Source of the DNA: a virus | Length of the DNA stretch: 29,488 nucleotides | IMG/VR virus record: IMGVR_UViG_3300009104_000087 | Span: 1-29,488 of that record | Direction: 5' to 3' (one strand) | Shown here: one piece after another, positions 1 through 29,488 of the stretch | Numbering within the stretch: position 1 is the first letter of the stretch | Layout of the letters: the number at the start of each line of letters is the position of its first letter | The notes under the pieces: model-generated | Databases searched by the model: none | Told to the model about the DNA's origin: nothing | Seen by the model: the letters and a program-made list of their open reading frames with translations, nothing else | Position numbers and translations under genes: made by a program

Positions 1-750
1 AAGAAATTTGCAGACAAATTGTATAAAGATGTTCGTAAAGGTATGGGAATCATGGAAGGTAATCTACCTGAATACATGATAGAAGACTTGATACAAGAAG
101 GTGTATACGATCCAGGTATCTTTAAGGCAGTCTTCTTAATGGGTGGTCCAGGTTCTGGTAAATCAACAGTTGTTAGTAAATTAGGACTTAAAGCATTGGG
201 TTTAAAAACAATTAATACAGACAAGGCATTTGAAAATGGATTAACCAAGGCAGGTCAGACATTAGATTTAACAACTGTACCGTCTGATGTTAGAAACCCT
301 ATAAGAAAGAAAGCAAAGAGAATAACTGCAAGAGGTTTAGACAGATACTTAGAAGGTAGACTTGGTCTTATCTTCGATACAACTAGTGCTGATAAAGGCA
401 AGATAGCTAGTTATAAGAAACGATTAGATTATCTTGGGTATGAGTCTAAAATGATTTATGTTTCTGCATCATTAGAAAACGCACAAGAAAGAAACAAGAC
501 GAGAAAAAGAATATTACCATCAGAGATTGTTCAATCTGATTGGGAAAGGTCACAAAAGAACATTTCAGTAATGAAGAAAATCTTTAAGAAAGACTTTGTT
601 CAGGTAACAAATGATGATGATTTAAAATCATTAGAGAAGAAAACAAATTCATTGTTTGCAAAACTAATGACTTGGTGTTCATCATTCCCTAACAACAAAA
701 TGACTATGCTTTGGAAACAGCGGCAACTATTAACCAAAAAATATAATTAA
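1..750 (+). CDS. P-loop kinase, zeta-toxin-like (5' end outside window)
   Basis: A P-loop NTPase of the small-molecule or zeta-toxin kinase type. Counting from a TTG at base 19, residues 42-49 are a perfect Walker A motif (GGPGSGKS) after a hydrophobic strand (KAVFLM). A later strand (LGLIFDTT) and an Arg-rich segment (NKTRKRIL) resemble the catalytic strand and lid of kinases that phosphorylate small substrates. The frame is open to base 1 with no good start or ribosome site at TTG 19 or ATG 43, so the true start is probably upstream and the N-terminus is missing. It sits at the head of a block of virion-type genes and ends 4 bases before the next start. The fold is clear; the substrate is not. 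A toxin, a polynucleotide kinase or a packaged enzyme are all possible. Confidence 0.7.
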   Translation, partial: KKFADKLYKDVRKGMGIMEGNLPEYMIEDLIQEGVYDPGIFKAVFLMGGPGSGKSTVVSKLGLKALGLKTINTDKAFENGLTKAGQTLDLTTVPSDVRNPIRKKAKRITARGLDRYLEGRLGLIFDTTSADKGKIASYKKRLDYLGYESKMIYVSASLENAQERNKTRKRILPSEIVQSDWERSQKNISVMKKIFKKDFVQVTNDDDLKSLEKKTNSLFAKLMTWCSSFPNNKMTMLWKQRQLLTKKYN

Positions 751-754
751 TATT

Positions 755-1240
755 ATGGAACTGTACCCCAATTCGGTAACAGCTGACTTGACATTGAGAA
801 TATATAATGTTTATCGTAATTCAGATAATCATTATTTTGGTGAAGATAGACACTATCCAAGTGATATAGGTCATTTTCTTTTAAGTAGTTATACTCTAGA
901 TGAAATGGGATTTGTTTGGTCTACATTATTAGAAGATGTAAATTCATTTGCTTGGGCATATGAACCAATTTTGTTTAGAGTGTTAAAATACACACCAGGT
1001 TGTTATATAGAATCTCATACAGACCAAGCAAGGAATGGTGAAACAGATTATAGTCTTATCATTCAAATGAATCCTACGGATGAATTCAAAGGTGGTATTC
1101 CTACTGTTGATGATAAAGAATATCGTATAGAACAAGGCGATGCCCTAATTTACGAATACGGAGAAAGACATGGAGTTTCAAAGGTTACTGATGGTGTTCG
1201 TTATGTTTTTAATGTAAGAATGAAGAAAAAACATAAATAG
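755..1240 (+). CDS. 2OG/Fe(II)-dependent oxygenase, P4H-like
   Basis: A 161-aa single-domain dioxygenase of the prolyl-4-hydroxylase or AlkB-like superfamily, which uses Fe(II) and 2-oxoglutarate to oxidise a substrate. The metal triad is visible: H88-x-D90 (in ESHTDQ) and distal H139 (in ERHGV). R149 (GVRYVFN) fits the residue that holds the 2OG carboxylate. The strand before the distal His (GDALIYEYGERHG) is typical of the family. It is the first of nine such genes in the window and the only one inside the virion block. The stop codon overlaps the late-promoter box of the next gene. The fold is well supported; the substrate is unknown. Confidence 0.82.
   Translation: MELYPNSVTADLTLRIYNVYRNSDNHYFGEDRHYPSDIGHFLLSSYTLDEMGFVWSTLLEDVNSFAWAYEPILFRVLKYTPGCYIESHTDQARNGETDYSLIIQMNPTDEFKGGIPTVDDKEYRIEQGDALIYEYGERHGVSKVTDGVRYVFNVRMKKKHK
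1232..1239 (+). promoter_or_regulatory. T4-like late promoter box (CATAAATA)
   Basis: CATAAATA matches the T4 late -10 consensus TATAAATA at 7 of 8 bases. It overlaps the stop codon of the oxygenase gene and ends 5 bases (GTAGT) before the ATG at 1245, so a transcript starting about 6-7 bases past the box would be leaderless or nearly so. The same GTAGT spacer occurs on the minus strand at 29157-29161. Confidence 0.6.
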
Positions 1241-1244
1241 TAGT

Positions 1245-1520
1245 ATGAAATCATTCAAAGAATATAGGACTGGTCAGTCAAGATTGAAAACTAAAACTTC
1301 TGATTGGGAAGGTAGAGCTAAATTATCTAAGAAGGTTAGAAGTGATTTTTGGAAAAGTTTTAAGAAACAAAAGAAAGAAGAATTGGGGCCAGATGCAGAT
1401 GCAGGCGATTATGTAGATGATTTCAGAAAGTCAGATGCACCTCAGTTTAAAGGTAAATCAGATAAGAAGATTCAGAAGATGGCCATCGCCGCCTTTTTAA
1501 GTAGAAAGGGAAAGAAGTAA
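1245..1520 (+). CDS. Small basic protein with capsid-targeting-like N-terminus
   Basis: A 91-aa lysine-rich protein with no family I can name. It starts MKSFKEY, which resembles the N-terminal capsid-targeting sequence of T4 internal proteins (MKTYxEF). The rest is charged and probably helical (KKVRSDFWKSFKKQKKEE), with an acidic middle (GPDADAGDYVDD) and a basic C-terminus ending RKGKK. The start follows a late box directly and the stop overlaps the next ATG (TAATG). Context suggests a packaged or morphogenesis protein; this is inference from the N-terminus and neighbours. Confidence 0.7.
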   Translation: MKSFKEYRTGQSRLKTKTSDWEGRAKLSKKVRSDFWKSFKKQKKEELGPDADAGDYVDDFRKSDAPQFKGKSDKKIQKMAIAAFLSRKGKK

Positions 1521-1852
1521 TGCCAAAGGAAAAAGAAACAGCGATAACAGAAGATAGTCAAATAACTATAGACATAAAGAGTCTCGTTGGTATACTTACA
1601 GTGATATTGGCCATGGCTGGCATATATTTTACACTAACAGCTCAAATAGCACAATTACAATTAGATGTAATTCGTATGCAGGATGCTGTAGAAATGAATG
1701 AAGAATTCAGAATCAAATGGCCAAGAGGTGAGCTGGGTGCATTGCCTGATGATGCCGTTCAAGATTTAAACATCGAATATTTACAAGACGATGTTAAGAA
1801 ATTGCAAGAAGAATTTGATGAACATGTGGACGAACATGAGGAAATAGAATGA
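1520..1852 (+). CDS. Membrane protein, one TM segment plus coiled coil
   Basis: 110 aa. A cytoplasmic-type N-terminus is followed by one strong transmembrane helix at about residues 19-41 (from IKSLVGIL to FTLTAQI), then heptad-like sequence (IAQLQLDVIRMQ) and a second acidic coiled coil to the C-terminus (DDVKKLQEEFDEHVDEHEE). No catalytic motif. It could be a holin-like or other membrane-anchored phage protein; small TM-plus-coil proteins of this type are frequent in marine myoviruses. It overlaps both neighbours by 1-4 bases, so it is translationally coupled in the late block. Confidence 0.7.
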   Translation: MPKEKETAITEDSQITIDIKSLVGILTVILAMAGIYFTLTAQIAQLQLDVIRMQDAVEMNEEFRIKWPRGELGALPDDAVQDLNIEYLQDDVKKLQEEFDEHVDEHEEIE

Positions 1853-2274
1853 ACGAATTAAAAACATTTAGAGAGTTATTCGAAGACGAAATAGAAAACG
1901 AACTCATTAATGAAGTCGATTCTATTCAAACTCGTATGAAAAAACGAAGAGCGATGCGTAAGAATCGTGCTAAGATTGCATTTGCTAGAAAGAAAGCGAT
2001 GAAAAGAAAGATTTTAGACCCGAAGAAACTCATGAAGAGAGCCAGAAAACAGGCACGAAATAAGATTGCAAAACGAATACTGAAAGGTAAAAGTAAGGCT
2101 GATTTGGGTATGGGTCAGAAGAGAGCATTAGAAAAGATACTCGATAAGAAGGCCGCAAAGATATCAAAACTCGCTAAAAGAATGTTAAAAGTGGTCAGAC
2201 AGAAAGAAATGATGAAAGGTAAGAAGAAACCTGTAACCAAATCTTCAAAGAACGCAATACCATCAAAGAAGTAA
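1849..2274 (+). CDS. Highly basic Lys/Arg-rich protein, probable packaged DNA-binding protein
   Basis: 141 aa. A short acidic leader (residues 1-25, MNELKTFRELFED...) is followed by about 115 residues dominated by Lys and Arg (for example KKRRAMRKNRAK and KKLMKRARKQARNK). The leader resembles the capsid-targeting sequence of T4 internal proteins and holds L-F-E|D and I-N-E|V, close to the (I/L)-x-E site of T4 gp21 protease. A basic body released from an acidic leader would suit DNA condensation in the head or ejection with DNA. I recall related basic proteins in marine T4-like phages, without an assigned function. It overlaps the previous gene by 4 bases (ATGA). Confidence 0.75.
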   Translation: MNELKTFRELFEDEIENELINEVDSIQTRMKKRRAMRKNRAKIAFARKKAMKRKILDPKKLMKRARKQARNKIAKRILKGKSKADLGMGQKRALEKILDKKAAKISKLAKRMLKVVRQKEMMKGKKKPVTKSSKNAIPSKK

Positions 2275-2305
2275 ACAATTTTGATAATCATAAGAAATCT
2301 AAACA

Positions 2306-2313
2306 TATAAATA
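2306..2313 (+). promoter_or_regulatory. T4-like late promoter box (TATAAATA)
   Basis: Perfect TATAAATA in the 47-base gap between two genes, the only real intergenic space in the first 7 kb. It ends 8 bases before the ATG at 2322, and no Shine-Dalgarno sequence lies between box and start. Confidence 0.75.
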
Positions 2314-2321
2314 ACTATATC

Positions 2322-2696
2322 ATGGAAAAACAAACTTGGAAAGATAAACTAGAAGAGGTCAGAGGGTTTACAAAACCAGAGACGACTGTAACCGAAGAAA
2401 CCGTTGGAGAACAACACGAGATTGATGAAATCGAGGAGTTGCTTAAGAAGGAATTTGAAGAACAGGCAGAGAGCCAAGAGGAGACTTTGGAATCACTCGA
2501 AGAGAAACGAGATAGATTACAAACAGAACTCAACCAAGTAGAGAAAGAACTCGCTGAAAAAAGTCAGTCAGTAGAAAAATCCATCGAAAAACTAACTGAA
2601 CGCAATATGCTTGGTAGACTTGCCAAGTCACTAAGACTCAACGAACAAGGTAAACAGAAGATGTTTAATTACTTCGAGAAAGGGGAAATCAAATGA
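2322..2696 (+). CDS. Coiled-coil protein of unknown function
   Basis: 124 aa, strongly charged. About residues 38-95 form an uninterrupted Glu/Lys/Leu heptad region (EELLKKEFEEQ, then ESLEEKRDRLQTELNQVEKEL), followed by a short helical C-terminus (MLGRLAKSLRLNEQ). No catalytic motif. It has its own perfect late box 8 bases upstream and overlaps the next gene by 4 bases. The long coil suggests a structural, scaffold-like or chaperone role in head assembly, but nothing more specific can be supported. Confidence 0.7.
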   Translation: MEKQTWKDKLEEVRGFTKPETTVTEETVGEQHEIDEIEELLKKEFEEQAESQEETLESLEEKRDRLQTELNQVEKELAEKSQSVEKSIEKLTERNMLGRLAKSLRLNEQGKQKMFNYFEKGEIK

Positions 2697-3208
2697 GTAT
2701 ACAAGAATTATCTCAAAAACTAATAGACGATATGAAAACAATTCTGGAAGGCGGAACTGTTGAAGTCGTTGAAGATGCATCTAATGATAAGTCAGACGAT
2801 GGTGAAGGTCTAGATAAAGTAGACAGTAAAGCCGCAAAGAAAAAGTTTAAAGACAGAAAAGACAAAGACATCGATAATGATGGCGATACTGATGATTCAG
2901 ATGAGTATTTGCACAAGAGAAGAAAGGCAATTTCTAAGTCACAAGAAGAATCTGTTAAGAAAGAGGAAGTTTGTGATGTTTGTGGTAAAGAACCTTGCGA
3001 ATGTGAAGACAAAGAAGATGAGAAACTTCTAAAGTCTGGTAAATATGCAAAGTATTCAGACTTACTTCTCAAGAAACAGAGAATGTCTAAAGACGCTGAC
3101 AAAACTGCAATCAATAAAGAGATTTCAAAAGAAAGAAAAAAATTGGGTATCAGTGAAGAAAATCTAGAAGATTTACTGATACATTATCTTCCAGAACAAG
3201 AGGACTAA
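2693..3208 (+). CDS. Acidic protein with EF-hand/dockerin-like loop and Cys4 knuckle
   Basis: 171 aa. Residues 59-70 form a calcium-loop pattern, D-x-D-x-D-G-D-x-D-x-x-D, as in EF-hand and dockerin repeats. Residues 94-104 hold C-x2-C-x4-C-x-C (C94, C97, C102, C104), a likely small zinc knuckle. The N-terminus has I17-L18-E19|G20, matching the (I/L)-x-E|G prohead-protease site. The remainder is Lys/Glu-rich and probably helical. It lies between coiled-coil and modular virion-type genes with 1-4 base overlaps. Metal binding is inferred from motifs; the role is unknown. Confidence 0.7.
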   Translation: MSIQELSQKLIDDMKTILEGGTVEVVEDASNDKSDDGEGLDKVDSKAAKKKFKDRKDKDIDNDGDTDDSDEYLHKRRKAISKSQEESVKKEEVCDVCGKEPCECEDKEDEKLLKSGKYAKYSDLLLKKQRMSKDADKTAINKEISKERKKLGISEENLEDLLIHYLPEQED

Positions 3209-3209
3209 T

Positions 3210-4049
3210 ATGGCTGGCAATAAGACAGACAATGGTGTTCACGAAATAGGTACAGACGATATACTCGCATCATACCAGGCTGATACACCAGGCGAAATAG
3301 AAACATCTTATCTTAAGAATGTAAATAAGGCTATTTCTATTGCCGAAAAGAAAAAGAAAGAACAAGTCAAAGCACATTTCTCTATGATATTTGACAATCC
3401 ATTACAAGGTTATCCTTACAACGAACAGTATGGTTTCGATAAGACACTTGAAGAGGGTGTTGAATTAGAAGAAGGTAAAATGGGTGAAATCTATGCCGCT
3501 ATTCAAATGGGATATACTGCAAAAGAACTAGACAACGAATGGGGTATGGGTTTAGCAACTGCTAAGTCATGGATTAGAGAGTATTGGGCAGCCAAAAAAG
3601 CAAATCGTGGTTCAATGAAGAAAGAATCTGTAGACATTACAGAGGGTACATGGGCAGTTCCAGATTCAATGAAAAAGATTACTCAACTTAATGACTTAAT
3701 GAAGAAACCTCACCCTATGAGAAAACCAAAAGATGCAGACACAGCATGGAAGAAGTTCGCAAACTTAGTTGGTGATGATGGTGTTGCTGATGAATGGTAT
3801 TTTCAAGCTGAAGATGGCAAAGGCGATGCAAGAGACCCAATAGTTGACTGGTTAGGCGGTTGGGGATTTAAAGTGGCAGGTTATAGAATCACTCATGCAC
3901 CAGGTTCATATGTAAGTGGGTATGATGATGATGAAAGAGATTCCGCAGAAGTTGAAGAAGGATTCTTTGACAAAATGTGGAAAAAGATTAAGAACAAAGG
4001 CAAGATAAAGAAACCAAAAGGCAAAGATGCCAAGGCAGTTAAGGTATAA
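3210..4049 (+). CDS. Modular virion-type protein with protease-like linkers
   Basis: 279 aa in at least three modules separated by short acidic linkers. Residues 1-85 are an N-terminal region. After L86-E-E88|G89, residues 89-135 hold an HTH-like helical module (MGYTAKELDNEWGMGLATAKSWI). After I143-T-E145|G146, residues 146-240 form a Trp-rich module (WYFQAEDGKGDARD). After V-E-E250|G251 comes a short basic tail. The LEE|G and ITE|G linkers match the (I/L)-x-E|(A/G/S) specificity of T4-type prohead protease, so the protein may be cut into pieces during head maturation. The ESVDITEG linker recurs in the next gene with an identical 20-base DNA stretch. Functions of the modules are unknown. Confidence 0.72.
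   Translation: MAGNKTDNGVHEIGTDDILASYQADTPGEIETSYLKNVNKAISIAEKKKKEQVKAHFSMIFDNPLQGYPYNEQYGFDKTLEEGVELEEGKMGEIYAAIQMGYTAKELDNEWGMGLATAKSWIREYWAAKKANRGSMKKESVDITEGTWAVPDSMKKITQLNDLMKKPHPMRKPKDADTAWKKFANLVGDDGVADEWYFQAEDGKGDARDPIVDWLGGWGFKVAGYRITHAPGSYVSGYDDDERDSAEVEEGFFDKMWKKIKNKGKIKKPKGKDAKAVKV
3624..3643 (+). repeat. 20-base direct repeat, copy 1 (linker)
   Basis: Bases 3624-3643 are identical to 5591-5610 and encode ESVDITE in both genes; the sequences on either side differ. It marks a module boundary in the 279-aa protein. Confidence 0.85.
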
Positions 4050-4051
4050 CA

Positions 4052-6451
4052 ATGAATTTATTCTACGAAGCAAAAAAAGTATTAGACAAAGACGGTAAAG
4101 TTAATGCATTAGGACCTTATGGTAAACAGAAACTAACAGGTCGTGAAGTATCTACTTATTTCCGTAGAAACAAAGTTAAAGACGCTCAAATTAAAAAGGC
4201 AGTAGAAGTTGCACTTGATATGGGTGGTGCAATGAGTGTTGCATACAAAGAGATTACAAAGTTTTATGGTAAGAAAGTTGCAGACTCAAAAGAAGTTCAA
4301 AATGCATTACAATATGCAAACGAAGAAACATTCAGAGAAGGTTTAGGCGAACTAGAAGAAGGTCAGTTTTGGGGTCAAAAGAAAATGGCCAAATCACACG
4401 CCGCTCAACTTAGAAAATCTGGCGCAGTAATGTTGCAGAAAAAAGAGAAATCTGGATCAGTAGGTAGAATCACTTTACCCAAAGGCCATAAAGATATTAA
4501 GAAGTATATGAAACAAGGGTATAAACAAATACCCATAGAATCTGTAGAACCAGAAAAAAAAAATCTAGTTGATGAAGGCAGAAGCGAACTTGACAAACAC
4601 ATCAAGAGTGTAAAACATATTTCTGATATCGAAATCAGATTTAGTGATGAAAAAGAGTGGAAGAGAATGTCTGCACTCGTCAAAAAAGAACTAAGAAAAC
4701 CCGAATACAAATCAATAAAACCTAAAGATGTTTATTACTCTCCTGATCCACTTCAAATTGGATTTGGTGATCCTGATGGTAAGTCAAAAACTAACATCAA
4801 ACCAATAGTAGATTTAATCGCAAACCAAACTAAAGACAAAGAAACTAGACTCAAAAGTATGTATGAGTCAATTAGAAGAGGCGAACCTTTTGTAGGCACT
4901 AAAGATACAACAGGTGGTAAAGGCACATGGAGAAATCTTACTGCCTTAAGGAAGAAGAAGTTCGATGCCCTTTATAAGAAAATGGATGGTGGGCCAGAAC
5001 ATAGGGCAATCAAAAAGAAAATCAAGAATCAAGTAAAGGCTGACGATGCATTTCATGCCCTAGTCATGAAGAAAGTAACCAACGAAGAAGTTGCAGAAGC
5101 ATATTCAAAGAATTCAAAAAGTGGTGCAGAAGTTGCTAAGATGATGATGAAGAGTAAGACAATGAAAGGTTTTGCTGCTAAAGTTAAGAAAATGAAAACA
5201 GTCACCGCTGACCAGTTAGATAAAATGTTGCCAGATTATGTCTCAGGTGGAGATATTGGGGCAATGTTTGAAGATATGCAAGGTCGGTTCGATGGAAAAT
5301 ATTCAACAGGCAGTAAGACAAAGGCCGCTTTGTATTATAGAATACCTTATAACCGATTACATGGTGAACCCGATATTTCAGCTGCAGAAGCACTTGCTAA
5401 AAAATTCAAGTTGAAATATGAAGGACTTCCATACAAAATGATGGCAGAAATGACCATTGAGGTAGAGGGAAGTCCAAAAAACCTGAAAAAGTTTCATAGT
5501 GCATTGACGAAACCAAAAGTTATTAAATCTGTCGATGGCAAAAAATACTTAAAAGTTAAGTTGCAGAAGATTTATGACTACAACATCACCGAATCTGTAG
5601 ACATTACAGAAGGCAAATTGGGTGATTCAATCATTCGTAAAGACTTTCCAAATGTATGGGCTGCTAGTGCAAAAGACAGAACTATTCTTAAGAAGTTCCA
5701 CGCAAAAGTAGACACAAAAAACTACAAGAAACAGAAAGAACTCTATAACAAAAACAAGAAAGCCTTTATGAGTGGATTGGGTAAAGAGAAACTATCATCT
5801 ATAATGAAGAAGATGACTGTTAAAAAAGGACCTATGAAAGGTTGGATGACAGATGATGTTGTTAAAGAGACTGCAAAACTCTTAGGTTATGAACTTGAAG
5901 AGATAAACATGAACATGCCTGAGAAAGTAAGAGTTCAACTATTGACACTCTACAACAAGGCAATGGATTTACCATATGGTTCACCTGCATTTAAAGGGGT
6001 TAAGAAAGAAATCGATAAGATTAATCAGAAGTATGCAATTAAAGAAGATTCAGAAGCAAAGGCAGAACTTGCACTCAAACAGGCTAGAGAAAAGAAAGCA
6101 CTGAAAGCAAAACACGAAAGAGAGATGGACCAACAAGAACAAGTTAAACCTTTCTTCGATACATATCGAGACATGCAAATACAAGAGAAGAAAGAATTAG
6201 ACCCAGCAACGATTGGTAGTATCGCTGCTATGACTGATAACAATGACCACAATAAAGCATTAATCACTCTCGCAAAAGCAATGAAAGAGATGAAAGTCGT
6301 AAAAATGTTAGAGTTGTTATCTCAAATGCACAAAGTAGAAGGTTCTATGTCTTCTGATATGGTTGCAATTAGAAAAGGTATGTATCAAGAACTCATGAAG
6401 AAATCAAAGAGAGTTTTCAGTAATCATAAAGAAATATACAAAGCATTTTAA
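4052..6451 (+). CDS. Large modular internal-virion-type polyprotein
   Basis: 799 aa, Lys-rich, built of several modules. Residues 1-98 are a helical module ending at L101-E-E103|G104. Residues 104-162 are a basic module (SGSVGRITLPKGHKD). A linker ESVEPE...LVDEG spans 163-176, where the DNA has a run of ten A. Residues 177-513 hold mixed helical and alpha/beta modules. ESVDITEG (514-521, I518-T-E520|G521) is followed by a C-terminal helical half with L-E-E|I near residue 617 and a coiled stretch (LKQAREKKALKAKHERE). The repeated (I/L)-x-E|G linkers suggest processing by the prohead protease and packaging in the head. No enzyme motif was recognised. Related linker-plus-module architectures occur in marine T4-like phages. 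Confidence 0.75.
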   Translation: MNLFYEAKKVLDKDGKVNALGPYGKQKLTGREVSTYFRRNKVKDAQIKKAVEVALDMGGAMSVAYKEITKFYGKKVADSKEVQNALQYANEETFREGLGELEEGQFWGQKKMAKSHAAQLRKSGAVMLQKKEKSGSVGRITLPKGHKDIKKYMKQGYKQIPIESVEPEKKNLVDEGRSELDKHIKSVKHISDIEIRFSDEKEWKRMSALVKKELRKPEYKSIKPKDVYYSPDPLQIGFGDPDGKSKTNIKPIVDLIANQTKDKETRLKSMYESIRRGEPFVGTKDTTGGKGTWRNLTALRKKKFDALYKKMDGGPEHRAIKKKIKNQVKADDAFHALVMKKVTNEEVAEAYSKNSKSGAEVAKMMMKSKTMKGFAAKVKKMKTVTADQLDKMLPDYVSGGDIGAMFEDMQGRFDGKYSTGSKTKAALYYRIPYNRLHGEPDISAAEALAKKFKLKYEGLPYKMMAEMTIEVEGSPKNLKKFHSALTKPKVIKSVDGKKYLKVKLQKIYDYNITESVDITEGKLGDSIIRKDFPNVWAASAKDRTILKKFHAKVDTKNYKKQKELYNKNKKAFMSGLGKEKLSSIMKKMTVKKGPMKGWMTDDVVKETAKLLGYELEEINMNMPEKVRVQLLTLYNKAMDLPYGSPAFKGVKKEIDKINQKYAIKEDSEAKAELALKQAREKKALKAKHEREMDQQEQVKPFFDTYRDMQIQEKKELDPATIGSIAAMTDNNDHNKALITLAKAMKEMKVVKMLELLSQMHKVEGSMSSDMVAIRKGMYQELMKKSKRVFSNHKEIYKAF
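5591..5610 (+). repeat. 20-base direct repeat, copy 2 (linker)
   Basis: Identical to 3624-3643, encoding ESVDITE between two modules of the 799-aa protein. A shorter partial match (GAATCTGTAGAA, encoding ESVE) lies at about 4538-4549. Confidence 0.85.
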
Positions 6452-7179
6452 TGAATAAGTTATCAGAAATTTCTGTAGATAAAGCAACTGGCAGAAAGAA
6501 AGCAGGTACTTGGGGTAGAACCACAGGCGGTTATGGTGCTAAGGCTGCAAAACAGAGTAAGAGAGCAGGGTCAAAAGGTGCAAGACGAGTAGCAAAACAC
6601 TCACTAAGAAAGTCAACAAGAGAAAGAGTAGAGAAACTACTCACTACAGATGCAAGATTCAGAGTCTTCAAAGAAAAATTGAAGAAACTAGGGTATGTCA
6701 AAGCAGAGACAGCCAAAGTAAAACAAGTAATGGAAAAGATTGCTGACTTTGGAATGATGTCAGATGCAGGCAATAAGAAAGTCGCTCGTGCTGTGGCACA
6801 GTCAAAGAACGAGAAAGACTTAAAGGCCAAACTAGATAAAATAGCTATTATGGCCAAGGGCAAGTATTCTGAGGCGCAAGAAGATGAAGTTCTTCAAAGA
6901 GCCTTAGATGCATTAAACTCGAAGGCAAAAGGTGTGCAAAACAGACCTGATGCAAACATGTTGATGCAACTTCGTAAGTTTAAAGATATCACTAAAGATG
7001 GTGAAGTCAGAACAGACGATATGAAGAAAATCAAGGTGAAGAGAGACGATGCAGTAAAAGTTCATGACGCTTTAATGTCGGTTAGAGCACCGCAACGAAC
7101 TAAATACTTACAATTATTACAAAAAGATAAAAATTCTTTCAATAAAGTCTTTAAAGCTATATTGAAAGTTGCAAGTTAA
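6451..7179 (+). CDS. Basic helical virion-type protein
   Basis: 242 aa. The N-terminus MNKLSE|I has an L-x-E site at residues 4-6. A Gly/Arg/Lys-rich low-complexity segment follows (residues 14-55, including TWGRTTGGYGAKAAK), then helical sequence to the end. The start overlaps the last base of the previous stop codon (TAATG), so it is coupled to the 799-aa gene. No catalytic motif. The basic N-terminal third and position suggest a DNA-associated internal head protein, by inference only. Confidence 0.7.
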   Translation: MNKLSEISVDKATGRKKAGTWGRTTGGYGAKAAKQSKRAGSKGARRVAKHSLRKSTRERVEKLLTTDARFRVFKEKLKKLGYVKAETAKVKQVMEKIADFGMMSDAGNKKVARAVAQSKNEKDLKAKLDKIAIMAKGKYSEAQEDEVLQRALDALNSKAKGVQNRPDANMLMQLRKFKDITKDGEVRTDDMKKIKVKRDDAVKVHDALMSVRAPQRTKYLQLLQKDKNSFNKVFKAILKVAS

Positions 7180-7196
7180 AAAGAGAGGAAAACAAA

Positions 7197-7766
7197 ATGG
7201 CATTATGGGGAGTATCAGACGCTGATGAAGCAAAACCTAAGTGGTTATCAGCAACAGATAAATCTAATACATTTGCAACGGCCGCTGGATGGGTACTAAG
7301 AAGAACTGTAGGGTCTAGAACTCTAGAGGAACTTTTAGTCTCAGCTCAAGGTCTGGCAACAGGAATTGGACAAGCTGACATTACAGCGATAGATTGGGTA
7401 ACAACAGCCGCAGATAAATCTGCTGGATTTACACTTTCTGCAACTGTAAGTTATAACGAAAAAGTGACTGTATCTGGAAGTCCTACTTTATCAGTTACCA
7501 ATGGTAACGAAGGTAGTGGTTCAGGTAGAGGCCCACATGTATTAGTATACGCTTCAGGAACAGGAACTAACCAACTAACTTTCTCATTGGCAATAGGAGC
7601 TAACAACGCTGCTACTAATGCAAATGATGTATTAAGTTTTGGTGCAAATGCTGTAGCCCACGCAGGTGGTTCAACAATAGTAGATACAGTTGGTGGTGGA
7701 AACGCAACCATTACTTCTTCTGCTGGAATCGGAACACTCGCTGGAACAATTACAGTTGTTGCATAA
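7197..7766 (+). CDS. Beta-rich virion structural protein
   Basis: 189 aa, low in charged residues and rich in Thr, Ser, Gly, Ala and Val, unlike the Lys-rich genes before it. The N-terminus (MALWGVSDADEAKPKWL) is of a type I recall in structural proteins of marine T4-like phages. Alternating beta-strand sequence follows (FTLSATVSYNEKVTVSG), consistent with Ig-like or decoration folds. A good ribosome site (GAGAGGAAAA) precedes the ATG, consistent with strong expression. It may be a head decoration or tail-associated protein; which one cannot be said. Confidence 0.75.
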   Translation: MALWGVSDADEAKPKWLSATDKSNTFATAAGWVLRRTVGSRTLEELLVSAQGLATGIGQADITAIDWVTTAADKSAGFTLSATVSYNEKVTVSGSPTLSVTNGNEGSGSGRGPHVLVYASGTGTNQLTFSLAIGANNAATNANDVLSFGANAVAHAGGSTIVDTVGGGNATITSSAGIGTLAGTITVVA

Positions 7767-7783
7767 GTAATAGGTAGATAGTT

Positions 7784-8047
7784 ATGAAGATAAAAGTATT
7801 AGGCACAGAAGCTGCTTGTGGTACAAGCACAACCAATGGCTCTAATTTTGGCAGTTCAACTGCTGTAAGACTTGTAAACACTGGCACGACTGATAGATTA
7901 ATATCAGTCGAAACCAGTGGAAATGTCCTTATTGGAACATTTACATTAAAGGCATCTGCAACAGAAGTTGTTGATAAAGGTGCCTCTGATGAAATATTTG
8001 CCGCTAACGCCGAAGTTAAGGGTGTTGGTGTTGCACAAACATCATAG
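7784..8047 (+). CDS. Small beta-rich structural protein
   Basis: 87 aa, Thr/Ser/Ala/Val-rich with short strands (TAVRLVNTGTTDRLISVET; GTFTLKASATEVVDKG). Composition matches the 189-aa structural protein 17 bases upstream, and the two probably form a co-transcribed virion pair. No enzyme motif. The compact strand pattern fits a small beta-sandwich decoration protein or a tail or fibre component. Confidence 0.7.
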   Translation: MKIKVLGTEAACGTSTTNGSNFGSSTAVRLVNTGTTDRLISVETSGNVLIGTFTLKASATEVVDKGASDEIFAANAEVKGVGVAQTS

Positions 8048-8055
8048 GAAAAACA

Positions 8056-8490
8056 ATGAAAACATTTTTAGAATACATAAACGAAGACCATTCACTAGAT
8101 GGATTCAGTGGCGCAGGCCTCAGTTCTTCTCATATCCCTTATGATATAGAAGACGCCGAAGTTAAGGCAAGAGTCAACGCAATCTTAGGACATGTTGCAG
8201 TAAGTGAGTTTTTAAATCCTCACGCTGCTATCGCTCAGATGGAATCTAAGTTATCACAACTTGGTCTCATGAAGATGAGGTCAGTAGAAGGTCATGGTGA
8301 AGTCCAACAAGAAGAGATAACTGGTTCAGGTGAACTAGACTTACAATTCTCTTGGTTGGGAGAAACTATTGGTAAATCAGTAGACACACCTATCGACCAG
8401 TTAGACAAAGAAGAAAAAGTAGTATCTTTAAAAGTTAAATACGAACAACTTGACACAGGTTCGTTCAAAGTTTACGGTTCTTTAGTCTAA
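8056..8490 (+). CDS. Protein with capsid-targeting-like N-terminus
   Basis: 144 aa of unknown family. The first residues MKTFLEYINED closely match the T4 internal-protein targeting sequence (MKTYxEFIxE), including an (I)-N-E|D cleavage-type site at residues 8-10. The body starts with an amphipathic region (DAEVKARVNAILGHVAVSEF) and ends in beta sequence (KVVSLKVKYEQLDTGSFKVYG). It follows the small structural gene by 8 bases and ends at the strong hairpin. A head-packaged protein is the best guess. Confidence 0.7.
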   Translation: MKTFLEYINEDHSLDGFSGAGLSSSHIPYDIEDAEVKARVNAILGHVAVSEFLNPHAAIAQMESKLSQLGLMKMRSVEGHGEVQQEEITGSGELDLQFSWLGETIGKSVDTPIDQLDKEEKVVSLKVKYEQLDTGSFKVYGSLV

Positions 8491-8497
8491 ATCTCTT

Positions 8498-8535
8498 TAG
8501 TTATAGTCTACTAAATATCTTAGTGGACTTAACTA
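8498..8535 (+). other. Strong stem-loop between late genes
   Basis: TAGTTA (8498-8503), a bulged T, AGTCTACTAA (8505-8514), loop ATATC (8515-8519), TTAGTGGACT (8520-8529), TAACTA (8530-8535): a 16-bp stem with one G-T pair and one bulge. It starts 8 bases after a stop codon and ends 15 bases before the next ATG. No U-run follows on either strand, so a simple intrinsic terminator is doubtful; mRNA stabilisation or RNase processing fits as well. Confidence 0.7.
8510..8517 (+). promoter_or_regulatory. Possible late promoter box (ACTAAATA) in hairpin apex
   Basis: ACTAAATA matches TATAAATA at 6 of 8 bases and holds the CTAAATA core. It lies in the apex of the hairpin, 33 bases before the ATG at 8551. 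The next gene has no better candidate. Confidence 0.35.
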
Positions 8536-8550
8536 CATCAACATTATATT

Positions 8551-8922
8551 ATGGGTCTTTTTGACAAAATCACAGCAAAAAACTTTAATGCATACGCACA
8601 GAAGCATTATGATGATCCTCAATGTGAAGACATTGAAGACTTTAATGAAGACCTGCGTAGATTTCGCTATTTAAAACGATTACTACATCGTTATCATGAG
8701 AATGGTGAGATGCGTGAAAGACTCATGTTAAATCATATCATATGTCTATTCAATGTATTTGGATATGAACCTTGTATGAGAATGTTAGAATTTAAGATAA
8801 AAGATGAAGAACATTGGTCATCCATTAAGACTATGTTGTTATATCTCGGACTCATTGAAGAGGGTTGGTTAATAGATTACCCGATAGATGAGAAACTTGC
8901 ACAAAGATTGAGAGACCTATAA
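8551..8922 (+). CDS. Conserved small marine-phage protein, unknown function
   Basis: 123 aa, helical, Arg- and Leu-rich. The N-terminus (MGLFDKITAKNF) and internal pattern (EDLRRFRYLKRLLHRY; LMLNHIICLFNVFG) resemble a family of about 120 aa that I recall in T4-like marine myoviruses, with no known function. No catalytic or metal motif stands out. Its stop codon lies directly against the first base of tRNA-Thr, so both are probably on one transcript. Confidence 0.75.
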   Translation: MGLFDKITAKNFNAYAQKHYDDPQCEDIEDFNEDLRRFRYLKRLLHRYHENGEMRERLMLNHIICLFNVFGYEPCMRMLEFKIKDEEHWSSIKTMLLYLGLIEEGWLIDYPIDEKLAQRLRDL

Positions 8923-8999
8923 GCTGGTGTAGCTCAGTTGGCCAGAGCAGGGGTTTTGTAAACCTCAGGTCGTCAGTTCGAATCTGACCACCAGCTCCA
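8923..8999 (+). tRNA. tRNA-Thr(TGT)
   Basis: Complete 77-base cloverleaf with encoded CCA. Acceptor stem 8923-8929 pairs with 8989-8995 (7 bp); D stem 8932-8935/8945-8948; anticodon stem 8950-8954/8962-8966 with one G-T pair and loop TTTGTAA, anticodon TGT at 8957-8959; T stem 8972-8976/8984-8988 with loop TTCGAAT; CCA at 8997-8999. It reads ACA, a likely common codon in this A+T-rich genome. It begins at the base after the preceding stop codon, so release needs host 5' processing within the coding transcript. Confidence 0.97.
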
Positions 9000-9012
9000 G
9001 GCGTTTTAAAAA

Positions 9013-9020
9013 CATAAATA
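9013..9020 (+). promoter_or_regulatory. T4-like late promoter box (CATAAATA)
   Basis: CATAAATA lies 13 bases after the tRNA end and 5 bases before the ATG at 9026, with no Shine-Dalgarno in between. It follows the same short-spacer pattern as 1232-1239. Confidence 0.6.
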
Positions 9021-9025
9021 GATAT

Positions 9026-9643
9026 ATGGTCGGAAGAGTAATAGACAGTTTAATTGTGTTCAGGATTTTGAAGATGTTGACAACAGACTTCAAAAAAACT
9101 CCTGCATATAAGTTTGGTTTCATTGATTCTAAGGGAAAGAGAATTAAGTTTCTGCCTGACCCGAACAACAAGAATCAACTCTTGCCCAATGAACCAAAGA
9201 CCAGAGAAGAGAAAAACTCACTTACACCATTACATAGATTGGTTTTCAATCTTAAGAAACTAATTAGAATGGTGCCATTTGGTAAGACTGCATTTGCATC
9301 ATATGCCGTTGCACTTGCATTATTAAAAGAAGAAACTAAACTAGATTCAGACCAAGCAGACGAACTGTTTGAGAAATTCTATAGACATCTAAAAGAAGAA
9401 GATATCTTTCATGCAGATATGATAACAGAAGGTGTAGAAGTTGGAAGACTTATGCATCAGGATATCTATAGACTGAGAAGAAGACTTGAACAAAACTTCG
9501 ATGAGAACGGAGAGATTAAAGTTTACGAAGAGAAATCCATTGTCACCAATGTAGTTAATAACAGTATTGGTTATGGTGTTCTCATATACGAAGGAAGAAT
9601 AGGAGACGATAAAATCCTATTCACGGCAGAAGATGTATATTAA
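9026..9643 (+). CDS. Conserved marine T4-like phage protein
   Basis: 205 aa. The start (MVGRVIDSLIVFRILKMLTTDF) and a central block (HRLVFNLKKLIRMVPFGKTAFASYA) fit a family I recall in marine T4-like phages that begins near this Met, which supports ATG 9026 despite the lack of a ribosome site. The C-terminal half is acidic and helical and ends in a short beta region. No enzyme motif is visible. It overlaps the PAP2-fusion gene by 11 bases, so the two are probably co-expressed late proteins. Confidence 0.72.
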   Translation: MVGRVIDSLIVFRILKMLTTDFKKTPAYKFGFIDSKGKRIKFLPDPNNKNQLLPNEPKTREEKNSLTPLHRLVFNLKKLIRMVPFGKTAFASYAVALALLKEETKLDSDQADELFEKFYRHLKEEDIFHADMITEGVEVGRLMHQDIYRLRRRLEQNFDENGEIKVYEEKSIVTNVVNNSIGYGVLIYEGRIGDDKILFTAEDVY

Positions 9644-11681
9644 CGAAGTATTATATCATATAGACGAAGATTATAGGAAGTATTGTGACACCATAGATTT
9701 GGTGTGCGAAGAGATTCTATTAGAAGATGCAAAAGAGAAAGATGCATGGTTCTTCGACATGTCGCCTGAGAAACAAAAAGAATATATCAAGGCACATCCA
9801 GATTCAGAGAAGACAAAACAGTTAAAGAAACAACTCGCAAAGATGAAGAAGGGTGACGACTCAAAACCTACTTCAAAGGATACCCCAAAGAAACAAGACA
9901 AACCCGAACCCAAATCAAAAGACAAACCAGAAGAACCCAAAAAAGATAATACAGTTGGTGGTGCATTACCAGACACAGTTGCAGATTTAAAATCACATGT
10001 TAAGGGTGTTAGAGATGCCGTTGGTGCAGACTTAGAAACTATTGCAACTGCATTTAAAGAACCGTCAGTCTATAACACAGTTAAGGCAATTGGTGGTTCT
10101 ATATCTGCATCATCAAAAGTTGTAATGGGAACACTCAGAACTGTAGGCAAAACTCTTACACTTGGTGGTGCTGCCATTCATGACACGAAAGCCTTCCAAC
10201 AATTAGAGAAGGGTCTTATTAAAACAGATGAGTTCATGAGTAAAAACAAGGCACTCGCAACTATGAGTGCTGTTGCAGTATCAGGACTTGCAATAGGTCA
10301 GTGGTTGAGAATGTCATTCTCAGGTGATATAGAGTCTGATTTTGACCTCACTATAATCCCAGCCGCCTTTGCTGGTAACGCTGGTTTTGCAGACCTTATC
10401 GCCACACCTGATGGCATTAAAGGCATAGGGTTATTAAGTGCAGGTATGGCTACAGGTGGTTTACCCATTTGGATGGGTGGTCCAGTAGGACTTGCAATGG
10501 CACTAACATATTCAGGACTTAAGAGTGCAGGTGAAACTGAAAAGGGTAAAGAAATTAAGAAAAAGATGGTAGATTACGCAAATCAAATGGGTGACACCAT
10601 TGGTGATGTTGCGAAAAAAGCTGATAAAAAACTAGGATTAGATAAGAAATCCACACCGACCATGAAAGATGTTAAAGATACGATGTGGGGTAAAGGCAAA
10701 CATTCAACTAAGAAACCTAGAATGAGTGAAGAAGAATTTGATAGAAGTTTAGTTGAGTCAGTTTTAGTTCTTCAAACTCCAACACAAGCAGACGAATATA
10801 TTGCTGACAAGATAATGGAAATCTTGAAGAAATCTAATTTCAAACAGAAACAAGCACTGGCGAAGAAGTTTGGTATCAAACTCTTCAAAAGAGGAAAGAA
10901 GATGGCCATCGAGTCAGTTGTAAATATAAATTCAGTAGTCTTTGCACCCAAAGATGAATTAAAACAACCGAAATATGAAGAGATAGATATCTTTGAAGAA
11001 GGTTGGGACAGTATCAAGTTAGACCCACCATCAGAAAATAGTTCAGGTCAAACAAAGAAAGAATTAACACAAGTAATAGATGAGTCAAATAATGCAAGTG
11101 ACGAAGCGATAAAACAATACATCAATTGTGATGAAGACGCCAACTATTACATAAAAGAATATATGGAAGATTCAGACTTAGAGTTTGATGAAGAGGAAGT
11201 TGACTACATTAAGAGTCAATGTAAACCTATAGGCAGACATTACAAGAACATGTATAATCGTCCTAGACCATATCAACTCGCAGAAGAATATAACATGGAG
11301 TTAAACAAGTTCAAAACAGGAACTGCAAATACACCATCATATCCTTCCAGTCACGCACTACAATCATATGTTGTCGCAAATTTCTATGCAAAGAAATATC
11401 CAGAACACGAGGGTAATCTAAGAGATATGGCAGACATATGTGCATGGGGTAGAGTTCAAGCAGGACTACATTACCCAAGTGACTACAAGGCAGGTATAAA
11501 ACTTGCAGATGAAGTATCAAAATATTTTAAAGAAACTATAGAAGAAGATGCACCAGTGAATTCTACAGGCAGTGCCGTATCAACAGACACGCCTCTAGTA
11601 AAAAGAAATAAGTATCAGAAAAAGAATGAGAAAGATAGTAAAAATATCTATAAACGAATTCTTAAAAGATACGATTACTAA
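9633..11681 (+). CDS. Virion-type protein with C-terminal PAP2-like acid phosphatase domain
   Basis: 682 aa. The N-terminus has I-N-E|V and L-L-E|D sites (residues 3-5 and about 32), then a Lys/Pro/Asp-rich linker (about 60-110). A glycine/alanine-rich hydrophobic middle follows (about 205-290, with MSAVAVSGLAIGQWL and GLPIWMGGPVGLAMALTY). The last 160 residues hold all three signatures of PAP2/class A acid phosphatases: K538-x6-R545-P, P571-S-S-H574 and R607-x5-H613-x3-D617. Such enzymes remove phosphate through a phospho-histidine. The only departures are PSSH for PSGH and GR for SR. The fusion suggests a head-packaged or ejected enzyme that could act on lipid or small phosphoesters. Substrate and location are inference. 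Confidence 0.78.
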   Translation: MYINEVLYHIDEDYRKYCDTIDLVCEEILLEDAKEKDAWFFDMSPEKQKEYIKAHPDSEKTKQLKKQLAKMKKGDDSKPTSKDTPKKQDKPEPKSKDKPEEPKKDNTVGGALPDTVADLKSHVKGVRDAVGADLETIATAFKEPSVYNTVKAIGGSISASSKVVMGTLRTVGKTLTLGGAAIHDTKAFQQLEKGLIKTDEFMSKNKALATMSAVAVSGLAIGQWLRMSFSGDIESDFDLTIIPAAFAGNAGFADLIATPDGIKGIGLLSAGMATGGLPIWMGGPVGLAMALTYSGLKSAGETEKGKEIKKKMVDYANQMGDTIGDVAKKADKKLGLDKKSTPTMKDVKDTMWGKGKHSTKKPRMSEEEFDRSLVESVLVLQTPTQADEYIADKIMEILKKSNFKQKQALAKKFGIKLFKRGKKMAIESVVNINSVVFAPKDELKQPKYEEIDIFEEGWDSIKLDPPSENSSGQTKKELTQVIDESNNASDEAIKQYINCDEDANYYIKEYMEDSDLEFDEEEVDYIKSQCKPIGRHYKNMYNRPRPYQLAEEYNMELNKFKTGTANTPSYPSSHALQSYVVANFYAKKYPEHEGNLRDMADICAWGRVQAGLHYPSDYKAGIKLADEVSKYFKETIEEDAPVNSTGSAVSTDTPLVKRNKYQKKNEKDSKNIYKRILKRYDY

Positions 11682-11687
11682 TAAATT

Positions 11688-12851
11688 ATGGAAAGATTTT
11701 ATAACTACCTAGCCCTAGGTACCTCGCTCGCAATTGCAGGTATCGCCGCTTACTTTTCAGTCATAGGACTTGCAACGATATTTGCAGGTGCGGCTTTGGG
11801 TGTCATTATTATGACATCTGTATTAGAGTTTGGTAAGATAGTCACGGCAGCCTATCTACATATATTTTGGGAAAAACTCAATTATATGAAATACTATCTG
11901 GCATTGTCAGTATTTGTATTGATGTTGATTACTTCATTAGGGATATTTGGGTATCTAGCCAAGGCAAGTTCAGATACATCATATGCAACAGGTGTGGCAC
12001 AATCAGAAGTTAATAGAATAAACTCTCAAATCCAAAGAGAAGAGAATCAGATACAGACAATAGAAGAGAGAATAGTTGCTTTAAGTAATAGTGGTGTAGA
12101 TGTGACACGGTCTGTTGATGCACAAATAGAGATAAGAGATGGTGCATGGGACAGAGTTCAAGGCGACATAGACTACGCACAAGGACAGATAACCAGTCTA
12201 AGGGCCGAACTAACTGCATTAGATAAATCTGTTAATGACTTAAGGAATAGGGGTATTGAGACTATTACTGTATCAGAAGGTGTCTTTAATGAAGAGACTC
12301 AAGTAATAGATTATGTTCAACAGGCGAATGACTTATTTGCATCTCAATCAGAACAGAGACAACAGATTAGAGATGATATCAAAGAACAACAGTCGAATAT
12401 AGACAGATATAGAGAACAAGCCCAAGACACCATAGACGGTGCAAACACAGAGATAAGTAGATTACAAGAGTTGTCTACAGGTGATGTTGATGAGATTATA
12501 GTTAAGACAGAAGAATACAACACAGAGATTGATGTTATCTATGATGATATAAAGATACTCAAGGATGAAAGATTTGTATTTGAACAAGAAATATTAGGAT
12601 TCGAGGCGGAGATTGGCCCAATCAAGTATGTCGCAGAAGTGATATATGGCCAGGAAGAGAGTGTCAAGTACCTTGACAACGCTGTTAGGTGGGTGATTTT
12701 TGCGCTCATCTTTGTATTCGACCCCTTAGCGGTGTTATTATTGATTACCTCTACTGGCCTGATTGTTCGCAAGAAAAAAGACGATAAACCCAAAGTCGTA
12801 GAACAAAGATATATACTACAAGTACCCAAGTCTTTACGAAAAACCAACTAG
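11688..12851 (+). CDS. Membrane protein with long periplasmic or cytoplasmic coiled coil
   Basis: 387 aa. Three predicted TM helices lie near the N-terminus (about 8-27, 28-47 and 70-91). A long Glu/Gln/Asp-rich coiled coil covers about 100-310 (QSEVNRINSQIQREENQIQ), a fourth TM helix about 332-360 (VIFALIFVFDPLAVLLL), and a basic tail ends the protein. No catalytic motif. The same layout occurs in hypothetical proteins of marine myoviruses. It follows the PAP2 protein by 6 bases, so both may act at the host membrane, for example during DNA entry or phage exit; that is speculation. Confidence 0.75.
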   Translation: MERFYNYLALGTSLAIAGIAAYFSVIGLATIFAGAALGVIIMTSVLEFGKIVTAAYLHIFWEKLNYMKYYLALSVFVLMLITSLGIFGYLAKASSDTSYATGVAQSEVNRINSQIQREENQIQTIEERIVALSNSGVDVTRSVDAQIEIRDGAWDRVQGDIDYAQGQITSLRAELTALDKSVNDLRNRGIETITVSEGVFNEETQVIDYVQQANDLFASQSEQRQQIRDDIKEQQSNIDRYREQAQDTIDGANTEISRLQELSTGDVDEIIVKTEEYNTEIDVIYDDIKILKDERFVFEQEILGFEAEIGPIKYVAEVIYGQEESVKYLDNAVRWVIFALIFVFDPLAVLLLITSTGLIVRKKKDDKPKVVEQRYILQVPKSLRKTN

Positions 12852-12879
12852 TATTTTAACACATTTTACTGTATAATGG

Positions 12880-13923
12880 ATGTTAATGCTATGGTTAGAA
12901 CGAAAATATTTGTCTATGGTTATGGCGAACCTAGACCGCTCAAAATGGGTTAATGAAAACACATTAAATCACAGATGTCCTTATTGTGGTGACTCACAAA
13001 AGAATATCTACAAGTCTAGAGGATATCATTTTGTAAAGGACCAATCGTTCATTTACAAGTGTCATAATTGTGGAAAAACAACATCGAGTGTCAATTTTCT
13101 AAAAGAAAATTTTCCCACAATTCACAGAGAATATCTCAAAGAATTTTTGTCAGAAAAAGGGCATAAACCTAAAAGAAAAATGCCTCCAGCTGACAAATTT
13201 AAGTTCACCCCACGAGCGGATATTCTAAATAAAAGTGAGTCTAAGAACAGAGATAGCAGTTTAAAGGCAATCGCCTTTTTGGCATCTGAAAAGGCCGAGG
13301 CACGCAAATATCTTCTTGATAGAAAGGTGCCTGAGTATGCAATGAAAGATATCTGGTTCGTGCCTCATGCACAAACACTACATCTTTTGTCTAATAAGTA
13401 TACAGATAGAGTTCTAGGCAATGACCCTAGAATCGTATTGCCATTCTACGATGAGAATGGGAAATTAGTTGGGGTGTCTGGTCGTGCAATTAATAATTCA
13501 CCACTTAGATACTTAACAATGAGATTTCAAGATGATGTTCCACTCATCTTCAATTTGAATTCAGTGGACAGAACGAAGACAATTTATGTCACAGAGGGAC
13601 CCATAGATAGTCTATTCCTACCCAACGGTATCGCAGTAGCGGGTAGCGATTTTAAAAAGATACCAGAAGATATAAAGGACAACGCAATACTCGTTTATGA
13701 TAATGAACCACGAAACAAACAAATTATAAAGAAGATGGAAGAGGTCATCGACCTCGGCTATCGTGTTTGTATTTGGAATGATAAAAGAATAACAGAGTAT
13801 AAAGATATTAATGAAATGATTATGGGTGGTTTGAGTGAGAGTGAAGTCGTAGACATCATCAATAGTAATACAGTTTATGGTCTCTCAGCAAAATTACAAT
13901 TGATGGAGTACAAAAAAATATGA
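12880..13923 (+). CDS. 61: DNA primase, T4 gp61-like
   Basis: 347 aa, the same size class as T4 gp61, which makes RNA primers with the gp41 helicase. An N-terminal zinc-binding domain has C33-P-Y-C36 and C61-H-N-C64, followed by a TOPRIM-type core: GRAINNSPLRYLT, the acidic TEGPIDSLF, then VYDNEPRN. The C-terminus (YGLSAKLQLMEYKKI) parallels the gp61 C-terminus (GLMAKMRLSKYAKI). ATG 12886 has a weak GGA 5 bases upstream and may be the true start instead of 12880. A TATAAT at 12872-12877 may be a promoter -10, but no -35 fits. The stop overlaps nrdA (ATGA). Confidence 0.93.
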   Translation: MLMLWLERKYLSMVMANLDRSKWVNENTLNHRCPYCGDSQKNIYKSRGYHFVKDQSFIYKCHNCGKTTSSVNFLKENFPTIHREYLKEFLSEKGHKPKRKMPPADKFKFTPRADILNKSESKNRDSSLKAIAFLASEKAEARKYLLDRKVPEYAMKDIWFVPHAQTLHLLSNKYTDRVLGNDPRIVLPFYDENGKLVGVSGRAINNSPLRYLTMRFQDDVPLIFNLNSVDRTKTIYVTEGPIDSLFLPNGIAVAGSDFKKIPEDIKDNAILVYDNEPRNKQIIKKMEEVIDLGYRVCIWNDKRITEYKDINEMIMGGLSESEVVDIINSNTVYGLSAKLQLMEYKKI

Positions 13924-16244
13924 ATTCAGAAGTCAAGGTCATTAAGTCAGACGGTTCAAAAGTTTCAATAGATTTAGATAAGATACATATAATGGTAGAG
14001 AAAGCCTGTAGACATATTGCAGGTGTTTCAGAGTCACTAGTAGAGATGAACAGTGGTCTACAATTTTATGATGGCATCACAACTAAAGAAATACAGAAGA
14101 TTCTAATCAAGTCTGCAAGTGACTTAATCTCACTAGATAACCCAAATTATCAATTTGTAGCGGCCAGACTATTGTTGTTCGCAATACAGAAACAAGTCTT
14201 CAATACAAAGTGGAAGGATAAATCTAAAGACGACTCGTTAGACAAAATATATCCGCCATTAAAGGAATTGATAAAGAGAAATATAAAGAAGGGTCTTTAT
14301 TCAAATGACTTAATTTCTAAATACTCAGACGAGGAGTTAATTAAACTCAACTCATATCTAAAGCATGGTAGAGATTTAGATTTCACCTATGCAGGTTTAC
14401 AACAAGTAGTAGATAAGTATCTTATACAAGACAGGTCATCTAACACTTTGTTTGAAACACCGCAATACATGTATATGTTAATTGCAATGACACTGTTTCA
14501 AAATTACAATGGTCATGGCGAAAAAGATAGATTATGGTATATCAAGAAATATTATGATGCATCATCGACATTTAAAATAAACATACCCACGCCTATAATG
14601 GCAGGTGTAAGAACGCCGATGAAACAATTTGCATCATGTGTCCTAGTAGACAGTGATGATACTTTAGATTCATTATTCTCTAGTGACATGGCGATTGGTA
14701 GATATGTCGCCCAAAGAGCAGGCATTGGCATCAACGCAGGAAGAGTCAGAGGATTGGGTTCAAGAATAAGAGGTGGTGAAGTACAACACACAGGTGTTAT
14801 ACCATTTCTTAAGAAATTTGAGTCAACAGTTAGATGTTGCACTCAGAATGGAGTCAGAGGCGGAAGTGCAACAGTTCATTTCCCTATTTGGCACCAAGAG
14901 ATTGAAGACATTATTGTATTAAAGAACAATAAGGGAACAGAAGACAACAGAGTAAGAAAGTTAGATTACTCTATACAACTATCAGAGTTGTTTTATAAGA
15001 GATTTCTTCAAAATGGAGAAATAACATTATTCTCACCTCATGATGTGCCAGGTTTATATGATGCATTTGGCACGCCAGAGTTTGATGATATGTATGAGAA
15101 GTATGAAAATGCATACTCAATCCCTAAAAGAAAGATTAGTGCAAGAGAACTAATAACAGATTTATTGAAAGAACGAGCGGAGACTGGTCGTATCTACATC
15201 ATGAACATTGACCATTGTAATAGTCATAGTTCATTTACAGACAAGATTAATATGAGTAATCTTTGTCAAGAGATAACATTACCAACAGAACCCATACAAC
15301 ATATCGATGACCATGGTGGGGAGATTGCCTTATGTATATTAAGTGCAATCAATGTTGGTGTTATCAAAGATTCAGAATTAGAAGAGATATGTGACATTGC
15401 AGTCAGAGGTCTAGACGAGTTAATAGATTATCAAGAATATCCAGTGGCAGCCGCCGAAATGTCAACACTCGCAAGACGAAGTTTAGGCATAGGATACATT
15501 GGACTGGCACACTATTTAGCAAAAAACCGTGTCAAATATGGTGATGAGAGCGCCTGGAGACTCGTCCACGAGTTGTCCGAGAAATTCCAATACTATCTAC
15601 TCAAATCATCTACGACATTAGCGCAGGAAAAGGGTAAATGTGACTATTTTGATAGAACCAAGTATGCACAAGGCATATTACCCATAGACACATACAAGAA
15701 AGATGTAGATGATATAGTAAAACCCGAATATAAGATGGATTGGGAGAAACTAAGAGAAGAGATATTAACACATGGGTTGAGACACTCTACATTGACCGCA
15801 CAAATGCCAAGTGAATCGTCAAGTGTCACATCTAACGCAACTAATGGCATTGAACCACCTAGAGATTATCTATCAGTTAAGAAAAGTAAGAAGGGAACAC
15901 TCAAACAGATAGTTCCTCAATACTCACATCTTAAATCTGCATACACTTTATTGTGGGATATGGAAGATAACACAGGTTATATCAATATAGTTGCAGTAAT
16001 GCAAAAGTTCTTTGACCAAGGGATAAGTGGTAACTGGTCATATAATCCCGAGAATTATGATAATAATGAAGTTCCAGTCTCTATCATGGCAAGAGACTTG
16101 TTGAATACATATAAGTATGGATGGAAGACATCTTATTACCAAAACACAATGGATGGTAAAGTAGAAGATGTTATAGAAGAGCCACTACCTAGTGACCCTT
16201 TTGATTCCGATAGTGAGGAAGATTGTGATGCCTGTGCCATTTAA
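13920..16244 (+). CDS. nrdA: Ribonucleoside-diphosphate reductase class Ia, large subunit
   Basis: 774 aa, close to E. coli and T4 NrdA in length. An N-terminal ATP-cone region (VIKSDGSKVSIDLDKI) precedes the catalytic barrel. Expected catalytic residues are present: C240 (FASCVLV), N447-x-C449-x-E451 (NLCQE) and C472 (ALCILSA), with the radical-relay and specificity region MPSESSSVTSNATNGIEPP. The C-terminus keeps the swinging-arm pair C769-D-A-C772, which glutaredoxin or thioredoxin reduces. It reduces NDPs to dNDPs with NrdB. It is coupled to primase by a 4-base overlap and separated from nrdB by two oxygenase genes and one small gene. No intron or intein is visible. Confidence 0.98.
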   Translation: MNSEVKVIKSDGSKVSIDLDKIHIMVEKACRHIAGVSESLVEMNSGLQFYDGITTKEIQKILIKSASDLISLDNPNYQFVAARLLLFAIQKQVFNTKWKDKSKDDSLDKIYPPLKELIKRNIKKGLYSNDLISKYSDEELIKLNSYLKHGRDLDFTYAGLQQVVDKYLIQDRSSNTLFETPQYMYMLIAMTLFQNYNGHGEKDRLWYIKKYYDASSTFKINIPTPIMAGVRTPMKQFASCVLVDSDDTLDSLFSSDMAIGRYVAQRAGIGINAGRVRGLGSRIRGGEVQHTGVIPFLKKFESTVRCCTQNGVRGGSATVHFPIWHQEIEDIIVLKNNKGTEDNRVRKLDYSIQLSELFYKRFLQNGEITLFSPHDVPGLYDAFGTPEFDDMYEKYENAYSIPKRKISARELITDLLKERAETGRIYIMNIDHCNSHSSFTDKINMSNLCQEITLPTEPIQHIDDHGGEIALCILSAINVGVIKDSELEEICDIAVRGLDELIDYQEYPVAAAEMSTLARRSLGIGYIGLAHYLAKNRVKYGDESAWRLVHELSEKFQYYLLKSSTTLAQEKGKCDYFDRTKYAQGILPIDTYKKDVDDIVKPEYKMDWEKLREEILTHGLRHSTLTAQMPSESSSVTSNATNGIEPPRDYLSVKKSKKGTLKQIVPQYSHLKSAYTLLWDMEDNTGYINIVAVMQKFFDQGISGNWSYNPENYDNNEVPVSIMARDLLNTYKYGWKTSYYQNTMDGKVEDVIEEPLPSDPFDSDSEEDCDACAI

Positions 16245-17217
16245 AGATAAAACTGTAGATTATAGAATAAAATCAAATTTAGACATCGATAAACCTAGAA
16301 ATTTGAGTTCGATGTCGTCAAATACATCTCTTGTGCCTGGAAAAACTAACCCATTGACATGGGAACTCATGTTCGATAGATATGTCGTTCTACGAGATTT
16401 CCTGCCACAAGATATAATAGAGGTGGTCATGGATATGTGGCGTTCTGCTGAAGATGTTGGTGCATACATGCATCGAGAAAATAAAGATATCACATATAAG
16501 AATCCCGAAGAGTCAATAGGCAAATCATTGGGTGGTTATTGCACACCATGGGGCATTGCATTACATGGATATATTCACAACAAGTTAAAAGATTATATCG
16601 ACATGGATTTGCGAGAGACATACTCGTATACTAGAAAGTATGAGAGAGGTGCATATTTGGGTTCACACACTGATAGACCATCATGTGAGATAAGTGCAAC
16701 ACTTTGTCTAGATTATCATACTGATGATAACACGCCATGGAAGATATGGTTGAGAAATGATAAGAACTATGCTGGCATAGATGCAGAGACAGTTAAGAAA
16801 GAAACGCAAGACTTGACTCAACGAGAGAGATTGAGAAATGGGCTCAAGTCAGTTTCTTTAGAACCTGGTGATATATTATTATATCAAGGTCCAAACATGC
16901 CACATTGGAGAGACTACTTATTGGGTGATTACTCATATCACTTGTTTGTTCATTTCTTTAATGCAGATTCTAGAATGGAAGGCATAGAGGGATTTCACTC
17001 AGGTCAAAATCATGATTTACACACCGCACCTGCCGCCTATGCATTAGATTTAGATGGAAGAACTAATCGTTGGGAAACAAGAGGAGATGATGAACAGCCC
17101 GATACTGATAAGATGAGAAAGTTTACAGATTTTAATGATACATATTATAAGAGTGATTATGGTTCTATGGTAAATGACTACGAACACTTTGAATTAGTTA
17201 AGAAGAGAAGAAAATGA
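16228..17217 (+). CDS. 2OG/Fe(II)-dependent oxygenase between nrdA and nrdB
   Basis: 329 aa. A double-stranded beta-helix oxygenase with H147-x-D149 (GSHTDRP) and distal H226 (MPHWRD) preceded by LEPGDILLYQG. The strand after it (YSYHLFVHFF) lacks the usual Arg that binds 2OG, so cosubstrate binding may differ. The frame is open upstream, but ATG 16228 has GAGGAAG 6 bases before it and gives a normal N-terminus, so I prefer it. It overlaps the nrdA 3' end by 17 bases. Substrate unknown; its place inside the reductase operon may reflect nucleotide or DNA modification. Confidence 0.8.
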   Translation: MPVPFKDKTVDYRIKSNLDIDKPRNLSSMSSNTSLVPGKTNPLTWELMFDRYVVLRDFLPQDIIEVVMDMWRSAEDVGAYMHRENKDITYKNPEESIGKSLGGYCTPWGIALHGYIHNKLKDYIDMDLRETYSYTRKYERGAYLGSHTDRPSCEISATLCLDYHTDDNTPWKIWLRNDKNYAGIDAETVKKETQDLTQRERLRNGLKSVSLEPGDILLYQGPNMPHWRDYLLGDYSYHLFVHFFNADSRMEGIEGFHSGQNHDLHTAPAAYALDLDGRTNRWETRGDDEQPDTDKMRKFTDFNDTYYKSDYGSMVNDYEHFELVKKRRK

Positions 17218-17405
17218 GAACTGAATTTTGCAAATTTCTAAGAGAAGTATCAACCGAAGAAGGCGGTAAAGAATATCACGAACTCGCACAATGTATTCGT
17301 TCAGGTCAAGTATCATATGACCAAATACAAGAACACATGAAAGATGAAGACTTTAAAGAGTATTACTTGAACAATTTCTATGATTATGGAATAATACCAC
17401 AATGA
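17214..17405 (+). CDS. Small acidic protein, unknown
   Basis: 63 aa, helical and charged (REVSTEEGGKEYHELAQCIRSG), ending in an aromatic stretch (EYYLNNFYDYGIIPQ). No metal or catalytic motif and no TM segment. It overlaps both neighbouring oxygenase genes by 4 bases (ATGA type), so it is part of the nrdA-nrdB operon. Tight coupling and coding character support it as real; no function can be given. Confidence 0.65.
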   Translation: MRTEFCKFLREVSTEEGGKEYHELAQCIRSGQVSYDQIQEHMKDEDFKEYYLNNFYDYGIIPQ

Positions 17406-18007
17406 AACATCATACTTATTATAAAGAGTTTCTTTCTCCTACAGAATGTGAACAATTATCATCATTTGTTATGTCAGAAGAACCTAGAATCATGGCAATT
17501 GATAACCCATACAAACATCCAGATTCATGGAAAGGACTTACAGGACAACATCTGGTCTATAATTGGTTATCTCATCCGACACTTCAAGCGTTAAATATAC
17601 CACAAAGACTGTTTGAATTGCCAGATTTTCAAAATGCTACAGTTCTTGGTATACAATGTTGGATGAATATTTTAAGACAAGAGGAAAGAATAGAACAACA
17701 CGCACATGGTGAACCAGATGATTCTCCTTCATATGCTTGTAATGTATTTCTCTCAGGTAACCTGACCACCGGAACACGATATGAAGATATTGGTTATACA
17801 CCAAATGAAATTGGAGAAATTCACATATGTTCACACGAACTAGAACACGCAGTTCCTTCTCAATTATTCAGAGAACCACGAATCAGTATGGCGATGGATG
17901 TGTGGTTTAATGATGAAAGTATACAAGAGATTTACAACTCGCCAGAAACATTTCCAAATAGTAGTGTTCGCATTATAGAATTCAGGAGAAGTAATGACAG
18001 TATTTAA
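17402..18007 (+). CDS. 2OG/Fe(II) oxygenase-like protein
   Basis: 201 aa with the architecture of the phage 2OG/Fe(II) oxygenase family that carries an HxH motif: H100-x-H102 (EQHAHGEPD), beta strands (YACNVFLSG), distal H149 (ELEHAV) and R160 (REPRISMAMDVWF), where the basic residue would bind 2OG. The second residue of the usual H-x-D/E is His here, so metal binding may be atypical. It overlaps nrdB by 14 bases. The protein it most resembles in this window is the 251-aa one at 23339. Substrate unknown. Confidence 0.68.
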   Translation: MKHHTYYKEFLSPTECEQLSSFVMSEEPRIMAIDNPYKHPDSWKGLTGQHLVYNWLSHPTLQALNIPQRLFELPDFQNATVLGIQCWMNILRQEERIEQHAHGEPDDSPSYACNVFLSGNLTTGTRYEDIGYTPNEIGEIHICSHELEHAVPSQLFREPRISMAMDVWFNDESIQEIYNSPETFPNSSVRIIEFRRSNDSI

Positions 18008-19091
18008 TAAGAAAAATGTAGACTTCAAAAAGAATAAGATATTCTTTGGTGAACCATTAAATACACAAAGATTCGATGAGTTCAAATATCCCATATTTGA
18101 TAAACTCACACAGAAACAATTAGGATTCTTCTGGCGGCCAGAAGAAGTATCATTACAGAAAGATAGAAATGACTATCAAACTTTAAATGATGCACAGAAA
18201 CACATATTCACCTCAAATCTGAGGTATCAAACTTTGCTTGACTCAGTTCAAGGTAGAGCGCCATCCATAGCATTCTTACCGTTTGTCACTTTGCCTGAAC
18301 TTGAGTCTTGCATCATTACATGGGATTTCATGGAGAGTATTCACTCTAGAAGTTATACACATATTATAAAGAATGTATACTCAGACCCTAGTGATGTTTT
18401 CGACACCATCTTAAATGAAGATGCAATTATCAAGAGAGCAAAGACGGTGACTGAACAATATGACCACTTTATTACATTGGGTCGTAGAAAACTATTGGGA
18501 CTGAAAGTAGATGATTATGAGTTATATAAGGCATTATATCTCGCATTGATTAGTGTCAACATACTGGAGGGTCTACGATTTTTTGTGTCATTTGCCTGTA
18601 GTTTCGCATTTGGAGAATTGAAATTGATGGAAGGCAGTGCAAAGATTATAGGATTTATCGCCAGAGATGAGGCACAACATCTTGCAATCACACAACACAT
18701 ATTGAAGTGTTATAAGAATCAAGAGAAAGACAAGATGATGTTAAAAGTCATGAAAGATTGTGAAGATGAAGTATATGAGATGTATCAAGAGGCAGTCAAT
18801 ACAGAGAAAGACTGGTCAGAATTTCTATTCAAAGATGGCAGTATGATTGGGTTATCAGTGCCATTATTAAACAAATATGTAGAATATATCGCAAACAAGA
18901 GACTGCGTATGATTGGGTTGGGCCCGATATATGATATCTCTTCTGCAAATAACCCATTACCTTGGACTAGACACTGGTTGAATAGTAGGGGTTTACAGAA
19001 CGCACCACAAGAGACAGAGATTGAGTCTTATGTCATTGGTGGTATTAAACAAGATGTCAGTGATGATACATTTGAGGACTTTAAATTATGA
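17994..19091 (+). CDS. nrdB: Ribonucleoside-diphosphate reductase class Ia, small subunit
   Basis: 365 aa, close to E. coli NrdB (376). All di-iron ligands align: D83 (LLDSVQ), E114 and H117 (MESIHSRS), E192 (ILEGLRFF), E226 and H229 (RDEAQH). Y121 is present for the tyrosyl radical, so this is a standard class Ia subunit rather than a tyrosine-less form. The C-terminal tail (DDTFEDFKL) matches the NrdA-binding tail of E. coli (DDLSNFQL). AGGAG lies before the ATG. It overlaps the oxygenase upstream and the membrane gene downstream. Confidence 0.98.
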   Translation: MTVFNKKNVDFKKNKIFFGEPLNTQRFDEFKYPIFDKLTQKQLGFFWRPEEVSLQKDRNDYQTLNDAQKHIFTSNLRYQTLLDSVQGRAPSIAFLPFVTLPELESCIITWDFMESIHSRSYTHIIKNVYSDPSDVFDTILNEDAIIKRAKTVTEQYDHFITLGRRKLLGLKVDDYELYKALYLALISVNILEGLRFFVSFACSFAFGELKLMEGSAKIIGFIARDEAQHLAITQHILKCYKNQEKDKMMLKVMKDCEDEVYEMYQEAVNTEKDWSEFLFKDGSMIGLSVPLLNKYVEYIANKRLRMIGLGPIYDISSANNPLPWTRHWLNSRGLQNAPQETEIESYVIGGIKQDVSDDTFEDFKL

Positions 19092-19357
19092 TGAAGAAAT
19101 GGTACCAAATCCTTTGGGGTAGTAGAGAAGAAGACGAACTAGTTCGAAGAGTTCAAGAGGTAGAAGAGAAACTACATGGCATGGGTGATATAACAGATGA
19201 ACCAACATATCAACCTGACGCCGATCCAGATGAATTAACAATTGAGAACGCATACAAAACTAGATGGATATGGTATCACACCATATTAGGTATTCTTATG
19301 TTAATGGCAAATTTTATCATGTTGGCAATATTTACATTATTGGCAATTAAACTATAA
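19088..19357 (+). CDS. Small C-terminally anchored membrane protein
   Basis: 89 aa. A charged soluble N-terminus with a short helix (SREEDELVRRVQEVEEKLHGM) and an acidic Pro/Asp segment precedes one TM helix at about residues 60-86 (HTILGILMLMANFIMLAIFTLL). No signal peptide. The start overlaps the nrdB stop (ATGATGA). Its role is unknown; anchoring of a cytoplasmic domain at the membrane is what the sequence shows. Confidence 0.65.
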   Translation: MMKKWYQILWGSREEDELVRRVQEVEEKLHGMGDITDEPTYQPDADPDELTIENAYKTRWIWYHTILGILMLMANFIMLAIFTLLAIKL

Positions 19358-19371
19358 CTATATAATATATT

Positions 19372-19527
19372 ATGAAAAGAGCGAGTACACTATTCAGACA
19401 TGAAACCTCTAAAAAGAGTTCTTCCATCGGTCAAGGTGGCAGAGGCAGAAGAGTCAAGATTTCCATGTCTACGATGAATAAAAACAAAAAGAAATCACAC
19501 AAAGCATACAGAGGTCAAGGACGATGA
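19372..19527 (+). CDS. 51-aa Lys/Arg-rich conserved microprotein
   Basis: Reads MKRASTLFRHETSKKSSSIG, then a Gly/Arg segment and a basic C-terminus ending AYRGQGR. This pattern (STLFRHET, SSIG, YRGQGR) resembles very small basic proteins I recall in marine T4-like phages. It starts 6 bases after an AT-rich TATAATAT and overlaps the next start (ATGA). It is nucleic-acid-binding by composition only. Confidence 0.65.
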   Translation: MKRASTLFRHETSKKSSSIGQGGRGRRVKISMSTMNKNKKKSHKAYRGQGR

Positions 19528-19670
19528 ACATGCATGATGTTTTCATGGGAATCCTGATAGCCTGGTTTCTATTTGGTTCCTTCTTAACATGGGCTTTCTT
19601 TAGAATCGACATGAGAGTCGATAAGAAAGTTGTCAAAGAGGCGAGAAATGGATATGGAGAGATAGAGTGA
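19524..19670 (+). CDS. 48-aa single-TM microprotein
   Basis: One hydrophobic helix at residues 6-27 (VFMGILIAWFLFGSFLTWAFF) followed by a charged tail (DMRVDKKVVKEARNG). The start overlaps the previous stop (ATGA) and the stop overlaps the GTG start of glutaredoxin (GTGA), which supports translation as part of the operon. Function unknown. Confidence 0.6.
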   Translation: MNMHDVFMGILIAWFLFGSFLTWAFFRIDMRVDKKVVKEARNGYGEIE

Positions 19671-19906
19671 TTGAGATATATGGGAAACCACAATGCCCCT
19701 ATTGTGACAGAGCGAAGGCATTATGTGAACAGAATGATTATGAATACACCTACAATCAGTTAGATGTTGAATTCACAAGAGAAGAACTGTTTGAGATGTT
19801 TCCACAGGCAAGAACATTTCCACAAATTACAGTAGATGGCGTACACATTGGAGGTTACGACAAATTACTACACTGGCATAGAATACGATGTGGGGTGACA
19901 GAATGA
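19667..19906 (+). CDS. Glutaredoxin
   Basis: 79 aa, a normal length for phage and bacterial glutaredoxins. Active site C10-P-Y-C13 follows the first strand (IEIYGKPQ); the cis-Pro region RTFPQITVDG and the glutathione-binding GGYDKL are present. It starts with GTG inside the preceding stop (GTGA). It probably re-reduces the NrdA C-terminal cysteine pair, as the T4 nrdC product does, and sits 0.6 kb after nrdB. Confidence 0.93.
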   Translation: MIEIYGKPQCPYCDRAKALCEQNDYEYTYNQLDVEFTREELFEMFPQARTFPQITVDGVHIGGYDKLLHWHRIRCGVTE

Positions 19907-20157
19907 AGATACATCTATTTTTACCACCAGTACACAAACATGATGCCTTGTGCGACAGATACAAACATATACTCAATACCGTTGACCATGTAGTACATGA
20001 AAAGAGAGTATATATACAATATCAAGATGATTTCGAAGTCTTGAGAGAACTGCCATATGCAACGATTGATGGTAAACCAAAATCATTCGATAACTTCTGG
20101 AAAGAGGTTATTGGCGAAAGAGAATTAGACACAGGAGAAGAGAACGATGGCGATTAA
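19903..20157 (+). CDS. 84-aa protein, unknown
   Basis: Starts MKIHLFLPPVHKHDALCDRY; the ATG overlaps the glutaredoxin stop (ATGA), which is a better start than an in-frame ATG 15 bases upstream. Predicted strand, helix and strand segments (HVVHEKRVYIQYQDDF) and an acidic tail. H, C and D residues near the N-terminus do not form a recognised metal motif. It overlaps the zinc-ribbon gene by 11 bases. Confidence 0.6.
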   Translation: MKIHLFLPPVHKHDALCDRYKHILNTVDHVVHEKRVYIQYQDDFEVLRELPYATIDGKPKSFDNFWKEVIGERELDTGEENDGD

Positions 20158-20332
20158 GAATCATATATTTTGTGAAGATTGCGACCAAGACATGACATTA
20201 ACAATCTCAGATGACCAGATAATAGACATAGAATATTCTGCCGACCATTTTAGACCCAAATACTGCCCATTTTGTAGTAGTGAACAATTAGAGACATATA
20301 ATGAAGAACTAGAAGATGGAGATTTATTGTAA
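20147..20332 (+). CDS. Zinc-ribbon microprotein
   Basis: 61 aa. C9-x2-C12 (FCEDCD) and C40-x2-C43 (YCPFCSS) form a standard four-cysteine zinc ribbon on a beta scaffold (MTLTISDDQIIDIEYS), with an acidic C-terminus. It overlaps both neighbours by 11-17 bases. It may bind protein or nucleic acid; nothing in it shows which. Confidence 0.75.
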   Translation: MAIKNHIFCEDCDQDMTLTISDDQIIDIEYSADHFRPKYCPFCSSEQLETYNEELEDGDLL

Positions 20333-20639
20333 AAACACATTACTCTTAGAAAGGGCAGTCGAATACTCAAAGACATTGGGCATAGACGATAGAAATGCTC
20401 GAATAGTAGTCAAACGATTACCACCATCCTTTACACAACAAGGATTCATAGAACACCCTAGTCACCTAGATAACGACATATACATTTCAGTATATGTGAA
20501 ACTTGACAACGACAGATATGTCACATTGGCACATGAAATGGTACACGCCAGACAGGTTTTAAACGGCCAGCCAATAGACGAAAAAGAGGCATATTTATTG
20601 GAGAATACACTTGACAATGACCCCACAAAAATGGGATAA
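20316..20639 (+). CDS. HExxH mini-metallopeptidase
   Basis: 107 aa. H73-E74-M-V-H77 in LAHEMVHARQ is the zinc-protease signature, and an acidic helix after it (DEKEAYLLE) offers the third ligand (E91 or E96). The layout fits minimal SprT- or ImmA-like gluzincins, which cleave proteins, but it is much shorter than full SprT. It starts within the zinc-ribbon gene (17-base overlap) and ends just before the deoxyribonucleotidase. Target unknown: cutting a host or phage regulator is possible. Confidence 0.7.
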   Translation: MEIYCKNTLLLERAVEYSKTLGIDDRNARIVVKRLPPSFTQQGFIEHPSHLDNDIYISVYVKLDNDRYVTLAHEMVHARQVLNGQPIDEKEAYLLENTLDNDPTKMG

Positions 20640-20646
20640 TGGACAT

Positions 20647-21156
20647 ATGATGAAAGGTGGAGTAAAGCGAATCTTTATTGACATGGACGGCGTCCTTGCC
20701 GATTTCCTAAGAGGCGTAGAAATGCCTGAGTATTTGGGTGAACCTCTTACAAATGATGGTGCAGGTCGTACCACATACGATAACAGAAAAGAAGAATTAA
20801 CAGGCAAAAGATTATTTGCAAATTTACCACCAATGGTAGATATGTATGACTTACTGGCATATGTTAGACATTGCGAAACACCGTGGGAGATATTAACTGC
20901 CGCCGGCAATGTCAACAGAGAGTTGGTAGTATATGACAAAAACGAATGGATTAAGAGATATGTGGACCCTAATGTAGTGGTGAATTGCACATTCACTGGT
21001 ACGCAAAAGGCGGGATACGCCTACGAGGGTTCTGTTTTAATAGACGATAGGCCAAAAAACATCGAGGCCTGGGAAGATGCAGGTGGAATTGGTATTGTTC
21101 ACACTTCTGCATCAGAAACTATTAAAGCTTTGAAGTCACTTAGAAATTCTGTATAA
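20647..21156 (+). CDS. 5'(3')-deoxyribonucleotidase, HAD superfamily
   Basis: 169 aa from ATG 20647. HAD motif I is D12-x-D14-G-V (FIDMDGVLADF); motif II-like TAAGN and motif IV-like IDDRPKN follow, as in 5'(3')-deoxyribonucleotidases that dephosphorylate dNMPs. Starts at TTG 20611 or ATG 20617 are in frame, but ATG 20647 places motif I at the usual distance from the N-terminus. It would balance dNMP pools next to nrdA/B. Its 3' end holds the late box for the next gene. Confidence 0.85.
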   Translation: MMKGGVKRIFIDMDGVLADFLRGVEMPEYLGEPLTNDGAGRTTYDNRKEELTGKRLFANLPPMVDMYDLLAYVRHCETPWEILTAAGNVNRELVVYDKNEWIKRYVDPNVVVNCTFTGTQKAGYAYEGSVLIDDRPKNIEAWEDAGGIGIVHTSASETIKALKSLRNSV

Positions 21157-21159
21157 ATA
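21152..21159 (+). promoter_or_regulatory. T4-like late promoter box (TATAAATA)
   Basis: Perfect TATAAATA overlapping the last codons of the deoxyribonucleotidase gene, 7 bases before the ATG at 21167. It marks the switch from the nucleotide-metabolism operon to a lysis and membrane block. Confidence 0.75.
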
Positions 21160-21166
21160 CTAATAT

Positions 21167-21463
21167 ATGAGAACAAGAATTAAACCTTGGGTTAAAAGTA
21201 TCTATAAATTCATTAAGAAATGGGTCTTGTGGTTATACAAGACTATAAGATATTGGATATTTAAACGATATAGAGTGACAGTCTCTTTCAATAATGAATA
21301 TGGTGATGGTGACGATAGAACTTATATCGCAAAGAAGATTTTGATACAAAAAGAGAAACATCTCAAGTTTAGAGATGATGATGGTAACCTAGTTGAATAT
21401 CGTTCAGCTGGTGGATTAAATTTTATTATAGAGGACTACGAATATGAATCCGAGGATTCCTGA
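21167..21463 (+). CDS. Basic amphipathic protein, unknown
   Basis: 98 aa. The first 40 residues alternate Lys/Arg with Trp, Tyr, Ile and Leu (WVKSIYKFIKKWVLWLYKTI), a pattern that suits membrane-surface binding rather than a TM helix. The C-terminal half is beta-like and acidic (KHLKFRDDDGNLVEYRS). Expressed from the late box 7 bases upstream, with no Shine-Dalgarno. It overlaps a 26-codon TM gene. Function unknown; it precedes the spanin genes. Confidence 0.65.
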   Translation: MRTRIKPWVKSIYKFIKKWVLWLYKTIRYWIFKRYRVTVSFNNEYGDGDDRTYIAKKILIQKEKHLKFRDDDGNLVEYRSAGGLNFIIEDYEYESEDS

Positions 21464-21524
21464 ACCTGAGGATATACTGATTCCGTTATTTGTTTTAATT
21501 GGTTTACTTGTAATCGTATTATAG
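21444..21524 (+). CDS. 26-aa single-TM microprotein
   Basis: MNPRIPEPEDILIPLFVLIG and six more hydrophobic residues: an acidic Pro-rich head and one short TM helix. It overlaps the end of the upstream gene by 20 bases, and the stop leads into the AGGAG of the spanin gene. Similar mini-proteins are common in marine T4-like phages. Confidence 0.5.
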   Translation: MNPRIPEPEDILIPLFVLIGLLVIVL

Positions 21525-21533
21525 GAGAATTTT

Positions 21534-21917
21534 ATGCAACAAGCATTAATTGGCATAGTAGCAGTATTAGGTTTTATGTGTTGGTATCTGTTCAGTCAGA
21601 ACGAAACATTAACCGCAAATAATATCAAACTAGAAAGTGCCATACAAGAGCAACAAGAGGCGATGACCGCCATGAAAGAGTCATACGAAAAACAAGGACA
21701 GGCATTACAGAACATGTCTCGAAAGAACGCAGAAATCGAGGCAGAGAAGGCAGAATACCTTGCAATATTTTCAAGACACAATTTAGATTTACTTGCACTC
21801 AAGAAACCTGGTCTTATCGAGATTAGATTCAGAGCTGCCAGTGATGCAGTGATGGAGGGACTAGAAGATGATACAGAAGAACTTTATAAGCTTACTGTGC
21901 CTAGTGACACTGATTAG
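21534..21917 (+). CDS. Inner-membrane spanin subunit (Rz-like)
   Basis: 127 aa with the i-spanin plan: N-terminal TM helix (residues 3-20, QALIGIVAVLGFMCWYLF), long periplasmic coiled coil (about 25-80), then a conserved-looking segment (LDLLALKKPGLIEIRFRAAS). The o-spanin lipoprotein gene starts within it, as in Rz/Rz1 pairs. Together they would fuse inner and outer membranes at lysis, which implies a Gram-negative host. AGGAG precedes the ATG. Confidence 0.75.
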   Translation: MQQALIGIVAVLGFMCWYLFSQNETLTANNIKLESAIQEQQEAMTAMKESYEKQGQALQNMSRKNAEIEAEKAEYLAIFSRHNLDLLALKKPGLIEIRFRAASDAVMEGLEDDTEELYKLTVPSDTD

Positions 21918-22458
21918 TGGTTGTTCACTAATACCAGCAAGAGATGTAAAGATAGTCTCTAAACCAATAGAGATAGATATCATGCAACCCGATTTACCAA
22001 GACCTGTTAATTTGACTGCACCGAAATGGTATGTTGTATCAGAGGCGACTATCACCAATCCATGTAGGGCGACAATATCACACGACCCGAAAAAATTCAA
22101 AGAAGATGGCACAGAAATGTTGAAAAGACCTAAGGCATGTGCAAAAGAGGATACAGAGAATCCAGATTGGCCAGAAGGTTACACATATCTCGATAGATTT
22201 TTAGACGAGATGAAAGAACAGAACAATGGTGAGGTGTTGTTTGTTGCAACTACTGTTGGTGACTACAAAGTCATGGCAGAAGATATGCAAGAACTCAAAC
22301 GATACATCAAACAAATGGGTGAAGTAATAGTGTATTATAGAAATGTCACTATTAAGAATCCTGATGGCACCGAAGAGAAGGGTGTTGGTGTTTCCAATTC
22401 TGACGATGATTCAAAAAGACCGAGTGTTGGTTTATTTCCAAGAAATAAAAAAGATTAA
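21868..22458 (+). CDS. Outer-membrane spanin lipoprotein (Rz1-like)
   Basis: 196 aa. Signal peptide with lipobox I16-S-G-C19 (LVTLISGCSL), so the mature lipoprotein starts at C19. A Pro-rich part (MQPDLPRPVNLTAPKW) is typical of o-spanins. It is far longer than lambda Rz1 (60 aa), with a C-terminal helical domain (DMQELKRYIKQMGEVIVYY), as seen in T4-like marine phages. The start lies 50 bases inside the i-spanin gene in another frame, with GGAGGG upstream. Confidence 0.75.
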   Translation: MIQKNFISLLCLVTLISGCSLIPARDVKIVSKPIEIDIMQPDLPRPVNLTAPKWYVVSEATITNPCRATISHDPKKFKEDGTEMLKRPKACAKEDTENPDWPEGYTYLDRFLDEMKEQNNGEVLFVATTVGDYKVMAEDMQELKRYIKQMGEVIVYYRNVTIKNPDGTEEKGVGVSNSDDDSKRPSVGLFPRNKKD

Positions 22459-22473
22459 TACTCACTAGACAAC

Positions 22474-22521
22474 CATCATTTCCTGTGATACCATGGATCC
22501 CATGATGTTCAAAAATGAACA
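22474..22521 (+). other. Cluster of short inverted repeats
   Basis: CATGG-ATC-CCATG (22492-22504) and TGTTCA-AAAA-TGAACA (22506-22521) form two adjacent hairpins, and CATCAT (22474-22479) could instead pair with ATGATG (22502-22507). They lie between the o-spanin stop and the 43-aa gene at 22537. There is no U-run, so this looks like a structured leader rather than a terminator. Confidence 0.45.
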
Positions 22522-22536
22522 ACAGAGAGTTATAAT

Positions 22537-22668
22537 ATGAAACATATGATTAGATGGTTGAAGATATGTGCATTGTTATTGTCGATTATGTTAATACTTC
22601 ATTCATTAGAAATAGTGTATGATATACTTTATCATCATCAAGCAGGCAACATACTTACTCCACATTAA
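22537..22668 (+). CDS. 43-aa single-TM microprotein
   Basis: MKHMIRWLKICALLLSIMLI, then LHSLEIVYDILYHHQ and a short polar tail. One TM helix at about residues 8-27 after a basic start. GAGAG lies 7 bases before the ATG, and hairpins lie upstream. It could be a holin-like or lysis accessory peptide given the spanins upstream, but nothing proves it. Confidence 0.5.
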   Translation: MKHMIRWLKICALLLSIMLILHSLEIVYDILYHHQAGNILTPH

Positions 22669-22697
22669 AATTTTATGATTCCAGAAACTATTTTAGA

Positions 22698-22705
22698 CAT
22701 AAATA
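22698..22705 (+). promoter_or_regulatory. Late promoter box for a possible small RNA (CATAAATA)
   Basis: CATAAATA in a gap without a normal gene downstream. The first ATG after it opens only 7 codons. Two hairpins and a U-run follow within 65 bases, so the transcript may be a small RNA. Confidence 0.5.
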
Positions 22706-22710
22706 CAATG

Positions 22711-22772
22711 GGTAGGCACGATTTAAAATGAATGAGTGCCACACACTATGGCAGATTGCGTAGTGTTTTTAT
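22711..22772 (+). ncRNA. Candidate small phage RNA of about 60 nt
   Basis: Bounded by a late promoter box (22698-22705) and a terminator. Predicted hairpins are GGCAC (22715-22719)/GTGCC (22736-22740) with a 16-base loop, and the terminator stem ACACTA/TAGTGT. No tRNA fold fits. T4 encodes small stable RNAs, so this is plausible; expression is not shown by sequence alone. Confidence 0.4.
22743..22770 (+). terminator. Rho-independent terminator
   Basis: ACACTA (22743-22748) pairs with TAGTGT (22761-22766), with inner GCA/TGC pairing, followed by TTTT (22767-22770) and more T and A. It ends the candidate small RNA and insulates the lipoprotein gene at 22812. Confidence 0.65.
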
Positions 22773-22811
22773 TAGATAGATTATTAATAATTAATTAAAG
22801 GAAGAATAGTT

Positions 22812-23084
22812 ATGAAAAACTTAAGTATATTGAGTTTACTTCTCTTACTTTCCGCATGTGGAACAATGAACTCCGTATGGGAAGGTGGAAAGACAGTCGT
22901 TACCGGCACAGTCGATGCCGTAGTTCAAGGCACATCAACAGTCGTTTCAGCAGTTGCTGAAGATGTAGTTGATACTGTCGCCTTCGTTTCTGACACAGCA
23001 GCTGGTGTTGTTGAAGAAGGTGCAGAATTTGCTGACAAACAGACTGACGCTTTACAAGATGAAGAAGAAAACCCAAAAGAATAA
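22812..23084 (+). CDS. Small lipoprotein
   Basis: 90 aa. Signal peptide residues 1-15 (MKNLSILSLLLLLSA) with lipobox L-S-A-C16. The mature part repeats Val/Thr/Ala patterns (TVDAVVQGTSTVVSAVAEDVV) and ends acidic (ALQDEEENPKE). AAGGAAG lies before the ATG. Similar short lipoproteins are found in marine T4-like phages and may act at the outer membrane (lysis or superinfection block); function not known. Near its 3' end lies a slippery-looking A-AAC-CCA. Confidence 0.7.
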   Translation: MKNLSILSLLLLLSACGTMNSVWEGGKTVVTGTVDAVVQGTSTVVSAVAEDVVDTVAFVSDTAAGVVEEGAEFADKQTDALQDEEENPKE

Positions 23085-23266
23085 GCTCCTTCCGACAGTT
23101 CAGAAATCGTAATGAGAGCTCAAATGAGATTCGAACTGAACAGAATAGTTCGATTATCAGAATAGAAGTCAGAAGCAGAGAAGATTTACTATCTGCTTCT
23201 GAATTCGTTAAAAAGTTTTGTAATGATACAGTTCAATGTGAGATAGTTGTATCGTTCAAGGACTGA
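23063..23266 (+). CDS. Hidden reading frame without a normal start (candidate)
   Basis: A stop-to-stop frame of 67 codons with protein-like content (IIRIEVRSREDLLSASEFVK, then a pair of Cys and EIVVSFKD) and no ATG, GTG or TTG start. It lies in the -1 frame of the lipoprotein gene and overlaps its end. Three explanations fit: a -1 frameshift at A-AAC-CCA (about 23069-23075) that extends the lipoprotein, a rare start codon, or an indel that broke a gene starting at ATG 23059. It fills most of a 254-base gap that otherwise has only a 25-aa peptide. Confidence 0.35.
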   Translation, partial: RRKPKRISSFRQFRNRNESSNEIRTEQNSSIIRIEVRSREDLLSASEFVKKFCNDTVQCEIVVSFKD

Positions 23267-23280
23267 AACTTGACAGAAAC

Positions 23281-23358
23281 ATGATAGTTGGTATTACAGT
23301 ATTCATTGTTTCCGTCACACTATATATTATGAATAAGAATGAAACCAGTCAAAATTGA
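23281..23358 (+). CDS. 25-aa TM microprotein (tentative)
   Basis: MIVGITVFIVSVTLYIMNKN plus five polar residues: one short hydrophobic helix. The frame overlaps the first 20 bases of the next gene. No good ribosome site is visible. It is like other tiny TM frames in this block but could be chance. Confidence 0.3.
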   Translation: MIVGITVFIVSVTLYIMNKNETSQN

Positions 23359-24094
23359 TACACCAAAAAATACATATGCGCCTTGCCGAGGTGAATATCA
23401 TCAGATGTTCCCAACGCCTATGTTTCAAGGCAAAGTCAACTTAAATCATAAAGAAGTTGCAAAACACTGTAAAGAGATTGTTGCAAAGGTGCCTAATGGC
23501 AACCCAACAATGGAGTATACAACATATTTCGATAATGACTTAAGAGAAGAGACACACAATCAACCGTGGTTTAACTCATTTGCCAATCAGATGAAGGATT
23601 CGTATATCGCATTTCTCAGAGAGATGTGGTTATTTCCAACTGATGGCCTCAACAGACACAACATACATTTCTTTGCATGGGTGAATGTCTATAATCAACC
23701 ACACCAACACGAAACACACAATCATGTCAAGTCTAGACTATCAGGTACATACTATGTGAAGACTGATTTTGATTCAGAACCAATTAAATTCTTTAACCCG
23801 AATATGAGTTCTTTATTTGGTCATGGCGCCAATGACGATAGAATGAAATACAATGAACAAATGGAAGGTGCAGGTACGCCAGGTGGAATGACAGACCTCG
23901 AATTCTTTCCTAAGACTGGTGACTTTATGTTGTGGCCTTCGTATCTATTACATACTGTGCCAAGGGGTAAGGCACGAGATATGCTGAACTATGAACGCAT
24001 AAGTGTTTCATTCAATTTACAACATTCAGAAGATTTGGGTTCATATCATCATGGCGATAACTTTGATTATGGGGTTTTAGATGAACAAAGATAA
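23339..24094 (+). CDS. 2OG/Fe(II) oxygenase, HxH family
   Basis: 251 aa. A metal-binding cluster H122-x-H124...H127-x-H129 lies just before RLSGTYYV, a strand typical of the phage 2OG/Fe(II) family with HxHxxxxLSGxYYV. The distal H205 (LLHTVPRG) and R220 (YERISVSFNLQ) complete the site. The segment KTGDFMLWPSYLLH is the usual strand before the distal His. It is the first of a five-oxygenase run and overlaps the next gene by 14 bases. Closest in type to the protein at 17402. Substrate unknown. Confidence 0.82.
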   Translation: MKPVKIDTPKNTYAPCRGEYHQMFPTPMFQGKVNLNHKEVAKHCKEIVAKVPNGNPTMEYTTYFDNDLREETHNQPWFNSFANQMKDSYIAFLREMWLFPTDGLNRHNIHFFAWVNVYNQPHQHETHNHVKSRLSGTYYVKTDFDSEPIKFFNPNMSSLFGHGANDDRMKYNEQMEGAGTPGGMTDLEFFPKTGDFMLWPSYLLHTVPRGKARDMLNYERISVSFNLQHSEDLGSYHHGDNFDYGVLDEQR

Positions 24095-24773
24095 TGTAGT
24101 CATACTAGATGAACTCTATAAGATGAGGTCGTCATTTGACAATGCAGAGTTTGATGGTTTCTGTTTGACTATAGATGATTTCTATGAAAACGCAGAAGAC
24201 TTATATGAACATATCACGAACAGACAATACCCAATGTGGAAATACAACCCCGAATCTAATACACGCAATGGCATAGATTATCTCGACTGTAGGATAGTAG
24301 ATAAGGTTGGGCACCCTACGAGAATATACAATAATGAGAATGAGAGACTACTAGATGTATGCAGACGATATTGGTGGAAGGGCGAATACAATTGGTCAGG
24401 TCTATATGAGTTTAATTGTTTTCAAACGATTACAGTAGATGACCCTAAGATGCAACATTACCCACATATCGATAGTGCATTAGACACGCCAGACAATTGT
24501 TCAACACTCAACATGTTAGTATACTTAGATAAAGAAGAAGATGGTGGTACTGCCGTATATGACGGAGAATGGATTACTAATGATGAGAACATGAGTTTAC
24601 TGTATCCTGTTGAAGACAGATTTGATATAGAACGAATCATACCACACAAGTTTAACAGATGTGTTATATTTCCAGGCAATCGTATGCATGGTGCATATAT
24701 AAATGACTACAATAAATACAAAGACAAGTGGAGATTTACCCAAGTGATATTCTACCACCCACAAAGGAATTAA
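24081..24773 (+). CDS. 2OG/Fe(II) oxygenase-like protein, second in run
   Basis: 230 aa. H129-x-D131 (YPHIDSAL), strands LNMLVYLDKEEDGGTAVY, distal H203 (GNRMHGAYI) and R218 (WRFTQVIFY) make a full Fe/2OG site. The LVYLDKEEDGGT signature is shared with P4H-type enzymes. It starts 14 bases inside the upstream gene and ends 2 bases before the next start. Sequence outside the core differs from neighbours, so the run is not a recent tandem duplication. Confidence 0.8.
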   Translation: MNKDNVVILDELYKMRSSFDNAEFDGFCLTIDDFYENAEDLYEHITNRQYPMWKYNPESNTRNGIDYLDCRIVDKVGHPTRIYNNENERLLDVCRRYWWKGEYNWSGLYEFNCFQTITVDDPKMQHYPHIDSALDTPDNCSTLNMLVYLDKEEDGGTAVYDGEWITNDENMSLLYPVEDRFDIERIIPHKFNRCVIFPGNRMHGAYINDYNKYKDKWRFTQVIFYHPQRN

Positions 24774-24775
24774 TT

Positions 24776-25585
24776 ATGACCCCAAAATTCAAAATAGGCA
24801 ATCCTGTCAACATGGAAGATACGAATATAGAGAAGAATGAAGAAGGTATTCTTGATGGTGTAGGTAATGATTACGCTAGAGACGGTGATGCAAATGAGTA
24901 TTTTATAGGAGACTCAGAATTGGATCCTTCACATTCTCGATACAGAGAACGGAACGAACCGAACTTCATTTACATAAAACCTAGAATAATCAATGACCGT
25001 GGTTGTTCAGCACTTATCAACATGTTTCTAGATATGCCATTTGATGAGGTCACCATAGAGAACGAACACGATATCACTCCATCTGAGAGAGTGCAAAAAC
25101 ACAATCTATCTTACAAGTATGAGGCAGGTTACAACAAAGACCATATGACACTGGCACACGACTCGCCAGAGTGGAATAAGGCATTAGAGGTCGTAGGTTC
25201 TCAGTTAATCGAACATCCAGATTTTGATAGAATCACATATATGCAAATCGTTCATTATAAACAAGATGCACTCTTCCCATTTCATAGAGACATGGCGAAG
25301 AATGATGTAGGCAGAGATTACGGAACATGCATCACTCAATTGAATGATGATTTTCATGGTGGACAACTGAATGTAGAAGGTTGCCTTATACCCAAGAGAG
25401 CGGGTACAATGGCATTCTTTAACAATTCAAGTGAAGTGTGGCATGGAGTTGAACCGATATATGACGGTGAACGATATGTCTTTTTAATGTGGTTTGGGAG
25501 GGACTATGAATCAAGCGAAATGCAGTCAATGTCAGAAGACACTGAATCTGGAGACGGTGAGTTATCACTCGAAGATAATCAATAA
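24776..25585 (+). CDS. 2OG/Fe(II) oxygenase, P4H-like, third in run
   Basis: 269 aa from ATG 24776, chosen over an upstream in-frame GTG because AAGGA lies 7 bases before it. A disordered acidic N-terminus (residues 1-60) precedes the oxygenase core: H170-x-D172 (PFHRDMA), TCITQLNDDFHGGQLNV, distal H223 (VWHGVEP) and R233 (ERYVFLMWF). The C-terminal acidic tail contains the start of the zinc-ribbon gene in another frame. Substrate unknown. Confidence 0.85.
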   Translation: MTPKFKIGNPVNMEDTNIEKNEEGILDGVGNDYARDGDANEYFIGDSELDPSHSRYRERNEPNFIYIKPRIINDRGCSALINMFLDMPFDEVTIENEHDITPSERVQKHNLSYKYEAGYNKDHMTLAHDSPEWNKALEVVGSQLIEHPDFDRITYMQIVHYKQDALFPFHRDMAKNDVGRDYGTCITQLNDDFHGGQLNVEGCLIPKRAGTMAFFNNSSEVWHGVEPIYDGERYVFLMWFGRDYESSEMQSMSEDTESGDGELSLEDNQ

Positions 25586-25715
25586 TACGGTAGAACATGT
25601 GTGGTGTAATGCAGAATGTAGTCATAAGTGGCATCAGGCAAATAAGAAATATGAAGAATCACTCAAGAAGAGACCGAAGAATATATGGCCATCACATGAA
25701 GGGCATGGTGGGTAA
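25506..25715 (+). CDS. Zinc-ribbon/finger protein embedded in oxygenase 3' end
   Basis: 69 aa from ATG 25506, preceded by GGGAGGG. C6-x2-C9 (KCSQCQ) and C34-x3-C38 (WCNAECSHKW), with His after it, form a four-ligand zinc site of the treble-clef or MYM-like type. 80 bases overlap the preceding oxygenase in a different frame. The stop overlaps the next ATG. It may bind nucleic acid or protein; perhaps it gives an oxygenase its target. Confidence 0.7.
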   Translation: MNQAKCSQCQKTLNLETVSYHSKIINNTVEHVWCNAECSHKWHQANKKYEESLKKRPKNIWPSHEGHGG

Positions 25716-26227
25716 TGGAAATAATAGATAATTTTTATAAAGAGAATTTCTTTAACGACTTAGTAGAACAACTTGAAAGTCCGTATTGTCCGTATTACAT
25801 CAATCCAGTCAATAGAGATAGTTCGTATTATCAATTCACTCATGCAATCTATTATCGTAATCAACCCGAAAGTGATATGTTTGAATTGATTCAACCTTTA
25901 TTAGAACAACTTGAAGTTCTCACTCTCATAAGGGCAAAGGTCAATTTACTACCACGAACCGACAAAAGAATTGAACACGACTATCATATAGACATAGACT
26001 TTGCACCTACGAATGTGAAGACTGCCATATTGTACTTGAATGACAACAATGGTTACACTAAATTTAAACATCAAGACGAGAATAGAGTCAATAGTAAAGC
26101 GAACAGATTAGTCAGGTTTGCAAATGGCATCTATCACACTGGTTCAACTAACACATGTGATGAACCCTATAGATTGGTTTTGAACATAGATTATATCCAA
26201 AAAAATAATGACATCAGAGAATACTGA
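25715..26227 (+). CDS. 2OG/Fe(II) oxygenase, fourth in run
   Basis: 170 aa, compact. H91-x-D93 (DYHIDIDF), strand TAILYLNDNNGYTKF, distal H141 (GIYHTGST) and R153 (YRLVLNIDY) are in order and spacing for the superfamily. The short N-terminal helix region (MEIIDNFYKENFFNDLVEQL) is typical of small phage members. It starts at the last base of the zinc gene stop and overlaps the next gene by 20 bases. Confidence 0.85.
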   Translation: MEIIDNFYKENFFNDLVEQLESPYCPYYINPVNRDSSYYQFTHAIYYRNQPESDMFELIQPLLEQLEVLTLIRAKVNLLPRTDKRIEHDYHIDIDFAPTNVKTAILYLNDNNGYTKFKHQDENRVNSKANRLVRFANGIYHTGSTNTCDEPYRLVLNIDYIQKNNDIREY

Positions 26228-26831
26228 AAAACCCCAATACCATTGGATAGACCATGGCGACCACATACTCGCCATTGAGAACTGTTTTGATGATGGTCTA
26301 ATAGATGCATGTATTGATGTATTCAATGATTGTGAAGAGAAGGGTTTAACTCTCGACAGATTAGAGAGTCATCCTGGTTCACATAAACACCTTCGTGCTG
26401 ACACCTCGATATTCTATAGTTCAATGGACTCTATGTTGTCTAGACCAATGCAAGACATGAAAGGAATCATCGACAATGAAATCATTGACTCATGGTTAGA
26501 CCATTATCCAGTGATAGAGACTGAACAATATAGAGAACTATATACTAGTCAGCTGAAGATACAGAGAACACGATTGACAGAAGGGTATCATAATTGGCAT
26601 AGTGAACACACGAGTAAGATACAAGATGTTAGAACGATACTTGCATATATGGTATACTTGAATGATGTTGATGAAGGTGGTGAGACTGAATTCTTATATC
26701 AATCAAAACGAATACGGCCTAAACGCAATACATTTGTTATATGGCCAGCGGGATTTACTCACACTCATCGTGGAAACCCACCGTTGAGTAATGATAAATA
26801 TGTTATAACAGGTTGGATAAATGTTATCTAA
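26208..26831 (+). CDS. 2OG/Fe(II) oxygenase, fifth in run
   Basis: 207 aa. H131-x-E133 (NWHSEHT) uses Glu in place of Asp; then LAYMVYLNDVDEGGETEFLY, distal H185 or H187 (FTHTHRGNPP) and K197 (DKYVITGWI) in the 2OG-binding place. H-x-E with distal Lys is known in one 2OG/Fe(II) subgroup, so activity is plausible. The first 20 bases overlap the previous gene. Confidence 0.82.
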   Translation: MTSENTEKPQYHWIDHGDHILAIENCFDDGLIDACIDVFNDCEEKGLTLDRLESHPGSHKHLRADTSIFYSSMDSMLSRPMQDMKGIIDNEIIDSWLDHYPVIETEQYRELYTSQLKIQRTRLTEGYHNWHSEHTSKIQDVRTILAYMVYLNDVDEGGETEFLYQSKRIRPKRNTFVIWPAGFTHTHRGNPPLSNDKYVITGWINVI

Positions 26832-26851
26832 TCACAAACAAAGGAGAAACT

Positions 26852-27034
26852 ATGGACTATTTTAATTTAGCGAAAGCATGGGTTCAAGCCAGACTAGGCG
26901 AAAGAACATCATGGGATGGTGGAGTTATCATTGCAGTTAGTATAATCGCATTAGTGGCATCGCCATTGATTAAGTGGGCCGCATGGGGTGGATTACTCTA
27001 CGGTGCATGGACTATATACAAAGAAGAATCTTAA
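26852..27034 (+). CDS. 60-aa membrane protein
   Basis: MDYFNLAKAWVQARLGERTS, then a hydrophobic hairpin (GGVIIAVSIIALVASPLIKWAAWGGLLYGAW) that may be one long or two short TM helices, and a charged end. AAGGAG lies 5-6 bases before ATG 26852, better than the upstream in-frame start inside the oxygenase gene. Unknown role; this shape is common in phage small membrane proteins. Confidence 0.65.
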   Translation: MDYFNLAKAWVQARLGERTSWDGGVIIAVSIIALVASPLIKWAAWGGLLYGAWTIYKEES

Positions 27035-27042
27035 AAACCACC

Positions 27043-27071
27043 TTGAAAAATTTGAATAAATAATTTATAAT
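27043..27071 (+). promoter_or_regulatory. Sigma70-like promoter
   Basis: TTGAAA (27043-27048), 17 bases, TATAAT (27066-27071): a near-perfect housekeeping promoter, unlike the late boxes elsewhere. It would start transcription at about 27078 and drive the 298-aa gene (ribosome site GGAG at 27092-27095). It suggests early expression by host RNA polymerase. Confidence 0.75.
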
Positions 27072-27104
27072 ATATTAATGAACTTTATAATGGAGAAATA
27101 ACAA

Positions 27105-28001
27105 ATGGCATTTAATATTACGACTGTATGTATGAAGGGTGACTCACATAGAACACCCGAAGATGTAATCAGACTTAAGATACATCTCGACAGACAACGA
27201 TTGATAATTCACGAAGGTATGCAACTTGCACGCTTTTGTGTTCTTAGTGACTATACGGAGGAAGACTTTCTTGCAGTTGAACCTGCATTTGAAAGCGACC
27301 CACACCATGTCTCTAACTTTTCTTTAGTCTCAGTACCATCGCTCGCCGATGATGAACATCCATCATTTGCAACTCGACATGTATTCAAGAACGATAAGTT
27401 TGGTGAGTTAGACAAGACAATGTTCATTGATTGTAAGGTGATACCACGAGGTGTCTCTCATTCTATACTGTTCAGTTCATTACCAGAGAAGGGCAACCCC
27501 AACCATTCATCATTTACTGTTGAAGAAGACGATAGACAAGCAATCATATTGAACAATTGGTCGACTCTTAACTATTGCGTTGATTGGACCGAAACCGAAG
27601 ATACTCAACTCTTACCTTACTTCTTTCAACACAACTATGGCGAACATGAAGAACTCGTTAAGAAGATGAACGATACAGAAGTCACGAGTAAGTACCCGAC
27701 ATTTCAGCATTTCATTGAAGGTGAGTATGAAGAGTTCATGTTACCATTTCAACCTGCCGTGATAGGCAAATACTATTCTTGTAATCTAGAGATGAACAAG
27801 GCATTGAATGAGGCGTATGAGAAGAATGTCAGACCGTCATATCCAGAACAATGGCGTGGTACAGGTGGTGACGAAGAACAGAAGTACATTGAATTCGAAC
27901 ACGACTGGAGAGATATCACTAGACAAACATCGATGTTATATATCGATGAATCCATAGATACTATGGATAAAGATTATTATCTTAGACTTTGGGTATTATA
28001 G
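27105..28001 (+). CDS. 298-aa protein, possible glycosyltransferase-like
   Basis: I do not firmly recognise it. The start (FNITTVCMKGDSHRTPEDVIRL) followed by ARFCVLSDYTEEDF recalls the first Rossmann half of GT-A glycosyltransferases from phages (a strand, a position-search helix, then FxCLSD), and TMFIDCKVIP sits where the DxD strand would be, but a true DxD is missing. The rest is acidic with aromatic segments. It has its own sigma70-like promoter and a good ribosome site, and the stop overlaps the convergent minus-strand gene by 6 bases. An early phage protein of unknown function is the safe call. Confidence 0.6.
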   Translation: MAFNITTVCMKGDSHRTPEDVIRLKIHLDRQRLIIHEGMQLARFCVLSDYTEEDFLAVEPAFESDPHHVSNFSLVSVPSLADDEHPSFATRHVFKNDKFGELDKTMFIDCKVIPRGVSHSILFSSLPEKGNPNHSSFTVEEDDRQAIILNNWSTLNYCVDWTETEDTQLLPYFFQHNYGEHEELVKKMNDTEVTSKYPTFQHFIEGEYEEFMLPFQPAVIGKYYSCNLEMNKALNEAYEKNVRPSYPEQWRGTGGDEEQKYIEFEHDWRDITRQTSMLYIDESIDTMDKDYYLRLWVL

Positions 28002-29156
28002 AGTTTTCTTTCCAGAGAAATCTTTTGATGTATAGTCTAACATGATGTGTGAAGGGTATACGCCAGACTGTTTATTACGAATGTTCATCTTGAAGTCATA
28101 ATACTCATTACTGAACTCTACATCAATACGCTTTCCCTTACCTGATTTACCACCGTAGTATGCAATCATCTTACTTGTTGATATATTAGCGAACTTCTTA
28201 TTCTCTCTTTCGCCCACCCACCAATAGTAAACTTTGCCTCCTAGGGCATGTACCATATGATAGTTGGCACCGATTGCTGTTTGCATGAATAAACTCAACT
28301 TTTGTTTATCAACATGTTTTGTCACATTCTCGGTAGGGAACTGTTCTCCACTGTTGTATTTGTTAAAGACTTTACAGAATAACGCATTGTTTAGACCAAA
28401 CGCTTCGAGTAGGTCGATGCCGTCTTGACTAGAGACTTGACCTTTCATCATTTCTCTTGCAACGAAGAAGTTCTTAGACACGCCTGAATTGATAAAGGTA
28501 ATCGTCTTACTTGTCTTTAATGATAGATACGACTCATGACCATTTGCGTGTTTTGCCGTGATGTCAGTGAGTAATGCACCATGTTTGCCTGGTTGTTTGG
28601 GTTCTATATACGGTTTTTTACTGGCGACTTTAATGGGTCTTGATGTATTTGCACCACCTACTAAGTCGACTGTATGCACCGCACTACCCATATGTTTGCC
28701 TAGTATCTGCAATAGGTTCTTTGACTCATCATCGTATTCGCCCTTACAACATCTAGCATTTAAACACTCTTTTAAACGCCTGTCTAACTCTCTTTCAAAC
28801 TGATGGCCTGCATTACCTTTAGCGCCTTGGCCACCGAATTCATCAGACTTAAACAACTTCGTGACATTGATTTCTTTCTTAGTCTTTTTACCATTTTCGA
28901 ATCGCCCTATTAGGTAGATACCTGGATTCTTGGCTGCCGATGTGAGTATAACAGGTAGATTCTTATCGTATTTCGTATACTTTGTGCCACCTATTATAAC
29001 TGCCTCAGAGAAGAACAACCCACCATCAGACGCCTTACTTGTGTTCCAATTGTTCTCATTGGGTCGACCATCTTTGCCCTTCCTACCGAACACCTTATCA
29101 CAAAACTTGTTTGCGTTGTTTCGTTTACCTAAATCTGCATATGAAAGACTTGCCAT
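27996..29156 (-). CDS. Possible PD-(D/E)xK nuclease-like protein
   Basis: 386 aa from the ATG at 29156; an in-frame upstream extension is less likely because a late box lies 5 bases before this ATG. Central features resemble the restriction-nuclease fold: a helix with E (KGNAGHQFERELDRRL, residues 113-128), then D198 (LLTDITAKH) and E208...LSLK214 followed by TITFINSG. The C-terminus (GKRIDVEFSNEYYDF and YPSHIMLDY) resembles sequences I recall in marine phage hypothetical proteins. It could be a nuclease or an inactive structural relative. It opposes all upstream genes and its stop overlaps that of the 298-aa gene. Confidence 0.6.
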   Translation of the reverse strand: MASLSYADLGKRNNANKFCDKVFGRKGKDGRPNENNWNTSKASDGGLFFSEAVIIGGTKYTKYDKNLPVILTSAAKNPGIYLIGRFENGKKTKKEINVTKLFKSDEFGGQGAKGNAGHQFERELDRRLKECLNARCCKGEYDDESKNLLQILGKHMGSAVHTVDLVGGANTSRPIKVASKKPYIEPKQPGKHGALLTDITAKHANGHESYLSLKTSKTITFINSGVSKNFFVAREMMKGQVSSQDGIDLLEAFGLNNALFCKVFNKYNSGEQFPTENVTKHVDKQKLSLFMQTAIGANYHMVHALGGKVYYWWVGERENKKFANISTSKMIAYYGGKSGKGKRIDVEFSNEYYDFKMNIRNKQSGVYPSHIMLDYTSKDFSGKKTL

Positions 29157-29161
29157 ACTAC

Positions 29162-29169
29162 TATTTATC
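29162..29169 (-). promoter_or_regulatory. T4-like late promoter box on minus strand (GATAAATA)
   Basis: Read on the minus strand: GATAAATA, GTAGT, ATG. The spacer GTAGT is identical to that of the box at 1232-1239. It overlaps the stop codon of the upstream minus-strand gene, again as at 1232. Confidence 0.6.
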
Positions 29170-29488
29170 AATCCGAGTACATGAAATTGATGTTTAATAC
29201 ATATCGATCCTCTACACCACCGATATACGAGTGCCACGAATGATTCGCCGATGGTCTAAACATATACGCCTGATTCACCGCCCATGGAATAGACCTTGTC
29301 ATCTGAGTTCCATTTAGACCATGAAAACGAGTTGGTTCGCAGACACCTGGTGCTATAGGGACTATAATCGTCAACGCCTTCCCACCATAATCCGTATGAG
29401 GTTCATATAACTTCATGTGGGCCGGAGACGCCTGCAAACGCTCCCGAAGATACGCTGGTTCCGCTATATTATACTCATAACGAGTATG
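29168..29488 (-). CDS. 2OG/Fe(II) oxygenase, C-terminal part (5' end outside window)
   Basis: The frame is open to the window edge, so at least 106 codons are present and the N-terminus is missing. H-x-D in EPHTDYGGKALTIIVP, distal His in NHSWHSYIGG and Arg in EDRYVLNINF form the Fe/2OG site, with AYMFRPSANHSWH as the strand before it. It is the ninth oxygenase of the window and the only one on the minus strand. Confidence 0.8.
   Translation of the reverse strand, partial: HTRYEYNIAEPAYLRERLQASPAHMKLYEPHTDYGGKALTIIVPIAPGVCEPTRFHGLNGTQMTRSIPWAVNQAYMFRPSANHSWHSYIGGVEDRYVLNINFMYSD

Follow-up and report, generated by a model that had tools for sequence, protein, structure and literature searches.

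Two adjacent genes of a T4-like marine phage probably encode modular head-cargo precursors with gp21-type linkers

Among the abundant viruses of the ocean are T4-like cyanophages and pelagimyophages, whose virions contain much that has no known function. Two adjacent genes in the window, the 29.5 kb virus contig analysed here over its whole length, encode modular proteins of 279 and 799 residues (p279 and p799) with short glutamate-containing motifs at module borders, raising the question of whether these chains are precursors cut by a prohead protease. The contig is fragmentary and lacks the head genes, gp21 among them. Its S-layer-like protein (7197-7766) exhibits 61% identity with that of Pelagibacter phage HTVC008M and 48% with that of Methylophilales phage Melnitz, both members of Kyanoviridae. 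Gene order in the window is that of HTVC008M, Melnitz and cyanophages: the S-layer-like gene is preceded by a block of hypothetical proteins and followed, in the window and its relatives, by DNA primase and ribonucleotide reductase. The block starts after the helicase in HTVC008M, Melnitz and cyanophages, and p279 and p799 are members of this helicase-primase block. As judged from protein identity and gene order, the window phage is a T4-like marine phage and kin of Pelagibacter phage HTVC008M.

Both genes lie on the plus strand, p279 at 3210-4049 and p799 at 4052-6451. An earlier note had placed LEEG, ITEG and VEEG at module borders in the two proteins; the sequences and coordinates are borne out, its residues E88, E145, E103 and E520 are correct, and homology breakpoints in relatives independently put the tetrapeptides at module borders. 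With a slash marking the candidate cut, p279 possesses LEE/G at E82 and E88, ITE/G at E145 and VEE/G at E250, and p799 possesses LEE/G at E103 and ITE/G at E520, along with FYE/A (E6), FRE/G (E96), VDE/G (E175), MYE/S (E272), VAE/A (E349) and ITE/S (E514). Against residue shuffles, [ILV]xEG occurs four times in p279 (0.32 expected, P = 0.0002) and three times in p799 (0.69 expected, P = 0.03), and [ILVFM]xE[GASN] occurs eight times in p799 (3.6 expected, P = 0.024). The excess over chance is clear in p279 and only mild in p799.

On the basis of the ORF, breakpoints and sequence contexts, p279 divides into modules N (residues 1-82), A (89-145), B (146-250) and C (251-279). In the double linker LEE/GVELEE/G (3453-3473), both E82 and E88 are followed by a candidate cut. 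Module A (GKMG..., three helices, 3474-3644) is the sole confident part of the p279 model and is preceded by LEE, LDE or LQE in six of six contexts. Module B (GTWxxP..., 3645-3959) ends at the VEE/G of E250 and is likewise preceded by [IL]xE in all six of its contexts (ITE, LQE, LKE, IKE or LTE). The A/B linker shares its DNA with a linker of p799: ESVDITEG had been reported twice with an identical 20-base repeat, and exact copies of GAATCTGTAGACATTACAGA were found at 3624-3643, coding for ESVDITE between A and B, and at 5591-5610, in the linker ESVDITE/G with E520.

The larger protein, p799, carries modules D to M behind a six-residue leader, MNLFYE/A (4052-4069), which reads MNLFQE/AK or MNIFQE/AK in relatives and resembles the six-residue leader of T4 Alt. 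Module D (LTGREV..., 4070-4360), with 46 instances, ends at the LEE/G of E103, and its model is ordered over residues 30-90; module E (GQFWG..., 4361-4576) ends at the VDE/G of E175. Modules F and G (4577-5098) end at the VAE/A of E349, with a possible cut at the MYE/S of E272 and a less certain border. Module H (AYSK...MMMKSKTM..., 5099-5278) is preceded by [VMI]xE/A in seven of seven true contexts (VAE, VTE, VSE, VQE, MSE, IDE or VDE). Module I (alpha/beta, 5279-5593) ends at the ITE/S of E514, and module J (GKLGDSIIRKDFP..., 5612-5902) is fused directly to H in loci L008 and L009. In the stretch of modules K, L and M (5903-6448), IQE/K at E712 precedes M, which follows [IL]xE in five of five contexts (IQE, LQE, IVE or LEE), and the borders of K and L are weaker. 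Searches with whole p279 and whole p799 against isolate phages (tblastn) gave no matches, p799 having none even at E = 10; modules D and B alone gave none in isolate phages, and Pfam and PHROGs yielded nothing useful for either protein.

Neighbouring plus-strand genes have comparable features. Immediately upstream, p171 (2693-3208) contains a D-rich module common to other Kyanoviridae. At the contig end, a kinase-like module (19-750) follows LIQE/GVYDPGIFKA and forms the last part of a cytidylyltransferase fusion that the contig boundary truncates; in HTVC008M this module is a gene of its own, beginning MIPFILKE/GLYDPG. A 144-residue protein (8056-8490) opens with a leader like the T4-type capsid-targeting leader, MKTFLEYINE/D. 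Elsewhere in the window, a 682-residue protein (9633-11681) combines a long N-terminal part with a PAP2-type phosphatase domain near its C-terminal end (Pfam PF01569, residues 538-622), and proteins at 755-1240, 16192-18007 and 23339-26831 resemble, by eye, 2-oxoglutarate/Fe(II) oxygenases, annotated examples of which are also numerous in HTVC008M. A T4 late promoter-like TATAAATA lies at 2306-2313, directly 5' of the ORF at 2322; over the window, the count of TATAAATA is not above chance.

The modularity suggested earlier found support in the proposed comparison of module order between related phages, as the same segments recur in relatives in other orders and in other genes. Among the IMG/VR relatives, module E (p799 residues 104-166) lies inside the p171 homologue of L008, a single 930-residue protein of L005 runs from p799 326-409 through p279 86-133 to p799 27-90 (H-A-D), L004 joins p799 1-90 straight to 350-412, and L009 carries p279 85-141 within its p799 homologue. 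Module strings include NABC, NHE, NHAD, NBHAD, DAM, DBM, BHDM, DFGHJK, DEGHJAL and DEFGHIJKLM, among others. Modules therefore occur as independent units with other partners or in other genes, as for E in L008, H-A-D in L005 and the kinase gene of HTVC008M, and exchange between genes and orders is evident from these alignments. In L005 (8409-8822), the unit VKE/GELPPALKKAIAKKKGEDEDSEE is present in two consecutive tandem copies, each with its own motif, which looks like a recent duplication of the unit at a linker. A homologue of module N is joined to a DUF5824 module in L010 (6313-6786), and DUF5824 ends a cytidylyltransferase protein in Melnitz; on the DUF5824 case, PHROG and Pfam families in the block are mosaics.

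The T4 prohead protease gp21 cuts at L/I-x-E (PMC9026906), and T4 Alt is cut at ITE-6 and LTE-619 (PMC5694885). An all-against-all comparison was used to collect junctions, defined as internal positions in both proteins at which a stretch of homology starts. [ILVFM]xE/G was enriched 5.7-fold at 3-8 residues into the aligned part, whereas hydrophobic-x-D/small and non-hydrophobic-x-E/small reached 1.2-fold in the same test. Hydrophobic-x-E/[GASN] lay within -2 to +10 of 120 of the 303 well-supported internal homology starts, against 30.2 expected from random positions in the same proteins (z = 18, the counts not being independent, as the loci are related), and control motifs in this set showed no enrichment (z at most 2.0). 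The linkers themselves differ (LDE/G, LQE/S, VKE/G, ITE/G) and share only a hydrophobic P3 and a glutamate at P1. The anchors for position frequencies were chosen by eye, and those for A, H, NLMPAIQ and KYSDLLL also hit additional or displaced positions, so that the pooled P1 and P3 frequencies are understated. The motif is absent from several module starts, among them FAM2 and FAM3. The suggestion that the linkers are of gp21 type is upheld in that their P3/P1 rule fits L/I-x-E and the junction motif stands far above controls. The motif that marks T4-type gp21-processed internal proteins is thus present and enriched at junctions, although the motif alone does not prove cutting.

A matching protease and capsid sites are found in relatives. 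HTVC008M gp21 shares 40% identity with T4 gp21, and gp21 is present in nine of the 15 virus records with module relatives; the other six, of 38-86 kb, are probably fragments. Capsid proteins of seven module-bearing relatives have LDE/AA, LEE/AA or LSE/AA shortly before the conserved fold, a match to the T4 site by motif and position, not by column, as that site falls in a gapped stretch of the alignment. Two further relatives have LTE/G in the capsid protein, FLGE52 of the HTVC008M capsid protein aligns with FLTE65 of T4, and HTVC008M gp22 contains many LxE sites.

Genes of the block often open with T4-like capsid-targeting leaders of the form MKTFxxFLxE/A, such as MKTFGKFLTE/A before cytidylyltransferase. 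The T4 record has MKTYQEFIAE/A in ipII and ipIII, ...ITE/A in ipI and MELITE/L in alt. The strict leader pattern is found in 52 of 623 representative proteins of the relatives' loci; in HTVC008M it matches none of 109 ORFs outside the block and has no perfect match inside it, and p279 shows no clear capsid-targeting leader. In L117 (8472-9200; Syn9 gp186), a leader-like LLTFKQFNE/G is found internally, as though the protein had acquired a whole internal protein together with its leader. The T4-GC190 cytidylyltransferase of cyanophage S-SM1, with the leader MKKFSAFLNE/A, was detected in virions by mass spectrometry (PMC3037559), as were gp154, gp155, gp156 and gp160 of S-CREM2 (PMC10665884). 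S-CREM2 gp154 begins MKNFSSFLTE/A, and gp160 is a chain with LxE/ linkers that matches PHROG 38880, as does p171 of the window in a different part. Virion association of the syntenic block is documented in two cyanophage isolates; these data speak for the block as such and do not extend to p279 and p799.

Structure models were poor overall, with mean pLDDT of 44.5 for p279 and 47.1 for p799. Ordered islands lie at about 89-132 in p279 and at about 30-90, 117-163, 354-395, 440-487 and 619-662 in p799. All eight [ILVFM]xE/[GASN] sites of p799 fall in low-confidence stretches between islands, which is mild support because 65% of residues score below 50. Foldseek found nothing significant for these low-confidence models; the resemblance that module A bears to helix-turn-helix domains, like that between module I and small alpha/beta domains, was not significant and was set aside.

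Taken together, p279 and p799 are probably cargo polyproteins that gp21 cuts into small internal, and probably ejected, head proteins. The precursors would assemble into the prohead core, and a gp21-type protease would cut after each linker glutamate, leaving about four small proteins from p279 and eight to ten from p799 in the head as modules of roughly 50-105 residues. Like T4 IPI and Alt, these would then accompany the DNA into the host, and by analogy with T4 might act in host takeover or counter-defence. A linker of this kind would be a cut site whatever its flanks, so that a module moved from one precursor to another could still be freed; since relatives carry these modules rearranged and in different genes, the heads of these phages are probably loaded with interchangeable sets of small proteins. 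It is a reasonable but tentative possibility that dozens of small effector modules, many with their own prohead-protease site, form a shared pool shuffled among a few polyprotein genes, one or two genes giving 5-15 different ejected proteins per virion, with strain-to-strain turnover of the set like that of an anti-defence cassette.

The junctions are rich in glutamate in general (any E is enriched 1.7-fold, and P4-P7 are E-rich), as would be expected if both proteins stayed uncut and multi-domain, with flexible acidic spacers whose composition produces the motif. However, glutamate without a hydrophobic P3, or aspartate in place of glutamate, shows no enrichment, and P3 and P1 are fixed across linkers while P2, P4 and P5 vary, making this account unlikely. 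The position of the block in the replication region, between helicase and primase genes, and the lack of a strong late promoter signal in the window search would suit proteins that act in the cytoplasm, in replication or takeover, and stay out of the head throughout. Such a role is very unlikely given that proteins of the same block are found in S-SM1 and S-CREM2 virions (PMC3037559, PMC10665884) and that block genes carry T4-type leaders.

The linkers might also be conserved as DNA, serving as seeds for recombination rather than being read by a protease; two junctions of this phage do share an exact 20-nt repeat, and L005 has tandem GELPPAL units. Linker repeats of at least 17 nt within one phage, however, occur only here and in the near-identical copy L001, and what linkers have in common is P3 and P1 only, leaving this explanation extremely unlikely. 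Motif-linked repeat pairs numbered 14 against 1.8 expected but are not counted as support, because they derive from this phage and from the tail-fibre-like repeats of L025 and L029. Long tail-fibre-like proteins with dense internal repeats (L025, 7988-9276; L029, 7805-11392) yield false pairs of motif and linker repeat, and DNA repeats as general recombination seeds were accordingly rejected. Of the earlier proposal that linkers allow exchange by recombination, the exchange stands, but repeated linker DNA within one phage is particular to this phage, and in the sequences compared exchange through DNA homology at linkers is not supported as the general case.

If p279 and p799 are indeed cleaved cargo precursors, the helicase-primase block would become legible, as cut sites would predict the true mature proteins, and annotation or clustering of its mosaics as whole genes would mislead. 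Modules could be tested singly as ejected takeover or counter-defence proteins, and swaps of cargo without rebuilt release signals would be explained.

The literature searched describes processed internal proteins and capsid-targeting leaders in T4, phiKZ and SPN3US; shuffled multi-module cargo precursors were not found in it, and priority is uncertain. The head ejection proteins of phiKZ and SPN3US are alike in being processed cargo packed with DNA, with glutamate at P1 of their S/A-x-E sites (PMC5694885, PMC9026906), but there propeptides are removed. The T4 core proteins gp22 and gp67 also undergo several gp21 cuts inside one protein (PMC9026906); most of what these cuts produce is waste and is lost from the head, whereas the pieces of p279 and p799 are conserved and separately inherited modules. 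The T4-GC190 cytidylyltransferase block of S-SM1, Syn9, P-SSM4 and S-CREM2 shares the genome position, MKxFxxFLxE/A leaders, LxE linkers and virion location, but its modules are mostly other than those of p279 and p799. Closest in kind are the gp21-processed IPI, IPII, IPIII and Alt of T4, which are small, diverse cargo with L/I-x-E sites and whose short N-terminal leaders are like those of block genes and p799; the predicted modules fall in the size range of T4 IPI*, which has 76 residues (PMC3012670). In T4, however, one gene gives one internal protein, cut only near its ends, whereas each chain of p279 or p799 holds several modules, many preceded by a site, and these modules are exchanged between genes.
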